From Trueperella bernardiae (GTDB lineage: Bacteria > Actinomycetota > Actinomycetes > Actinomycetales > Actinomycetaceae): DNA of 64,000 bases. Shown here piece after piece: positions 1 to 64,000 of this stretch; position 1 is the first letter of the stretch; each line of letters begins with the position of its first letter. The translations under genes were made by a program, and so were the position numbers. The notes below the pieces were generated by a model, which worked only from the letters and a program-made list of their open reading frames with translations, did not search any database and was not told where the DNA came from. The stretch lies in assembly GCF_001469025.1 (NCBI RefSeq), contig NZ_LNIZ01000003.1, forward strand, positions 62,001 through 126,000, read 5' to 3'.

Positions 1-133
1 AGTCGCGCACGCGGTGCTCGCCGTAGGAGAGGTGGTGGAGAACGGCGAGGCGTGTGGGGTCGGACAGTGAGTGGAAGAGGCTGGCGTAGACCGCGGTGGC
101 GGAGTGGTCGAGGGGAGGGCTACTGATCGTCAT
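1..133 (-). CDS. ArsR-family transcriptional regulator, N-terminal part (cut by window edge)
   Basis: Reading the reverse strand from the ATG at 133 gives 44 residues with no stop before the window edge. They include LFHSLSDPTRLAVLHHL followed by GEHRVRD, the first helices of the winged-helix ArsR/SmtB fold. The spacing resembles CmtR/CadC-type metal sensors, in which the GEHRV stretch precedes the recognition helix. Such proteins repress metal or metalloid resistance genes and release DNA on metal binding. The sensing cysteines and the partner gene would lie outside the window, so the ligand cannot be given. An 18-bp palindrome lies just upstream of the start (144-161), consistent with autoregulation. 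Confidence 0.8.
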   Translation of the reverse strand, partial: MTISSPPLDHSATAVYASLFHSLSDPTRLAVLHHLSYGEHRVRD

Positions 134-143
134 GACTCGATAG

Positions 144-161
144 TATCGCGTTTGGGCGATA
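144..161. promoter_or_regulatory. Palindrome upstream of the ArsR-type gene, possible operator
   Basis: TATCGC and GCGATA form perfect 6-bp arms around a 6-bp centre. The site lies 10 bp upstream of the regulator's start codon. ArsR-family repressors usually bind dyad-symmetric sites of this size over their own promoter. Assignment as its operator is inference from position. Confidence 0.4.
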
Positions 162-293
162 AATGTTACCCGGTGGTTGCGTAGTCGGCATGCACTGCTT
201 GGCAGGTGGGCGAGTGGGTGTTGTGAAGGGGGATGCGGCTAGAATAATCACCACGGGTGAGCACAACCCTTCACAGAAAGGTCACGCAATATC

Positions 294-692
294 ATGTCTA
301 ATCAGGATTTTCCGCCGAACAATCCGCCCCAGCCGACGCCGGGATTCCAGCCTCAGCCGGGGTTTCAGGAGAACTCGGCGTTCTAGGGTCAGCCGACGTA
401 TCAGGCTCAGCCCCCGCATGTGTACCAGCAGCATTACGGTATGGCTGCTCCTCAGGCGCCTGGAATGAAGAGGGTGAATAAGACTCTGTACATCCTGATG
501 TCGTTCTTCTTCAGCACCTTTGGCGTTCACCGTTTTCTGCGCGGTCAGGTTGGGATTGGTGTTTTGATGCTGCTCGTGTCGTGGATGATGCTCGGTATTT
601 GGCAGTTGATCGATTTTATTATCGGGCTGACCAAGATCGGCGACTACCCGGGCGACGATTTTGTGTTCACGGAGCATGGTAACTGGGCTTAG
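294..692 (+). pseudogene. TM2-domain membrane protein interrupted by an in-frame amber codon
   Basis: The ATG at 294 follows a GAAAGG ribosome-binding site and opens a Pro/Gln-rich leader beginning MSNQDFPPNNPPQP. Codon 31 (384-386) is TAG. The same frame then continues with the same Pro/Gln-rich composition (GQPTYQAQPPHVYQQHYG) and a complete TM2 domain: two hydrophobic segments around LYILMSFFFSTFGVHRFLRG and GVLMLLVSWMMLGIWQLIDF. A single C-to-T change in a CAG codon would explain the stop, and Gln suits the surroundings. A shorter product could start at the GTG at 420, but no Shine-Dalgarno precedes it. TM2 proteins are small membrane proteins of uncertain function. A TAGAAT-like -10 lies at 240-245. 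Confidence 0.75.
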
Positions 693-705
693 CGCGGGGC
701 TATGC

Positions 706-736
706 CCAACGGACGCCGGAGTCCGGCGTCCGTTGG
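706..736. terminator. Hairpin after the TM2 gene
   Basis: CCAACGGACGCCGGA at 706-720 is exactly complementary to 722-736. The 15-bp stem starts 14 bp after the TM2 stop codon. There is no clear U-tract. It also lies below the 3' side of the reverse-strand solute-binding remnant, so it may act in both directions. Confidence 0.6.
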
Positions 737-839
737 CCGGCCGCGGGCAGGCGCCTGGATCCCCGGACGCCCGCCCGCATTCCGCCCTCACGATCTGAAG
801 GTACAGTGCAGCTCGCCCCGCCATGCGCATGAGGGCAGA

Positions 840-1412
840 CTGCCCGCCCGCGAGCCCCACTCCGTTCATCACTGATGCTCGGTTCCCGTCCCGACCTATC
901 GGCGTGGGGAACGCTTGGATGGGGATTTGCGACGTCGTGGTGATGCTCGCGATGTTCCACGACCCTTCGATCAGGTTGGCGTAGACGCTCGAGGTCAGCG
1001 ACTCGATTGTGCCAATCCCCGAGGTGGCGATCGACAGCGGCGGCATGTATCCCTTGTCGATCAGGGAGCGCCACTATTGGATGTTCTCGTGAGGCTCGGG
1101 TGCGTCGTAGTTAAAATGCTGGCCCCACGGGTTCTCATCGGTCCACGCCCAGTGCCCATTCGATAGGGCGAACGGCGCCCACTGCACCTGGCCGTAACCG
1201 GAGCCGGCCTCGTTGTAGCCCATGCCGTGGACCTTGACGTGGTTCTTGTCGAAGCCCTCCTCGTCGCCTTGCACGCCGTTCGCGCCCACCGTGAGCTGGG
1301 CGAGGAGCTTCTCGAAGGAGCTGCCGTCGGTGGGGTCCCATTCGAGCGAGCACAGGTCCTCGGCCGGATATCCCGCCACCAGTGCTCCGCCAGCTTCGAC
1401 CGCTGGGCCAAG
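840..1412 (-). pseudogene. Internal fragment of an ABC sugar-binding protein gene, with an amber codon
   Basis: One reverse-strand frame reads EWDPTDGSSFEKLLAQLTV, then GDEEGFDKNHVKV, WAPFALSNGHWAWTDENPWG and HFNYDAPEPHENIQ. A TAG follows at 1074-1076, then WRSLIDKGYMPPL and GSWNIASITTTSQIP...FPTPIGRDGNRASVMNGVGLA. This is the middle of a CUT1-type extracellular sugar-binding protein; at the stop the family would have an aromatic residue. Both ends are missing: there is no signal peptide or lipobox upstream, and similarity ends near 840. No transporter permease genes are present. It is best read as a relic of a lost sugar ABC transporter. Confidence 0.7.
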
Positions 1413-1520
1413 GGGCCACCGCCGCGGCGATCGTGCAGTGACTCGTGGATGCCACGGGCGAGTGGTAGGATTGCCGCCCCCGGGTGGCGGGGTGCGGGTG
1501 TGGCCGTGCGATTTGAAAAA

Positions 1521-1588
1521 CTTGGATGATTCCGGGGCGATCTTTTTATATGCGAAGATCGCCCCGGATTCGTCCAGTAGATTTTAAT
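1521..1588. repeat. Interspersed palindromic repeat, family 1, copy A
   Basis: The left arm (1521-1544) contains CCGGGGCGATCTT. The right arm (1555-1577) contains AAGATCGCCCCGGATTCGTC. The loop is TTTATATGCG and a TTTTAAT tail follows at 1582-1588. Copies B (40797-40862) and C (54758-54835) share the arms, a TATAT/ATATA-type loop and the TTTTAAT tail. The shape is that of a strong rho-independent terminator, but conservation of the sequence between unrelated loci suggests a dispersed element. Here it lies about 110 bp from the 5' side of the solute-binding remnant. Confidence 0.8.
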
Positions 1589-2160
1589 GCCCAGCGAGCT
1601 CCCGGCGCGCGGATCCCTGGGTCTCCGGCCGGGGCCCGCCGTTCCGGCCGGCCCCGGCAGGACCGAACACTTCGGTCTTGTCCGAGCTCTAGGATTTGCG
1701 GGACGATCCGGTCTGCCCGCCTCCCGAGTGGTCCGGACCGCCCTTAGAACGGGTACTCGGTCGAGTCCATTGATGGCAGCAACACCCCGACCACCTCACG
1801 GTTGCGGTCGAGCGCGACCCGGGCCATGATCTCGCCGACCTCGTGGACGAGGGTGGTCACCACGACTGTGGTGCCGATGTCCTTGCTGTTTAGCGCCTGG
1901 GTAGTCGGCGTCTTCTGGCGGGTGCCCTTCGCTCCCACGGCCTGCGGTTTGGTATTTGCGAGAAGCGCGACGATGACTGTCTTATTGATGATCCGCGATC
2001 CGCTGCGAGCGGCTTGACCAGCGCTGTTGCCTGGTTCTTTGGAGCGCGTCGAGGCGACCGTGGCATCAGCACTTGAGTAGTATCGTCATGTGCTGAGCGC
2101 CGAGGCAAGGATATGCTCGGCTGAAAAGGCTAGGAACAAACGACTGCGACGGAGCACGAC
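1589..2160. other. Gene-poor gap; one possible degraded reading frame on the reverse strand
   Basis: No intact gene was recognised here. A reverse-strand frame open from about 2080 to the TAA at 1747-1749 reads, near its end, SRIINKTVIVALLANTKP and later ARVALDRNREVVGVLL ending DSTEYPF. The composition is protein-like rather than random, but there is no start codon with a ribosome site and no family I can name with confidence. It may be the 3' end of a decayed gene. GGCCGG-rich inverted repeats lie near 1620-1660. The last 60 bp carry the leader of the type III modification gene. Confidence 0.3.
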
Positions 2161-4041
2161 ATGGATGACACCACGAAGCAGGTTCCCGGGATCACTCCCG
2201 ATTTTGCAACCGAGGCGGCCGAACGCCTGGCTGAGCTGTTCCCTGAGGTGATTGCGGACGGGAAGGCTGACGTCGAGAAGCTCAAGGTCTTGCTTGGTGA
2301 CGATGTTGAGGATGCACGGGAGCGGTTCGGGCTCTTCTGGCCAGGTAAGACTCGGGCAATTCGTGCTGCGCAAACGCCGACGACGTCGACCCTCATGCCC
2401 GACAAAGAGAATTCCGTTGACTGGGATACCACTCAGAACGTGTTCATCGAGGGCGACAACCTCGAAGTGCTGAAGATCCTCCAAAAGCACTATTACGGGC
2501 AGATCAAGATGATCTACATCGACCCGCCCTACAACACGGGCAACGACTTCGTCTACGCCGACGACTACGCCGACTCCATCGGCAACTACCTCGAACTCAC
2601 CGGCCAGACCGACGAAGGTGGCAAGCTCTCCACCAACTCCGAATCCGCTGGGCGTTTCCACTCCAACTGGCTGAACATGATGTACCCGCGCCTCAAACTA
2701 GCAAGGAATCTCCTTCGTGAGGATGGTGTTCTCGCTCTCAGTATTGATGATGATGAGATGCCTCGGGTACGGCTTCTTCTGGATGAAATTTTCGGGGAGA
2801 ACAATTTCTACGCGAACATTTGCTGGCAGAAGAAATACTCTCCGGCAAACGATGCCAAGCGTTTTTCAGATATGCACGACTTCATTTTGATTGTTGCACG
2901 ATCTGAAAAGTTCACGCGAGGCCTGTTTCCTCGCACCGAAGAGAACAACAAGCCCTACAAGCATGATGACAATGACGGTCGAGGTCGCTACCGTACCGGC
3001 GATCTTTCGGTACGCACATACAGTGCTGCTAACGACTACCCGGTCGAGAATCCGAATACTGGTGAAATATACTATCCCCCAGCGGGAAGATGCTGGGTCT
3101 TTTCCCAAGAAAAGCTCAATGTTTATATCTCAGAGAATCGTATCTACTGGGGAAAGGATGGAGCAGGAGCTCCACAGCTCAAGCGCTATTTGAGTGAAGT
3201 GCAACAGGGAACGGTGCCCACGACGTGGTGGGACTTCAACTTTGCTGGGCATAACGATGAGTCGAGAAAGGAAATCAGGGCGCTCTTTGGGACAACTTCA
3301 GTCTTCGATACCCCGAAGCCAACGAAACTGATTAGACGTCTCCTGCAAGTTCTGACCACAGGAGCTGATGGTGAAATCGTCCTTGATTTTTTCGCTGGCT
3401 CAGGCACTACAGCCGACGCTGTTATGCAGCAAAACTGTGAAGATCAGGGGCAGAGAAAGTTCATTCAGGTTCAGCTACCCGAGCCACTGTCCGAGAAGGC
3501 AAGCAACGTTGATTGGAACCCTACCACTATCGCTGACGTGACTCGTGAGCGTATCCGTCGTGCGAGTAAGAAGATTCTCGAGGAAGAAGCGTCGAAGCTT
3601 GACGGCCGCACCGGCACGCTGGATGTGGGTTTCCGCGCCTACAAGCTTGTAGATACGAATTTCACGAAGTGGAAGGCCGACTCGGGCCTGTCTGAGGATG
3701 AGCTGGTTGGTTTGTTCTCCGATCTTGCGGACTCTGCTGATGATCATGCCCGTCCCGAAGCACTGTTGACTGAGGTGTTACTGAAGCTGGGCTTCTCGCT
3801 GACGGAGAAGATCGAGACTGTTGAGGTCGCAGGCCTGAGCGTCTTCAGCGTCGCGGACGGTCTGGTGATGGCCTACTTAGATGAGCACACGCAGCCGACG
3901 TTGGATCAGTTGCGCGCTCTGGTAGCGCGGGAGCCTGAGCGTCTGGTTGTCTTGGAGGATGCGTTCCAGGGCAATGATGAGTTGAAGACGAACCTGGTGC
4001 AAGAGTGCCGCACCCGCAATGTTGAGCTGTGGACGGCGTAG
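2161..4041 (+). CDS. mod: Type III restriction-modification DNA methyltransferase (Mod subunit)
   Basis: This 626-residue protein is an amino-methyltransferase of the beta class. The catalytic motif IV DPPYNTG (about residue 121) comes before the AdoMet-binding motif I FAGSGTT (about residue 411), with the target-recognition region between. Family knowledge: Mod transfers methyl groups to adenine in an asymmetric site, gives the Res complex its specificity and protects host DNA. The start ATG follows a CGGAG ribosome site. Bases from about 2690 to 3480, covering the recognition region, are clearly less GC-rich than either flank, as expected for an exchanged specificity domain. The stop lies 15 bp before the Res start. 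No phase-variable simple repeat is visible. Confidence 0.93.
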   Translation: MDDTTKQVPGITPDFATEAAERLAELFPEVIADGKADVEKLKVLLGDDVEDARERFGLFWPGKTRAIRAAQTPTTSTLMPDKENSVDWDTTQNVFIEGDNLEVLKILQKHYYGQIKMIYIDPPYNTGNDFVYADDYADSIGNYLELTGQTDEGGKLSTNSESAGRFHSNWLNMMYPRLKLARNLLREDGVLALSIDDDEMPRVRLLLDEIFGENNFYANICWQKKYSPANDAKRFSDMHDFILIVARSEKFTRGLFPRTEENNKPYKHDDNDGRGRYRTGDLSVRTYSAANDYPVENPNTGEIYYPPAGRCWVFSQEKLNVYISENRIYWGKDGAGAPQLKRYLSEVQQGTVPTTWWDFNFAGHNDESRKEIRALFGTTSVFDTPKPTKLIRRLLQVLTTGADGEIVLDFFAGSGTTADAVMQQNCEDQGQRKFIQVQLPEPLSEKASNVDWNPTTIADVTRERIRRASKKILEEEASKLDGRTGTLDVGFRAYKLVDTNFTKWKADSGLSEDELVGLFSDLADSADDHARPEALLTEVLLKLGFSLTEKIETVEVAGLSVFSVADGLVMAYLDEHTQPTLDQLRALVAREPERLVVLEDAFQGNDELKTNLVQECRTRNVELWTA

Positions 4042-4056
4042 AAGGACTTGAGTTCG

Positions 4057-7026
4057 ATGAAATTCCAGTTTGACCCGCGCCAGCCCTACCAGACGAGCGC
4101 CATCGAGGCCGTCACTGACCTATTCGATGGGCAGCCCGCCGATGCTGACCAACTCCTGACCGGCTTGCAGTATCTTCCGCCCCAGCAATCACTGGACATA
4201 CCGGACTTTGGTGGCCAGGAAGCTTTCGGCATCTTCGAAGAGATCGGTGCATATGGCAACAATCTCGTCTTGGACGAGAGCATGATCTTGGAGAATCTGC
4301 AACGGGTGCAGGACCGCAACGGCCTGGAGATCAACGCGAGCTTGGTTGATGGTTTGCAGTTCGATATCGAGATGGAAACCGGCACCGGTAAGACCTACGT
4401 CTACCTGCGTACCGCGTTCGAATTGGCAACGAAGTACAGATTCAACAAGTACATCATCTTGGTGCCGTCGGTGGCGATACGGGAGGGTGTGAAGACCAGC
4501 ATCCAGTTGATGCGCGAGCACTTCCGCCACCTGTACCCGCAAATCAACATGGACTACAACGTTTACTCCGGTGACCGCGCCGAGGACGTGCGAGATTTTG
4601 CTACGGCTACATCGTTGCAGTTCTTGGTGATGACGATCGACTCGATTAGGGGCGATAAGAACACCCGTATCATTCATCAGCAGCGCGATAAGCTCTCTGG
4701 CCTGCGGCCACTTGACTTCTTGCAGGCAACTCGGCCGATTGTCATCATGGATGAGCCGCAAAACATGGAGTCCCAGCTCTCCCAGTCCGCTGTCACCGAC
4801 CTGAACCCGCTGTGCACGCTGCGCTACTCGGCAACCCACCGGACCACCCGCAACGTGGTGTACCGGCTCGATCCGCTCGATGCTCACCGGCTGGAGTTGG
4901 TGAAGAAGATCGTCGTCTCCGACGCCCTGGAGATGGGCGGCGCGGCGAAGCCGTATGTGAAGTTACTGGAGGTCAAACGCGATCCGTTCAAAGCCAGCCT
5001 CGAGTTGGTGGTAAAGAAGAAGGACGGCGGCTTCGCGAAGAAGAAGGTCTCCGCCACCCAAGGCGCCGATTTAGAGCGCCTTTCCGGTGGGAACCCAGCA
5101 TATGAGGGTAATTGGCGGATCAACGAGATCAGCATTCAACCGGAGCAGATCGAGCTGACTAACTACGGCTACCTGCGGGTTGGCGAGACGATTGGTGACA
5201 ACCAGGACGCCGTGTTCCGGGAAATGATCAAGGAGACCATCAAGGAGCACATCCGCAAAGAGACCCAAGTTCACGAACGCGGCATAAAAGTGCTCTCCTT
5301 GTTCTTCATCGACAAGGTCGCCTCCTACCTCGGTGAGGGCATCAACAACCTCGATGCGCGCGGCCCGTTCGCCGAGGCCTTCGACACGATCTACGTTGAA
5401 GAGCGCGCGAAAAACCCGGCCGCCCACGGGTTCCTGCCCGAGGATCCGGTGGAGGCCCGCTCTGGATACTTCGCGCAGATGAAGGCAGGTAAGGGCAAGA
5501 ACGCCCAGCTCACGTTCAAGGACTCCTCGGGCAAGACAAAGGCCGATGATGACGCCTATGAGCTGATCATGAAGGACAAGGCTCGCTTGCTCAGTATGGA
5601 CGAGCCGGTCCGGTTCATCTTCTCTCACTCTGCGCTCCGTGAGGGGTGGGATAACCCGAACGTGTTCCAGATCTGCACGCTGCGTGACATGTCGACCGAG
5701 ACGGAGCGCCGCCAGACCATCGGCCGTGGCCTGCGCCTGCCCGTGAACCAGGACGGTGAGCGGATCAAGGATGCGGGCACCGCACAACTCACTGTCGTGG
5801 CGAACGAATCGTATAAGGCGTTCGCGTCTGCACTGCAGGATGAGTACAAGCAGGCTGGTGTGGCGATCGGATACGTGAGACGGACTGAGTTCGCTGCCTT
5901 GCCGGTGGTTGATGAGGTGACGGGTAAGGAGATGCGGCTGGGGACGAAGCGTTCCAGTGAGATCTGGGAGTCGCTCCTCAGCCAGGGTTACATCAACGCT
6001 GCCGGTGAGGTGATGGGCACGTGGGTGCCAGACCAGCTGGGCTTCACTGTAAACCTTCCCGAAGAGTTCGCAGGTTACGAGGAAGACGTCATCCGGATTG
6101 TCGATGGCTGCAAGATCGAAACGATCGTCAAGCACAAGCGCAAGCGCCAGCCCCGCGCCCTCAACAAGCAGGTCTACGCCACCCCCGAGTTCGAAGAGTT
6201 CTGGGAGGCAATCACTGCTCGCACCAGTTACCGGGTCACCCTCGATCGAGAGGACCTCATCAAACGGAGCGTGGCGAGTATCCAGCAGGCGCCGCAGATC
6301 GATCCGATCCGTATCCAAGTCACCCGAACTGGGCTTGAGATCACGCGTGGTGGCCCAAAAGGCACGGAACTGGGATCCCGGTCCACCGTGCTCACGGACT
6401 CGTATCTGTTGCCGGACATCATCAGCCAGCTTCAAGAATCAACGTCGCTGACGCGGAAGACGATCATCGAGATCCTGCTCGGCTCCGGCCGCATCGGGGA
6501 CTTCCTCGCGAACCCGAATGACTTCATCAAGATGGTCACCGAGCGTATCGAGACCGAGCTCGCTCACACCCTCATCGACGGGATCCAGTATGAGCCGATC
6601 GGTGGCTCCATCTATGAGCTGCGCGAACTTCAGGCCGATGGGTTGGAGGAGAAGGACCGGTTCATCGACCAGCTGTACAAGGTGACGAATAAGGAGAAGA
6701 CGGACTTCGACTACCTCGTGCTCGACTCGGCAGTGGAGCGGCAGTTCGCTCAGTACTTGGATGGGCGTGAGGACATCAAGTTGTTCATGAAGCTGCCCGA
6801 CAAGTTCCGTGTGCCTACACCGGTGGGTGATTACAACCCGGACTGGGCGATTATCAAGGTTGAGGACGGCACCGAGCACCTCTACCTGGTGAGGGAAACG
6901 AAGTCGAGTCAAGACCCGGCGAAGCGCCGCCCGAGCGAGAATGCGAAGATCAAGGCCGCAATGAAGCACTTCGCCGCGATCGGCGTGGATTATGCGGTGT
7001 CCGCGCCTGAACGGTGGGAAGTCTAA
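4057..7026 (+). CDS. res: Type III restriction endonuclease (Res subunit), helicase-nuclease
   Basis: A 989-residue superfamily 2 helicase with a C-terminal nuclease. Visible motifs are Walker A METGTGKTYVYL (about residue 106), a DEAD-like Walker B IVIMDEPQNME (about 230), SATHRT (motif III) and GRGLRLPVNQDGER (motif VI). Near residue 925-950, YNPDWAII followed by VRETKSS is the PD-(D/E)xK nuclease signature. Res complexes with Mod, moves on DNA using ATP and cuts about 25 bp from unmethylated sites. I chose the ATG at 4057 because AAGGA lies at the right distance; an in-frame TTG at 4048 is possible. It is co-transcribed with mod, and the third gene begins 15 bp after its stop. Confidence 0.93.
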   Translation: MKFQFDPRQPYQTSAIEAVTDLFDGQPADADQLLTGLQYLPPQQSLDIPDFGGQEAFGIFEEIGAYGNNLVLDESMILENLQRVQDRNGLEINASLVDGLQFDIEMETGTGKTYVYLRTAFELATKYRFNKYIILVPSVAIREGVKTSIQLMREHFRHLYPQINMDYNVYSGDRAEDVRDFATATSLQFLVMTIDSIRGDKNTRIIHQQRDKLSGLRPLDFLQATRPIVIMDEPQNMESQLSQSAVTDLNPLCTLRYSATHRTTRNVVYRLDPLDAHRLELVKKIVVSDALEMGGAAKPYVKLLEVKRDPFKASLELVVKKKDGGFAKKKVSATQGADLERLSGGNPAYEGNWRINEISIQPEQIELTNYGYLRVGETIGDNQDAVFREMIKETIKEHIRKETQVHERGIKVLSLFFIDKVASYLGEGINNLDARGPFAEAFDTIYVEERAKNPAAHGFLPEDPVEARSGYFAQMKAGKGKNAQLTFKDSSGKTKADDDAYELIMKDKARLLSMDEPVRFIFSHSALREGWDNPNVFQICTLRDMSTETERRQTIGRGLRLPVNQDGERIKDAGTAQLTVVANESYKAFASALQDEYKQAGVAIGYVRRTEFAALPVVDEVTGKEMRLGTKRSSEIWESLLSQGYINAAGEVMGTWVPDQLGFTVNLPEEFAGYEEDVIRIVDGCKIETIVKHKRKRQPRALNKQVYATPEFEEFWEAITARTSYRVTLDREDLIKRSVASIQQAPQIDPIRIQVTRTGLEITRGGPKGTELGSRSTVLTDSYLLPDIISQLQESTSLTRKTIIEILLGSGRIGDFLANPNDFIKMVTERIETELAHTLIDGIQYEPIGGSIYELRELQADGLEEKDRFIDQLYKVTNKEKTDFDYLVLDSAVERQFAQYLDGREDIKLFMKLPDKFRVPTPVGDYNPDWAIIKVEDGTEHLYLVRETKSSQDPAKRRPSENAKIKAAMKHFAAIGVDYAVSAPERWEV

Positions 7027-7041
7027 GGGGAGCGGCGACGA

Positions 7042-9927
7042 GTGCAGTATTTGAGTGACTATCAGGCCAAGCTCTACGCTCACGAGCTCGACCGTTGCTA
7101 TGCCTCCGACCATGTCGGCAAGCTCGCGGGGCTGCTATTCGATGCGCAGGTGGAGCCCAAACCCCACCAAGTCGACGCCGCCCTGTTCGCCCTGCAAACC
7201 CCGTTCCTGAATGGGGTGATCCTTGCTGACGAGGTCGGGCTTGGTAAAACGATCGAGGCCGGAATCGTCATCTCCCAATACTGGGCACAGCGCAACCGGC
7301 GCGTCCTCATCATCGCACCATCGTCGCTGCGCCAGCAGTGGAAGCAGGAACTGGACGAGAAATTCGCTCTGCCCGCCTCACTGCTCGATCGCACCAACAT
7401 TGATGAGTTGACCGGGCCAGGCGCGAAGGATCAGATCCTCATCTGCTCCTATGAGTTCGCGAACTCGCAGACCACGAAATTGCTCCGGACCTGGGATCTC
7501 GTGGTCTGCGATGAAGCCCACCGCCTGCGCTCCCACTGGACCGGGCAAGCCAAGATCGCAGCAAACGTCGCCCGCATCTGTCGCGCCGCCACGAAGACCG
7601 TCATGCTCACCGCGACTCCGCTACAGAACCGGCTCGAGGAACTCTACGGGCTGGTCTCGGTGTTCGCGCCGGACTACTTCCATTCTCTCGAGGCATTCAA
7701 GGAGCGCTACCTGGACAACCCTGACGGGGTCGGCAACGATGACCTCGCCCAGCGGGTCGCGATGGTGGCGAAACGGACGCTTCGCAAGGATGCGGATAAG
7801 TACATTCGCTTCACCGAACGTATGCCGCTGACCGTCGCGTTTACCCCGAGCGATGCTGAGATCGAGCTGTACGACAAGATCAACGAGTACCTGCAGCGGC
7901 CGTTTCTGTGGGCGTTTGCGAAATCCCAACGCCACCTGTCCGCTCTCATCATGCGCAAACGCCTCGGCTCCTCCTCCTACGCCGTCGCCTCTACTCTAGA
8001 GCGCACTGCAGACCGCCTCGAAGCGGAAGTCCGCGCCGGACGCCGACGCAACGACGCCGGCGGCTTCGTCGGTGACCCAGACCTCACCGGCGAGCTACGG
8101 GAAGAAGCAGAAAACACCCCGGTCACCCCTGAGGTGATTGACCCGGAGCAGCGCCATGCGATGCTCAGCGAAGTCGAAGAGCTGCGCGAGTACGCAAAGC
8201 TCGCCCGCTCCATTACCGTCAACCAGAAGGCTGTGAAGCTGGTTGATGCGCTCGAGCAGGGCTTTGCGAAGCTGCGCGAGATTGGTGCACCGGAGAAGGC
8301 GATCATTTTCACCGACTCCACCGTCACCCAGGACTACCTCGCCCGATCCCTCACGGAGGCAGGATGGGGCGAAGGCCTCGTCTTGTTCAACGGCACCAAT
8401 ACCAGTCCGAAAGCCAACACGATCTACAAGCGGTGGCTCGAGGAGAACCAGGGCGGTGATCTTGTCACAGGTATTCTTGCTGCAGACCGGCGTAAAGCCC
8501 TCGTGGATGAATTCCGTGAACGCGGTCGGCTCATGATCGCGACCGAGGCCGCTGCGGAGGGTATCAACCTGCAGTTCTGCTCGATGCTGGTCAACTATGA
8601 CCTGCCGTGGAACCCGCAACGCATCGAGCAGCGCATCGGCCGCGTGCACCGCTTCGGGCAGAAACACAACGTCGTGGTCGTCAACTTCTCCAACAAAGGA
8701 AACCTTGCCGAAGAACGCATCCTCGAGCTGCTCACTGAGAAGTTCGAGCTGTTCACCTCCGTGTTCGGCGCGTCCGATGAGGTTCTCGGTCAGATCGAAG
8801 ACGGCCTGGATTTCGAGAAGAACATCGCCCACATCCTTGACAACTGCAAGACCTCCGCCGAGATCGATGCCGCGTTTACCGCTCTCGAAGCGAAGTACGC
8901 GAAGCAGATCAACCGGGAGATGAAGAAGACCCGCGCCAAGGTGTTCGATAACCTCGACCCGAAGGTGCGCGACAAGCTCAAGTCCTACGACGCCCAAACC
9001 GGAATCGTCCTCAACGCCTTTGAACGACTCTTGATCGATGTTACTCGGCACGAGCTGGGGGATAAAGCCACCTTCAACGATTCGGGTACGCAGTTCAAGC
9101 TTCACGCCTCGCCCCGTAGTGGAATTACGGCCGGTGACTACTACTTCAAGTCGGAGCCGCGGAAGGGCGCGCATCAGTATCGCTACTCCAGTGATCTTTG
9201 TTCGTGGGTCATCGAGTCGGCGAAAACACGAAACACTCCACCTGCCCGGCTGATTTTCCAGATTCAAGGATCAGACCGGGCCAGCACGATCGCCAAGCGT
9301 ATGCGCAACAAGCAGGGGCGGTTGCGAGTTGAGGAAGTCACCTTCGCGATGCGCGCTGGTAGCAAGGACCTTCGAGAGTCGTATCTCCTATTCTCAGGGT
9401 TCTTTGATAACGGTACCCCCATGGATCCAGAGCAGATTCGAGATCTGCTCGACCTGAACTGCGTCAACGTCAGTGAGGGCGATGTGGATACCAACGGCTT
9501 CGAGCGCGGCATCGCGCAACAGATCAAGAGGCTCGAGCGGGATGTCGAAGAGCGAAATGCCACTTTCTTTCTTGAACAAGAAGCCCTCGTTGATGCTGCT
9601 CGCCTCGACCTCAAAGCGACATTTGACGCCAAGATCCGCGATTACCAAGCCAAGGCCGCCACAGCAAACAAGGAAGCTCGAAAGGCATCAAACACGGCGC
9701 AGGAGTTGAAGCTCCGCCAAGAGGCACGGCGCTGGCAGCGCAAGGCTGACGATGCTGAGGACGACTATCGCGCCGAACGAAATCGTCTACGCACTGAGTC
9801 TGAGGAGCTGCTCCGTAGCGCAGAGGATGCTCTGCGAGCCACCGAGACTCGGCAGGAGTTGTTCACCATCAATTGGGAGGTAGCGCGAGCGCGGCGCCGG
9901 GACGCAAGCCGCCCCATGGCGTCGTGA
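7042..9927 (+). CDS. SNF2-family helicase encoded in the type III restriction operon
   Basis: A 961-residue Swi2/Snf2-type ATPase. ILADEVGLGKTIEAGI (motif I, about residue 60-75), ICSYEFAN (Ib), CDEAHRLRSH (motif II, about 155), LTATPLQN (III), TEAAAEGINLQFC (V) and QRIGRVHRFGQKHNV (VI, about 530) are all present, so the motor should be active. The segment after about residue 600 is not recognised. The last 120 residues are highly charged and probably coiled coil (repeated A, R, K, E from about 830). The GTG start follows GGGGAGC, 15 bp after res. Related helicases (RapA, DISARM DrmD) remodel protein-DNA complexes or act in phage defence. The placement suggests a third subunit of this system; that role is inference. 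Confidence 0.85.
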   Translation: MQYLSDYQAKLYAHELDRCYASDHVGKLAGLLFDAQVEPKPHQVDAALFALQTPFLNGVILADEVGLGKTIEAGIVISQYWAQRNRRVLIIAPSSLRQQWKQELDEKFALPASLLDRTNIDELTGPGAKDQILICSYEFANSQTTKLLRTWDLVVCDEAHRLRSHWTGQAKIAANVARICRAATKTVMLTATPLQNRLEELYGLVSVFAPDYFHSLEAFKERYLDNPDGVGNDDLAQRVAMVAKRTLRKDADKYIRFTERMPLTVAFTPSDAEIELYDKINEYLQRPFLWAFAKSQRHLSALIMRKRLGSSSYAVASTLERTADRLEAEVRAGRRRNDAGGFVGDPDLTGELREEAENTPVTPEVIDPEQRHAMLSEVEELREYAKLARSITVNQKAVKLVDALEQGFAKLREIGAPEKAIIFTDSTVTQDYLARSLTEAGWGEGLVLFNGTNTSPKANTIYKRWLEENQGGDLVTGILAADRRKALVDEFRERGRLMIATEAAAEGINLQFCSMLVNYDLPWNPQRIEQRIGRVHRFGQKHNVVVVNFSNKGNLAEERILELLTEKFELFTSVFGASDEVLGQIEDGLDFEKNIAHILDNCKTSAEIDAAFTALEAKYAKQINREMKKTRAKVFDNLDPKVRDKLKSYDAQTGIVLNAFERLLIDVTRHELGDKATFNDSGTQFKLHASPRSGITAGDYYFKSEPRKGAHQYRYSSDLCSWVIESAKTRNTPPARLIFQIQGSDRASTIAKRMRNKQGRLRVEEVTFAMRAGSKDLRESYLLFSGFFDNGTPMDPEQIRDLLDLNCVNVSEGDVDTNGFERGIAQQIKRLERDVEERNATFFLEQEALVDAARLDLKATFDAKIRDYQAKAATANKEARKASNTAQELKLRQEARRWQRKADDAEDDYRAERNRLRTESEELLRSAEDALRATETRQELFTINWEVARARRRDASRPMAS

Positions 9928-10077
9928 CGCCCGCCTAGGCACCCGGGCCCAAGCGCGCGTGAGGCGGGCCCGCCACCCGGGGGCTTGCCGTTGCGGGAAC
10001 CGGGTCGAAAGTCGCATATGGCGCCCGGCCGGTGATACATTTGAGGGCGGTGCGTGGAGGCTAAGGCCGCCCATACT

Positions 10078-10146
10078 AGGCGGGCCGAACCGCCCGAAAC
10101 AGGCGGGCCACACCGCTCGAAACAGGCGGGCCGAACCGCCCGAAAC
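10078..10146. repeat. Three tandem copies of a 23-bp GC-rich unit before ppdK
   Basis: The unit AGGCGGGCCGAACCGCCCG plus AAAC occurs at 10078-10100, 10101-10123 (three changes) and 10124-10146; a partial fourth copy begins GGGTGGCGCGCC. Each unit contains GGCGG...CCGCC, so every copy can form a small hairpin. The array lies 54 bp upstream of the ppdK start, within the likely promoter or leader. The spacing is uniform with no unique spacers, so it is not a CRISPR array. Confidence 0.85.
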
Positions 10147-10199
10147 GGGTGGCGCGCCCCTACAACATACGACAACCCATGATTCCCAACGGAGGGCAG

Positions 10200-12932
10200 A
10201 TGACAAAGTACGTATACGACTTCACCGAGGGTGATAAGGACCAGAAGGACCTCCTCGGCGGTAAGGGCGCGAACCTGGCTGAGATGACCAACCTTGGCCT
10301 CCCGGTGCCTCCCGGCTTCACGATTACCACGGAGGCCTGCCGCGTGTACCTGAACGAGGGTGCGGCGCCGGAGGAGCTGGACGTGCAGGTCACGGGCGCG
10401 ATCCGTGAGGTCGAGGCGAAGATGGGCAAGCACCTGGGTGATCCGGCTGATCCGCTGCTCATGTCGGTGCGCTCGGGTGCGAAGTTCTCCATGCCGGGCA
10501 TGATGGAGACCGTGCTCAACATTGGTCTGAACGACGAGTCGGTGCTCGGCCTTGCGGAGCAGTCCGGGGATGAGCGTTTCGCGTGGGATTCGTACCGCCG
10601 CCTGGTGCAGATGTTCGGCAAGACCGTGCTGCACATTGAGGGTGAGCCGTTCGCGGACGCCCTGCACGCCCTCCAGGATGAGAAGGGCTACGCCGGCGAT
10701 CCGGACATGACCACGGAGGACCTGCAGCGCCTGGTGGTGGAGTTCAAGGCGATCGTCAAGGAGGCCACGGGTCACGACTTCCCGCAGAACCCGCGCGAGC
10801 AGCTTGACCTGGCGATCAAGGCCGTGTTCAACTCGTGGAACACGGAGCGCGCCCGCATCTACCGCCGCCGCGAGCACATCCCGAACGACATCGGAACCGC
10901 CGTCAACGTCCAGACCATGGTGTTTGGCAACATGGGCGCGGGCTCCGGCACGGGCGTGTGCTTCACGCGCGATCCTTCCACGGGCCACTCGGGCGTGTAC
11001 GGCGACTACCTCGAGAACGCGCAGGGCGAGGACGTGGTGGCGGGCATTCGCAACACGCTGCCGCTGTCGGCGCTCGGTGAGCTGGACAAGAAGTCGTACG
11101 ACGAGCTGCTGGCCATCATGGACCGCCTCGAGATCCACTACCGCGACCTGTGCGACATCGAGTTCACGGTGGAGCGCGGCAAGCTGTGGATGCTGCAGAC
11201 CCGCGTGGGTAAGCGCACCCCGGCCGCGGCGTTCCGCGTGGCGGACCAGCTGGTCGACGAGCGTCTCATCACTCGCGACGAGGCGGTCACCCGCGTGACG
11301 GGCGACCAGCTCACCTCCCTGCTCTTCCCGCAGTTCGACAAGGACGCGAAGAAGGTCACCATCACCCGCGGCATGCCGGCCTCCCCGGGCGCGGCCGTGG
11401 GCGAGATCGTCATGGACAACGCCACCGCGGTGGCACGCACGCAGGCGGGCGCGAAGGTGGTGCTCGTGCGTCGTGAGACGAACCCCGAAGACCTCCAGGG
11501 CATGGTGGTCTCCGAGGGCATCCTCACCGCCCGCGGCGGCAAGACCTCGCACGCGGCCGTGGTGGCGCGCGGCATGGGCCGCTGCTGTGTGGTCGGCGCC
11601 GATGACCTGGTGGTCGACGACGTGGCCGGCACCATGAAGGTCAAGTCCACCGGCAAGGAATTCAAGGTGGGCGACATCATCGCGATCGACGGCACCACCG
11701 GCGAAATCTTCGAAGGCGACGTGCCCGTGACCGACTCCCCGGTCACCACCTACCTGGCCGAAGGGCTCGAGGCCGGCCTCGCCGCCGCACACACCGATGA
11801 CGACCGCGACCTGGTGGGCGCCGTGGACCGCATCATGAGCCACGCGGACGAGAAGCGCCGCATGCTCGTGCGCGCCAACGCCGACTCGCCGGAGGATGCC
11901 GCCCGTGCCCGCGCGTTCGGCGCCCAGGGCATCGGCCTGTGCCGTACCGAGCACATGTTCCTTGGGTCCCGCCGCAAGCTCATCGAGAAGATGATCCTCG
12001 CCCACGACGAGGCGACCCAGGCCGAAGCGCTGGCCGAGCTGCTGCCATACCAGCGCGAGGACTTCATCGGCATCTTCGACGCGATGGACGGCCTGCCGGT
12101 CACCGTGCGCCTCATCGACCCGCCGCTGCACGAGTTCCTGCCCGACCTGACCGACCTGTCGGTTAAGCTCGCGGTCAAGGAAGCCAAGGGCGAGGAGATC
12201 ACCGACGACGAGCGCGAGTTGCTCGCGGCCGTGAAGTCGCACCACGAGCAGAACCCCATGCTGGGCCTGCGCGGCGTGCGCCTCGGGCTGAAGATCCCGG
12301 GCCTCATCCGCCTGCAGGTGCGCGCGATCGCCGAAGCCGCCGCCCACCTGATGAAGGAAGGCAAGGACCCGAAGCCGGAGATCATGGTCCCGCTCATCGG
12401 CGGCGTGCGCGAACTGCAGATCGTGCGCGACATGGCCCTCGAAGTCATCGCCGAAGTCTCGAAGGAGACGGGCGTGGAGCTCGAACTGCCGATCGGCAAC
12501 ATGATCGAGCTGCCGCGCGCGGCCGTGTCGGCTGACACGATCGCCACCGAGTCCGACTTCTTCTCCTTCGGCACGAACGACCTCACCCAGACCACGTGGG
12601 GCTTCTCGCGCGACGACGTCGAAGGCACGTTCTTCAACGAATACTTCGACTACGGCGTGTTTGGCGTGTCCCCGTTCGAGTCCGTGGACCTCGGTGGCGT
12701 GGGCGCCCTCGTGGACATGGGCGTGCAGCGCGGCCGCCACTCCAAGCCCAACATGAAGATGGGCGTGTGTGGCGAGCACGGCGGTGACCCGAGCTCGATC
12801 CACTTCTTCGAGAAGGTCGGACTGAACTACGTGTCCTGCTCGCCGTTCCGCGTGCCGGTAGCCCGCCTCGAATCGGGCCGTGCGGCCATCGAGAACGAGA
12901 CCACGTACGTGCGCCACTTCAACGACCTGTAA
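10200..12932 (+). CDS. ppdK: Pyruvate, phosphate dikinase
   Basis: A 910-residue enzyme interconverting pyruvate + ATP + Pi and PEP + AMP + PPi. GGKGANLAEM opens the ATP-grasp domain, followed by SVRSGAKFSMPGMMETVLN. The phosphohistidine domain has GGKTSHAAVVARGMG (His near residue 455). The C-terminal PEP/pyruvate barrel ends with GVCGEHGGDPSSI carrying the catalytic Cys. I place the start at the ATG at 10200, behind GGAGGG; an in-frame reading upstream has no ribosome site. Length matches the family. It is monocistronic, with a strong terminator at 12968. It can supply PEP for the DhaM phosphorelay encoded downstream, or run in the glycolytic direction using PPi. Confidence 0.96.
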   Translation: MTKYVYDFTEGDKDQKDLLGGKGANLAEMTNLGLPVPPGFTITTEACRVYLNEGAAPEELDVQVTGAIREVEAKMGKHLGDPADPLLMSVRSGAKFSMPGMMETVLNIGLNDESVLGLAEQSGDERFAWDSYRRLVQMFGKTVLHIEGEPFADALHALQDEKGYAGDPDMTTEDLQRLVVEFKAIVKEATGHDFPQNPREQLDLAIKAVFNSWNTERARIYRRREHIPNDIGTAVNVQTMVFGNMGAGSGTGVCFTRDPSTGHSGVYGDYLENAQGEDVVAGIRNTLPLSALGELDKKSYDELLAIMDRLEIHYRDLCDIEFTVERGKLWMLQTRVGKRTPAAAFRVADQLVDERLITRDEAVTRVTGDQLTSLLFPQFDKDAKKVTITRGMPASPGAAVGEIVMDNATAVARTQAGAKVVLVRRETNPEDLQGMVVSEGILTARGGKTSHAAVVARGMGRCCVVGADDLVVDDVAGTMKVKSTGKEFKVGDIIAIDGTTGEIFEGDVPVTDSPVTTYLAEGLEAGLAAAHTDDDRDLVGAVDRIMSHADEKRRMLVRANADSPEDAARARAFGAQGIGLCRTEHMFLGSRRKLIEKMILAHDEATQAEALAELLPYQREDFIGIFDAMDGLPVTVRLIDPPLHEFLPDLTDLSVKLAVKEAKGEEITDDERELLAAVKSHHEQNPMLGLRGVRLGLKIPGLIRLQVRAIAEAAAHLMKEGKDPKPEIMVPLIGGVRELQIVRDMALEVIAEVSKETGVELELPIGNMIELPRAAVSADTIATESDFFSFGTNDLTQTTWGFSRDDVEGTFFNEYFDYGVFGVSPFESVDLGGVGALVDMGVQRGRHSKPNMKMGVCGEHGGDPSSIHFFEKVGLNYVSCSPFRVPVARLESGRAAIENETTYVRHFNDL

Positions 12933-12967
12933 ATCGCTGAAGGGCCTGCGAGTACGCGGGCGAATCG

Positions 12968-13008
12968 GGAGGGGCTCGGCCAGGGATGGCCGAGCCCCTC
13001 CTTCTTTC
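12968..13008 (+). terminator. Rho-independent terminator of ppdK
   Basis: GGAGGGGCTCGGCCA (12968-12982) pairs perfectly with 12987-13001 around a GGGA loop. It is followed by CTTCTTTCC, a moderately T-rich tail. It lies 36 bp after the ppdK stop codon. Confidence 0.85.
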
Positions 13009-13088
13009 CGCTGGCGGGCCGGGCGGCGTCGGTGGGCGCGGGCCGGGCGGCGTCGTCGGGAAATCGATGCCCCCAAAGTGACGTAAGT

Positions 13089-13094
13089 TATAGT
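13089..13094 (+). promoter_or_regulatory. Possible -10 element before the membrane protein/lipoprotein pair
   Basis: TATAGT lies 55 bp upstream of the GTG start at 13150, in a locally AT-rich stretch (GTAAGTTATAGTGATAGGG) within otherwise very GC-rich DNA. No good -35 hexamer is present at 17 bp, so confidence is low. Confidence 0.4.
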
Positions 13095-13149
13095 GATAGG
13101 GTCATGTCGCACAGACGTGCCCCTCACACGCACACACGAAAGGGAAATC

Positions 13150-14187
13150 GTGGACAACGAACTCACACCCACGCCTGAATCGGCAGATGGTACCGAGACC
13201 GCGCCGCTTCAAAGGGCTGACGGCCCCGAGGCGGCGGGCGCCGCGCAGTCGGCCCCCACGGAGCCGCTGCCCCAAAACCCCACGGAGCCGCTCGAGCAGG
13301 CCGCTCCGGCTGACTACACGCCCACCGACTCCTACGCCGCGGCCCCGGCCAACACCTATGGGCAGGCGCCCGGCGCCCCGGCGTCGTCGGCCGCCGAGAA
13401 CGCCCCACAGGCCTACGATCCGAACGCGGCCCCTGCCTACGTGCCCTACGTGCCCGGCCAGGGCTACGACCCGAACGCAGTCTACGCGGCCGGCGCCCCG
13501 GCGTCGTCGGCCCCCGCGAACCCCGCGGACTCCATCGGCGGGGTTTTTGGTGCCATGTGGTCCGTGATCAAGCTGATCCTGGGCGGCCGCCTGCTCGAGG
13601 CGATTAAGCTGGGCGAGTCCTACCGCTACTACTGGCACGTGGCCATGGGCATCTTCGTGTTCGTCGGCGCGCTCATCCCCGCGGGCGTCGGCGTGGCAGC
13701 GTTGAAGGGGATCGTCAAGTTTGTCAACACCTACAGCCGCTACGGCTTCGGCTACTCCGGCCCCAGCGTGGGCGACCTGCTCGGCACCGGGTTGAAGCTC
13801 TGGCTGTTCGGCGCGGTCGTCTTGGCGGCGTTGGTGTTCGCCTTCACGTGCGCCCTGTACTTCACACTGAAGATGCGAGGCGTCACCGTGCCGTTTGGGC
13901 AGGTGGCCACCCTGTGGTCGGTGTCGGCCACCCCGGCGATCTTCATGATGGTGATCGGCGCTTTCCTGGTCATCATCCCCACCACGGTCACGTTCTTCCT
14001 GGGCTTCCTCGTGCTCTCCATTGGCGTGGGCCTGGCGGGCAACATGGCGTTTATCGCGAACTACGTGGGGCTCAATCGGATCGCGCGGGCGGAGAAGTCG
14101 ATGCTAGTCCCGTACGTCCTCTTCTGCGGGCTTGCCGCCGTGGTCGTCATGCTGATCTTCCTCATCCTCGGTCAGCTGGTCTCGTAG
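13150..14187 (+). CDS. Membrane protein with a Pro/Ala-rich cytoplasmic leader
   Basis: 345 residues. The first roughly 125 are disordered and rich in Pro, Ala, Gln and Tyr, with a repeated A-G-A-P-A-S-S-A motif and YDPNA/YVPYVPGQGYDPNA units. After about residue 155 there are four or five hydrophobic segments (for example VAMGIFVFVGALIPAGVGVA and FMMVIGAFLVIIPTTVTFFL), so this half is an integral membrane domain. I recognise no named family. The GTG at 13150 follows AAAGGGAAA and is the best start. The TAG stop is two bases before the ATG of the lipoprotein gene at 14190, so the two are translationally linked and probably act together at the envelope. Confidence 0.75.
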   Translation: MDNELTPTPESADGTETAPLQRADGPEAAGAAQSAPTEPLPQNPTEPLEQAAPADYTPTDSYAAAPANTYGQAPGAPASSAAENAPQAYDPNAAPAYVPYVPGQGYDPNAVYAAGAPASSAPANPADSIGGVFGAMWSVIKLILGGRLLEAIKLGESYRYYWHVAMGIFVFVGALIPAGVGVAALKGIVKFVNTYSRYGFGYSGPSVGDLLGTGLKLWLFGAVVLAALVFAFTCALYFTLKMRGVTVPFGQVATLWSVSATPAIFMMVIGAFLVIIPTTVTFFLGFLVLSIGVGLAGNMAFIANYVGLNRIARAEKSMLVPYVLFCGLAAVVVMLIFLILGQLVS

Positions 14188-14189
14188 CC

Positions 14190-16172
14190 ATGAAGACCAA
14201 GTCACGTTTCAGCGTGGTCGCCCTCGCGGTGGCCCTGCTCATGTTGCTCACGGCGTGCGGCGCGCGCCTGAACACCACCGTGGCCCTGGAGGAGGGCGGC
14301 GCCGGCACGCGCACGATCTCCTTCACCGTGGCCAACGACGCCGACACCCGGGACCGCATCACCGGCGGCTTCGAAGCCGCCGACGCCGCGATCGTCAAGC
14401 ACCTGCCCGAAGGCCTCGAGTTCTCCGGGCTGACGATGGGCGAGGCGGAGGTGACGGGCAACTTCACCCTGTCCTTCACCGACATGGACGACTACAAGTC
14501 GAAGGTCACCGCGATCCTCGAGGCCGGCGGCCTTGACGGGGATCCCGAGATCACGTTCTTCTCCGCCGACGGCTCGTTCAAGAAGGGCTTCGAGTTCGAA
14601 GAAAGCTTCTCCTCCTCCGACCTGCTGGCCTGGGTGCCGGACGCGCTCGTCGTCGAAGGTGTCATCGCCGAAGACGACCGCAGCAACGTCATCGACGGCG
14701 AAGACCCCAGCACCGTCACCTACGGAGGGGAGACCTACACGTCGGACTACGGCGGCTCCATCTTCATCGATCAAACCCAGGACCAGGGCTTCGACAACGT
14801 CTACCTGACGATCGCTGACAACGACGACGGCTCGTTCGGGGCCGTCGTCGTGCTCGAACGCTACTCGAAGCCGACCGAGCCGATCAAGAAGATCGACGAC
14901 GAGTTCCTCGGCAAGTTCTCCGGCATGACGATCGACTCCGACACCGACACCTCGACCAACAACTACCAGCGCTCGCTCAGCTTCGACGCGATCTCCGCCG
15001 AGGACCTCGTGTTGAAGCTCGACGACGTGTTCGGCGAGGGGGCGACGTCGTTCGAAGTCGGCACTGGCAGCGAAAACGGGGAAGCCAAGCTCCAGCGCAC
15101 CTACCGCGGCACCGCCGACCCGGTGGAGCTGTGCAGCAGCTACTGCGGGCTAGAAGTACACATGATCGCACCCGAGGGCTACACCTCCGGGGGTGGCGAC
15201 AACACCGACTACGCGTACGGCACCAGCTTCGAGTTCGCCTTCGACAAGGACATCGTCTTCGACTCGCTCGACTTCGCGGTGAACGTGTCGATGTCGAGGG
15301 AATGGACGCTCGACGTCGACGTCGTGCTCGATTCCACCGAATACGCCGACTTCCTCGACCAGGTGGAGGCCGCGCTCGCCGAGAACGGCGGTTCTATGAA
15401 GACCTCCGACACCGACGGCAAGCGCACCTACTCCTTCTCCTTCACGCCAAAGGACGAATCCGCGTACGCCTGGTCCGTCCGCGTCCGCACCCTCGAAGGC
15501 GTCGAGAAGGAGGTCACCGACGGCGACTACGAGGTCCAGCTCGAGCTCGACCCGTACGACTTCGTGGGTGGCGCCCAGATCTCCCAGGTGACGGGCAGCG
15601 TTGAACTCGGCACCATGCAGAAGTGGGCGAATGTTAGCGACTACCTGTGGACCCGCGATGGTGACACGTACACCTACTCCGTCTCCGACGCCAGCTCGCT
15701 CTGGTTCGAGGGGTATGCGTCGGGTCCGACGATGGGCAAGCTGATAGGCATGATCATCGCTGCCGTGGTGGTGATCGCGCTCATCGCGCTGGCCATCATC
15801 TTCCGCAAGAAGATCGCCAAGCTGTTCTCCAAGGGGCCGAAGCCGGCGCCGTACCCGGGAGCTGCCGGTGCCGCCGGTGTGGCTGGGCCGGCGGGCGCGT
15901 ATGGCGCGCAGCCATACAGCGTGCAGTCGGGGGCTCCGGTGGGCCCGGGCGCGCCGGGTCAGGGCGCCGAGCTCGGCGTTCAGCCGGAGGCTCCTCAGTT
16001 CTCCGCGGCCCACTCGGCCGAGGCCAGCACGTTTGCGGGAGCTCAGCCGGGCATCGCGCCGGGAGTTCCGGCAGGTCCTGGCGCGCAGGCCGGGCCGGGT
16101 GTGCCGGCACCGGGTGCTCCGGCACCGGGTGGCTCCGCCTCGGGCGAGTTCCGCGAGTACGACCTCACCTAA
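14190..16172 (+). CDS. Large lipoprotein with a C-terminal membrane anchor and Pro/Gly/Ala tail
   Basis: 660 residues. The N-terminus (MKTKSRFSVV...LLMLLTACG) is a lipoprotein signal with the lipidated Cys at residue 23. The next roughly 490 residues are an acidic exported region, with two recognisably related stretches of beta-type sequence and a CSSYC pair. A second hydrophobic segment (LIGMIIAAVVVIALIALAII, about 518-538) is followed by basic FRKKIAKLFSKGPKP and a roughly 115-residue Gly/Ala/Pro/Gln tail. The topology therefore appears to be lipid anchor outside, domain outside, helix, cytoplasmic tail. It loosely recalls actinobacterial LppM-like proteins, but I cannot assign a function. 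It follows the membrane gene by two bases, and a terminator lies at 16226. Confidence 0.75.
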   Translation: MKTKSRFSVVALAVALLMLLTACGARLNTTVALEEGGAGTRTISFTVANDADTRDRITGGFEAADAAIVKHLPEGLEFSGLTMGEAEVTGNFTLSFTDMDDYKSKVTAILEAGGLDGDPEITFFSADGSFKKGFEFEESFSSSDLLAWVPDALVVEGVIAEDDRSNVIDGEDPSTVTYGGETYTSDYGGSIFIDQTQDQGFDNVYLTIADNDDGSFGAVVVLERYSKPTEPIKKIDDEFLGKFSGMTIDSDTDTSTNNYQRSLSFDAISAEDLVLKLDDVFGEGATSFEVGTGSENGEAKLQRTYRGTADPVELCSSYCGLEVHMIAPEGYTSGGGDNTDYAYGTSFEFAFDKDIVFDSLDFAVNVSMSREWTLDVDVVLDSTEYADFLDQVEAALAENGGSMKTSDTDGKRTYSFSFTPKDESAYAWSVRVRTLEGVEKEVTDGDYEVQLELDPYDFVGGAQISQVTGSVELGTMQKWANVSDYLWTRDGDTYTYSVSDASSLWFEGYASGPTMGKLIGMIIAAVVVIALIALAIIFRKKIAKLFSKGPKPAPYPGAAGAAGVAGPAGAYGAQPYSVQSGAPVGPGAPGQGAELGVQPEAPQFSAAHSAEASTFAGAQPGIAPGVPAGPGAQAGPGVPAPGAPAPGGSASGEFREYDLT

Positions 16173-16225
16173 CGCCAACGACACCGCATCTGACGCGAGC
16201 TGGAGTTGATCTGACGCCAGCTAAC

Positions 16226-16259
16226 AGTGTGGGCCCGGACATCCGTCCGGGCCCACACT
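16226..16259 (+). terminator. Hairpin after the lipoprotein gene
   Basis: AGTGTGGGCCCGGAC (16226-16240) is exactly complementary to 16245-16259, with an ATCC loop and no obvious U-tract. Just upstream, ATCTGACGC(G/C)AGCT occurs twice, at 16188 and 16209, as a short direct repeat of 21-bp period. Confidence 0.7.
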
Positions 16260-16454
16260 CATGCCCGCGCTTGCCTGCCGCGTCACCGCACGCCTGCCCG
16301 TGCGCCCGCACCCGCGCCTGCCCGTGCGTGCGTTTCGCGTCACCTGCGTCACCAGCGCCCGCAGAGCCCGCAGCGCCCACAGCCCCCGGGCACGAGCTCG
16401 CCACCACGCGCGCGGCCTTCCCGCCCGGCAGCTGCCCTCCGGCTGGTGGTCGTT
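16260..16454. other. GC-rich intergenic DNA without a recognised gene
   Basis: The frames open here are Pro/Arg/Ala-rich and look like products of base composition. An imperfect repeat of GCCTGCCCGTGCG occurs near 16290 and 16317. I see no coding or RNA feature. Confidence 0.6.
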
Positions 16455-16537
16455 GCAGATGCTGCACTACCTGGCAAGATGCGGCACTACTTTCCCGTTA
16501 TTTAGTACCGCGTTTGTCAGTTTAGTGCCGCATCTGC
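16455..16537 (+). repeat. Interspersed 83-bp repeat, family 2, copy 1
   Basis: The element starts GCAGATGCTGCACTACC, has a core CTACTTTCCCGTTATTTAGT and ends TTAGTGCCGCATCTGC. Its ends are inverted (ATGCGGCACTA against TAGTGCCGCAT) and the sub-unit TAGT(A/G)CCGC is repeated inside. A second copy of the same length is at 38371-38453 on the opposite strand. No open reading frame is carried. Here it lies between the lipoprotein gene and the feo operon. Confidence 0.85.
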
Positions 16538-16543
16538 TGAGAG

Positions 16544-16587
16544 GGGCCGGCGGCAGCCCACCGGCGGGCCGGCGGCAGACCACCGGC
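16544..16587. repeat. Two tandem 22-bp GC-rich units
   Basis: GGGCCGGCGGCAGCCCACCG at 16544 is repeated at 16566 with one change (A for C after GGCAG). The array abuts the right end of the 83-bp repeat. It resembles the GGCGGGCC-based array before ppdK in composition, not in sequence order. Confidence 0.7.
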
Positions 16588-16659
16588 CGCCACCGCCGCA
16601 CCCCAAACTGGAGTCATTCCAAGGTGTAAATAACGGGACTTTGGTCTTTCTTATATGAG

Positions 16660-16678
16660 CAAGGCAAGGATAGCCTTA
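16660..16678. promoter_or_regulatory. Candidate DtxR/IdeR iron box upstream of feoA
   Basis: CAAGGCAAGGATAGCCTTA matches the DtxR/IdeR consensus at about 12 of 19 positions and keeps the diagnostic AGG...AG.(C/A)TA..CCT arrangement. It lies 33-51 bp upstream of the feoA start codon, overlapping or just after a TTATATGAG sequence that could be the -10 region. Iron-loaded DtxR/IdeR would repress the feo operon. The site is intact although the genes below it are damaged. Confidence 0.6.
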
Positions 16679-16710
16679 CTCGTGACAATTCCATATTTCC
16701 TGGAGGAAGA

Positions 16711-16935
16711 ATGAAGCTCAGCTAATGCCCCACACGCGTTACGCTTCGACTCACTAACCTGAAGCTCCCCGAGCATAGCCTGCTGCGCATGCAGGAGATC
16801 GGTGTGCGGATTGGCGCCGAAGCCACGGTGATCCAGCATGCCGGTTTTGGCGGCTTGGTCCTTAATATTGCCGGCTCGCGCGTGGCGATCGACCACAGGT
16901 CCGCGAAGAACATCGAAGCGGAGCTGGTGGCATGA
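16711..16935 (+). pseudogene. feoA: FeoA, ferrous iron transport protein A, with an ochre codon at position 5
   Basis: GGAGGAAG sits at ideal spacing before the ATG at 16711, which opens MKLS. Codon 5 (16723-16725) is TAA. The frame then continues CPTRVTLRLTNLKLPEHS, LLRMQEIGVRIGAEATVIQ and GGLVLNIAGSRVAIDHRSA to a TGA at 16933-16935. This is a complete SH3-like FeoA of 75 codons; family members typically begin MKLS followed by an acidic or polar residue and CP. A single C-to-T change of CAA (Gln) gives the stop. No alternative start restores the first strand of the fold; the next ATG is at codon 27. The final TGA overlaps the feoB ATG. Confidence 0.85.
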
Positions 16936-19209
16936 CGGTCCAGGAAAAGGTCAAGGAAAACAAGCGTTACGCGGGCGTGACGATCGCACTGGTCGGCAAC
17001 CCGAATGTCGGCAAGTCCACGCTCTTCAACGGCGTGACGGGCGCCCGCCAGGCGGTCATCAACGCCCCCGGCACCACGGTGGAGGTCAAGGCCGGCACGT
17101 GGCGGAGCCTCGGCGCCCGCGTGCTCGACCTGCCCGGCGCCTACTCGCTCATCCCCAACAGCCCGGATGAGAAGGTGGTGGCCGACACGCTCGCGGGCCC
17201 CGGTCGCGACGCCGCCGCCCCGGCTGACCACGGCCATCACGGCCACCGCGGCCCGCTCGATCAGGACGTCAACCTGGTGCTCGCCGTGCTCGACGGCGGC
17301 GCGCTCACCCGCTCCCTGTACCTCGTGGCCCAGCTGGCGCAGACGGGCTACCCGGTCGCGGCGGTGATCCACATGGCTGACGTCGCCGCCGATAACGGCA
17401 TCAAGATCGACCCGTCGGTGGTTTCGCGCGAGCTTGGTATCCCGGTCATGATCTTTGACCCGCGCAAGCGCGGCCAGTACGCCCAGCTTGACCGCTTCGT
17501 CGAGCAGGCGATCCTCGAGCCGCGCCGCGTGTCCGGCCTCGACGCCGACCCCACGGCCCCCGGCTACAACGCCCGCGCGGCCGCGAACCCGCTGGCTAGC
17601 TGCCGGCTGTCCGACGTCGACGAGCGCGACCTCCTCGCCCAGACCTCCTGCGGCGGCGGTGCTGCGTGCGGTTGCGGCCACGACAAGGCTTCGTCCCTGG
17701 AGCTTGACGACGTCGCCCCCACGGGCCTCGCCTGCGGCTGCGGGCACGACCGCCCGACCAGCCTTGAGCTTGGCCCCACGCACACGACTGAGCCTGCCTC
17801 CGCCACGGATGCGGAGCTTGAGCGGGCCACCCGCCTGTTCGGCTGGGTGGACCGTGTGGAGTCGGCGATCAACACGTCCGCCGAGCGCCCTGAGACCCAC
17901 GGGCCGTCGCGCTCGGATCGCGTGGACAAGGTGCTGCTCAACCCGGTGGCTGGCCCGATCGTGTTCTTCGCGGTCATGTGGCTGCTGTTCAAGCTGGCCG
18001 GCGAGTGGGTGGGTCCCATCCAGGACTGGTGTGATGCGATCTTCTCCAGCACGGACGAGGGCGCGATCTCACTGGCGAACGGCGTGAGCTGGCTGCTCGG
18101 CGTCGTCGGCCTGGGCGGAACGTGGGTGGATTCGCTCCTGGTGGGCGGTCTGTGTACGGGCCTGGGAGTGGTCGGGTCGTTCGTGCCGCTCATGTTCACG
18201 ATCTTCGCCGCGCTGTCGATCTTGGAGGATTCGGGCTACATGGCCCGTGCCGCGTTCCTGGCGGACCGCCTCATGCGCCGCATCGGCCTGGACGGGCGCG
18301 TGGTGCTCCCGCTCATCATGGGCTTCGGCTGCAACCTGCCCTCCCTCGCCGCGGCCCGTACGCTGCCCTCCCCGGCGCAGCGCCTAGTCACGGTACTCAT
18401 CACGCCGTACACTTCCTGCGCGGCGCGGCTGACGATCTACCTCATGATGACCAAGATCTTCTTCCCCAACAACGCAGGAACCGTGGTCTTCGCCCTCTAC
18501 CTTGCCTCGATCGTGCTGGTGGTGCTGGGCGCGTGGGTGCTGAAGTTCTTCTATACCAAGAATGACGCCCAGTCCCCGCTCATGCTGATCCTGCCCGCCT
18601 ACCAGGTGCCGCGCGCTTGTGCTGCTGCGTCAGGCGGTGCAGCGCTCGTGGATCTTCGTCAAGGGCGCGGGCAAGATCATCGTGGCCATGACCATGGTGG
18701 TGTGGCTGCTGGGCGCGATCCCGATGGGCGCGGGAGGCGCGGGCAAGTCCTTCGCTGACCCGGAGCTGCCGATGGAGGATTCGGCCTACGGGCAGGTGGC
18801 CAAGGTGCTCGAACCCGTCTTCGAGCCGGCCGGCTTCGGCGACTGGCACATGGCTGGCGCGCTCATGACTGGCTTCGTGGCGAAGGAAACCGTGGTGTCC
18901 TCGATCGTGGCCTCCTACAACATGGACCCGGAGGCCGCCGGCGACGCCGAAGACAACGGCGACGACCTCGGCGAACTTCCCGACCTCCTCGCCTCCACGT
19001 TCACGCAGACGGCCGGCGAGGGCTACCAGGGCCTGGCCGCGATCGCGTTCCTCGTCTTCGTCCTGGCCTACACCCCGTGCCTGGCTACGGTGGCCGAGCA
19101 GGCCCGCCTGATCGGCGGCAAGCGCACCACGATCGCTGTGGGCGCCCAGCTCGTCATCGCCTGGGCGCTGGCGGTGGGTATCTTCCAGATCGGGAAGCTG
19201 TTCCTGTGA
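16932..19209 (+). pseudogene. feoB: FeoB, ferrous iron transporter GTPase, split by a frameshift
   Basis: The G domain shows GNPNVGKS (residues 22-29), APGTT, DLPGAYSL and a long inner-membrane permease with Gly-rich gates (IMGFGCNLPSLAAARTL, YTSCAARLTIYL). The frame runs correctly to LILPAYQVPR near 18612. It then continues as nonsense to 18758, while the family sequence resumes one base later (VLLRQAVQRSWIFVKGAGKI) and runs to 19209. Removing one base from GCGCGC at 18611-18616 joins the halves into about 759 residues. Between the G domain and the membrane part are two copies of CGCGHD..(S/T)SLEL (about residues 243 and 266), unusual for FeoB. The ATG overlaps feoA by ATGA. Confidence 0.9.
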
Positions 19210-19565
19210 ACGCTCCCGCTCGCCTGAGTGCGCCCGCGGCTAACGTGGGCGCACCCGCGCGTCCGGCGTCCCTGCGCCCGGCTAGCCCGGCTAACGCTGC
19301 CAGCCAGCGTCCCGGCAGCCCCGCCTACTCGGTTGCCGACCGGGTCCTTGCCGAGATCCGGGCCGGCGGCACGATCCCTAACGTTGCGAAGAAGACCGGC
19401 ACCAGCGAGGTCTTCGTCCGGGTGCTGGTGGACCACCTGGAGCGGACGGGGCTGGGCGGGTCGGCGTCGTCGTTGTGCTCGTCGGGACAGGGGGCGTGCG
19501 GGCCGAACGGCGCGCAGACTGACGAGGCTCTCATTAGTTGTGCAGGGTGCGCGTTCGCGCGCTAA
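19206..19565 (+). CDS. FeoC-like small protein with a cysteine-rich C-terminus
   Basis: The GTG at 19206 overlaps the feoB stop (GTGA). The 119-residue product starts with about 45 Ala/Pro-rich residues, then a winged-helix-like segment (SVADRVLAEIRAGGTIPNVA, TSEVFVRVLVDHLERTGLG). It ends with a Cys cluster: CSSGQGACG, then ISCAGCAFAR. FeoC proteins are small winged-helix partners of FeoB, some with a 4Fe-4S cluster, and the position fits. The cysteine spacing differs from the enterobacterial C-x4-C-x2-C-x6-8-C pattern, so naming it FeoC is inference. The coding frame is intact although both genes above it are damaged. Confidence 0.65.
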   Translation: MNAPARLSAPAANVGAPARPASLRPASPANAASQRPGSPAYSVADRVLAEIRAGGTIPNVAKKTGTSEVFVRVLVDHLERTGLGGSASSLCSSGQGACGPNGAQTDEALISCAGCAFAR

Positions 19566-19595
19566 AAAGGGGACAATGGCCTCGAAGGAGGCATC

Positions 19596-22529
19596 ATGGA
19601 ACCTACGCTTGCCCACGCGCTTGAGGCCGTCATCGAGGGGGACGTCCATTCCTCGCCCCGCGCTCGCGCCGAGTACGCGACGGACGCGTCGAATTATCGG
19701 GTCCCGCCGCAGGTGGTGGTGTGCCCCAAGAACGACGACGACGTCGCGGCCGTTCTGCGCATCTGCCGGGAGCGTTCGGTGCCACTGACGTCGCGCGGGG
19801 GTGGCACGTCGGTGGCGGGTAACGCGGTGGGTGAGGGCGTGGTCCTTGATTTTTCGCGTTACATGAATGCCATTGAGGTCGACCCGGTAGCGCGCACGGC
19901 CCGCGTCCAGCCGGGCGTGGTGATGAGCGATTTGCAGGCGGCGGCCGCCCCGTACGGCCTGCGCTTCGGCCCGGATCCTTCCACGCAAAATCGTGCCACG
20001 CTGGGTGGCATGATCGGCAACAACGCCTGTGGCCCGCACGCGGTGGCCTGGGGGCGAACGGCCGATAACGTGGTCTCCCTCGAGTGCCTGGACGGTATGG
20101 GCCGGCGCTTCACGGCCGGTGCGGGGGAGCTCAACGTGCCGGGGCTGGAGGCCCTCGTGGATGCCCACCTGGCCGACATTCGCAAAAACTTTGGCCGGTT
20201 TTCCCGCCAGGTCTCGGGCTATTCGCTCGAGCACCTCCTGCCCGAAGCCGGGCGCGACTTGGCGAAGATGCTGGTCGGCTCGGAGGGCACGCTCGTCGTG
20301 ATGACGGAGGCGGTGGTGCGCCTGGTGCCGCTGGCGCAGACGCCCACGCTCGTGGTGCTCGGCTACCCGGACATGCCCGCGGCCGCCGACGCCGTGCCCG
20401 CGCTACTTCCCCATTCGCCGCTCGCGGTGGAGGGGATTGATGCGCAGCTGGTGGACGTGGTGCGGCGCAAGAAGGGCTCTGTGCCCGAGCTGCCGGAGGG
20501 CGGCGGCTGGCTGTTCATTGAGGTCGGGGCGCAGGAGGGCGAGGAGCTCGCGGTGGTCGAGGAGCGCGTGGCGGGCATCCTTCGCGACGCCGGCACCGAC
20601 GCCGCCCGCGTCTGCCCGCCGGGGCCGGAGGCAACCGAGCTGTGGCGAATCCGCGCCGACGGTGCGGGGCTGGGCGGGCGGACGCCGTCGGGAGCCGCGG
20701 CCTGGCCGGGCTGGGAGGACTCGGCGGTGCCGCCGGAGAAGCTCGGCCCCTACTTGCGCGACCTGCGCGCCCTCATGGGTGCCAAGGGCCTGGACGGGCT
20801 CATGTACGGCCACTTCGGGGATGGGTGCGTGCATGTGCGCATTGACTTCCCGATCGAGGAGCTGGGCGGGGTGCCGGTGATGCGCGCGTTCATGGAGGAG
20901 GCCGCCGACGTGGCGGTGCGCTACGGCGGGTCGCTGTCAGGTGAGCACGGCGACGGGCGCGCCCGCTCCGAGCTGCTGACCCGCATGTACCCGCCGGAGG
21001 TCATCGAGCTGTTCGGCGCGGTCAAGGCACTCTTCGACCCGGAAGACGTGCTCAACCCGGGGGTGCTCGTGCGCCCGCGGCCCCTCGATTCTGACCTGCG
21101 CCGCCCCCACGCCTCGCCCAGTGAGTACGCCGGCGGCTTCCACTTCCGCGAGGACGACGCCGACCTCACCCGCGCCGTCCACCGCTGCACCGGCGTGGGC
21201 AACTGCCGGGCGAACCGCACGGGCGCGGGGTTTTTCATGTGCCCGTCGTACTTGGCCACGCGCGAGGAGAAGGACGCCACGCGCGGGCGGGCGCGCGTGT
21301 TGCAAGAGGCGACGAGCGGGAAGCTGATTAAGGGGTTCGCCGATGCGGCGCTGCGCGAGTCGCTCGACCTGTGCCTGGCGTGTAAAGCCTGCTCCTCCGA
21401 CTGCCCCACGGGCGTGAACCTGGCCAAGTTCAAGTCCGAGGCGCTCTATCGAGGGTACAAGGGCAAGCTCCGTCCGCGCACGCACTACGTGCTGGGCAAC
21501 CTGCCGCTGTTGGCCCGGTGGGCCACGGCCGTGCCCGGGGTGGCGGCAATCGCGAACGCGGCGCTCAAGGTCACGCCGCTGCGCAAGCTGGCCTTCGCCG
21601 TGGCTGGGCTGGACTCGCGCCGGCAGATGCCCGGGTTCGCTACGACGCGATTTTCCAAGCTCGCGCGGGCCGAGCAGGCCGAGATGCGGCGGGTCGGCGG
21701 CGAGCTGGCCGGGGCTGGCGCCGGCGAGGAGTCGCGGGTGCGGGCGGGGGCCGGGGACGGCGTCGTCGGCGCGCACGAGCTGGGGAAAAAGTACGTGATG
21801 CTGTGGGCCGACTCGTTCTCCGAGACGCTCGATACCACGGGCGCGCAGGCCATGGTGGCCGTGTTGCAGCGGGCGGGGTACACGGTGCTCATCCCGCCGT
21901 CGGACACGTGTTGCGGGCTGACGTGGATCACCACCGGGCAGCTGGGGCACGCGAAGAAGGAACTCACGCACCTGTTGGATGTGCTGGCGCCGTTCGCGGC
22001 GTCGGGGATCCCAATTGTGGGCGTGGAGCCGTCGTGTACGGCGGTGCTGCGCGAGGACATGCCCGACCTACTCGATGACGCCCGCGCCGGCCTCGTCTCC
22101 CACATGACCTACACGCTCGCCGAGCTGCTGACCGCGCCCGCACCGATAGGGCCGGAGGTGTGGACGCCGCCGGACCTCAGCGGCCTCACGGTGGTGGCCC
22201 AACCGCACTGCCACCACTACTCGGTCATGGGCTGGCTTGCCGACGCGGAGCTGCTGCGCCGCGCCGGCGCCGACCTCACCACGGTCTCAGGATGCTGCGG
22301 GCTCGCCGGCAACTTTGGCATGGAGAAGGGGCACTACGAGGTATCGGTCAAGGTTGCCGCCAACGACCTGTTGCCCAAACTCGCCGCCGCCCCCGACGAT
22401 GCCGTCTACCTCGCCGACGGTTTCTCCTGCCGCACCCAGGCCGCCCAGCTGGCGGGCGACCAGGGCGTGCACCTCGCCGAACTCCTGCGCGACGGGGTGG
22501 CCGTGCGGCGCAAGGGCGGGCGCCGGTAG
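19596..22529 (+). CDS. FAD- and iron-sulfur-dependent D-lactate (or glycolate-type) dehydrogenase
   Basis: 977 residues. The N-terminal part is a VAO/PCMH-type FAD domain (SRGGGTSVAGNAVGEGVV near 70, NRATLGGMIGNNACGPHA near 130) with its FAD-oxidase C-terminal domain (GHFGDGCVHVRI, SGEHGDGRARSE). Two ferredoxin-type motifs follow, at about 530 (CTGVGNCR...CPSY) and 591 (CLACKACSSDCPTGV). Two CCG modules come last (DTCCGLTWITTGQL, SGCCGLAGNFGMEKGHYEVS). Such fusions oxidise D-2-hydroxyacids and pass electrons to quinone on the membrane's inner face. A Gly/Ala-rich insert (about 705-735) divides the Fe-S and CCG parts. The start follows GAAGGAGG. Substrate (D-lactate versus another 2-hydroxyacid) cannot be decided. 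Confidence 0.85.
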   Translation: MEPTLAHALEAVIEGDVHSSPRARAEYATDASNYRVPPQVVVCPKNDDDVAAVLRICRERSVPLTSRGGGTSVAGNAVGEGVVLDFSRYMNAIEVDPVARTARVQPGVVMSDLQAAAAPYGLRFGPDPSTQNRATLGGMIGNNACGPHAVAWGRTADNVVSLECLDGMGRRFTAGAGELNVPGLEALVDAHLADIRKNFGRFSRQVSGYSLEHLLPEAGRDLAKMLVGSEGTLVVMTEAVVRLVPLAQTPTLVVLGYPDMPAAADAVPALLPHSPLAVEGIDAQLVDVVRRKKGSVPELPEGGGWLFIEVGAQEGEELAVVEERVAGILRDAGTDAARVCPPGPEATELWRIRADGAGLGGRTPSGAAAWPGWEDSAVPPEKLGPYLRDLRALMGAKGLDGLMYGHFGDGCVHVRIDFPIEELGGVPVMRAFMEEAADVAVRYGGSLSGEHGDGRARSELLTRMYPPEVIELFGAVKALFDPEDVLNPGVLVRPRPLDSDLRRPHASPSEYAGGFHFREDDADLTRAVHRCTGVGNCRANRTGAGFFMCPSYLATREEKDATRGRARVLQEATSGKLIKGFADAALRESLDLCLACKACSSDCPTGVNLAKFKSEALYRGYKGKLRPRTHYVLGNLPLLARWATAVPGVAAIANAALKVTPLRKLAFAVAGLDSRRQMPGFATTRFSKLARAEQAEMRRVGGELAGAGAGEESRVRAGAGDGVVGAHELGKKYVMLWADSFSETLDTTGAQAMVAVLQRAGYTVLIPPSDTCCGLTWITTGQLGHAKKELTHLLDVLAPFAASGIPIVGVEPSCTAVLREDMPDLLDDARAGLVSHMTYTLAELLTAPAPIGPEVWTPPDLSGLTVVAQPHCHHYSVMGWLADAELLRRAGADLTTVSGCCGLAGNFGMEKGHYEVSVKVAANDLLPKLAAAPDDAVYLADGFSCRTQAAQLAGDQGVHLAELLRDGVAVRRKGGRR

Positions 22530-22737
22530 GGTGCGGCTGTGGTGGCCGGGCGGCGTCGTGAACGAGCCGGGCAGGAAGCCGGGGCGCGCCGTCGTTGGGC
22601 GGTTGGCTACGGGCGCGCGGGCGGGCACGGAAGGCGTGGTTGGCCGCGTGGCTGTCGGCAAGTCCACTTCACGGATGAGGCGGCGCCCATCCGGGGCCGG
22701 TAGGCTGGAATAAACTGAGGTGCGGGAAGGAGAACGC

Positions 22738-24270
22738 GTGGTGGTTTTCGCATTGCATCAGGGGCGCCTGGTGGCGGCGGCGCAGTCCGTGCCCAGTGAG
22801 GCGAGCCCCGAAATCCTTGACGCCGTACGCTCCCAAATCTTTGACTTTATCGGCCAACCGCTGTTCGGCGTGGGCTGGGCGGACCAGACCTTCCTCGCGC
22901 TTGATACGACGGGGCAGGTGGTGAGCGTTGACGTCGTGGAGGCGCTCTCCGCCCAGGACTTCAGCGCGGCGCTCACGCGCGCCGGCCGGCACGCCCAGAT
23001 GAGCCGGGCCGCGCTCGGGCAGATGTACCCCGGCGGGCTCGAGTCCTTCGACGCCGACTACCGCGCCTTCGTCGACTCCGCTCCGCCGCGCACGGCGCCC
23101 GGGCCGCGCCTGCACATCTTCTCCCTGGCCTACGACACCGATGTCCTGTGCCCTATCCTCGCCCTGCGCGGCGGTGGGGTGGAGGCCCATCGGGTGCTGG
23201 CCTATCAGAGCGCGCAGGGACTGCTGGTAGAGATCGCCGAGCTGGCTGAGCTGACCGCGGCGCTGCCGTGGGCGGGAGAGGCGGTTGAGCCGGAGCTCGT
23301 TGCGGAGGAGTCGGCTACCGAAGAGGTCGTTGAGGGGGCGCCGGCCGAGGACGTGCCGGCCGAAGTGGTTAATGCTGCTGAGCCGGCGGCCGAAGAGCCG
23401 GCGGCGGACGTTGCAGAACCCGCCGAAGATGTGGCTGAGGCTGTTGAGGTTGCCGAGGTGGCCGACGTCGCGGAGCCTGAAGTCACGGCGGAGCCGTCGC
23501 CGGAGGCGGAGGAGATCGTCGACCGCGCCCAGCGCTACGACGACGCCTGGGACATCAGCGGCTGGCGCTTTGAGAAGGAGAGGCCGGCGAAGAGGTCGGC
23601 GTCGGAGGTCATGTCCACGGTGGAGTCCCGCCGAACCTCGCGGGAGAGCCGCCGGGCGCTGAGCGAGGAGGCCCGGGATCTCTTGGAAAAGAACCGCCAG
23701 GACGTGGGCCCCACCATGTACGACCAACTCATGAGCGAGGCCAAGCGCCCCGAACAGCGCCTGTGGGATATGAGCGCGCCGAAGGATCACGGTGCCACCA
23801 TTTACTCGGAGCAGGCTTCGTCGGTGGCCTCGCAGGAGGCGGTGACCCGCGCGGCAATGCGCCCGTGGAAGTCGCTGGCTCCTGCTAAGCCTGCACCTGC
23901 CGGCTCGCCCGCGCCTGGGCCCCAGCGCGCCGACAGCTCCGATCGCGCGGCCGCGCCTGAGTCTGCTACCCAGCTCGCGGCTAACACGCGTGAGCCCAAC
24001 ATTGACTCCACGGACCTGCCCGAGCCCCTGCCGCGGATGCAGCAGGTCGTGGCCGAGGTGGGCGCTGTTGACGTGACGTGGCGCTCGCGGCGCCGCCGCC
24101 GGCGCAGCCTTTCCGCGCGGCTGACAGAGACCGGCCTGCTCGAGGTGGAGGGCAAGGGCGTGTTTGCGGATCCGTCGCAGGCTGCGGTGGCGGCTTCGGG
24201 CATGATCGGCGCGGACGGCTGGCGCATGTGGCTCGTCCCGGACGGCCGCTCCTTCGGCGAGATCGCCTAG
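22738..24270 (+). CDS. RAMA-domain protein with a long acidic linker
   Basis: 510 residues from the GTG at 22738, behind GAAGGAG. Residues 1-180 form a globular domain (VVVFALHQGRLVAAAQSV, IFDFIGQPLFGVGWAD, LDTTGQVVSVDVVEALSAQD) that I have no name for. About 100 residues are then dominated by A, E, V and P. A basic segment and a linker lead to a C-terminal domain, SLSARLTETGLLEVEGKG then FADPSQAAVAAS and GWRMWLVPDGRSFGEI, which fits the RAMA fold (a restriction-associated DNA-binding module). Nucleic-acid binding is therefore likely and the role unknown. Neighbours are metabolic, so there is no functional hint from context. Confidence 0.6.
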   Translation: MVVFALHQGRLVAAAQSVPSEASPEILDAVRSQIFDFIGQPLFGVGWADQTFLALDTTGQVVSVDVVEALSAQDFSAALTRAGRHAQMSRAALGQMYPGGLESFDADYRAFVDSAPPRTAPGPRLHIFSLAYDTDVLCPILALRGGGVEAHRVLAYQSAQGLLVEIAELAELTAALPWAGEAVEPELVAEESATEEVVEGAPAEDVPAEVVNAAEPAAEEPAADVAEPAEDVAEAVEVAEVADVAEPEVTAEPSPEAEEIVDRAQRYDDAWDISGWRFEKERPAKRSASEVMSTVESRRTSRESRRALSEEARDLLEKNRQDVGPTMYDQLMSEAKRPEQRLWDMSAPKDHGATIYSEQASSVASQEAVTRAAMRPWKSLAPAKPAPAGSPAPGPQRADSSDRAAAPESATQLAANTREPNIDSTDLPEPLPRMQQVVAEVGAVDVTWRSRRRRRRSLSARLTETGLLEVEGKGVFADPSQAAVAASGMIGADGWRMWLVPDGRSFGEIA

Positions 24271-24366
24271 CGCAGCACCCCCGCCCCGCTCCGGTACCCG
24301 CGCCGATTTGGGCGCCGATAATCCGTGTTACTGGCTTGGTTCCTGCTCGGCTCCGGCTCCCGTCGT

Positions 24367-24435
24367 CACAAGTCGTGAATCTGAGGGCGAGCGGGCTTCT
24401 ATAGCGATCGGTAGCCGGTATTTTCACGAGTTGTG
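24367..24435. repeat. Long imperfect inverted repeat between convergent genes
   Basis: CACAAGTCGTGAA (24367-24379) and TTCACGAGTTGTG (24423-24435) pair at 12 of 13 positions, with 43 bp between them. It lies at the 3' ends of two convergent genes (RAMA protein and hydrolase) and includes the hydrolase stop. It may terminate both. It is similar in size to the family 1 palindromes but different in sequence. Confidence 0.55.
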
Positions 24436-25461
24436 TCGGCCAGGCCCCGGGTCTGGTCGAACAGCGCCGCGGACGAAGCGCTCGATGTGGCCGTAGGCGT
24501 ACTGGCGGGCGGAGCGCCGGGAGAGTAGTACGTCGTGGATGGCGTCCGGCACCTTGACCAGGGTGGTTACCCGCCCGAGCCAGGGCACGCGCTTCCAGAT
24601 TTGGTCGACGTTGAGGACGGTGTCGGCGTGGCGCATCTGGTCATTCCACGTGTCGGAGTAGAAGGTCTGCGCGCTGGTGAGCACCAGGATCGGGCACTGG
24701 ATGTCGAGCCCTTGGGCCACGCGCTCGTGCCCGTTGGCGATCGCGCGTAGCCAGCCGGCTCGGATGGGGAAGGAGGGCACTTGCCGGTAGCGCGGGTCGG
24801 GGTGCCAGCCGCCGTCGGTGACGAACGGGTCATCGCAGGGATCGGCGCTGGCTGCGGCGCGTTCCTCGTCGGTCATGTAGCCGGTCAAGAGCCGGTGGTA
24901 GAAGTCGTTGCCGGGCATGGGGATGACGGTGGTGCGCGAGAGGCGATGGATTGTGTCGAGGATGGGCTGGCTGGCGAGGCGCAGCGCGGTCTGGCCTTGG
25001 AATTCGAGCCAGGGGGAGTTGAGGATGACGCCGGCGAGGGCATCGGGGTGGCGGTCGGCCCAGAGTGTGGCGGTGAGGCCGCCGGTGGAGTGGCCATAGA
25101 GGAAGAGCGGGACGGTGTCGCCGAGTTCGGAGTAGATGACGTCGAGCGCTTCGTGGATCTCCTCGTCGTACGTGGATAGGTCCTCGATGTAGCCCCACAT
25201 TTGGTCGTCGAGGTGCGAGCGGCCGTATTTGCGCAGGTCAATGGCGTAGAAGCGCCCGCCCATGCGCTCCACTTCGAGTGCGAACTCGTACTGGTAGAAG
25301 TAGTCGTTCCAGCCGTGGATTGCCAGCACCGCGAACGTGGGTGCGCTGTCCCCAGGCCGGTAGGTCACGAGTGTGGCGCGGTTGGGCCCGAACTCGTCGT
25401 CGTGCAGGGGGAGGGCGCGCTGGTAGAAGCCGTCCCCGAGGAAATCAGGTGTCCACGACAT
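24424..25461 (-). CDS. Alpha/beta hydrolase of the serine aminopeptidase/monoacylglycerol lipase type
   Basis: 345 residues. FAVLAIHGWNDYFYQYEFA is the oxyanion strand-turn, YAIDLRKYGRSH the next strand, and FLYGHSTGGLTATLWADRHP holds the nucleophile Ser (GHSTG, about residue 124). LVLTSAQTFYSDTWND supplies the likely acid region and VPDAIHDVLLS the catalytic His. This is the S33/Hydrolase_4 architecture used by monoacylglycerol lipases and lysophospholipases; the natural substrate is unknown. The ATG at 25461 lies 7 bp after the metX stop, so it is the second gene of a metX operon, an association without an obvious metabolic reason. Confidence 0.8.
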   Translation of the reverse strand: MSWTPDFLGDGFYQRALPLHDDEFGPNRATLVTYRPGDSAPTFAVLAIHGWNDYFYQYEFALEVERMGGRFYAIDLRKYGRSHLDDQMWGYIEDLSTYDEEIHEALDVIYSELGDTVPLFLYGHSTGGLTATLWADRHPDALAGVILNSPWLEFQGQTALRLASQPILDTIHRLSRTTVIPMPGNDFYHRLLTGYMTDEERAAASADPCDDPFVTDGGWHPDPRYRQVPSFPIRAGWLRAIANGHERVAQGLDIQCPILVLTSAQTFYSDTWNDQMRHADTVLNVDQIWKRVPWLGRVTTLVKVPDAIHDVLLSRRSARQYAYGHIERFVRGAVRPDPGPGRHNS

Positions 25462-25468
25462 GCCACCA

Positions 25469-26728
25469 TTATTGCACCCGGCGCGCGCGGGCGGGGAAGA
25501 GTGCGGGGTCGTCGAGGAAGTCGCGCAGGATGGCCGTGACCTGGTTGTTTTCGATGAGGAAGCCGTCGTGGCCGTAGGCGGAGTGCACGGTTCGCAGCGG
25601 GCGCGCGCCGGGGAGGGCGGCGGCGAGCGCGGCCATGTTAGCGGGGTAGAACAGCCGGTCTGAGTCGACTGCCACCACGAGTGCGGGCATGGTCAGGTTT
25701 GCGACGACGGCGGGGGTGCCGCCGCGGCCTCGCCCGATGTCGTGGGTGATCATCGACTGGGAGATTGTGAGATAGGAGTTTGCGTCAAAGCGGGCGGCGA
25801 GCTTGTAGGCGTGGTGATCCAGATACGAGGAGACGGCGTAGCGGCCGCCGGCGAGTGGATCTTCGCCCTCTTGGGGCGTGCGGCCGAAGCGCTGGTGGAG
25901 TTCGAGCGGGCTGCGGTAGGTAATATGTGCGAGCTCGCGGGCGAGGCCCAGGCCGCGGTGGGGGCCGGCGCCGTCGGGAAGGTGATAGTAGTCGCCGCCG
26001 TTGAAGGCGGGGTCGAGGGCGATGGCCTGATTTTGGGTTTTTTGGTAGGCGATCTGCTCGGCAGTGGTGGCCGGGCCCGCCACTAGCACGGCGATCGCCC
26101 CGCACATGCGCGGGTACGACGCCGCCCACTCCATCACCCGGTTGCCGCCGAAGGACGCGCCGGCGACGAGCGCCCAGCGGCTCACGCCGAGCCGGTCGGC
26201 CAAGAGCTTTTCCGCCGCACACATATCCCTGATGGTGATCTCGGGGAAGCGCGAGCCCCACGGCTTGCCGTCGGGGGCGATGGAGGCCGGGCCGGTCGAG
26301 CCCTGGCAACCACCCAGTACGTTGGGGCAGACCACGAACCAGCGGTCGGTGTCGATGGCTTTGCCCGGGCCGACGATCTCGTTCCACCAGCCGTCCGTGC
26401 CGTCCTTCGAGGTGGCGTGAGAGTCGCCCGTGAGGGCGTGGCACAGCAGGATCGCGTTCGAGCCGTCCGGGCTGAGCGTGCCCCAGGTCTCGAAGGCAAG
26501 CGTGACGTGGATTGTGCCGCCAAGCTCGAGGGGAAGTGGGCCGAGGTCTGCGAACTGGCGCTCGCCGGGCTCGTCGCTGTCGCGCCAGGCGCCGGTGGCC
26601 GGCAGGGGCTTACGGGAGAGGGGCGGGTGGTAGCCGGTGTCGAAGTCCGCCACGGGGGCGGCGTCGGTGACGGGCGTGAGCGGCGGGTAGCCCACAAGGA
26701 AAGGCGGGTAAGAAGCGTCGGGTGTCAT
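25469..26728 (-). CDS. metX: Homoserine O-acetyltransferase
   Basis: About 419 residues. LCHALTGDSHATSKDG, DTDRWFVVCPNVLGGCQGST and GSRFPEITIRDMCAAEK are hallmark segments. The nucleophile is in VAGASFGGNRVMEWAASYP (Ser near residue 190); VVAVDSDRLFYP and SAYGHDGFLIE carry the catalytic Asp and His. The enzyme makes O-acetylhomoserine for methionine synthesis in the cytoplasm. Length fits the family. I prefer the ATG at 26728 (MTPDASYP), because GAGGA sits at the right distance upstream; an ATG four codons earlier (26740) is possible. No metY partner lies nearby. I looked for a SAM riboswitch upstream and saw none. Confidence 0.93.
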   Translation of the reverse strand: MTPDASYPPFLVGYPPLTPVTDAAPVADFDTGYHPPLSRKPLPATGAWRDSDEPGERQFADLGPLPLELGGTIHVTLAFETWGTLSPDGSNAILLCHALTGDSHATSKDGTDGWWNEIVGPGKAIDTDRWFVVCPNVLGGCQGSTGPASIAPDGKPWGSRFPEITIRDMCAAEKLLADRLGVSRWALVAGASFGGNRVMEWAASYPRMCGAIAVLVAGPATTAEQIAYQKTQNQAIALDPAFNGGDYYHLPDGAGPHRGLGLARELAHITYRSPLELHQRFGRTPQEGEDPLAGGRYAVSSYLDHHAYKLAARFDANSYLTISQSMITHDIGRGRGGTPAVVANLTMPALVVAVDSDRLFYPANMAALAAALPGARPLRTVHSAYGHDGFLIENNQVTAILRDFLDDPALFPARARRVQ

Positions 26729-26740
26729 GGAGGTCCTCAT

Positions 26741-27031
26741 CGTAGATCACGGGCATGTCAAGGGCACCCGCCAGGAAGGGGCCGGTGCCCGCTCTACATT
26801 CGCTTCATGCCTCCACCATAGGGCGCGCCCGAAAGGGGCGCAACGGGATGACGCGGCATGAGACAGCGGCAAGATCGCGGGCGTGTGACAGTTGTTAATG
26901 GTGAGAATGAAGTAAATAAAGTGAATTGTGATTCTCGTGTTTCATTTTGTAACGAATGGGTATACGGTGGTGGGTGAAAACGCGTTGTCAAGCCGACACG
27001 CCCGCACGCATCACACATATGGAGGTGGCTG
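26741..27031. other. AT-rich divergent promoter region between metX and the NlpC/P60 gene
   Basis: About 290 bp contain no gene. From 26890 the base composition becomes strikingly AT-rich. GAGAAT (26903-26908) and ATTCTC (26931-26936) form a spaced inverted repeat that could be an operator. A TATACG -10-like hexamer is at 26961-26966, 66 bp before the GTG start of the NlpC/P60 gene. A c-di-AMP (ydaO) riboswitch is common before such genes in actinobacteria, but I recognise none here, and the leader is too short to hold one. Confidence 0.5.
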
Positions 27032-28624
27032 GTGGCACGTAAGTCACTGGTAATGCTCTCAGCCTTCGGGTTGGCATGGTCCTTCGCGCTACCCGCACAG
27101 GCAACTCCCATCTCGGGAAACGACATCGAGGATTCGTACGCTGCGCAAGAGCAGACCGCTCGCTCGCTGGCCGATCTCGAACTGGAGTTGACGCGCCTGG
27201 CACAGGAGTCGGACGCCGCCACGGCCGCTGCCGCCGAGGCGGAGGCTGCCTCGATCATCGCGCAGTCGGATCTGTCAGACGCGATCTCCGAAGCGATCGC
27301 CGCTCAGGAGAAGGCAAACGCTGCGAATGATGACCTGCAGGTCGCGCGTCGTGAACTCGGTTCTGTCTCGCAGGCGATGTACAAGAATCAAGCGGGCGAG
27401 GTCACGCAGTCCTACTACCTCTTCGGTGCGGACTCGATGGAGGACGCGAATAAGCGCTCGCAGGTCTTCGGCGCGGTGGCGAACTCGGTTGACTCCAGGG
27501 TGCAGCGCTTCCAGGCGCTCGAGGAAGTGGCGCGTGTGCTCCAGGAAGAGGCCGACGCCGCCGCGGAGGCCCAGACCAAGGCCGCGGACGAAGTGACCGC
27601 CAAGGCCGACGCCGCGAAGGCCGCCGCCGAATCCCAGAAGCAGATCCTCGCCTCGGCCCAGGCCCAGCGCGATGGCCTGGCCTCGGAGCTAGCCGCACGT
27701 CGTGGTACCACGGAGGAGCTGGAGCGCGCACGCCTCGCCCAGCTCGAACAGGAGCGTCAGGGCAAGGCGGAAGCCGCCGCGAACCTCGTGCGCGCCCGGG
27801 CCGAGCAGGTCCGCCAGGAGCGTGCCACGTCGGACGCTCAGGCCGCTGTCGACCAGTTGGCCACCAATGCTGCTGCTGCCGACGCCGCCGCGAACGCCGC
27901 CGAGAAGGAGGCCCAGCGCCTCGCCGAAGAAGCGAAGAACTCCTCGGGTGCGGGCAAGGCCAACACGGAGAAGGCTGCCAAGGAGGCCGCTGACTTCGCT
28001 GCCGCCCAGCGTGCGCAGGCTGATCGCATCGCCGCCCAGAAGGCCGCCGCCGAGCAGGCCCAGAGGATCGCCGCGGAGAAGGAGGCGGCCGCTAAGGCTG
28101 CTGCCGAAAAGGCCGCGGCGGAGAGGGCCGCGAAGGAGGCCGCTGACAAGGCGGCACGCGAGAAGGCGGAGAAGGAGGCGGCTGCCAAGGCTGCCGCTGA
28201 GAAGGCGGCTAGAGATGCCGCCGCCAAGGCCGAGAAGGAGGCCGCGAACAAGGCCGCCCAGAACGCGCCGACGTCGGGCTCGGGCCAGGCCCTGGTCAAC
28301 TACGCACGCCAATTCGCCGGTGTCCCGTATGTGTGGGGCGGCGTCTCGCCCACCTCGGGTTGGGACTGCGTGGGCTTCGTGTGGTATGTCCACCAGCGCT
28401 TCGGGGTGACCACCCCGCGCCGCACTGGCCAGTCTGTCACCCAGTTCTGGGGCGCCTACCGCCAGGTGCCGGCCTCCCAGGCCCAGCCCGGTGACGTCAT
28501 GTGGTGGCCCGGCCACGTGGGAATCTACACCGGCAACGGCATGCACATTGCCGCCTGGAACCCGTCGATGGGCACCCAGGAGCGCGCGGTGTGGGGTAAC
28601 CCGATTTACCTGCGCGTCCGCTAA
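27032..28624 (+). CDS. Secreted NlpC/P60 peptidoglycan hydrolase with a long coiled coil
   Basis: 530 residues. A signal peptide (MARKSLVMLSAFGLAWSFAL, cut after PAQA) is followed by a coiled coil typical of RipA-type enzymes (SYAAQEQTARSLADLELELT onward) with an AMYKNQ-type hinge. A very Ala/Lys/Glu-rich helix runs from about 265 to 415. The last 115 residues are NlpC/P60: VPYVWGGVSPTSGWDCVGFV (catalytic Cys) and WWPGHVGIYTGNGMHIAAW (His). It should cut stem-peptide bonds (DL-endopeptidase) during cell division or separation; the coiled coil may keep it autoinhibited or bind FtsEX. The GTG start follows ATGGAGGTG. The usual Ser after the catalytic Cys is Val here. Confidence 0.88.
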   Translation: MARKSLVMLSAFGLAWSFALPAQATPISGNDIEDSYAAQEQTARSLADLELELTRLAQESDAATAAAAEAEAASIIAQSDLSDAISEAIAAQEKANAANDDLQVARRELGSVSQAMYKNQAGEVTQSYYLFGADSMEDANKRSQVFGAVANSVDSRVQRFQALEEVARVLQEEADAAAEAQTKAADEVTAKADAAKAAAESQKQILASAQAQRDGLASELAARRGTTEELERARLAQLEQERQGKAEAAANLVRARAEQVRQERATSDAQAAVDQLATNAAAADAAANAAEKEAQRLAEEAKNSSGAGKANTEKAAKEAADFAAAQRAQADRIAAQKAAAEQAQRIAAEKEAAAKAAAEKAAAERAAKEAADKAAREKAEKEAAAKAAAEKAARDAAAKAEKEAANKAAQNAPTSGSGQALVNYARQFAGVPYVWGGVSPTSGWDCVGFVWYVHQRFGVTTPRRTGQSVTQFWGAYRQVPASQAQPGDVMWWPGHVGIYTGNGMHIAAWNPSMGTQERAVWGNPIYLRVR

Positions 28625-28648
28625 GAACCATCCCGTCAAGGAACACGC

Positions 28649-28693
28649 CTAGAAGAGGAGGCCACCCCAGCCGGGGCGGCCTCCTCTTCTAGG
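28649..28693. terminator. Bidirectional terminator between the NlpC/P60 gene and ppa
   Basis: CCTAGAAGAGGAGGCCACC and its complement, about 22 bp with two mismatches that allow G-U pairs, form a near-perfect hairpin. It lies 25 bp after the NlpC/P60 stop and about 48 bp beyond the ppa stop, so it can serve both convergent genes. Confidence 0.8.
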
Positions 28694-28740
28694 CTTTGCG
28701 GCTTTCCGGGCTTTGCTTCTTCGCTCAGCCCCGGCGCCTG

Positions 28741-29268
28741 CTACTTCATGTTGTCGGGGTGGATGTTCGGGTTGTGCTCGTAGTAGCCGGTGTCGATCGC
28801 GCGCTGGAAGGAGGCGCGGATCTCCGCCTCGGTTTCTTCGCGGCCCACCCAGTGGGCGCCCTCCACCGACTTGCCGGGCTCCAGGTCCTTGTAGACCTCG
28901 AAGAAGTGCTGGATCTCGAGGCGGTGGAATTCGGAGATGTCCTCGAGCTCGGTGCGCCAGGATGCTCGCTGGTCGCCCGTGGGGACGCAGACCACCTTGT
29001 CGTCGCCTCCCGCCTCGTCCTTCATGCGGAACATGCCGAGCGCGCGGCAACGGATCACGCAGCCGGGGAAGGTGGGCTCGTCGAGGAGCACGAGCGCGTC
29101 GAGCGGATCGCCGTCTTCGCCGAGCGTGCCGTCGATAAAGCCGTAATCGTCAGGGTAGCGGGTGGAGGTGAAGAGCATCCGGTCGAGCCGAATGCGGCCG
29201 GTCTTGTGGTCCACCTCGTACTTGTTGCGGTTCCCCTTCGGGATTTCGATGGTGACGTCGAAGTCCAT
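28741..29268 (-). CDS. ppa: Inorganic pyrophosphatase
   Basis: 175 residues, the usual length for the bacterial family I enzyme. [20 protein letters not shown] begins at the ATG at 29268, behind [32 protein letters not shown] contains the metal-binding Asp residues (DGDPLD), and [13 protein letters not shown] is also present. It hydrolyses PPi in the cytoplasm and pulls biosynthetic reactions forward; it would also remove the PPi formed by pyruvate phosphate dikinase. Transcribed away from dacB, with a shared 126-bp promoter region. Confidence 0.96.
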
Positions 29269-29394
29269 TACTCTCTCCTTCGCTGTTGAACTGACCACCA
29301 TTCTAGCCCGCGGTTTGAACATTTTTGCGTGTCATTGCGGCTTTCGTGCGCACATGTGTCCACGCGCTGCGCCTGGGTGTGGGAAGATGGCAAG

Positions 29395-30753
29395 GTGTGG
29401 AAGAGAGTTGTTGCGGCGCTCGCGGTGATCTTGGCCTGTACCTACGTTTTCGCTGATGCCTGGGACCTTGCCCCGGGCCCGCTCACCACGAAGCCGGAGC
29501 CGGCCCACCCGTTGCCGTATCCGACGTTGGATGCGGTGGTGGCGGAGGCCCCGGAGGTTGAGGAGTCGGATGCGAGCGCGCCATCGGGCGACGCCGTGGC
29601 CTCCCTCATCTCGGCTTTGGCAAACGCCGAGTCGAATACGGGCCAGACCTCGGTGATTGTCACGGATCCACGCACGGGCGAGGTGATAGCCTCCTACAAT
29701 GCGTCGCGTGCGGCCACGCCGGCGTCAAACATGAAGCTGGTGACGGCCCGGGCGGCGCTCGACGTGCTCGGCCCCGAGACCACCCTGCCCACGGTCGCCG
29801 CGCTGTCCGGCAACACGCTCTACCTGATCGGCGGGGGCGACGTGCTCCTCACCGACGGCGCGGGCGATCCCACTGTGACCCGTGGCCGGGCGGGCCTGGC
29901 GGACCTCGCCGCGAAGGTGGCCGAGGCGCTCACTAGCCGTTCGGACGTCTCCGGGCCGCTCGAGCTCGTCGTCGATTCGAGCCTGTTCGAGGGCCCGCTT
30001 CATTACGACGACATCGAGGGCGCCGACCGGGGCTACGTCATGGAGCTACGCCCGATCGCCGTCGACCGCGGGCGCGTGCAGGGGATGGGCTACCGCCCGA
30101 ACCCGGACCTGCTGGCCGGCGAGGCGTTCGCCGAACAGTTGCGGGCGGCGGGCGTCGAGGTCGGGGAGGCGAGCCGCGGGAAGGCGCCCGACAGCGCCGC
30201 CCTGTTGGCCCGCGTCGAGTCCGCGCCGGTACGTGACCTGGTGGACCTCCTGCTCACCGAGTCGGACAACTCGGTCTCGGAGGTCATGGGGCACCTGGTG
30301 GCGATCGCGAAGGGCAAGCCGGCCACGTTCGCCGGATCCTCGCAGGCGATCGCGGAGGTGCTGCGGGCGGCGGGTTACCCGATGGATGGCGTCGTGCTGG
30401 CGGATGCCTCGGGGCTGTCGGCGTCAAACAGGGTGACCGCCGAGCTGCTGACCTCGATTTTGCTTGACGTGTGGCGTTGCGAGGAGTGCCCGTTCGCCGC
30501 CCTGCCCGCGGGCCTGCCGGTGTCGGCCCTGGATGGCACGCTTCAAGACCGCTTCACCGGCTCGGACGCGGAAGGGCAGGTCCGGGCCAAGACGGGCACG
30601 CTCGTGCAGGCGACCTCCCTGTCCGGCTTCCTGCGCACGGAGGCTGGCTACCCGCTCATCTTCTCCATCCTGCTCGACCAGCTCGAGGAAGGCACCGCGC
30701 CCGGCTCGCGCGCGCTCATCGATTCTTTCGTGGCGGACCTCACGAAGTTGTAG
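29395..30753 (+). CDS. dacB: D-alanyl-D-alanine carboxypeptidase (PBP4 family, peptidase S13)
   Basis: 452 residues. A hydrophobic signal-anchor (VVAALAVILACTYVFADAW) is followed by the serine-transferase triad: ASNMKLVTA (SxxK, about residue 111), SDNSVSEVMG (SxN, about 289) and KTGTLVQATSLSGF (KTG, about 400). The domain inserted between SxxK and SxN is present and shorter than in Escherichia coli. It removes terminal D-Ala from peptidoglycan stems outside the membrane. I chose the GTG at 29395 because it gives a compact signal sequence behind GGGAAGATGG; other GTGs upstream are possible. A DUF2342/tilS/hpt/ftsH run follows, as in many actinobacteria. Confidence 0.9.
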   Translation: MWKRVVAALAVILACTYVFADAWDLAPGPLTTKPEPAHPLPYPTLDAVVAEAPEVEESDASAPSGDAVASLISALANAESNTGQTSVIVTDPRTGEVIASYNASRAATPASNMKLVTARAALDVLGPETTLPTVAALSGNTLYLIGGGDVLLTDGAGDPTVTRGRAGLADLAAKVAEALTSRSDVSGPLELVVDSSLFEGPLHYDDIEGADRGYVMELRPIAVDRGRVQGMGYRPNPDLLAGEAFAEQLRAAGVEVGEASRGKAPDSAALLARVESAPVRDLVDLLLTESDNSVSEVMGHLVAIAKGKPATFAGSSQAIAEVLRAAGYPMDGVVLADASGLSASNRVTAELLTSILLDVWRCEECPFAALPAGLPVSALDGTLQDRFTGSDAEGQVRAKTGTLVQATSLSGFLRTEAGYPLIFSILLDQLEEGTAPGSRALIDSFVADLTKL

Positions 30754-30882
30754 CGGGCCCCGTGGCGGGCCGTGTTTCACGACGCCGTCCGCGCTGGTCG
30801 CCGGCCCGTGCCCGGGCGTCGTGGGTTTGCGCCTTGAGCGACTTTTCTCGCGAGTGTCGGAGGGGCACATTACCCTTGAGAC

Positions 30883-31761
30883 ATGATTGATCACAGCAAG
30901 GTTCACCGGGCTGCGCGCGTGCTGTCGGGCGGCGGTCCGGAGGTCAGCCCAGCCAAGGCTCGCGCGCTCGTCACTGACCTGCGCGCGCAGGCGAAGCGCG
31001 CCCCGGGTATCGTCGCCTCCGTCACGGGCCTGGCCGAGGCGGCCGAGCACGCGGCGGCGGTGGAGGTCAAGGTGGTGGACCGAGCCACGTGGGCGAGTGC
31101 GGGCGCGGTGTCGATTGAGAACATGATCCCGGGTCGGGACGTGGTGGGAACGCTCGAGGGTACGGTGGTGTTCTCGGCCGTGGCCGCAAAGGTGCTCGGC
31201 CAGTTCGATCCGTTCTCGGAACCGGAGCGCCTGTACCTGGTGGCGCCGAACGTGGCCGCCTTCCGCATGAACTTCGATCTGGACCGGCGGGATTTGTGTC
31301 TGTGGGTGGCCGTCCACGAACTCACGCACGCCACCCAGTTCGCCGCGGCCCCCTGGCTCAAACCTGAGTTGGCGAAGCGGGCCGGGCAACTGATGGACGC
31401 CTTCAACTCAAATGCGGGGGTGGAGGAGGCGCTGGCGAACGTCACGGCCGTCATGTCGCTGCTCGAGGGGCACGCCGAATACGTGATGAACAACGTGCCC
31501 ACCACGCGCATCCCCTCCCGCCAGCGCATCGTGTCTGCCATGGCGGCCCAGCGCGCGGGCAGCAACCCGATCGTGGCGTTCCTCGTGCGCAAGCTGGGCC
31601 TGGATAAGAAGACGGCGCAGTACGCGGCGGGGGAGACGTTCGTGAAGTACGTGGTGCGCGAGCGCGGCATGGAGTTTTTCAACAAGGTGTGGCTGGCGCC
31701 CGAGCATCTGCCCACGCCCGCGGAGCTGGCCGACCCGGCGGCCTGGATCGAGCGCATGTAA
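30883..31761 (+). CDS. Zinc-dependent metalloprotease of the DUF2342 family
   Basis: 292 residues. VAVHELTHATQFAAAPWL contains an HExxH zinc site (about residue 145) and LLEGHAEYVMN (about 195) gives the third ligand region. IENMIPGRDVVGTLEGTVVF and PNVAAFRMNFDLDRRDLCLW are typical of this actinobacterial family, once annotated as coenzyme F420 biosynthesis-associated. The substrate is not known. There is no signal peptide. The stop TAA shares one base with the ATG of tilS, a conserved arrangement in actinobacteria. The region 30800-30880 carries its promoter, including a GGCGTCGT word on each strand. Confidence 0.85.
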   Translation: MIDHSKVHRAARVLSGGGPEVSPAKARALVTDLRAQAKRAPGIVASVTGLAEAAEHAAAVEVKVVDRATWASAGAVSIENMIPGRDVVGTLEGTVVFSAVAAKVLGQFDPFSEPERLYLVAPNVAAFRMNFDLDRRDLCLWVAVHELTHATQFAAAPWLKPELAKRAGQLMDAFNSNAGVEEALANVTAVMSLLEGHAEYVMNNVPTTRIPSRQRIVSAMAAQRAGSNPIVAFLVRKLGLDKKTAQYAAGETFVKYVVRERGMEFFNKVWLAPEHLPTPAELADPAAWIERM

Positions 31762-32801
31762 TGTCCTTCCCGGCCCCTGCCCTCACCGCCGCCCGCCACG
31801 CCATGAGCGAGGCGCTCGCCCCCATCCCCGATGGGGGCTCGGTCCTGCTCGCCGTGTCCGGCGGCTCGGACTCGATGGCGCTGACGAAGGTGGCAATGTG
31901 GGCCAGCGCGGGCCGGGTGGAGGTTCTCGCGGCCACGGTGGACCACGGGCTACGCCCCGAATCGGGGCGTGAGGCACTGGCGGTGGAACGGTACCTGAGG
32001 GGAGTGGTGGACACCCCGATTGCCACGCGCGTGGAGGTAGCCGCAGCGGGCGGGGACGGGCCGGAGGGCAACGCCCGCGCGGCCCGCTACGCCAGGCTGG
32101 CTGAGATCGCACGGGCCGGCGGGGAGCTCAAGGGGTGTGGCCCGCTCACCGTGGTCCTCGGCCACACGGCCGACGACCAGGCCGAGACGGTGCTCATGGG
32201 GCTCGGGCGCGGCTCCGGCACCCGCTCGATTGCGGGCATGGCCCGCCGCGGCCACCTGCCCGGCCACCCCGACGTGCCGATGGTCCGCCCCTACCTCCAC
32301 CTGCGCCGCGGCGAGCTGCGCACGGTCTGCCGGGTGCTCGACCTGCCGTGGCTGGAGGACCCGTCCAACGATGTGGATGGGCCGTGGCGTTCGGCCGATG
32401 GCGGCCCGCTTCGCCGCTCGCAGATCCGCCACAAGGCCATGCCGGCCCTGGAGGAGGTGCTGGGCCACGGCGTCGTCGACTCACTGTGCCGCACGGCGCA
32501 CATGGCGCGGGAGGACGACGCGGCGCTGTCGAAGATCGCGGAGCGGGTGCGGGCGGACGTAACTGGGCCGGAGGGGATCGACGTGCGAGCGCTGGCACGT
32601 GCCCCACGGGCGGTGCGAACCCGGGTCCTACGCGAGGCGGCGGGCGGCGTCGGGCGCCCTGGTGACATTGTTTACTGGCACATTGACGCGCTTGATAGGC
32701 TCGTGTGCGGGGCGGACAATAATCGTGAACTCGATCTACCCGGCGCCCATGCCTGCCGGCGAGCCAACCTTTTAACCATCACAAGAGCGGAGAAGTCATG
32801 A
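31761..32801 (+). CDS. tilS: tRNA(Ile)-lysidine synthase
   Basis: 346 residues. VLLAVSGGSDSMALTKVAM holds the PP-loop SGGSDS motif (about residue 33); HGLRPESGREALA, GHTADDQAETVLMGLGRGS and MVRPYLHLRRGEL are TilS signatures. It converts C34 of the AUA-reading tRNA-Ile to lysidine using ATP and lysine. The start ATG overlaps the preceding TAA by one base. Like other actinobacterial forms it lacks the long C-terminal domain of Escherichia coli TilS. Its TGA overlaps the hpt ATG (ATGA). Confidence 0.93.
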   Translation: MSFPAPALTAARHAMSEALAPIPDGGSVLLAVSGGSDSMALTKVAMWASAGRVEVLAATVDHGLRPESGREALAVERYLRGVVDTPIATRVEVAAAGGDGPEGNARAARYARLAEIARAGGELKGCGPLTVVLGHTADDQAETVLMGLGRGSGTRSIAGMARRGHLPGHPDVPMVRPYLHLRRGELRTVCRVLDLPWLEDPSNDVDGPWRSADGGPLRRSQIRHKAMPALEEVLGHGVVDSLCRTAHMAREDDAALSKIAERVRADVTGPEGIDVRALARAPRAVRTRVLREAAGGVGRPGDIVYWHIDALDRLVCGADNNRELDLPGAHACRRANLLTITRAEKS

Positions 32802-33355
32802 ATCTTGAGGATTGCAAAGATGACGTGGTGAAGATCGTCGTCACAGAGGAGCAGATTAAGGAGCGCCTGGCCGAAATGGGAGCCCAGATCAGCGAGGACT
32901 ACAAGGATGAGGACTCACTACTGCTCGTGGGCGTGCTGCGCGGGGCCATCATGGTGATGGCTGACCTGTCGCGGCAGATCTCCGTGCCCCTGCACATGGA
33001 CTGGATGGCGGTCTCCTCCTACGGCGCCTCCACGAAGACGTCGGGTGTGGTGCGCATCCTCAAGGACCTGGACACGGAGCTGGAGGGCCTCAACGTCCTC
33101 ATCGTCGAAGACATCATTGACTCGGGCCTCACCCTCGACTGGCTGCAGCAAAACCTCGTCACCCGCGGGGCGAAGTCGGTCAAGATCGCCACCCTGCTGC
33201 GCAAGCCGGACGCGGCGAAGGTCAAGGTGGACGTGGAATACGTCGGCTTCGACATCCCCAACGAATTCGTGGTCGGCTACGGGCTCGACTACGCCGAGGA
33301 CTACCGCCACCTTCCCTTTGTGGGTGTCCTCGCTCCCCACGTGTACGGAGGTTAA
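32798..33355 (+). CDS. hpt: Hypoxanthine phosphoribosyltransferase
   Basis: 185 residues. VLIVEDIIDSGLTLDWL is the PRPP-binding loop (about residue 98). LLVGVLRGAIMVMADLSRQI and YVGFDIPNEFVVGYGLDY-AED are standard segments. It salvages hypoxanthine and guanine to IMP and GMP. It overlaps tilS by four bases and is followed after its TAA directly by ftsH, the tilS-hpt-ftsH order found widely in Gram-positive bacteria. Confidence 0.95.
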   Translation: MNLEDCKDDVVKIVVTEEQIKERLAEMGAQISEDYKDEDSLLLVGVLRGAIMVMADLSRQISVPLHMDWMAVSSYGASTKTSGVVRILKDLDTELEGLNVLIVEDIIDSGLTLDWLQQNLVTRGAKSVKIATLLRKPDAAKVKVDVEYVGFDIPNEFVVGYGLDYAEDYRHLPFVGVLAPHVYGG

Positions 33356-35542
33356 ATGTCTAATCGACAGCGACGCAGCCTGGAGGACTTCAACCGGAGG
33401 GGCCGCAAGGCCAAGCAGGGAGGCGATGCGGATGAAGGCCCGCGCTCGAAGCGCGAGCGCAAGGAACAGGAGGAGCGCGAGCGCAAGCAGCGGCGCATCT
33501 TCTGGGGGATCATGAGCGCCCTGACCGTGGGTGCCATGCTTATTTTCTTCTTCTTCAACCCCGCCGGCTTCACGCAGGTCAAGACCAGCGAGGGCCGCCA
33601 GATCCTGCAGTCGCAGTCGATTGAGCGCATCCAGGTTACCGACGGCAGCCAGATCGTCCAGATCTGGCTCAAGGATGACTACAAGCCCACCGACCTGGAG
33701 GGCAAGAAGCAAAAGCCCACGAAGAAGGTCCAGTTCCAGTACACGGACCCGGAGGGCGACGCGGTGCTCGGGCTTGTGCAGAGGGCGAAGTCTGAAAACG
33801 GGTACAACTCGATCGTGCCGCAGCAGTCGCTGCTGTTCTCCCTGCTATCCTTTATGCTGCCGATGCTGCTGATCGTGGGTTTGTTCTTCTGGATGATCCC
33901 CAAAATGCAGGGGCGGATGAACGAATTTGGCAAGGTCAAACGCGACGGGGTCGAATCGGACCTGCCGGACGTGACGTTTGCCGACGTCGCCGGCGTCGAC
34001 GAGGCAGTCGAAGAGCTACGCGAGATCAAGGAGTTCATCGAGACTCCGGAGAAGTTTTACAAGATGGGGGCGAAGATCCCGCGCGGCGTGCTGCTCTACG
34101 GGCCGCCGGGAACCGGCAAGACGCTGCTGGCGAAGGCCGTGGCAGGCGAGGCCGGCGTGCCCTTCTTCCACATCTCGGCCTCCGAGTTCGTGGAGATGTT
34201 CGTGGGCGTGGGTGCCTCCCGCGTGCGTGACCTGTTTACGAAGGCCAAGAAGGTGGCCCCGGCGATCATCTTTGTGGACGAGATCGACGCGGTCGGGCGC
34301 AACCGCGGCGCCGGGATCGGCGGCGGCAATGACGAGCGCGAGCAGACTCTGAACCAGCTGCTGGTGGAGATGGACGGCTTTGACGAGCGTACGAACGTCA
34401 TCGTCATTGCGGCCACCAACCGGCCCGACGTTCTCGACCCGGCGTTGCTGCGCCCCGGCCGCTTCGACCGGCAGATCGGCGTGGACGCGCCGGACCTGCC
34501 CGGACGCCAGGAGATCCTCAAGGTCCATGCCGACGGCAAGCCGTTGGAAGAGGGGGTCTCGCTCGAGTCGATCGCCCGCCGCACGCCCGGTTTCTCCGGA
34601 GCGGACCTGGCAAACCTGTTGAACGAGGCGGCGCTCCTTGCGGCCCGCCGCGGGCACACGAAGATTGATGAGGACGACATCGACGAGGCGATCGACCGCG
34701 TGATCGCTGGACCGCAGCGCCGCACCCGGGTGATGAACCCGAAGGAGAAGCGGATGACCGCCTACCATGAGGCCGGCCACGCCGTGGCCGCCGCGGCGCT
34801 CAACTACACCGACCCGGTCACGAAGGTGACGATCCTGCCGCGCGGGCGGGCCCTGGGCTACACGATGGTCATGCCCACCGAGGATCGGTACTCCACCTCT
34901 CGCCACGAGCTGCTGGACGAAATGGTCTACGCGATGGGCGGGCGCGCGGCGGAGGAGGTCGTGTTCCACGATCCCACCACGGGCGCCTCGAACGACATCC
35001 AGAAGGCCACCTCGGTGGCGCGCAAGATGGTCACCGAATACGGCATGTCGCAGCGGGTGGGGGCCGTGCGCCTCACGGCAGACGACTCCGATCCCATGAC
35101 TCGGATGGGCGGCGGGCAGGCCCGCGAGCACTCCGATGACCTGGCCCGGATCGTGGACGAGGAAGTGCGCACCTTGCTCGACCGCGCCGCCCAAGAGGCA
35201 TGGCAGATCATGATGGACAACCGCCACGTGCTCGACCGCCTCACCTCCGTGCTCCTGGAAAAGGAGACCGTGCTCGAGGGCGAACTCAAGGAAATCTTCA
35301 AGGACATCGTCAAGGCGCCGGCGCGCCAGCTGTGGCTGTCCTCGCCCGAGCGGCCCGTGTCCGACCTGCCGCCCGTGCCGCTGCCTGAGGCCCCGAAGGC
35401 CGACGACGAAGCCGAGGCTGGCGAGGGTTCTCATGCAGGGGCTGGAGACAGTGCCGACGCCGGCCAGGACAAGAACGCCGAGGACAGTGCCGAGGGCGGG
35501 CGGCCGTCGTCGGGAAGCGAGCCCGAAGGAGGAATCAAGTGA
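33356..35542 (+). CDS. ftsH: ATP-dependent zinc metalloprotease FtsH
   Basis: 728 residues. Two membrane helices ([20 protein letters not shown] near 48 and [20 protein letters not shown] near 157) flank a small exported domain. The AAA+ module has [14 protein letters not shown] (about 250), [11 protein letters not shown] and the second-region-of-homology Arg finger ([17 protein letters not shown]). The protease site is [12 protein letters not shown] (about 468). The hexamer extracts and degrades membrane and some soluble proteins. The N-terminus has a 45-residue basic extension, and the C-terminus an acidic Ala/Glu-rich tail of about 60 residues. The ATG follows GGAGG in the end of hpt; the stop overlaps the folE GTG. 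Confidence 0.97.
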
Positions 35543-36099
35543 GCGTGGACGTTGAGCGTGTACAGGCCGCCGTCCGTGAGCTTCTCCTCGCGATTGGGGA
35601 GGACCCGGACCGCGACGGCCTGATTGACACCCCGGCCCGCGTGGCCCGGTCGTATGCGGAGATCTTTTCCGGCCTGGACGAGGACCCGGGCGAGCACCTG
35701 GAGAAAGTGTTCGACGTGGGGCATCAGGAGATGGTGCTCGTGCGGGACATTCCGGTGTATTCGATGTGCGAGCACCACCTGCTGCCGTTCCACGGCGTGG
35801 CCCACGTGGGCTACATCCCCGGAGCGGACGGCCGGGTGACCGGCCTGTCGAAGCTGGCCCGGCTGGTCGAGGGCTATGCGCATCGGCCACAGGTCCAAGA
35901 GCGGCTCACCACCCAGGTGGCGGAGGCGATCTACGAGCGGTTGGGTGCGACGGGCGTGATCGTCGTCGTGGAGGCGGAGCACCTGTGCATGTCGATGCGC
36001 GGGGTGCGTAAACCGGGGTCGCGCACGGTGACGTCGGCGGTGCGGGGCACGATGCACGATCCGGCCACGCGCGCCGAAGCGATGAGCCTAGTGAGGTAG
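35539..36099 (+). CDS. folE: GTP cyclohydrolase I
   Basis: 186 residues. [21 protein letters not shown] contains the zinc-binding Cys and His; [20 protein letters not shown] and [20 protein letters not shown] complete the T-fold active site. It converts GTP to dihydroneopterin triphosphate, the first step of folate synthesis. The GTG start follows AGGAGG and overlaps the ftsH stop (GTGA). folP starts two bases after its stop. Confidence 0.97.
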
Positions 36100-36101
36100 C
36101 C

Positions 36102-36875
36102 ATGAACATCATGGGAATTGTGAACGTCACGCCGAACTCGTTCTCGGACGGGGGCCAGTTCCTGGACCCGGGCGCCGCGATCGAGCACGGACGCGAGCTC
36201 GTGGCCGCCGGCGCCACGATCCTCGACATCGGCGGGGAGTCCACCCGCCCGGGAGCCGAACCGGTGGCCCCGGAGGACGAGTGGGCGCGGATTGCGGACG
36301 TGGTGGCGGAGTTGTCGGGCGAGGTGGCGGTGTCGGTGGACACCTACCACGCCAGCACCGCGCGCCGGGCCGTGGAGGCGGGCGCGGCGATCGTCAACGA
36401 CGTGACCGGCGGGCAGGGCGATCCGGCCATGTTCGCCACCGTGGCCGAGCTCGGCTGCGACTACGTGCTCCAACACGGGCGGGGCAACGCCCGCACGATG
36501 AACGACCTGGCGTCCTACGGCGACGTGGTGGGCGAGGTGCGCTCCGAGCTGCTGGCTTCGCGCGATGGGGCGGTGGCCGCAGGGATCGCGCCGGAGTCAA
36601 TCATCCTCGACCCGGGCCTTGGCTTTGCGAAGGTGGGCGATCAGGACTGGGAGATCCTGCGCGGGCTCGGCGCCTTCCTAGGCGAGGGGCACCGCGTGCT
36701 CGTGGGGCACTCGCGCAAGCGCTTCCTCGTGCCGTTTGCCGTCAACGACGAACGGGACGTGGCAACCGCCGCGATCGCGGCCTTCATCGCGGAGTCGGTG
36801 TGGGCGGTGCGCGTGCACAACGTGGCCGCCACGGCTACCGCGATCGGCGTGGCCCGCATGATGAAGGGCCTGTGA
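36102..36875 (+). CDS. folP: Dihydropteroate synthase
   Basis: 257 residues, slightly short at the N-terminus. MGIVNVTPNSFSDGGQF, TILDIGGESTRPGAEPV, ILDPGLGFAKVGDQDWEILR and LVGHSRKRFLV are the pterin and phosphate loops of the TIM barrel. It joins dihydropterin pyrophosphate and p-aminobenzoate and is the target of sulfonamides. Its stop overlaps the folBK start (TGATG). Confidence 0.96.
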   Translation: MNIMGIVNVTPNSFSDGGQFLDPGAAIEHGRELVAAGATILDIGGESTRPGAEPVAPEDEWARIADVVAELSGEVAVSVDTYHASTARRAVEAGAAIVNDVTGGQGDPAMFATVAELGCDYVLQHGRGNARTMNDLASYGDVVGEVRSELLASRDGAVAAGIAPESIILDPGLGFAKVGDQDWEILRGLGAFLGEGHRVLVGHSRKRFLVPFAVNDERDVATAAIAAFIAESVWAVRVHNVAATATAIGVARMMKGL

Positions 36876-37822
36876 TGGCCCTGTCGACGATCCGCCTCAC
36901 CGGCCTGCGAGTCCGCGGCATGCACGGCGTGCTCGACTTCGAGCACGCCGAGGCGCAGGACTTCGTGGTCGACGTGGCGCTACACCTCGACATCTCGCGG
37001 GCGATTGCCACCGACGATGTCGCCCACACCATCAACTACGCCGAGGTGGCCGACATGGTGGTAGGCGTGATCGAGGGTGACCACGCGGACCTCATCGAGA
37101 CCTTGGCCGGCCGCATCGCCGAGCGGGCGCTGGGCTTTGGAGCCGCGGGCGTGGAGGTGACTGTACATAAGCCGCAGGCACCGATCCCGCACGAGTTCAC
37201 CGACGTGGCCGTCACGCTCGAGCGCTGGGCCCTGGAGGCCGGGTCGGCGGGCGATGGGCTCGCGGCCGGGCTGGCTGTGGCCCCGGGTGCCGGGGCTGCG
37301 GCACAAGCCGGCGGCCAGCTGTCGGCGCCGGCGGGCGCGGAGCGGGCCGTGATCGGCGTCGGGTCCAACCTCGATGCGGCCGGGCACGTGCGCGCCGCGA
37401 TCGAGGAGCTGGGCGAGCTGGGAGTTGTCGTCGCGGCCTCGGGGCTGTATGACACCGCGCCGCGACTGGCGGAGGGCCAGGCCGGGCAGCCGGATTACGT
37501 TAACGCCGTGGTGCTGCTAGACACGCACCTATCGCCCCTCGAACTGCTCGACGCCCTGCAGGGGATCGAGGCGGCTCACGGGCGGGTCCGATCCGAGCGC
37601 TGGGGTGCGCGCACGCTCGACCTCGACATCGTCACCTATGCGGGCCTCGAACTCGACACCCCGCGCCTAACCCTGCCCCACCCGCGCGCCGCCGAGCGGC
37701 GCTTCGTGCTCGAGCCCTGGGCCGCCGTCGACCCGGGCGCGCGCCTCGCCGGCCACCCCGTCGTGAGCCTGCTCGCCGGCGTCGCCGACCAGCGGGTCCA
37801 GCCCCTGGGGGAGCCAGCATGA
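36875..37822 (+). CDS. folKB: Fused dihydroneopterin aldolase and HPPK (FolB-FolK)
   Basis: 315 residues. Residues 1-120 are FolB (LTGLRVRGMHGVLDFEHAEA, TINYAEVADMV, VTVHKPQAPI). An Ala/Gly-rich linker of about 35 residues follows. From about 155 the protein is FolK (AVIGVGSNLDAAGHVRAAIE, GLYDTAP, PDYVNAVVLLDT, RWGARTLDLDIVTY, LPHPRAAERRFVLEPW). One chain therefore cleaves dihydroneopterin and pyrophosphorylates the product, feeding FolP upstream. Such fusions occur in several actinobacteria. The stop overlaps the DUF3180 gene (ATGA). Confidence 0.95.
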   Translation: MALSTIRLTGLRVRGMHGVLDFEHAEAQDFVVDVALHLDISRAIATDDVAHTINYAEVADMVVGVIEGDHADLIETLAGRIAERALGFGAAGVEVTVHKPQAPIPHEFTDVAVTLERWALEAGSAGDGLAAGLAVAPGAGAAAQAGGQLSAPAGAERAVIGVGSNLDAAGHVRAAIEELGELGVVVAASGLYDTAPRLAEGQAGQPDYVNAVVLLDTHLSPLELLDALQGIEAAHGRVRSERWGARTLDLDIVTYAGLELDTPRLTLPHPRAAERRFVLEPWAAVDPGARLAGHPVVSLLAGVADQRVQPLGEPA

Positions 37823-38292
37823 GCGAGAGCCCGAAGCTGCGCCCCACGTCGATCTCGATGTTGGTCGGGGCAGGGTTAGTCGCGGGGATCACGGTTTTTT
37901 CGCTGACGTCGGTGTTCATCCGCTCTGGCGCCAGCCCGGTGCCAGTGCCGTTTTGGCTGTTCCTCGCGCCGCTGGCGATCGGCGCGGTGGTGATCAGCCA
38001 GGCGTGGCTGGTGCGCCAGTACCGCCGGGGCAAGCGCCCGGTCGATCAGCTGTATGCCGCCCGGATCTGGGTGCTGACCCAGGCCACGTCGCGTGGCGGC
38101 ACCCTGATGGCTGGCGGCGCGCTTGGCGTCGCGGTGGCCTACTATGCCGGTTCGGCGGTCTTCCTCACCGACAACGCGCACAACGCCCTCCTCGCCGGGA
38201 TCGCGTCGATCATCATGACCGTGGCGGCGCTCGTTGGCGAGCGCTGGTGCACCTACGACGACCCGAGCCCCGACGCCGCTGCCAGCGCCTAG
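37819..38292 (+). CDS. DUF3180 family membrane protein
   Basis: 157 residues with four hydrophobic helices: SMLVGAGLVAGITVFSLTSV, FWLFLAPLAIGAVVISQAWL, TLMAGGALGVAVAYYAGSAV and AGIASIIMTVAALVGERW. Actinobacterial genomes regularly place this family straight after folK. Its function is unknown, and the link to folate synthesis rests only on conserved order. It overlaps folBK by four bases and ends the folate operon. Confidence 0.85.
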   Translation: MSESPKLRPTSISMLVGAGLVAGITVFSLTSVFIRSGASPVPVPFWLFLAPLAIGAVVISQAWLVRQYRRGKRPVDQLYAARIWVLTQATSRGGTLMAGGALGVAVAYYAGSAVFLTDNAHNALLAGIASIIMTVAALVGERWCTYDDPSPDAAASA

Positions 38293-38370
38293 CCGTTCGC
38301 CGTGCTGGGGCCGCGCGCCGTGCTGGGGCCGCGAGCCGCGCCACGGCGTCGTGAGCAGGGCCCGCCCTGT

Positions 38371-38453
38371 CCAAATGCGGCACTAAACTGACAAATGCGG
38401 CACTACATAACGGGAAAGTAGTGTCGCATCTTGCGGTTTAGTACAGCTTCTGC
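38371..38453 (-). repeat. Interspersed 83-bp repeat, family 2, copy 2 (inverted)
   Basis: Read on the reverse strand this matches the copy at 16455-16537 over its whole length with roughly a dozen differences. It keeps the exact core CACTACTTTCCCGTTAT and the TTTGTCAGTTTAGTGCCGCAT end. It lies in the 270-bp gap between the folate operon and the PH-domain genes. The rest of that gap has a GGCGTCGTG word near 38345 and nothing else I recognise. Confidence 0.85.
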
Positions 38454-38564
38454 GGGTAGGCCTCACACGGGCAAGCGACAGCAATCCTCCCGACCTCGGC
38501 CACGAGCTCGAATCCGCTGAGCCTCAGAGGCTAGGTGGACGGGGCCGGCCGCGCGGGCGGTAGA

Positions 38565-39071
38565 ATGTCAGACATGAGACATCCACTTGCCCAGGACACC
38601 GTTTTCATCCCCTTGGACCCCGGATACACGAAGGTGCAGGCCATCCGCTGGTCGGTCGCCGTGATCGTGATCGTGGCGGTCGGCGCGATCCCCGGGATTT
38701 TGCTCGGGAGTGCGAGCTTCCCGGGCGTGCTGTGGTGGGTCGGCTTTGCGATCTGGGCGGTGGTGTGGCTGATCCAGGTCCCGTTCGCGCTGCGCCGGGC
38801 CCGCGCGTTCGGCTACGCCGAGCTGGAGGACGAGCTCCTCATCCGCTCCGGCATCATGTTCCATTCCGTGACCGTGGTGCCTTACGGCCGCATGCAGCAG
38901 GTGGAGGTGGGCACGGGTCCGCTGCTGAAGCGCTTTGGGCTGGGGTCGATTGAGCTGGTGACGGCGTCGGCGGGCTCGAATGCCTCCATCCCCGGGGTGG
39001 CGATTGAGGAGGCCGAGCGCCTGCGCGAGAAGCTGACCGCGCTGGGCGAGGCGAGGATGGAGGGCCTGTGA
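38565..39071 (+). CDS. PH-domain membrane protein (YdbS-like)
   Basis: 168 residues. Two membrane helices (IRWSVAVIVIVAVGAIPGIL and WVGFAIWAVVWLIQVPFALR) precede a bacterial PH (bPH2) domain: ELEDELLIRSGIMFHSVTVV, VPYGRMQQVEVGTGPLLKRF and GLGSIELVTASAGSNASIPG. Bacillus YdbS/YdbT pairs have this arrangement and are linked to antimicrobial-peptide resistance; the molecular role is unclear. The ATG at 38574 is an alternative start. The stop overlaps the next gene by GTGA. Confidence 0.85.
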   Translation: MSDMRHPLAQDTVFIPLDPGYTKVQAIRWSVAVIVIVAVGAIPGILLGSASFPGVLWWVGFAIWAVVWLIQVPFALRRARAFGYAELEDELLIRSGIMFHSVTVVPYGRMQQVEVGTGPLLKRFGLGSIELVTASAGSNASIPGVAIEEAERLREKLTALGEARMEGL

Positions 39072-40774
39072 GCGACAAGCGTACGCTCGGCGAATCCGTG
39101 CCCGAGGGCGCGTGGCGCAAGTTCCACAAGGTGACCCCGCTGGCCAATGGCGGCGTGCTGTGGGTGGCGCTCGCGATTTTCCTGTACAACATCCTGCAGT
39201 CGTTGCTTGAAGATGGCGTGGACGAGCTTCGTGACGCCGCCTCCCACATCACCCTCATGTGGATCTTGATCGCGGCTGGGGCCCTGGTTCTGCTCACGAT
39301 CGTGGTGGTCGTGTGCTCGTGGGTGGTGTGGCGCTTCGCATCCTTCGCCGTGGTCGACTCCGGCATCCACCACCGTTCCGGCGTCCTCATCAAGCGTCAC
39401 AAGCATATGCGTTGGGATCGCGTGCAGAGCGTGGAGGTGGAGCAGAAGATCTTCGGCCGCATCTTCGGTTTCGGCTCGGTCAAGGTCGAGTCCGCGGGCT
39501 CCGACGAGGGCATCACGCTCGGCCTGCTCACCATGGCCGACTGCGCTGCCCTGCGAAAGGAGGTCTTGCAGGGCCTTGCCAACGCCCGCGCCGGCCGCCC
39601 GATTGGTCTTGCCAACGAAGCCGTCGCCCCAGCTTCCACCGCCCCCGCGGCGACCCCCGGCTCGGTGCTCGGCGGCCAGCCTGACGCAGGCCAACCCGGC
39701 GCCGCGAACCAAACGGGCGCCACCGACCACGCCGCGGGCGCGACGGGCGCTACCGGCGTCGTCGGACCTGATCACGCCGGCCTGCCGGGCCAGCCAGACG
39801 CAGGCCAACCCGGGGAGACCGGCCAGCCCGCCGCCACCGGGGCCGCTCCGGCGATCCCCATCTTTGACCCTGACGACACCGAGCTCGACCAGCTCATCTT
39901 CGAGATGCCCACCTCCCGCCTCATCGCCTCCCGACTGCTGAGCCCCACGTTCCTGTCGGTGTTGACGGTAACGCTAGCGATGCTGGTGGGCTCGATCTGG
40001 CTGGGGGAGACCCTCATGGCGGTGATCTTCCTGGTGGTCGGCTCGGCCTACACGTTCGTCAAATCCTCGCTGGGGCAGTACGGCACGAAGGTATACCTAT
40101 CGGCGAACGGGTTGCGCGTGCGTGGGGGACTGACCACGCTCACCACCCGCTCCATTCCGCCGGCGCGCCTGCATGCCATCGAGCTACACCGCCCGATGCT
40201 GTGGCGTTGGAAGGACTGGTGGGAGGTCACGGCCACCCTGGCCGGCGCCGCCACGCTCGACACCTCCGGCGACACCCCCGGCTCCGAAATTATTATCCCT
40301 GCCGGCTCGCGCGAGGAAGCCCTGCGCGTGCTGTGGACCATGCTTCCCGACGCCGGCACCGCCGACGACGCCGGCCTCATCCGCGACGCCCTGGATGGGT
40401 CGGGCACGGGCCGCCACTTCCTGTCCTCACCGGATCAGGCCAAGTGGTTCGACCCGATTACGTACAAGTCGCGCGGCGTGTGCCTGACCCCGAAGGTAGC
40501 CGTGTTCCGGCGCGGGCGCTTCGGGCGGTGGGTCATGTTCGTGTGGCAGGACCACACGCAGTCGGTGAAGATGAAGCAAGGTCCGATCCAACGCCGTCTG
40601 GGCCTGGGTGAGATTGAGCTTGACCTGGTGTCGTTCGCGTCGGCCACGCACAAGAACATGGCGGTGTCCGATGTGGAGCGCATGGTGTGGGTGGAAAACG
40701 AGCTCAGCGCGCAGGCGCGGCACGTGGGCGTGAGCGAGTCGATCGACACCTGGCGGGAGCGCGTGGGAGTCTAG
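39068..40774 (+). CDS. Multi-PH-domain membrane protein (YdbT-like) with a Gly/Pro/Gln insert
   Basis: 568 residues. Two helices (VLWVALAIFLYNILQSLLED, LIAAGALVLLTIVVVVCSWV) lead to a first bPH2 domain (DSGIHHRSGVLIKRHKHMRW, DRVQSVEVEQKIFGRIFGFG). About 90 residues are then low complexity, including two GQPDAGQPG units. A second helical pair and a second bPH2 domain follow (YLSANGLRVRGGLTTLTTRS), then a third (CLTPKVAVFRRGRFGRWVMF, DHTQSVKMKQGPIQRRLGLG). It is coupled to the YdbS-like gene by GTGA, so the two probably form one membrane complex. Function is not established. Confidence 0.85.
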   Translation: MSDKRTLGESVPEGAWRKFHKVTPLANGGVLWVALAIFLYNILQSLLEDGVDELRDAASHITLMWILIAAGALVLLTIVVVVCSWVVWRFASFAVVDSGIHHRSGVLIKRHKHMRWDRVQSVEVEQKIFGRIFGFGSVKVESAGSDEGITLGLLTMADCAALRKEVLQGLANARAGRPIGLANEAVAPASTAPAATPGSVLGGQPDAGQPGAANQTGATDHAAGATGATGVVGPDHAGLPGQPDAGQPGETGQPAATGAAPAIPIFDPDDTELDQLIFEMPTSRLIASRLLSPTFLSVLTVTLAMLVGSIWLGETLMAVIFLVVGSAYTFVKSSLGQYGTKVYLSANGLRVRGGLTTLTTRSIPPARLHAIELHRPMLWRWKDWWEVTATLAGAATLDTSGDTPGSEIIIPAGSREEALRVLWTMLPDAGTADDAGLIRDALDGSGTGRHFLSSPDQAKWFDPITYKSRGVCLTPKVAVFRRGRFGRWVMFVWQDHTQSVKMKQGPIQRRLGLGEIELDLVSFASATHKNMAVSDVERMVWVENELSAQARHVGVSESIDTWRERVGV

Positions 40775-40796
40775 CTCAGCCCGTGATTTGAATTTA

Positions 40797-40862
40797 CTGG
40801 ACGTATTTGGGGCGATCTCCGTATATGAGGAGATCGCCCCAAATACGTCCAAAATGTTTTAA
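40797..40862. repeat. Interspersed palindromic repeat, family 1, copy B
   Basis: CTGGACGTATTTGGGGCGAT (with four more bases, to 40820) pairs with 40829-40851 at 23 of 24 positions around a GTATATGA loop. A TTTTAAT tail follows. This is the most regular of the three copies (others at 1521 and 54758). It sits between the convergent YdbT-like and dhaM genes, where a bidirectional terminator is expected. Confidence 0.85.
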
Positions 40863-40923
40863 TTTGCCCCGGCCCGGCACCCTGGCTGCCCGACTCGTCA
40901 CAGTCTCCCGGCTGACTGCCCGG

Positions 40924-43263
40924 CTACTTGATCGCCCGGATTGCCGCCTTGATCTGGGGCACCAGGCCCGGGCGCACGGAGAGCGAGGCCACCCCGGCGC
41001 GCACCAGCTGGGGCACGTGCTCCTCGGAGGAGGCCAGGTCGCCGCAGATGCCGAGGGGGGACTCGAGCTTGCGGGCCGTGTCCGCGATGAGGTCCACCAC
41101 GAGCGGGATCACCTGGTCGGCCACGGGCGCTACGGCGGAGTTGCCGCGGTCGGTGGCCGCCATGTACTGGATCAGGTCGTTCGTGCCCACCGAGAAGAAG
41201 TCCACCTTCTCATCGAATGCGGCAACGTTGAGTAGCGCCGCCGGGGTTTCGAGCATCATGCCGAACTGGGGTAGCTCGTCGGGCCGACCCTCGGCCTCCA
41301 CGGCCACGTTGAACATCTCGCGTGCCCACACCACTTCGGCAACGGTGGTGACCATGGGGATCATCACCTTGATGTTGGCGTGCTGGGCCACGCGGATCGC
41401 GGCGCGGAACTGGTCGACCAGCGCGTCGGGTATGCGCTGCATGAGCCTGATCCCGCGTACGCCCAGGAACGGGTTGTCCTCCGGTTCGGAGTCGAAGAAG
41501 GACACGGGCTTGTCGGCCCCCACGTCCCACGTGCGGAGCGTGATCGGCTGTTCGGTGCCGAGCGCTTCGGCGATCTGAGTAAAGACTTCCGCCTGCTCGT
41601 CCACCGTGGGCCGGTGATCCCAGTCGGCGAACAGCACCTCGGTGCGTACCAGCCCCGAGCCGTCGGCCCCGTTCTTGGCACCGAGTTCCGCGTCGCTGGC
41701 CAGGGCCACGTTCGCGCGCACGTAGATCTGCCGCCCATCGAACATGGCCGGTTCGTGGGCGTGCTCGCGGGCTGCCTTCGCCAGCTTGGCCTGTTCCTTG
41801 GAGGCGCGCAGCAGTTCGTGGAGCTGGGCCCGCGTCGGGTCCACGTAGACCATCCCCGAGCGCGGCTCGAGCGCTACCTCCTGGCCCTCCGTGATGTCAC
41901 GCGCGATCTCTTTGCCCGTGATGACGGGGATGCCCTTCGCGGAGGCGATGAGGGCGCCGTGCCCGGTGGCCGAGCCGGTGGCGGCGAGGATGCCGATCAC
42001 CGAGCCGGGGTCGATCTCCGAGGCTAGGGCCGGGGTGAGCGAGTCGAGCACCACCACGGGGTCGCGCCCGAAGTCGGCGATCGCGGCGGCCAGCCCGCCG
42101 AGCGGCAGGCCGTGGAGCGCCTGGATGAGAAGGTCGCCCAGGGCCTTGACATCCTCTGAGCGTTCGCGCAGGTAGGCGGTGGGCAGGTCGAGGTACTCGG
42201 CCACCGTGTCTTGTGTGGCGTTGTGAACCGCGATTTGGGCGGGCTTGCCGGCGTCGATCGCGGTTGTGATGCGCCCAGCGTAGGCCGGGTCGTCGAGGAG
42301 CCCCACCTGCAAGGTGAGGATCGGGTCGTCTCCGAGGGACGAGAGGTAGGTGCGCACAGCCTCGCGCGCCTCGGCGTAGGCGTCGGCCTGGTTCTTCGGC
42401 TCGGTGCCGAGCTCCGGGCGCGGCTGGGCGTTCCACACGAGCGCGGGCCCCACCGCGATCTCCATGCCGGAGCCGGTCTGCCGCTTGTGTGCGGGGATGG
42501 GGGATTCGGGCTTGGCTTCGCCCTTGGCGAGCCACCCGCGCTGGGCGAGTTCCCCGACGGCGTCGAGCGCGGCTTCCGCCTCAGGCCCGGTGGCCTGCAC
42601 CAGGACCTCGTCGCCTTCGAGCACGCCGAGCGAGATGAGGGACGTCATCGAGCGTGCGACCACCGGCCCCCGCCCGTTGCCGACGTGCGAGACCCGCACC
42701 TCCGCGTCAAACGGTGCCACCGCCGCCACGAGTGCGCCAGCCGGCCGAGCGTGCAGGCCCGCCGGGTCGTCCACCACGTAGGTGCGCGAGATCCACTCGC
42801 GCGTGTCGGGCCCGTCGTCGTCGACGCCGCCCGCGCCCATAGCGCCACCGGCCGCGTCCGCGTAGGGAATGTCGGCCTCCTTCGCGGCGAGCGCGCCCAT
42901 GGCCTCGCGTGCCACGTCCTCGCGGCTGGCACCAGCGCCCGCCGCGACGGCGGCCACCACCAGGCCCTCCACCAGGGGAGCGGGCACCACGGTGGTGCGC
43001 TCGGCCATGTCCGGGTCAATGAATTCGAGCGCCATCTCCGTGGACATGACCGCCGATCCGAGGTCAACGAGCACGACCACGCCCGCGCCGCCGTCCGCCT
43101 CCTCAATCGCGGCGGAGATGAGTTCTGCAGAGGTGCCGAAACCGCCATCGGCGCCGCCGGCGGCCACAATCACCGCGTCCCTGCCCATGTCGAGCGCGAG
43201 GTCGCGAGCTGCGGCCGCCAGTGGCGCCGAGTGCGAGACGGCAACGAGGCCGACGTTAGTCAC
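40924..43263 (-). CDS. dhaM: DhaM phosphotransfer protein: EIIA-HPr-EI fusion for dihydroxyacetone kinase
   Basis: 779 residues in three PTS modules. Residues 1-130 are the mannose-type EIIA of DhaM (VGLVAVSHSAPLA, His 11). Around 165-250 is HPr (GLHARPAGALVAAVAPF). From about 264 to the end is a full Enzyme I: TGSATGHGALIASAKGIPV (His near 434), LRTWDVGADKPVSFFD, VGTNDLIQYMAATDRG and GICGDLASSEE with the C-terminal Cys. Phosphate from PEP can pass EI to HPr to EIIA within one chain, then to ADP bound on DhaL. Escherichia coli DhaM has only a truncated EI. The GTG start overlaps the dhaL stop by eight bases. Confidence 0.93.
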   Translation of the reverse strand: MTNVGLVAVSHSAPLAAAARDLALDMGRDAVIVAAGGADGGFGTSAELISAAIEEADGGAGVVVLVDLGSAVMSTEMALEFIDPDMAERTTVVPAPLVEGLVVAAVAAGAGASREDVAREAMGALAAKEADIPYADAAGGAMGAGGVDDDGPDTREWISRTYVVDDPAGLHARPAGALVAAVAPFDAEVRVSHVGNGRGPVVARSMTSLISLGVLEGDEVLVQATGPEAEAALDAVGELAQRGWLAKGEAKPESPIPAHKRQTGSGMEIAVGPALVWNAQPRPELGTEPKNQADAYAEAREAVRTYLSSLGDDPILTLQVGLLDDPAYAGRITTAIDAGKPAQIAVHNATQDTVAEYLDLPTAYLRERSEDVKALGDLLIQALHGLPLGGLAAAIADFGRDPVVVLDSLTPALASEIDPGSVIGILAATGSATGHGALIASAKGIPVITGKEIARDITEGQEVALEPRSGMVYVDPTRAQLHELLRASKEQAKLAKAAREHAHEPAMFDGRQIYVRANVALASDAELGAKNGADGSGLVRTEVLFADWDHRPTVDEQAEVFTQIAEALGTEQPITLRTWDVGADKPVSFFDSEPEDNPFLGVRGIRLMQRIPDALVDQFRAAIRVAQHANIKVMIPMVTTVAEVVWAREMFNVAVEAEGRPDELPQFGMMLETPAALLNVAAFDEKVDFFSVGTNDLIQYMAATDRGNSAVAPVADQVIPLVVDLIADTARKLESPLGICGDLASSEEHVPQLVRAGVASLSVRPGLVPQIKAAIRAIK

Positions 43264-43870
43264 CAAATGCCTCCAGCGCTGCCTCAATGAGCAGGACGGA
43301 GGAGGCCGAACCCGGATCCTTCACGCCCTTCGAGCGTTCTCCGAGGTAGGAGGCGCGGCCCTTGTGGGCGATCATCGGGATAGTGGCCTCCGCACCCGTG
43401 CGCGCCGCGGCGGCGGCAGCAGCGAGGGCGTCGGCAAGGGAGCCTTCCGCGGAGTCGGCGGCCTCAAGTGCGGGGAACCAGACGTCAAGCATCGTTTTGT
43501 CTCCCACCTCGGCCTTGCCCCGCGCCTGCAGGGCCTCGACGCCGGTGCGGAGGGCGGCGAGGAAGTCCTCGCGAGTGAACTCGCCTTCGGGCAGAGCCCC
43601 GCCCATCCGCATGAGTAGCGTGCCGTACAGCGGGCCGGACGCGCCGCCCACCTTCGACACCAGAGCCATGCCCGCCTTCTTCAGGTAGGCGCCGGCATCT
43701 GGGACCGCATCCAGGTCGATCTCCGAGATCGCCTGCACGCCGCGGGCCATGTTGGAGCCATGGTCCGCGTCGCCGATCTGGCGGTCCAGATCGGTCAGGT
43801 AGTCCGCCTGCTCATCAATCCTGGTTTTGAATCCGGCCATCCAGGCCGCGAAAGGCTGCAGTTCGGGCAT
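43256..43870 (-). CDS. dhaL: Dihydroxyacetone kinase ADP-binding subunit
   Basis: 204 residues, the family length. LTDLDRQIGDADHGSNMARG binds the two Mg2+ ions and ADP; VGGASGPLYGTLLMRMGGAL and IPMIAHKGRASYLGERSKG form the rest of the nucleotide site. DhaL carries ADP/ATP permanently; DhaM rephosphorylates it and it phosphorylates dihydroxyacetone bound to DhaK. Its ATG shares the last base of the dhaK stop, and its own stop overlaps dhaM. Confidence 0.95.
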   Translation of the reverse strand: MPELQPFAAWMAGFKTRIDEQADYLTDLDRQIGDADHGSNMARGVQAISEIDLDAVPDAGAYLKKAGMALVSKVGGASGPLYGTLLMRMGGALPEGEFTREDFLAALRTGVEALQARGKAEVGDKTMLDVWFPALEAADSAEGSLADALAAAAAAARTGAEATIPMIAHKGRASYLGERSKGVKDPGSASSVLLIEAALEAFGD

Positions 43871-44865
43871 TACTTACCCCACCTCAGTCCGGTGGTCACG
43901 ACGGGGGCATCCCACAGGCGCAACAGTTCGTCGTCAGCCTTGAGCAGCGACAGGGCGCAGCCGGCCATCTCGAGCGAGGTCACGTAGTCGCCCACGAGCA
44001 CGCGGGCTACAGTCACGCCGGCGTCTTCCAGCAGCTTCGCCACCTCGCCGTACATGAGGTACAGCTCCGACAGCGGGGTGCCGCCCATGCCGCCGAGCAT
44101 GGCGATCACGGGCGCGCCAGTGAAGTCCATGTCCGCCAGGATCGGCTCCACCAGCTCCTTGGCCAGCTCGTGTGCCGGCTGGAGCGCGCGGCGCTCGCGG
44201 CCCGGCTCGCCGTGGATGCCGATGCCGAGCTCGATCTCATCCTCGCCCAGCTCGAAGGTGGGCTTGCCGGCCGCGGGGACCGTGCAAGAGGTGAGGGCCA
44301 TGCCGAAGCTGCGCGTGGAATCGGCGACCTTCTGCGCAACGGCGGTGACGGCGTCGAGATCCGCGCCCTCCTCTGCCAGCGCGCCGGCGATCTTCTCCAC
44401 GAACAGGGTGCCGCCCACGCCGCGGCGGCCCGCGGTGTAGAGGGAGTCTTGGACCGCCACGTCGTCCTCCACGATGACGGCCTTGACCTGGGTGCCCTCC
44501 ATGTCGGCAGCCATTTCGGCGGCCATCTCGAAGTTCATCACGTCGCCCGTGTAGTTCTTGACGATGTGGAGGACGCCGGCGCCGGAATCAACCTTGGCGG
44601 TGGCCTCCATGATCTGATCGGGGACCGGCGATGTGAAGACCTCGCCGCAGCATGCCGCGTCCAGCATGCCTTCACCCACGAAGCCCGAGTGGAGCGGCTC
44701 GTGGCCGGATCCACCACCGGAGACGAGGGCGACCTTGCCCTCCTTCTTCGTTGCTCGGTAGACGATGTGACGGGGAATATCGACCTCAAGGTCCGGATGG
44801 GCAGCGGCCACTCCAACGAGGGAATCAGTGACCACGTCATTGGGGTTATTGATTATTTTCTTCAT
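43870..44865 (-). CDS. dhaK: Dihydroxyacetone kinase substrate-binding subunit
   Basis: 331 residues. ALVSGGGSGHEPLHSGFVGE is the sugar-binding loop, and IELGIGIHGEPGRERRAL contains the His that binds dihydroxyacetone covalently (about residue 218). MLGGMGGTPLSELYLMYGEV and the ICHY-like C-terminus are normal. It is first in the dhaK-dhaL-dhaM operon, read away from the DUF2520/panC genes. The 285-bp upstream gap includes ATCGTTACC near 44880 but no operator I can assign. Confidence 0.95.
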   Translation of the reverse strand: MKKIINNPNDVVTDSLVGVAAAHPDLEVDIPRHIVYRATKKEGKVALVSGGGSGHEPLHSGFVGEGMLDAACCGEVFTSPVPDQIMEATAKVDSGAGVLHIVKNYTGDVMNFEMAAEMAADMEGTQVKAVIVEDDVAVQDSLYTAGRRGVGGTLFVEKIAGALAEEGADLDAVTAVAQKVADSTRSFGMALTSCTVPAAGKPTFELGEDEIELGIGIHGEPGRERRALQPAHELAKELVEPILADMDFTGAPVIAMLGGMGGTPLSELYLMYGEVAKLLEDAGVTVARVLVGDYVTSLEMAGCALSLLKADDELLRLWDAPVVTTGLRWGK

Positions 44866-45150
44866 GCCGCAATTGTCCCATCGTTACCTGGCCCATGCAA
44901 TAGAACGGTAATTCTTTGGGGCGTCATTTTCGCAGGTGATTGTGCCTTTTCTGCGGGGCTTTGGCGTTTCACGCTGAGAGCCGAACGCCGACGCCGTGGG
45001 CCGGTTTGCGTTCGCCGCTTGGCGGGTCTTTTTCACGACGCCGTGGCGCGGTTCGCGTTGGGCGCGGGGCCTGCGCTGGGGGCGCGGGTGCGGATGGGAC
45101 GATGCGGGCGGTCCGGAGGCGGAAAAGAATTGTCGGAGGCGGTGGCTAGG

Positions 45151-46200
45151 ATGGTGGACATGGAGAATTCGACGGGACGCATGGGGATTGGCATCATCTC
45201 CGCGGGGCGCGTGGGCGCGGCGCTGGGCAGCGCGCTGCGCGCGGCCGGGCACGGGATCGTGGGCGCGCACGCGCCCTCGCCGCAGTCGCGGGAGCGGCTG
45301 GAGGTCATGTTGCCGGGAGTGCCGGCACTCGACGTGCCGGCGATCGTGGAGCGCTCCGAGCTGGTCATTCTGGCACTGCCGGATGAGGAGCTCGAGGGCC
45401 TCGTGGCCGGCCTGGCCAAGCTGGGCGCGTGGCAGGCCGGCCAGATCGTGGTGCATACCTCGGCGCGGCGGGGCGTGGAGGTGCTGGCGCCGGCGCAGGC
45501 GGCTGGCGCGCTCACGCTGGCGCTGCACCCGGTCATGGAGTTCTCGGGCACGTCGGTGGACGTTGCCCGGCTCCAGGGCGCGCACGTCGTGGTCTCCGCG
45601 GCGAACGCGATCCAGCCGATCGGGCTGGCGCTCGCGGCGGAGATGGGCGCGCAGGGCGTGGTGGTGAACTCTGCTGACCGCGCGATCTATGCGGCCGCGC
45701 TCGCCCATGCGCGCCAGGGCGTGGAGTTGGCCGCGTCCCAGGCGGGGCGAGTGCTGGCGCAGATCGGTGTGGCGCAGCCGGGTGATCTGCTCGGCGAGTG
45801 GGCCCAGGCCGGCCTCGATCGCGGGCTCTTCGCGGGCAACGCGGCGGGTGCGTATGTGAGCTCTGCTGGCGGTGCCAGTGCGGGCATGGGCCCAGCCGCG
45901 GGCGTAGCGGGAGCGGTGGGCGGGGCGGGCCCGGACGGCGTCGTGGGCGCGAACAGAGCGGGGGCCGGTGTGCCTCGTCCGCCGGCGCCACCCAGTGCGG
46001 AGGAAGCCGCGCAGCGCGTGGAGGCGTTGGGGACGTTGGCGGTGGAGTCGCCGGAGTTGGCCGACGTCGCGAAGGCGGACCTGGACCTGTTGGAGCGCCT
46101 CGTGGAGCGGGCGTTGATGGCGGGCGTTATCGGCGAAACAGAGGCAAATGAGTTGCATACCATCGTCGGCGCCGCTCGCTGCTCGCATGGGGGAAGATAG
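45151..46200 (+). CDS. Rossmann-fold DUF2520 oxidoreductase-like protein upstream of panC
   Basis: 349 residues. MGIGIISAGRVGAALGSALR is a dinucleotide-binding GxGxxG-type loop (here G-I-I-S-A-G-R-V-G), and ELVILALPDEEL, VVHTSARRGVEVLAPA and LALHPVMEFSG follow. The C-terminal helical DUF2520 part is interrupted by a Gly/Ala/Pro-rich stretch of about 50 residues before it resumes. Actinobacteria often carry this gene directly before panC, where a ketopantoate reductase-like role has been suggested, not shown. The ATG at 45160 is an alternative start. panC begins two bases after the stop. Confidence 0.8.
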   Translation: MVDMENSTGRMGIGIISAGRVGAALGSALRAAGHGIVGAHAPSPQSRERLEVMLPGVPALDVPAIVERSELVILALPDEELEGLVAGLAKLGAWQAGQIVVHTSARRGVEVLAPAQAAGALTLALHPVMEFSGTSVDVARLQGAHVVVSAANAIQPIGLALAAEMGAQGVVVNSADRAIYAAALAHARQGVELAASQAGRVLAQIGVAQPGDLLGEWAQAGLDRGLFAGNAAGAYVSSAGGASAGMGPAAGVAGAVGGAGPDGVVGANRAGAGVPRPPAPPSAEEAAQRVEALGTLAVESPELADVAKADLDLLERLVERALMAGVIGETEANELHTIVGAARCSHGGR

Positions 46201-46201
46201 A

Positions 46202-47050
46202 ATGGCAGATATGGAAATCTGTAGGACACGCAGCGAGTTGGCGAGCGCCCTGGCGAAGGCCGATGGCACCCGCGCGCTTGTCATGACCATGGGGGCCCTG
46301 CACGACGGGCACGCCCAGCTGCTGAAGGCGGCGCGCGCCGCGGCGCAGACCGTGGTGGCGTCGGTGTACGTTAACCCGCTCCAATTCGGCCCGAATGAGG
46401 ACTACGCCGCCTATCCGCGCACCGAGGCTGCGGATCTGGCGTTGCTTGAGCGCGAGGGCGTGGATGTGGCCTTCCTGCCCACGAATGATGAGATGTACCC
46501 GCGCGAACCGCTCGTGCGGATTGACCCGGGGCCGATGGCCCGCGTGCTCGAGGGCGCCACCCGGCCCGGGCACTTCGCTGGCGTGCTCCAGGTGGTCCAC
46601 AAGGTGTTCAACCTGGTCCGCCCGGACATGACGTTCTTCGGGCAGAAGGACGCCCAGCAGCTTGCACTCGTACGCACGATGGTGGATGACCTGGACATGA
46701 GCATTGACGTGCGGGCGGTGCCGATCAAGCGCGATGAGTCGGGCCTGGCGCTGTCCTCGCGCAATTCTTACCTTTCCGATGCCGAGCGCGCCCAGGCCCT
46801 CGCCCTGTCCACGGCCCTGCGCCGCGGGGTGGAGCTCGCGGAGTCGGGGGCGAGCGCGGGGGAGGTGCGGGACTCGGTGCGCGCGCAACTGCACGCGGCC
46901 GACGGCGTGCGCCTCGACTACCTCCACTTGGTTGACCCGGCCACCTTCGCCTTCCTTGACGATCACGCGCACGGCCCCGGCCTGCTCGTCACCGCCGCCT
47001 ACGTGGGCCCCACCCGCCTCATCGACAACATGGAGGTGGAGCTTCGATGA
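46202..47050 (+). CDS. panC: Pantothenate synthetase
   Basis: 282 residues. [19 protein letters not shown] is the HIGH-type ATP site; [42 protein letters not shown] and [19 protein letters not shown] are pantoate-site segments, and [13 protein letters not shown] ends the loop. It joins pantoate and beta-alanine using ATP. The ATG follows GGGGGAAG within the end of the DUF2520 gene. Its stop overlaps the panD start, matching the order panC-panD in which PanD supplies the beta-alanine. Confidence 0.96.
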
Positions 47051-47475
47051 TGCTGCGAACGATGCTCACCGGCAAGATCCACCGGGCTACCGTCACCGGG
47101 GCGGATCTGCACTACGTGGGCTCCATTACTGTGGACCTCGATCTGCTCGAGGCCGCGGATATCCTGCCGGGCCAGCAGGTCGACGTCGTGGACGTGACCA
47201 ACGGAGCCCGGCTCACCACTTACGTCATCCCAGGTGAACGTGGCGCGGGCGAGGTCAAGCTCAACGGCGCGGCGGCCCACCTGGTCGACGTGGGGGACCT
47301 GGTCATCATCATGTGCTACAGCCAGATGGACGATGACTCGGCCCGCACGTACGAACCGAAGGTCATCTACGTCGATCGCCAGAATCGTATCCACGGTGCG
47401 GGCAGCGACCCGGGCCAGGTGCCCGATGGGCACGGCCTCACCGCGTCGGGCATCCCCTTCGACCACGCACGATAG
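47047..47475 (+). CDS. panD: Aspartate 1-decarboxylase
   Basis: 142 residues. [20 protein letters not shown] then SITVD contains the self-cleaving Gly-Ser bond that yields the pyruvoyl group. [17 protein letters not shown] and YEPKVIYVD are typical. It makes beta-alanine for PanC upstream. The start ATGATG overlaps panC by four bases; the second ATG could also be used. Confidence 0.96.
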
Positions 47476-47484
47476 GAGAAGAAC

Positions 47485-48480
47485 ATGCGTTTTCCGAAGA
47501 TCCCCAAGATCCATCCCAAGGCGCTCGTCCCTGACGTGGACAGGCTGCGTGGCATGGTATCCAAGTCCGAATCGGAATCCACGGAAGCCGTGACCTCGGC
47601 CTCCGAATTCTCCAGCGATGAGGAGATCTCCTCGCGGATCACCAACCTTGACGTCATGGTCGAGGAATCCCCTGGGCGCGTGTTCGACGCCTACCTCATC
47701 AACATTGACGCGGGCCTGTATGCGGGCACGAACCTCATGCCGAAGCTGAAGATGGTGATCGACGCGCTCGACCACCTCAACCGGCCGTTCCGCTTCATGT
47801 CTTGGCTGTCGGACGTGACGCCGGCCCAGCTCGTGGAGATGATGAGCGACGAGGGAATTGAGATCACGGCCGATGAGGTCATCACCCCGGCCACCCTCGC
47901 CTCGCGCTACCTCAAGAACTCCTACCCGGGCGCGAAGGTGTTCGTGGCAGGCGGTACACGCTTCCGCGACGAGCTTGCGGCGAACGGGATCGAGGTCACG
48001 GACAAGGCGGCGGAGACCAACTTGGTGATCGTGGGCTTCACCTCCGATTTCGACATGAAGATGTTCTCCACCGCCTACCACGCGATCGCGGACAACGGGG
48101 CGGACCTCATCAGTACGTCGCTGCGGCGGGTGCGCCGCATGCCCGACGGCTCGCGCGAGCCGGGCACGTTGCCGATCATCACTGCACTCGAGACAGCCAC
48201 GCGTAAACGCCTGACCAAGAACCTCGGTAGCCCCGAGACCGACCTGCTCGAGATGATCTTCGATGACATTCAGGTCCGCCCGGAGGACTCGCTGTTCGTC
48301 ACCGACTCCCTCGGCGCCGACATCCGCATGGCCAAGCGCTACGGCGTGCCCACCGCGCTCGTGCTGACCGGCAGCGCCACGGCGGACCAGGCGCGCGATC
48401 TCAAGCGCAAGGACCAGCCGAACTATGCGCTGACCACGATTGCGGACATCCTCCCGCGCTATATCAAGGACCAGCTCTAA
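47485..48480 (+). CDS. NagD-like HAD protein lacking the catalytic aspartate
   Basis: 331 residues with the layout of the NagD/p-nitrophenyl-phosphatase branch of HAD proteins, preceded by about 65 extra residues. Motif I, normally D-x-D-G-T, is YLINIDAGLYAGTNLMPKL, so the nucleophile Asp is Asn (residue 73) and Gly-Thr is Ala-Gly. Motif II (usually TNN) is MSWLSD. The C-terminal GDxxxTDI motif is reduced to VTDSLGADIRMAKRYGVPTAL. The fold should be kept but phosphatase activity is unlikely, suggesting a binding or regulatory role. It lies 9 bp after panD and just before lysS, behind AGGAGAAG. Confidence 0.75.
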   Translation: MRFPKIPKIHPKALVPDVDRLRGMVSKSESESTEAVTSASEFSSDEEISSRITNLDVMVEESPGRVFDAYLINIDAGLYAGTNLMPKLKMVIDALDHLNRPFRFMSWLSDVTPAQLVEMMSDEGIEITADEVITPATLASRYLKNSYPGAKVFVAGGTRFRDELAANGIEVTDKAAETNLVIVGFTSDFDMKMFSTAYHAIADNGADLISTSLRRVRRMPDGSREPGTLPIITALETATRKRLTKNLGSPETDLLEMIFDDIQVRPEDSLFVTDSLGADIRMAKRYGVPTALVLTGSATADQARDLKRKDQPNYALTTIADILPRYIKDQL

Positions 48481-48536
48481 GAGCGCCCAGCCACAGGGCC
48501 CCGCCTCAGGGGCCTCGCGAGAAGAAAAGGACACCC

Positions 48537-50093
48537 ATGCAGCAAAACTACGACGACACCTCCGACCAGCTCGCCGTCCGCAAGGAAAAGCGGGCCCGCC
48601 TGCTCGCCGCCGGCCGTGACCCGTACCCGCCCCACCTCGAGATCACGCACACCATCGCGGACGTGCGCGCGAAGTATGCGGTGGAGCGCGAGGGGGAAAA
48701 GGTGAGCGCTGACGTCGTGCTCCAGCCCGGCGATGAGCTGACCGAGGAGCGCGTGGAGCTCGCCGGGCGTGTCATGCTGTTCCGCCCGTCAGGCAAGATC
48801 GCCTTCAGCCAGCTACAGGCGGGTGACGGCGAGCGCATCCAGGTGATCTTCTCGCTGGCGAACGTAGGCAAGGAGGCGCTGGACGCGCTGAAGGCCGACG
48901 TGGACCTGGGCGACTTCGTGTGGGTGGACGGCTATGTGGGCGCCTCCAAGCGCGGCGAGCTGTCGATCTTCGCCACGTCCTGGCAGCTGGCCTCCAAGGC
49001 GATCCGCCCGCTGCCGAAGATGTTCACGGCGGAGGACGGCACCGAGATGGCGCTCGGCGAGGAGACCCGCGTGCGTAACCGCCACCTCGACCTCATCACG
49101 CGTGACGCCGCGCGCAGGATCGTGCGCCTGCGCGCGGGCATGATGAAGTCCATCCGCAAGACGTTCGACGACCGCGGCTACATCGAGGTGGAAACTCCGA
49201 TCCTGCAGCCGCTCCACGGCGGCGCCGCGGCCCGCCCGTTCGAGACCCACATCAACGCCTACGATCAGGACCTCTACCTGCGCATCGCCACCGAGCTGTA
49301 CCTGAAGAAGGCCGTGGTGGGCGGCATCGAGCGCGTGTTTGAGATCGGGAAGAATTTCCGTAACGAGGGCGCGGATTCCACGCACTCGCCGGAGTTCTCC
49401 GCGATGGAGGCCTACCAGTCCTTCGCCACGTATGAGGAGATGGCGGTCCTCACCCGCGATCTCATCCAGAACGCGGCACGTGACCTGTTCGGCACCACCA
49501 CTGTGACCCTCGCCGACGGCACTGAGTACGACCTGGGTGGCGAGTGGGCGCGCCTCGACCTCTACACCTCGCTGTCCGAGGCCGTGGGGGAGGAAGTGAC
49601 GGTAGAGACCCCACGCGAACACCTGGTGGAGATCGCGGACAAGTTCGACATCGCGGTCAAGGAATACGCCGTGGCCGGCAAGATCGCCGAGGACATCTGG
49701 GAGGAGCTGGTTGGTTCTAAGCTGTGGGAGCCCACCTTCGTCTTCGACTTCCCGGAGGACACCTCGCCGCTCACCCGCAACCACCGCTCCAAGCCGGGGC
49801 TGACCGAGAAGTGGGATCTGTACGTGCGGGGCGTGGAGATCGCCACCGCCTACACTGAGCTGGCTGACCCGGTGATTCAGCGGGAGCGCCTCACCCAGCA
49901 GTCGCTCGAGGCCGCAGCGGGTGACCCGGAAGCCATGCAGCTGGACGAGTCCTTCATCGAGGCGATGGAGCAGGGCTTCCCGCCGTCGGGCGGCATGGGC
50001 ATGGGCATCGACCGCATGCTCATGGTGCTCACCGGCCTGGGCATCCGCGAGACGATCCTGTTCCCGTTCGTCAAGCCGACCGCGCGCGCATAG
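48537..50093 (+). CDS. lysS: Lysyl-tRNA synthetase, class II
   Basis: 518 residues. The N-terminal OB fold (RVMLFRPSGKIAFSQLQAGD) is followed by class II motif 1 (MMKSIRKTFDDRGYIEVETP), motif 2 (FEIGKNFRNEGADSTHSPEF) and motif 3 (GGMGMGIDRMLMVLTGLGIR). It charges tRNA-Lys. The ATG follows AGAAAAGGAC. The gap after the HAD gene (48481-48536) holds a short AGGGGCC hairpin. A terminator lies 19 bp after the stop. Confidence 0.97.
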   Translation: MQQNYDDTSDQLAVRKEKRARLLAAGRDPYPPHLEITHTIADVRAKYAVEREGEKVSADVVLQPGDELTEERVELAGRVMLFRPSGKIAFSQLQAGDGERIQVIFSLANVGKEALDALKADVDLGDFVWVDGYVGASKRGELSIFATSWQLASKAIRPLPKMFTAEDGTEMALGEETRVRNRHLDLITRDAARRIVRLRAGMMKSIRKTFDDRGYIEVETPILQPLHGGAAARPFETHINAYDQDLYLRIATELYLKKAVVGGIERVFEIGKNFRNEGADSTHSPEFSAMEAYQSFATYEEMAVLTRDLIQNAARDLFGTTTVTLADGTEYDLGGEWARLDLYTSLSEAVGEEVTVETPREHLVEIADKFDIAVKEYAVAGKIAEDIWEELVGSKLWEPTFVFDFPEDTSPLTRNHRSKPGLTEKWDLYVRGVEIATAYTELADPVIQRERLTQQSLEAAAGDPEAMQLDESFIEAMEQGFPPSGGMGMGIDRMLMVLTGLGIRETILFPFVKPTARA

Positions 50094-50111
50094 TTCTTGC
50101 CGCAAACGTGA

Positions 50112-50143
50112 AGGTGGGCGGATCCGATTGGATCCGCCCACCT
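50112..50143. terminator. Hairpin between convergent lysS and glpK
   Basis: AGGTGGGCGGATCC (50112-50125) pairs exactly with 50130-50143 around GATT. It lies 19 bp after lysS and 21 bp after glpK, so it can stop both. There is no long T-run on either side. Confidence 0.75.
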
Positions 50144-50163
50144 GCTACGCTGTGGCCTGGTGC

Positions 50164-51690
50164 TTACTCAGCACGCACGTCGTCGTCGACCCAGTCAAAC
50201 GTACGGGTGACGGCCTTCTTCCACAGGCGCATCTGGCGAGCACGCTCGTCGGCGTCCATCTTGGGCGACCAACGCTTGTCCTCCTGCCAGTTGGCGATGA
50301 CGTCCTGCTCGCCGGCCCAGAAGCCAACCGCGATACCGGCCGCGTAGGCGGCACCGAGGGCGGTGGTCTCAGCGACGACCGGCTTGACGACCTCCACACC
50401 GAGGATGTCAGCCTGGAACTGCATGAGTGCATCGTTCGCGGTCATGCCGCCGTCAACACGAAGCTCGCCGAGCTCAACGCCCGAATCGGCGTTCATGGCC
50501 TCGAGAACTTCGGCCGTCTGGAACGCGGTGGCCTCGAGGACCGCGCGAGCCAGGTGGCCCTTGTTGTTGTAGCGGGTCAGGCCGACGATCGCGCCTCGGG
50601 CATCGTCCTTCCAGTACGGGGCGAACAGGCCGGAGAACGCCGGGACGATGTAGACGCCGCCGTTGTCCTCAACCGTTTCAGCAAGGGTCTCGATCTCCGG
50701 GGCGGAGGTGATGATGCCGAGCTGGTCGCGCAGCCACTGCACGAGCGAGCCCGTCACAGCGATCGAACCCTCGAGCGCGTAGACCGGAGCCTGATCGCCG
50801 ATCTTGTAGCACACCGTGGTCAGCAGGCCGTTCTTCGAGGTGATCGCCTCGTTGCCCGTGTTGATGAGCATGAAGCAGCCGGTGCCGTAGGTGTTCTTCG
50901 CCATGCCCTTCTCGAAGCAGGCCTGGCCGAAGGTGGCCGCCTGCTGGTCGCCAAGGTCGCCAGCGATCGGGGTGTCGATGATGAGGGAGTTCTTCGAGCC
51001 GTAGCCGTAGACCTCGGAGGAGGACTTGATCTCCGGGAGCATCGACATCGGGATGCCCATGTCCGCGCAGATGTCCTCGCGCCAACGCAGCTCACGCACG
51101 TCCATGAGCATGGTGCGCGACGCGTTGGTCACGTCGGTGACGTGGACACCGCCGTTGGGGCCACCGGTGAGGTTCCAGATCACCCAGGTGTCGGTGTTGC
51201 CGAAGAGGAGGTCGCCCGCCTCGGCCTTCTCGCGTGCCCCCTCAACATTGTCAAGGATCCACTTGACCTTCGGGCCAGAGAAGTAGGTGGCAAGGCCAAG
51301 GCCACAGATTTCCTTGTACTTGTCCGGGCCCTCGTCACCAGCAAGCTCGCGAACAATCTTGTCAGTACGGGTGTCCTGCCACACGATAGCGTTGTACACC
51401 GGCTCGCCCGTGTTCTTATCCCACACGACGGCCGTCTCGCGCTGGTTGGTCACACCAACAGCCGCGATCTCATGGCGGTTGATGTTGGCCTTGGCCAGAG
51501 CCTGGCCAATGACCTCGCGAACGTTGTCACGAATCTCAATCGGGTTGTGCTCAACCCAACCGGCCTTGGGCAGAATCTGCTCGTGCTCCATCTGACCCAC
51601 GGAAACGATGGTTCCGGAGTGGTCGAAGATAATCGCACGGGACGAGGTGGTGCCCTGGTCGATTGCCATTACGTATTTCTTCTCAGTCAT
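50164..51690 (-). CDS. glpK: Glycerol kinase
   Basis: 508 residues. [20 protein letters not shown] binds ATP, and [22 protein letters not shown] and [20 protein letters not shown] are FGGY-kinase segments. It traps glycerol as glycerol-3-phosphate, the substrate of GlpABC encoded downstream. glpF is 177 bp upstream on the same strand, so the order is glpF-glpK with a gap large enough for a separate promoter. A TGTGAAAAC motif (reverse strand, 51755-51763) in that gap also occurs before glpA. Confidence 0.97.
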
Positions 51691-51867
51691 TGAGTTCCCT
51701 TCGTCGTTGAACGGTTACTTGAAATAATAGCGATGGAATGGGGCGCTGATCACAGTTTTCACAAATGGCCAACGCCGAGAATCTGGTTGAGAAATATTTC
51801 TTCGCCCGGATGGGCGGCGCCGCCCGACCGGCGCCCACAAGGCGCGCCAACCGGGCGGCGTCGTACC

Positions 51868-52614
51868 TTACATACCGAGGACGTTGAGTGCGTTCGCGCC
51901 GAAGGTGAGGCCGGCGAGCACGCCACCGATGGTCGGGCCGACGATCGGCACCCAGGAGTAACCCCAGTCGTTGCCACCCTTGCCCTTGATCGGGAGCACG
52001 GCGTGTGCGACGCGCGGACCGAGGTCACGGGCCGGGTTGATGGCGTAGCCGGTGGGGCCACCGAGGGAGGCGCCGATGGCGACGATCACGAGGGCCACGG
52101 CGAGCGGGCCGACCGCCGTCGGGCTGCCACCGTTGAAGAGAACCCAGGAGACGAGCACGAAGGTAGCGATGGCCTCAGTGATGGTGTTCCACAGCGGGTT
52201 GCGGATCTCCGGGCCGGTGGCGAAGGTGCCGAGCACCTCGGCCTGGTTGTCGTGCTCATCGTAGTGCTGCTTGTATGCCAGCCACGCGATCACGGCACCG
52301 ACGAAGGCACCGAGGAATTGGGCGACGATGTAGATCATCGTGTTCGAGAAGTTCACGGCGACTCCGGGAACGTACTCCTCCGCGCCCGAGGCGAGGACGC
52401 CCAGGGTCACGGCCGGGTTCAGGTGACCGCCGGTCTTGTATGCGGCGTAAACACCGATGAACACAGCAAGACCCCACCCGAAGTTAATCATCAGCCAGCC
52501 GGTGCCCCGGCCCTTATTCTTCGTCAGGAGGTTGTTGGCGACCACACCAACACCAAGGATAATGAGCAATGTTGTTCCGATGAACTCGGATACAAAGATT
52601 TCTCCAAGCGACAT
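51868..52614 (-). CDS. glpF: Glycerol uptake facilitator (aquaglyceroporin)
   Basis: 248 residues and six membrane segments with both pore motifs: GGHLNPAVTLGVLASG and GYAINPARDLGPRVAH (the Asp after the second NPAR is typical of glycerol channels). EFIGTTLLIILGVGVVANNL is the first helix. It lets glycerol diffuse through the membrane for GlpK. I start at the ATG at 52614 because GAAAGAGG precedes it; an in-frame extension upstream is unlikely. It lies in the same direction as glpK. Confidence 0.95.
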   Translation of the reverse strand: MSLGEIFVSEFIGTTLLIILGVGVVANNLLTKNKGRGTGWLMINFGWGLAVFIGVYAAYKTGGHLNPAVTLGVLASGAEEYVPGVAVNFSNTMIYIVAQFLGAFVGAVIAWLAYKQHYDEHDNQAEVLGTFATGPEIRNPLWNTITEAIATFVLVSWVLFNGGSPTAVGPLAVALVIVAIGASLGGPTGYAINPARDLGPRVAHAVLPIKGKGGNDWGYSWVPIVGPTIGGVLAGLTFGANALNVLGM

Positions 52615-52870
52615 ATTTGCCTCTTTCAGTTGTGCGACTATCTCCGGCGACCTTGCCGGACGGCCCAAAAAATACTCGGAAGCCTGTCCCTATTCTTGCT
52701 CTTTTGTGCGTCAAAGCGTTCATGACAGTTTGAATTGAAAATATTTGCACAGGATCCAGAACGGCCTTGGGAAAATGTGCACATGTGCGCTTTGTGTGGT
52801 GGGGCCAGGAAAAGGCGGACGAAAGATGGGGCAATGCCCAAACGCCCTAAGTGGGCGGCGTGTTCCTGTG
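52615..52870. promoter_or_regulatory. Leader and promoter region of glpF, AT-rich, with a small palindrome
   Basis: 256 bp without a gene. On the reverse strand, TTTGACGCACAAAAGAGCAA may contain the -35. GCACATGTGC (52779-52788) is a perfect 10-bp palindrome within AAAATGTGCACATGTGCGC, a CRP/GlxR-like half-site pattern, though not a full consensus. GGGCAATGCCC at 52829 is a small hairpin after the kinase-like gene. Regulation by glycerol or carbon state is expected but not shown. Confidence 0.4.
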
Positions 52871-53527
52871 CTACTCGGTCCAGCGGAGGGCGGCGAGCAT
52901 CTGCGTGAGGGTTTCCTGGGCCTCGGTGTAGGACACGGGCCGTGCGCCCTTCGCCTCGACCTCGCGGTACATCGCCGGCTCGGCCAGGAAGTGGGCGACG
53001 CCACGGCGCAGCAGGTTGGGTAGCGGCTTGCGGGCCTCGTCCAGGTCGCGCATGAGGCGGAACCAGAAGGTTTGCAGGCGCGGGCGCTTGATGCACAGGG
53101 CGTCGGCGAGGATGCCCTCACGCTTGAGATCGTCAATGATTTCGGGGGCGAAGATCCCCTCTGCTAGCACGTAGCGGCGGCCCTCCATATCGAGGTTGCG
53201 CTCGCCCACGCGCGTGGAGGTGGGGATGTCGTAGACCGGCACCGTGGTCGAACCGGTGGTGCACAGGTCCACCAGCGCGTCCACCGCGCCCTGGCGGTCC
53301 CACGTGGACGGCGAATCCCAGTCAACCATCCCGTGGCGCATAGGCATCCCCGGCCGGTCCCCGTCATAGTAAAAGTCGTCGAGTGAGACCACCGGCAGGC
53401 CCGTGCGTGTGGTGAAACGCGTCTTGCCGCTGCCCGATGCGCCCATCACCAAGATGACGCGCGCATTCGGCTGGCGCGCGGATTCGGGCAGGTCAAACAG
53501 GCCATCATTCGACAGGGGAGTGGACAT
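52871..53527 (-). CDS. Uridine kinase-like P-loop protein
   Basis: 218 residues. VILVMGASGSGKTRFTTRTG is a Walker A, VVSLDDFYYDGDRPGMPM the substrate loop and Walker B-like strand, VDWDSPSTWDRQGAVDALVD and RRYVLAEGIFAPEIIDDL further uridine kinase/phosphoribulokinase-type segments. Members of this actinobacterial group are usually annotated as uridine kinase; the true substrate has not been established for this branch. It stands alone between glpF and the SMP-30 gene. The ATG at 53527 begins MSTPLSNDG. Confidence 0.75.
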   Translation of the reverse strand: MSTPLSNDGLFDLPESARQPNARVILVMGASGSGKTRFTTRTGLPVVSLDDFYYDGDRPGMPMRHGMVDWDSPSTWDRQGAVDALVDLCTTGSTTVPVYDIPTSTRVGERNLDMEGRRYVLAEGIFAPEIIDDLKREGILADALCIKRPRLQTFWFRLMRDLDEARKPLPNLLRRGVAHFLAEPAMYREVEAKGARPVSYTEAQETLTQMLAALRWTE

Positions 53528-53580
53528 GGGCCCAGTCTAACGCGCTCGGCGCCGCCGCCCCGCCAGGGAGGGGCGTTGCC

Positions 53581-53612
53581 CGCCTCACCCGCCGGGCCGG
53601 GCGGGTGAGGCG
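53581..53612. terminator. GC-rich hairpin
   Basis: CGCCTCACCCGCC (53581-53593) pairs perfectly with 53600-53612 around GGGCCG. It lies between the uridine kinase-like start and the 3' end of the SMP-30 gene on the same strand, as a possible terminator of the latter. Confidence 0.55.
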
Positions 53613-53640
53613 GGGGTGGGAAGTCGCGCTGCCCGTCAAA

Positions 53641-53702
53641 GATCAGGACTTTGAGTGCGAAAAGCCCGGTTTTGGCGACGAAAACTTCCAGGGTCCTGAT
53701 AT
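53641..53702. repeat. Imperfect long palindrome after the SMP-30 gene
   Basis: ATCAGGAC (53642-53649) and GTCCTGAT (53693-53700) are perfect outer arms. Inside, AAAAGCCCGGTTTT forms a second small hairpin. At about 60 bp it resembles the family 1 repeats in size, with different sequence. It lies 23 bp after the SMP-30 gene stop, so a terminator role is likely. Confidence 0.5.
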
Positions 53703-53724
53703 TCGACGTGGGCTCAGGCCGGGC

Positions 53725-54564
53725 TCAGCCCGCGAAGGGAGTGACCGGCACGCCGGGGACCTCGGCGCGGGCGCGGAAAATCGCGCCCGCGCCCGGCTCC
53801 GGGTCGTCCAAATTCTCCCTCGATGTGGTGACGAAGACGTCGCGGCCGTCCTCCCCGCCGAGCGTGACAGCCGTAACCAGCCGTACCGGGAGGTCCCATT
53901 CGCCCAACACCTCGGCGTCGGGGGAGTAGAGCCTGATCTTGCCCACGCGGTTGAGTGCCACCCACACGTTCCCCGCTCTATCGACTGCCAGCCCGTCCGG
54001 GCTCGTGCCCGTGGCCTCGTGGAACTCGCGGCGGCCCACCAGCTCTCGGTCCACCACGTTGAACACGTCAGTGCGCCGGGTGGCCGTGTCATGGTAGTAG
54101 GCCCGCTCGCCGGCGGGGGAGAAGGCAATGCCGTTGGAGGTGGTGACGCTGGGCAGCACCACGCGCGAGGTCAGGTCGGGGGAGATCTTGTACAGCTTGC
54201 CGGCGCCCGGCACCCGCGTGTAGGACATCGAGCCGGCGTACAGGTTGCCCCACGGGTCGGTGCCGCCCTCGTTCATGCGCACGTCGGTATCGGACCAGAG
54301 CTCTGACAGTGCGCGGACGTCGCCGAAGGGCTCATCGGCCAGTCCGAGCCCGCGCTCGAGCCCTACCACGAATCCGCCACTCGCCCGCGGCCGTACGAAG
54401 GCGGCCACCGGCGAGCCGGTGTGGAGGCGGTGAATGGATCCGTCGGGCAGGAGGGTCAGGAGGTCTCCGGCGAGCATGTCCACGAAGCGCAGGCCGCCCC
54501 ACTCCTCGGACCAGCAGGGCCCCTCGCCGTGGTAGGCGACGGGATCGGTGATCTGTTCAAACAT
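53725..54564 (-). CDS. SMP-30/gluconolactonase family protein
   Basis: 279 residues, a six-bladed beta-propeller. GEGPCWSEEWGGLRFVDMLA has the metal-binding Glu, MNEGGTDPWGNLYAGSM the substrate/metal region, VTTSNGIAFSPAGERAYYHD the Asn, and SPDGLAVDRAGNVWVAL the Asp. Family members hydrolyse sugar lactones with a divalent metal; this one's substrate is unknown. No sugar dehydrogenase partner lies nearby. It is separated from glpC by the family 1 repeat, so it is probably a separate transcript. Confidence 0.85.
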   Translation of the reverse strand: MFEQITDPVAYHGEGPCWSEEWGGLRFVDMLAGDLLTLLPDGSIHRLHTGSPVAAFVRPRASGGFVVGLERGLGLADEPFGDVRALSELWSDTDVRMNEGGTDPWGNLYAGSMSYTRVPGAGKLYKISPDLTSRVVLPSVTTSNGIAFSPAGERAYYHDTATRRTDVFNVVDRELVGRREFHEATGTSPDGLAVDRAGNVWVALNRVGKIRLYSPDAEVLGEWDLPVRLVTAVTLGGEDGRDVFVTTSRENLDDPEPGAGAIFRARAEVPGVPVTPFAG

Positions 54565-54757
54565 GGCTCAAGTATCGCAGATCCCGCCCGCGCAGCAACC
54601 AGTCGCTGCCTGCGCATCAACCATTCAGGTCGGGTCAGCAGCGGGGACCTGCGCCTTCGGCAGTCGCCCCATCACCTTGAGCGGTGAGGCTTCATCCCTC
54701 CCCGCCGGCACGACTGCCGCCGGCAACGAGTTGCAACCCGGTCAGGAGGCGAGCATG

Positions 54758-54835
54758 AAAATAACCTGGACGATTTCCGGGCGTTCTCCTCATATACGAA
54801 GATAGCCCCAGAATCGTCCAGGTTATTTTAATCGC
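54758..54835. repeat. Interspersed palindromic repeat, family 1, copy C
   Basis: AAAATAACCTGGACGATT (54758-54775) pairs perfectly with 54812-54829. The inner arms are less regular (CCGGGCGTTCTCC against GAAGATAGCCCC), and the loop includes CATATACG. ATTTTAAT follows the outer arm. It begins 25 bp beyond the glpC stop codon on the glp operon's downstream side, in the place of a terminator. The rest of 54565-54757 contains only a GCCGGC hairpin near 54705-54725. Confidence 0.85.
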
Positions 54836-54859
54836 CGGCGGTAGCCGCCACCGAGCCAG

Positions 54860-56104
54860 TTACGCCAGCCCGAGCGCCCGGTGGATCACCTCGATCGGGT
54901 GGATGACCGTGGCGCCGGAGCCTTTGCGGATCTGCCAGCGGCAGGTCTCGGTCTCGCACGCGGCGAGCTTGGGGTTGGTGCGCTTGATCATGTCGAACAG
55001 CGGCTTGCCCACGGCCTGCGCGATCTCGTACTTTTCCTTCTTCAGGCCGTACGTGCCCGCGATGCCACAGCAGGCCTCGCCGGACTCGATCACCGTGACG
55101 CCGGGGACGGTCTCCATCATCCGGATCGCGGGCTTGCCGATGCCCTGGCTCTTGACCTGGCACGGCTGGTGGTAGGGGATCGTGATGTCCCAGCGCTTGA
55201 GCTCCTCGACCGGGAACTCACCGGCGTCGATGAGCTCAAGAATGAACTCGGAGATCTCCACGGTGCGCGATCCGACGTCGAGCAGCGTGGGATCGTCCAG
55301 GCCCATGATCTCGTGGGCCTCGTGGCGCAGCATGCCCGCGCACGATCCCGACGCCGACACGATGGTCAGGTCCTTGCCCGCGGCGTTGAGCTGGTCGCAC
55401 AGTTGGCGAACCTTCTTCGACGCACGCCCGAACAGGCCGTTGGACTGGTGTGCCAGGCCGCAGCAGCCCTGCTTCGGCACGAGCACCTCATACCCGAGCT
55501 TCTCCAGCACTTCCACCGCGGCCTTCGACGTGGCGACCTCGAAGTAGCCGCCCGCGCAGCCGTGGAAGAACACGATCGGTCCCTTGGAGAAGGGGCCGGT
55601 GCGCTCCTTTTCGTGCTTCTTGAACCAGCTCATGAACGTGGAGGTCTGGGCCTTGGGCACGGGCGCGTCACGGTGAATGCCGATGACCTTCTCCACGATC
55701 GTGCGCACCGGCTTGTTGGCCAGTGCCACGTTCGCGATCGGGGCGAACGGGGTCATGAGCTTGCCTTCAAGTTCGGTTTCGGGGATGATCCGGTCGCGCA
55801 GCGGCATGTGGTCTGCCTTCATCACGGCACGCGCCTGGGCGTTGATCTCGGCGATCTTCACGCCCTGCGGGCACGTGGTGGTGCAGATCGAGCACCCGGA
55901 GCAGTAGTCGAGGGACTTGTCCACGCTGGCGCCGTTGCGGAAGCGCTCAGCCTGCGGCCCCACGAACTTCGGGCCGGAGAAGAGCGGGGTGGCGCGCACA
56001 ACCGGGCACTGCGACTCGCAGATCGTACACTTGACGCACGCGTCGAGGGACGCGCGGGCCAGGGAGGCCTTGGCGTGCTCGAGTGGGTTAACAACGGTGG
56101 TCAT
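54860..56104 (-). CDS. glpC: Anaerobic glycerol-3-phosphate dehydrogenase subunit C
   Basis: 414 residues. Two 4Fe-4S motifs lie near the N-terminus: CVKCTICESQCPVVRATPLF and CSGCSICTTTCPQGV. Two CCG modules follow: FFHGCAGGYFEVATSKAAVE...KQGCCGLAHQSNGLF and YHQPCQVKSQGIG...GEACCGIAGTYGLKKEKYE. GlpC anchors the complex to the membrane and passes electrons to menaquinone. The ATG is two bases beyond the glpB stop. It is the last gene of glpA-glpB-glpC. Confidence 0.95.
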   Translation of the reverse strand: MTTVVNPLEHAKASLARASLDACVKCTICESQCPVVRATPLFSGPKFVGPQAERFRNGASVDKSLDYCSGCSICTTTCPQGVKIAEINAQARAVMKADHMPLRDRIIPETELEGKLMTPFAPIANVALANKPVRTIVEKVIGIHRDAPVPKAQTSTFMSWFKKHEKERTGPFSKGPIVFFHGCAGGYFEVATSKAAVEVLEKLGYEVLVPKQGCCGLAHQSNGLFGRASKKVRQLCDQLNAAGKDLTIVSASGSCAGMLRHEAHEIMGLDDPTLLDVGSRTVEISEFILELIDAGEFPVEELKRWDITIPYHQPCQVKSQGIGKPAIRMMETVPGVTVIESGEACCGIAGTYGLKKEKYEIAQAVGKPLFDMIKRTNPKLAACETETCRWQIRKGSGATVIHPIEVIHRALGLA

Positions 56105-56106
56105 GA

Positions 56107-57369
56107 TTAATCCCTCCTGAGGATTGCACGGGTGGCGGCAACAGCGCTGCCGAGCGCGATGCCTTCACCGGACTTCTCGCTCCACGGGCGGGCGCCACCG
56201 ATGATGGAGCCTGCCAAGTAGAGGTTGTCGTAGACCGGGCGGTCGCCGTCGAGCGGCAACATGTCTTCGTTGACGCTCACCCCGGTTCCGAAGAGGTCCT
56301 TGCCGTCGACGATGACCGAGCCGGTCACGCCCGTCGTTTCGGCGTCCTCGGCGTCGAGGAACGTCAGCGGCAGGTCGAAGACGCGCTCGCGGATGTCTCC
56401 GTAGGAGTCGCGCTGGATGGTGCCGGACTCGAGACCGCCGCCGGCGTAGACCACGGCGTCGACCTTGTTGGTGGTGACGCGGCCGGCGCGCTGGACCTTG
56501 AGCGCGGTCACGTGGCCGCCGTCTGCCTCGAAGCCGATGACTTCGGCGTTGAGGGAGATGTCGACCCGCTTGTCGTGGCAGAGCTGGATGAGCACGTCGT
56601 TGATGCGGCGGCCGGGGATCGACGGCGGCGGGACCGGGACCTCGCCCACGGGCACGCCGAGCTCGGCGGCGATCTCCTGGTAAGCGTCGGGCGAAAAGCC
56701 GAGGATCGCGGGCAGGAGGATCGTTTCGCCCGCGCGGACGTGGCCGCGCAGCTCGTTGATGAGCGAATCGCGAGTGGCCGGGCCGTCCAGCCCGGCGGTG
56801 CCGTCGAAGGCGCGGGCGAAGGTGGTGCCCGTGGAGTCGGCCTCCGGCTTGCGTGGCGCGAGCGAGATGGTCACGGCCCGTGTCTCAACCTTGGCCAGCG
56901 GGGAACGGGCGAGGTTGTCGGCGATGAAGGCCGCGGGGAAGTCGCGGAACTGGCGGATGCCGACCACCAGGAACTTCTTCCCGTCCTCCATGAGGGAGGG
57001 GACCATCGTGTTCTGCACCGCGATCGTGGGGCGAACCGCGCCGATCGCGGTGGGGATGAGGACGTTCTTGCCCGGCTTGGCGAACAGGCCGGTGGTGGCA
57101 CACAGCCAGTCCACGCCCTCACGCACCGCGTCCGCCCCAATGGAGGCGTACGGGTGGCCGGGCTCCTTGGCCACGAGCTTTTCGATCTCGGCGTACGGGT
57201 CGGAGATGGGGTGGCCGTCCTTGTCCCAGCCGTAAACATCGAGCGTGCCCGAGGACAGGAGCAGGCCGCCCCAGCCCTTGGTCACGATGTCGACGTGGTG
57301 GCCGGCCTCGCGCAACTTGAGCGCTGCCGTGAGGCCCGCAAGGCCTGAACCAATAACAATGATGCGCAT
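56107..57369 (-). CDS. glpB: Anaerobic glycerol-3-phosphate dehydrogenase subunit B
   Basis: 420 residues. MRIIVIGSGLAGLTAALKLR is the FAD/FMN-binding Rossmann loop; VVYAGGGLESGTIQRDSYGD and SVNEDMLPLDGDRPVYDNLY close the flavoprotein fold. GlpB works with GlpA in the soluble part of the complex. It begins 12 bp after glpA, behind AAAGGAGAAG, and its end carries the glpC ribosome site (GGAGGGA). Confidence 0.94.
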   Translation of the reverse strand: MRIIVIGSGLAGLTAALKLREAGHHVDIVTKGWGGLLLSSGTLDVYGWDKDGHPISDPYAEIEKLVAKEPGHPYASIGADAVREGVDWLCATTGLFAKPGKNVLIPTAIGAVRPTIAVQNTMVPSLMEDGKKFLVVGIRQFRDFPAAFIADNLARSPLAKVETRAVTISLAPRKPEADSTGTTFARAFDGTAGLDGPATRDSLINELRGHVRAGETILLPAILGFSPDAYQEIAAELGVPVGEVPVPPPSIPGRRINDVLIQLCHDKRVDISLNAEVIGFEADGGHVTALKVQRAGRVTTNKVDAVVYAGGGLESGTIQRDSYGDIRERVFDLPLTFLDAEDAETTGVTGSVIVDGKDLFGTGVSVNEDMLPLDGDRPVYDNLYLAGSIIGGARPWSEKSGEGIALGSAVAATRAILRRD

Positions 57370-57381
57370 GATTCTTCTCCT

Positions 57382-59019
57382 TTATGCCACCGAGGGGCGG
57401 CCGTGGATGAGCTCGAGGTCGCCCGTGGCACGCACGGCCTTCTCGGTCGGGGCCGGCAGATGGTCGATGTCGAGGTTGCCGGCGAGGATCCACTTGTTCA
57501 GCGTGGCCTCGCGCAGCTGCTCGCCGTACATGAGGGATTCGAGGCCCGAGTAGCGGTTCTTGACGAACAGGCGCAGCATCGACGACGTCCGGTCCGCGTT
57601 CTCTTCGCGCTCCAGGCGACCCGCCAGGGCCTCGTGCATGATGCCCGCGGCGCGCATGCCACAGAACGTGCCCTGGCAGGGGCCCATCCCGAGGCGGGTG
57701 CGGCGGCGGATGTCGTCAAGGTTGGCCTCCGGCTGCTTGGCCAGTTCCTTCTCAATCGTGGAGCGGGGCAGGAGCTCGCACTCACAGATGATCGGGTCTT
57801 CGAAGCGGTCGGCTTCGGCTTCCTCCAGCCTGTCCGTGACCCGGTGGGTACGGGTGGCGTTCGAGGGCACGGCCTCGGTTTCGGTGGTGCACTCGACGAA
57901 CTCGTCCATCTGCTCAAGCAGCGCGTCCACGATGTTCTTCGCCATGAGGCGGTAGGTGGTGAGCTTGCCGCCGGCGATGGTGAAGAAGCCCTTCACACCG
58001 TCGCGCGTGGAGTGGTCGATGATCGACATGCCGCGCGACATGTGGCGCGTATCAGAGGCATCCACGCGCGAGTCCTTGACCAGCGGGCGGGCGCCGGCCC
58101 ACGCGTGAACCGCGCGCGCCTTGCGGAAGCCCGGCACCAGGTCTTCGCCCGAGTCGAGCATCTGCTGGACCTCGGAGTTGCGGATGACGAGGAAGTCCGG
58201 ATCGTCTTCCTTCTGATCCGTGGTGCCAATGATTGAGACGGTGTGGGCCGGGACGATGATGTCGCCGTCGGCGGGGTGGATACAGCGGTTGACCACGTGG
58301 TTGACGAGGCGGTGGTTCATCGCGATCATGATGCCGCGCCCGGGCACGACGTCGACCCCGTGGCAGCCCGCCATCTTCGCGATCTGGCCCGCCCAGGGGC
58401 CGCCGCAGTTGATGGCCGCACGGCAGTTGATGCGGACCTCTTCGCCCGTCTTCTCATCCGTGCAGACCACCTGGGAGACCTGGCCGTCCTGGTTTTCAAT
58501 CTTGGTGACCCGGTGGTAGGTCAGGCACTGGGCGCCGTAGGCCTTGGCGGACTCGACCGCGCCCCAGACCATGCCCCAGCCGTCAATTGAGCCGTCACGC
58601 ACGCGGAACGCGCGCTGGATGCCCGGGTTGAGGCGCGGCTCGATGCGCAACGCCTCAGCGACGTCGAGCTCCTCGGCCGGCACCTGCGTTTCGCGGGCCG
58701 CGGGCAGGAAGCGGGTGGAGAATTCCGGATCGTCATTCGGGCCGACGACGAACAGGCCGCCGGTCTCCTCCACCGATTCGGGGTGAATTCGGCGCAGGAT
58801 CTCATTTTCCTCGGCGCACTCAGTGGCCGAGTGGGGGTCCGAAATGACGTAACGGCCACCCGAATGGAGCAGGCCGTGGAACCGCCCGGAGGTTCCCTGT
58901 GCCAGATCGGCACGCTCGACAAGGACAGCAGAGAAGCCACGCATGGCCAGATCGCGTAATGCGCCAGCCCCGGTTGCTCCACCGCCTATAACAACAACAT
59001 CGGTGTTTATAGTTTTCAT
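57382..59019 (-). CDS. glpA: Anaerobic glycerol-3-phosphate dehydrogenase subunit A
   Basis: 545 residues. TDVVVIGGGATGAGALRDLA binds FAD; GTSGRFHGLLHSGGRYVISD is the DAO-family active-site stretch. A bacterioferritin-associated-ferredoxin-like Cys region near the C-terminus (CECELLPRS... MGPCQGTFCGMRAAG) carries the 2Fe-2S-type ligands. GlpA oxidises glycerol-3-phosphate to dihydroxyacetone phosphate under anaerobic conditions. It heads the operon and is divergent from the SorC-type regulator, with 181 bp between the starts. Confidence 0.96.
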   Translation of the reverse strand: MKTINTDVVVIGGGATGAGALRDLAMRGFSAVLVERADLAQGTSGRFHGLLHSGGRYVISDPHSATECAEENEILRRIHPESVEETGGLFVVGPNDDPEFSTRFLPAARETQVPAEELDVAEALRIEPRLNPGIQRAFRVRDGSIDGWGMVWGAVESAKAYGAQCLTYHRVTKIENQDGQVSQVVCTDEKTGEEVRINCRAAINCGGPWAGQIAKMAGCHGVDVVPGRGIMIAMNHRLVNHVVNRCIHPADGDIIVPAHTVSIIGTTDQKEDDPDFLVIRNSEVQQMLDSGEDLVPGFRKARAVHAWAGARPLVKDSRVDASDTRHMSRGMSIIDHSTRDGVKGFFTIAGGKLTTYRLMAKNIVDALLEQMDEFVECTTETEAVPSNATRTHRVTDRLEEAEADRFEDPIICECELLPRSTIEKELAKQPEANLDDIRRRTRLGMGPCQGTFCGMRAAGIMHEALAGRLEREENADRTSSMLRLFVKNRYSGLESLMYGEQLREATLNKWILAGNLDIDHLPAPTEKAVRATGDLELIHGRPSVA

Positions 59020-59119
59020 GGTTCTTCCGATTTCTACGCGGAGACTTAATCACCAATTTACGGTGTTTTCCACGAGGCGTGGTGTGAAAACGGGGGGTTT
59101 AAAGTATTTTGGCCAAGTG

Positions 59120-59133
59120 TGCACGGCCGTGCA
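59120..59133. promoter_or_regulatory. Perfect palindrome between glpA and its likely regulator
   Basis: TGCACGGCCGTGCA is a 14-bp perfect dyad in the middle of the 181-bp divergent promoter region. TGTGAAAAC at 59083-59091 is a second candidate site, shared with the glpK upstream region. Either could be bound by the adjacent SorC/DeoR-type protein. Position is the only support. Confidence 0.45.
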
Positions 59134-59200
59134 GACGAACTGAAATGACTTGCACCCGCCGTGTAGAATATGTCTGTCGTACGTTGAGGAAAGGCCTGAG

Positions 59201-60184
59201 ATGAACCGAGAAGACCGCTCCCTTGCGGCCTATGAAGCAGCCGTCATGCACTTCATCCAGGGGGAGACGATGGAGTCGATCGCGCGCCGACTGTCCGTTT
59301 CGCGCTCCACCGTCTCCCGCCTCATCGCCGAGGCGAAGGACGAAGGTCTTATCCAGATCACCATTCACCCGCCCGAGGAGGCGGCCAGCGAGATGCAGGT
59401 GCGCCTGTCGCAGATGTTCGATGTGCATGTGAAGGTGGTGCCCGTCCCGTTTGGGGTCAATGAGACGCGCCGGCTCAACGCCGTAACCCAGGTGGCGGGC
59501 ATCATGGTCTCCGACCTCATGAAGCCCGAGTCGGTCATCGGCGTGGCCTGGGGCAACACAGTGGCCGCCGTCGTCGACCACCTCGTCCCGCGGCCCGCAC
59601 GCGGCTCGATCGCGGTCCAGCTCAACGGCGCCGCCAACGCCTCCACCAGCGGCGTGCCGTATGCCGGCTCGCTCATGGAAGCCTTCGGCCGGGCCTTCGG
59701 TGCCTCCGTCCACTACTTCGCCGTCCCCGCGTTCTTCGACTACGCCGCCACACGCGAAGCCCTGTGGCAGGAGCGCTCCATTGCGGCCGTGCGCGAGATC
59801 CAACAGCGGGCCGACATCGCTCTGTTCGGCATCGGCTCTCTCACCGCGAAGAACCCCTCCATGGTCTACTCGGGCGGCTACCTCAGCGCCGAGGAGCTCG
59901 ACTCGCTGCGCCGCGAGGGCGTGGTGGGTGACATCTGCACGGTGTTGCTTCGCGCCGACGGCTCGTGGAAGGACCTGGAGATTAACTCGCGTGCCTCCGG
60001 CCCCACGCCCACCGACCTGCGCAAGATCCCGCGGCGCATCGGCGTCGTCTCCGGCTCGGACAAGGTGGTCGCCACGGTCGCGGCCCTGCGCGCCGGCCTC
60101 ATCACGGACCTCGTGGTAGACGAGGACACCGCCGACCTCATCTACGAGTACTCGATGCGCTCCGGGCCCGGGACATTGCGATGA
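59201..60184 (+). CDS. SorC/DeoR-type transcriptional regulator, probable glycerol regulator
   Basis: 327 residues. Residues 20-45 (GETMESIARRLSVSRSTVSR) are a helix-turn-helix, and the rest is a SorC sugar-phosphate-binding domain (VIGVAWGNTVAAVVDHLVPR, GSIAVQLNGAANAS, ADIALFGIGSLTAKNPSM, VGDICTVLLRADGSW). Such proteins respond to phosphorylated metabolites; divergence from glpABC suggests glycerol-3-phosphate or dihydroxyacetone phosphate. The ATG follows GAGGAAAGG. The stop overlaps the GNAT gene (ATGA). Confidence 0.88.
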   Translation: MNREDRSLAAYEAAVMHFIQGETMESIARRLSVSRSTVSRLIAEAKDEGLIQITIHPPEEAASEMQVRLSQMFDVHVKVVPVPFGVNETRRLNAVTQVAGIMVSDLMKPESVIGVAWGNTVAAVVDHLVPRPARGSIAVQLNGAANASTSGVPYAGSLMEAFGRAFGASVHYFAVPAFFDYAATREALWQERSIAAVREIQQRADIALFGIGSLTAKNPSMVYSGGYLSAEELDSLRREGVVGDICTVLLRADGSWKDLEINSRASGPTPTDLRKIPRRIGVVSGSDKVVATVAALRAGLITDLVVDEDTADLIYEYSMRSGPGTLR

Positions 60185-60609
60185 TCCGCCCGGCGAGTGC
60201 GCGGGACGTGCACGCCATCTACGACGTCGTCCGCCCCTACGCCCACCAGCGCGTGCTCGTGGCCAAGGACCTGGTGGAATACTTCGAAAGCCTCGAAGAA
60301 TTCGTGGTGGCGGAGGTGGAGGGCGAAGTGGTCGGCTGCGGCGCCCTGCACGTCTTTAGCGAGGCCATCGCCGAAATCCGCACCCTCGCCGTCCGCGACG
60401 AGTTCCGTGGGCGCGGCATCGGCAAGACGATCGTAGACGAGCTCGAGGCGCGCGCCCGCAGTCTCGCCATCCGCCGCCTGTTCTGCCTCACCTTCGAAGT
60501 CGAGTTCTTCTCCGAGCTCGGCTACGTCCGCATCAATGACGACGCCGCAGCCCTCGCCCGGGTCAAACCCAACACCCTGGGCAATTCGCGCATGTTCAAG
60601 CAGCTCTAG
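60181..60609 (+). CDS. GNAT acetyltransferase resembling actinobacterial N-acetylglutamate synthase (ArgA type)
   Basis: 142 residues. VEGEVVGCGALHVFSEAIAE and IRTLAVRDEFRGRGIGKTIV are the GNAT core (RGRGIG binds acetyl-CoA), followed by RLFCLTFEVEFFSELGYVRI and VKPNTLGNSRMF at the end. The LFCLTFE and KPNTLGNSRM segments are those of short ArgA proteins (such as that of Mycobacterium). Those are about 30 residues longer, with an EFLDL-type segment before KPN that is missing here. It may therefore be a shortened or divergent enzyme. It overlaps the regulator by four bases. Its TAG shares CTAG with the convergent gene at 60606. Confidence 0.7.
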   Translation: MIRPASARDVHAIYDVVRPYAHQRVLVAKDLVEYFESLEEFVVAEVEGEVVGCGALHVFSEAIAEIRTLAVRDEFRGRGIGKTIVDELEARARSLAIRRLFCLTFEVEFFSELGYVRINDDAAALARVKPNTLGNSRMFKQL

Positions 60610-60995
60610 CGGTCCCGGCCGCCCTCGGCCAGGAAGTTCGCCGCCATCCGCAGCCCGATCGGGGCCTGGAGGCCGACCAGGGCGAGGATGATCGTGGTCA
60701 TGACGCCGATCCCGGCGATCGCAGTTGCCGCCACGCCCACGACCACCACCGCTGTCGCGACGAGGGCCGCCCCGCGCGTCAGGCGAGCGGCGGACGCGAG
60801 GTCGGGGTTCGGGCGTCGTGAAAGAGCGATGAGGTAGGCGCCCACTGCCACGAGCACCGCGCCCGCCCCGCCCGGGATGAGCGCGACGAGCGCGCCGTGC
60901 TTGCCGGCGATCTGGATGAGCAGGCCGAGGGCGAGGATGGTCAGCGCGAGGACGCCGAGCACGCCTCCGGCGCGGGCGAGCTTGAGTTCGTTCAT
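60606..60995 (-). CDS. Small membrane protein downstream of mutY
   Basis: 129 residues, with four hydrophobic segments: GVLGVLALTILALGLLIQIA, GALVALIPGGAGAVLVAVGA, GAALVATAVVVVGVAATAIA and GVMTTIILALVGLQAPIGLR. No named family is recognised. The ATG overlaps the mutY TGA (ATGA), so the two are translated together. Its stop overlaps that of the convergent GNAT gene. Confidence 0.7.
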   Translation of the reverse strand: MNELKLARAGGVLGVLALTILALGLLIQIAGKHGALVALIPGGAGAVLVAVGAYLIALSRRPNPDLASAARLTRGAALVATAVVVVGVAATAIAGIGVMTTIILALVGLQAPIGLRMAANFLAEGGRDR

Positions 60996-61867
60996 GGCTT
61001 TGATGCTAGCGGAAGGCGGAATTGGCCCGAAACTAGCTCGGCTAGGCCGTCGGTGAGAACGCCGTCGAGCGCCGGGCCGAAGCGCTCCGCGGGGAGGGTG
61101 GTGGCGGCGAGGAGTGAGTCGTAGTCGTGGGGGCCGCGGCGCAGGGCTGCCATGATCTTCCCGCGCGCCTGCCGGTTCGTGCCCTCCCAGGCCTGCGGGC
61201 GGCGGCGGTGGGCGTGGGCGTCGGCCGGGCTGCCGGCCAGATTCCACTCGCAGTGGGTGGCGAGCGGGCAGGCATCGCAGGCGGGCGTTCGGGCCGTGCA
61301 GACGAGCGCCCCAAACTCCATGATGGCGGCGTTCCAGAGCCAGGCCTGGTCGTCGTCGGGAACGAAAGCCTCGGCGCGAGCGAGTTCGGCCTTGGTCTGC
61401 GTGGGCGCGGGCAGGGCCTCGCCGTGCCAGCGGGCGAGCACGCGGCGGATGTTCGTGTCAAGCACCACGCTGCGGCCGCGGAAGGCAAAGGCAACGACGG
61501 CGGCCGCCGTGTACGGGCCGACGCCAGGCAGGGTGAGCAGATCGGTGTAGGTGGAGGGGAAGGAGCCGCGCTCAGTGATCGCGATCGCTGCCTCCTGCAG
61601 ACGCAGTGCGCGGCGCGGGTAGCCCATGCGGTCCCAGGCGATAAGGACCTCGGCGGGAGAGGCCGAGGCAAGGTGGGCGGGGGAGGGCCAGCGCTCCATC
61701 CACGTCCGCCACACCGGTTCCACGCGGGCAACCGGGGTCTGTTGGCTCATCACCTCACACACGAGGATCGACCACGGGTCCGTGGTCTCACGCCACGGCA
61801 ACGGCCGGGCATGCTGGGCGTACCAGTGGGTGAGGGCCGCGTAAGCGGTTTCGGGTTCGGGTGCCAC
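60992..61867 (-). CDS. mutY: A/G-specific adenine glycosylase
   Basis: 291 residues. LVCEVMSQQTPVARVEPVW has the catalytic Glu, LPGVGPYTAAAVVAFAFRG is the helix-hairpin-helix, SVVLDTNIRRVLARW holds the catalytic Asp, and C-x6-C-x2-C-x5-C (CTARTPACDACPLATHC) binds the 4Fe-4S cluster. It removes adenine paired with 8-oxoguanine. Like many actinobacterial forms it lacks the C-terminal MutT-like domain. The GTG at 61867 (VAPEPETAYAALTHWYA) is the best start; a longer in-frame reading upstream is Arg/Pro-rich and opposes the next gene. Confidence 0.93.
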   Translation of the reverse strand: MAPEPETAYAALTHWYAQHARPLPWRETTDPWSILVCEVMSQQTPVARVEPVWRTWMERWPSPAHLASASPAEVLIAWDRMGYPRRALRLQEAAIAITERGSFPSTYTDLLTLPGVGPYTAAAVVAFAFRGRSVVLDTNIRRVLARWHGEALPAPTQTKAELARAEAFVPDDDQAWLWNAAIMEFGALVCTARTPACDACPLATHCEWNLAGSPADAHAHRRRPQAWEGTNRQARGKIMAALRRGPHDYDSLLAATTLPAERFGPALDGVLTDGLAELVSGQFRLPLASKP

Positions 61868-61935
61868 CCGCCTCACTATAGCGCCGCCCGGCGCGCATCG
61901 CTCCCGCGGCAAGGGATTGCCGCTACGGTAGGGGC

Positions 61936-63156
<1,221 letters not shown>

Positions 63157-63189
63157 GCCGCCCGCGCCACGCGCCTACACCGCCCTGCG

Positions 63190-64000
63190 CTACGCGTCCA
63201 GCGGCAGCACCGCCCGCGCCGCCGCTGCCACGTCGTCCACTGGGCGCAGCCGCATGCCGGCGGGTGGGCTGAGCTTTTCCGAGGTCCGGGGCAGGATCGC
63301 CGTGTGGAAGCCGAGCCGGGCGGCCTCGTTCAGCCGCCGCTGGAGCCCGACCACCGGGCGCAGCTCGCCGGTCAGCGACACCTCGCCCACCGCGATCACG
63401 CCCGGCGCAAGCGGTAGATCCGCGGCGGCCGAGGCCAGCGCCAGCGCGATCGCCACGTCCACGCTCGGCTCGAGCGCCTTGGCCCCGCCCACGGTGGACA
63501 CGAACACGTCGTTACGCTCGAACTGCACGCCGAGCCGGGACTGGAGCACGGCCAGCATCATGGCCACCCGCGAGCTGTCCACCCCCGAGGTGGTGCGCCG
63601 CGGCGGGCCGGCCGCCGGCACCGACAGCGCCTGCACTTCCACCGGCATGGGCCGCCGCCCCTCGAGTGTGACCGTCACGCACGTGCCCGGCACGGTGAGG
63701 TTGCGAGCGGAGAGGAACAGGCCCGACGGGTCTGCAAGCCCCACGATCCCCGAGTCCACAAGTTCGAAGCAACCCACTTCGTCGGTGGCCCCGTAGCGGT
63801 TCTTCACCGCCCGCACGAGCCGCAGCCGCGAGTGCCGATCGCCTTCGAACTGGCACACCACGTCCACCAGGTGCTCCAGCACGCGCGGGCCGGCGATCGA
63901 GCCGTCCTTGGTCACGTGCCCGACCAGCAACACCGGCAGGTCGGAGGACTTGGCCGTGTTGACCAGCGTGGACGTCACGGAGCGGACCTGCGCCACGCCG
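63190..64000 (-). CDS. radA: DNA repair protein RadA, C-terminal part (cut by window edge)
   Basis: Reads in from the right edge, so the zinc finger and Walker A are outside the window. Present are LPVLLVGHVTKDGSIAGPRV, LEHLVDVVCQFEGDRHSRLR, the RadA-specific AVKNRYGATDEVGCFE, and the Lon-like domain (VFVSTVGGAKALEPSVDVAI, VGEVSLTGELRPV). RadA drives branch migration in recombination. Its stop is 34 bp from the stop of the convergent membrane-anchored gene. Confidence 0.95.
   Translation of the reverse strand, partial: GVAQVRSVTSTLVNTAKSSDLPVLLVGHVTKDGSIAGPRVLEHLVDVVCQFEGDRHSRLRLVRAVKNRYGATDEVGCFELVDSGIVGLADPSGLFLSARNLTVPGTCVTVTLEGRRPMPVEVQALSVPAAGPPRRTTSGVDSSRVAMMLAVLQSRLGVQFERNDVFVSTVGGAKALEPSVDVAIALALASAAADLPLAPGVIAVGEVSLTGELRPVVGLQRRLNEAARLGFHTAILPRTSEKLSPPAGMRLRPVDDVAAAARAVLPLDA

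Follow-up and report, generated by a model that had tools for sequence, protein, structure and literature searches.

We analysed a stretch of 64,000 nucleotides from Trueperella bernardiae (assembly GCF_001469025.1, contig NZ_LNIZ01000003.1, positions 62,001-126,000 of the forward strand), hereafter the window, to which all positions given below refer. Three open reading frames lie head to tail on the plus strand: mod (2161..4041; 626 aa), predicted to encode a type III beta-class DNA methyltransferase and specificity subunit; res (4057..7026; 989 aa, ATG start), predicted to encode a type III restriction helicase-nuclease; and snf2 (7042..9927; 961 aa, GTG start), whose predicted product is a SWI2/SNF2 ATPase of the RapA/DrmD type in which a nuclease motif is absent. 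The genes are separated by gaps of 15 bp each (4042-4056 and 7027-7041). The mechanically called frame of res starts at TTG 4048; since AAGGA precedes the ATG at 4057, the TTG is unlikely to be the start of Res. The flanking genes were a TM2-domain-like ORF upstream and a pyruvate phosphate dikinase gene (ppdK) downstream, both named from their own sequences without a family scan, and no additional gene is predicted in the operon. The initial annotation had described three same-strand genes with 15-bp gaps, complete catalytic motifs in all three and no further genes, a description that was confirmed by the ORF check, by the motif search of Mod, Res and SNF2 and by the neighbouring genes. Promoter and terminator scans of the locus returned counts near those of shuffled sequences. 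The more than 500 bp located 5' of mod (1600-2160) contain no obvious small helix-turn-helix gene, unlike many relatives with SNF2 as the first gene, in which a short gene of this type lies just 5' of SNF2. A GC-rich 23-bp tandem repeat (3.5 copies, 10067-10146) was observed directly upstream of ppdK.

The Mod protein matched the family N6_N4_Mtase (PF01555) and the PADLOC model MTase_III (E 1.6e-201), and phmmer comparison with solved type III Mods gave 277 bits for 6k0w and 206 bits for EcoP15I Mod (4zcf). Its motifs DPPYNTG (at 121) and DFFAGSGTT (at 409) place motif IV before motif I, as in the beta class. Res matched ResIII (PF04851), the nuclease family RE_endonuc (PF19778), PADLOC REase_III (E 4.1e-263) and EcoP15I Res (4zcf, E 2.6e-53), and the presence of TGTGKT (108), DEPQ (232), GRGLR (556-560), PDW (928) and RETK (946) defines an SF2 motor and a PD-(D/E)XK nuclease encoded adjacent to Mod, the arrangement by which type III systems are identified. 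The EcoP15I Mod and Res are homologous to the window pair and have the same motif set, but the prototypes EcoP15I and EcoP1 have no third SNF2 gene. Type III enzymes recognise an asymmetric site, methylate one strand and cut about 25 bp away between inverted sites. As predicted from their domains and motifs, Mod and Res possess everything required for recognition, methylation and cutting, and the type III assignment made in the initial annotation is supported by the profile matches, the motifs and the homology to EcoP15I. The target recognition domain (TRD) of Mod (residues ~200-400) is 10-44% identical to those of four close relatives, against 48-100% elsewhere in the protein; this low identity beside conserved flanks points to an exchanged target recognition domain. 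Repeats of the kind associated with phase variation were sought in mod, and none of note was found. Judged from its coding sequences, the window locus contains a type III system that is intact and switches specificity, and it is no relic.

Comparison with a congener (G008) gave information on the history of the locus. In that genome the trio and ppdK lie apart, at 1.22 and 2.07 Mb respectively, and no trio adjoins ppdK, an arrangement which indicates that the trio was inserted or moved. Homology with the region upstream of ppdK in the congener begins again at position 9918 of the window, within the final SNF2 codons, and the last 14 codons of snf2 with its stop (9883..9927, plus strand) are missing from homologues, whose proteins end at EV(I). 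The 14 terminal residues of SNF2 are thus encoded by flanking DNA, which puts the right boundary of the insertion at about 9883-9918. Since the upstream flank of the trio had no match beside ppdK in congeners, the insertion could be placed at its right edge only.

The SNF2 protein and its relationship to RapA

The third protein of the operon matched SNF2-rel_dom (PF00176) and Helicase_C (PF00271), and the family scan revealed no nuclease or toxin domain in it. The motor (residues ~29-602; 7126..8847, plus strand), delimited by hhalign to RapA and by the AlphaFold (AF2) model, carries DEVGLGKTIEA (63), DEAH (157), TATP (190) and QRIGRVHRFGQ (530-540), motifs that were invariant in an alignment of 60 full-length homologues with 35-87% identity. 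The protein thus has the appearance of an active double-strand DNA motor of the RapA/DrmD type that lacks a nuclease.

The best family for the motor was DrmD (DrmD_b, NF038318), matched with 572 bits over residues 31-648 while the C-terminal part of the DrmD profile remained unmatched. Both scores obtained were below the DrmD equivalog cut-offs (572 vs 950 and 252 vs 610 bits), and drmA, drmB, drmC and a drmMI/PglX-like gene were not found at the window locus, where the neighbours are mod, res, the TM2-domain-like ORF and ppdK. On the basis of this score and these neighbours, membership of DISARM was ruled out; from the likeness to DISARM (drmD) drawn in the initial annotation, the kinship of the motor to DrmD of class 1 DISARM is what stands. 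Relatives of this motor are present in other systems as DrmD, BrxHII and ArmA (PMC12458937, PMC12839542). BrxHII (type 3 BREX) and ArmA (ARMADA) are also RapA-like SNF2 helicases in methyltransferase-based defence, although their partner genes differ from those of the window and BrxHII retains a Tudor domain. MADS was also considered, as a small helix-turn-helix gene named mads1 lies just 5' of SNF2 in one E. coli relative; since SNF2-Abi-AIPR-Mod-Res makes up the remainder of the locus, this gene was taken to be a shared small regulator and not a sign of MADS.

An AlphaFold model of the whole SNF2 protein, obtained from an alignment that left out plasmid and E. coli rows, had a mean pLDDT of 81. 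The C-terminal region (residues 603-947; 8848..9882, plus strand), delimited by AF2, hhalign and the alignment, was modelled as helices, a beta domain (676-812), an antiparallel coiled coil (820-930) and a closing strand (934-947, LFTINWEV), in which F941 and W945 are nearly invariant in the 60-row alignment. The coiled coil consists of two long antiparallel helices (820-880 and 885-930) inserted ahead of the final conserved strand, so that the coiled-coil tail noticed previously proved to be real. When the region was folded alone, a pLDDT of 88 was obtained, with a strand-helix-helix-strand order similar to that of RapA. In RapA and BrxHII, two long helices have been described that interrupt the C-terminal sheet ahead of its last strand (PMC12839542), and the modelled coiled coil of SNF2 is suggestive of this same arrangement.

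A RapA-like build over the whole length of the protein was observed in two comparisons. The top five Foldseek matches of the SNF2 model were all RapA and nearly full length, and hhalign against a profile of seven RapA proteins was collinear over 758 columns, C-terminal part included (probability 100, E 9e-43). RapA, which shares the Swi2/Snf2 motor of this type, is 21% identical to the window SNF2, and the RapA N-terminal domain (1-143, tandem Tudor) has no counterpart: residue 29 of SNF2 corresponds to RapA 144, and 28 residues precede the motor. The C-terminal region alone had no significant match among solved structures (best Foldseek E 0.14, generic coiled coils only) and only a weak hhalign match to RapA (E 0.08); it is the full-length alignment that identifies this region as RapA-like. 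VIA-align of the whole model returned eukaryotic remodellers and ZorD, with no RapA among the 50 matches listed. Unlike RapA, the window SNF2 is encoded in a defence operon, and some genomes hold both a chromosomal RapA and a protein of the window SNF2 type.

Association of SNF2 with mod-res across genomes

To determine how SNF2 is distributed, 84 loci with a full-length homologue, from species-representative genomes, plasmids, and E. coli and its relatives, were picked by SNF2 similarity and not by context, and scored; 16 of them end too near the gene, leaving 68 informative loci. Mod and Res are encoded on the same strand as SNF2 in 62 of the 68, across many phyla, a proportion to be taken as indicative since the sample is phylogenetically uneven. 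In two other loci Mod is accompanied by a Res that is divergent or was not seen, and four have neither. A class-wide census found SNF2 in 2 of 395 genomes, too sparse for a two-way association test, which was consequently run on the bacterial family of the window. Among its 213 genomes, SNF2 is present in 17 and Res of the window class in 16; both are in one operon in 14 genomes and at contig ends in 1 more (Fisher p = 6e-20). These data indicate that the association of SNF2 with mod-res is far beyond chance. The proposal of the initial annotation that SNF2 is a third component is thereby supported, the homologues being found mostly with type III systems and not away from them. It is hardly credible that SNF2 is a mere defence-island neighbour, functionally unlinked to Mod-Res: its motor has relatives in several other defence systems and 4 of 68 loci lack both partners, but same-strand operonic linkage in so many loci and phyla, together with the Fisher result in one family, speaks against it. 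The gene order varies. The 14 family operons divide into 8 with Mod-Res-SNF2 and 6 with SNF2-Mod-Res; of the 62 loci in the wider set, 57 begin with SNF2 and 5 have the order Mod-Res-SNF2.

Some individual loci depart from this pattern. In two loci, a homologue of the window SNF2 has other genes beside it in place of type III genes: GmrSD and an MrfA-like helicase in one (L098:9914-22834), a DrmD-like helicase (NOV_C) and a DUF1156 protein in the other (L124:8230-18001); both are possible DISARM/ARMADA-like combinations. In L123:8066-15714, a ResIII protein of 864 aa with near-zero similarity to the other Res models is encoded between Mod (733 aa) and SNF2 (954 aa); it may represent a fourth kind of core or a core missing its nuclease domain. 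An entire trio, with an SNF2 81% identical, is present on a contig classed as viral (L028, IMGVR_UViG_2518285596_000001), which could be a provirus or a piece of chromosome labelled wrongly.

In 2021, Murray et al. reported, without assigning it a role, a gene for a helicase-like ATPase next to mod-res in more than 500 genomes, with Eco86II as an example (PMC8259958). In that work, the extra ATPase was dispensable for methylation, the cloned Mods of relatives being active without it, only Mod and Res and no SNF2 peptides were detected in a partially purified, cleaving Eco86II preparation, and the two characterised members, Eco86II and BspHIV, make m4C (PMC8259958). Our reference locus for this type (L117) is 98.3% identical to the E. 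coli NCTC86 locus, and its SNF2 shares 39% identity with the window SNF2 over the full length (976 alignment columns). The Eco86II/BspHIV group has, as the window does, Mod, Res and a nuclease-less helicase-like ATPase; the L117 Mod is 27% identical to the window Mod over the catalytic part, however, the L117 Res has no BLAST similarity to the window Res, and the order in the group is SNF2-Mod-Res, with the ATPase immediately 5' of mod, in contrast with Mod-Res-SNF2 in the window. As homology and adjacency hold despite the order, the window locus is an order variant of the 2021 group; the trio is a kind already known, of which the window provides a further member. In our literature search, no later paper assigning a role to the third gene was found. 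The type III system of Cutibacterium acnes comprises three locus tags (PMC7365801), the third of which may be an SNF2 gene of this type. What is new here is the independence of SNF2 from its partners, the recurrent defence cargo and the RapA-like build over the whole length of the protein.

A role in protecting the host can be weighed against these observations. SNF2 would evict the Mod2Res complex from unmodified host sites, and would so alleviate restriction or let the system settle safely in a new host. The systems are mobile, with plasmid and chromosomal copies and differing genomic positions in two congeners, frequent TRD exchange in Mod exposes unmodified sites, and a remodeller could evict Res complexes. 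We nevertheless consider this role improbable, given that the cloned Mods of relatives methylate without SNF2 (PMC8259958) and that many type III systems establish without it.

Partner exchange, cargo and a proposed role for SNF2

Three classes of Res, about 16% identical to one another, are found beside SNF2 proteins whose motors are about 50% identical between classes, SNF2 being far better conserved than its Mod and Res partners. On the SNF2 phylogeny (54 proteins, maximum likelihood), 6 switches of Res class were counted, against a minimum of 2. The clearest case is that of Marinobacterium sediminicola (L045) and Marinobacter (L108), with SNF2 proteins 82.8% identical beside Mods of 21% and Res of 17% identity. 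On the other hand, SNF2 and Res distances are correlated (Mantel r 0.66, p 0.001), indicating that the pair is often co-inherited. In partial Mantel tests with Res, the C-terminal region gave r 0.20 and the motor r 0.23, so the former, considered as a Mod/Res-specific surface, showed no excess over the latter. The initial annotation had placed the Mod/Res interaction surface in the region after residue 600 plus the coiled coil; this localisation finds no support in the partial correlations, and it is further opposed by the occurrence of SNF2 with three unrelated Mod-Res classes, by the Marinobacterium and Marinobacter pair and by the collinearity with RapA.

The same results bear on whether SNF2 is a dedicated subunit or regulator of Mod2Res, binding through its C-terminal domain and altering motor or cleavage properties. 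The tight operon with its 15-bp gaps, the Mod-Res-SNF2 order in 8 of 14 family genomes and the Mantel correlation would all fit such a subunit. We judge it unlikely, as nearly the same SNF2 (83% identity) stands beside unrelated Mod-Res in L045 and L108, the C-terminal region covaries with Res no more than the motor does, and no SNF2 peptides were detected when Eco86II was partially purified in cleaving form (PMC8259958).

In roughly half of the SNF2-Mod-Res loci, one of the two intervals, SNF2 to Mod or Mod to Res, contains additional genes; the window has none. Recurring cargo comprises AIPR-like genes (7 loci), AAA with DUF4276, SLFN_AlbA_2, Abi_2, RhuM, SoFic-type Fic, and AAA with an S8 peptidase, as assigned by scanning one member per cluster and extending to the remainder by BLAST clustering. 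The main rival to the reading favoured below builds on this cargo: SNF2 would, with no need of Mod-Res, sense DNA that is foreign or resists restriction and trigger a separate response, as a second line of defence or control hub, often through adjacent abortive-infection genes and, in the window, alone. In addition to the cargo between SNF2 and Res in about half of the loci, the defence genes that adjoin SNF2 away from type III systems (L098, L124) and the DrmD, BrxHII and ArmA relatives in other systems agree with it. It is, however, doubtful, since cargo is missing from about half of the loci, among them the window, the cargo varies while SNF2 stays, AIPR genes are common in many restriction-modification operons (PMC2292703), and SNF2 has no nuclease or toxin domain.

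We tentatively favour, at a little short of even confidence, that SNF2 is a generic remodeller clearing DNA-bound obstacles, probably RNA polymerase, and not a dedicated Res-binding subunit. The clearing of proteins from DNA ahead of Res had also been suggested in the initial annotation. Mod-Res would mark and cut, and SNF2, expressed from the same operon and outside the Mod2Res complex, would act as a separate ATP-driven nucleoprotein remodeller, travelling on double-stranded DNA and stripping obstacles from it; these would most likely be RNA polymerase, with phage proteins bound to DNA or restriction complexes that have become stuck as further possibilities. EcoP15I slides by one-dimensional diffusion and does not displace streptavidin roadblocks (PMC11142916), and RapA strips stalled RNA polymerase (PMC9303389). 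A Res complex, which reaches its partner by passive sliding, would be unable to push obstacles aside, and on a cleared track two such complexes could meet head to head even where phage DNA is being actively transcribed. A generic clearing job of this kind would suit the same SNF2 to unrelated Mod-Res cores, and a separate obstacle-clearing motor would explain why SNF2 went undetected in the Eco86II preparation.

Several observations weigh against a role as remodeller. RapA is activated when RNA polymerase releases its N-terminal domain (PMC8501970), and this domain is absent from SNF2. Furthermore, the C-terminal region alone has no significant structural match, partner exchange could equally be fast adaptation of a real interface, the Mantel correlation is such as shared descent or co-adaptation gives, and many type III systems manage without an SNF2 gene.

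It is possible, though we would put it clearly below an even chance, that SNF2 forms the fixed element in a defence platform built of modules: a partner-agnostic RapA-like remodeller, repeatedly combined with at least three unrelated Mod-Res lineages and with rotating abortive-infection cargo, that provides the removal of roadblocks of which sliding type III enzymes are incapable. SNF2 would then be a general restriction helper and not a type III subunit. Obstacle clearing bears on how sliding type III enzymes handle crowded, transcribed phage DNA and, as the same type of motor is present in DISARM, ARMADA and BREX, the answer would extend past type III.

A second kind of SNF2 and type III locus

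The bacterial family of the window also contains another type III Res subfamily, which occurs without the window SNF2 and has a different SNF2-like gene upstream in six loci. These SNF2-DUF4391-Mod-Res loci share with the window type an SNF2 helicase gene next to Mod-Res, located upstream of it, and differ in having a distinct SNF2 of ~1,095 aa (67-136 bits to the window-family model; full length in four of the six), a DUF4391 partner, identified in L127 as the sole locus scanned, and the other Res subfamily. Five of them (L127, L128, L130, L131 and L132) have an SNF2 frame of 1,092-1,105 aa (994 aa in L130, at a contig end), a gene of ~230-300 aa, sometimes SLFN_AlbA_2, then Mod and a Res of ~1,024-1,074 aa; in the sixth (L126), also at a contig end, the SNF2 frame is only partial. 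The mod region is split into two frames in L128 and L130. Inside that of L128, a gene for a 643-aa EF-G-like GTPase with domains like those of ribosomal protection proteins lies on the opposite strand (L128:10172-12103), and an ORF of the same length and place is present in L130 (L130:8695-10626).
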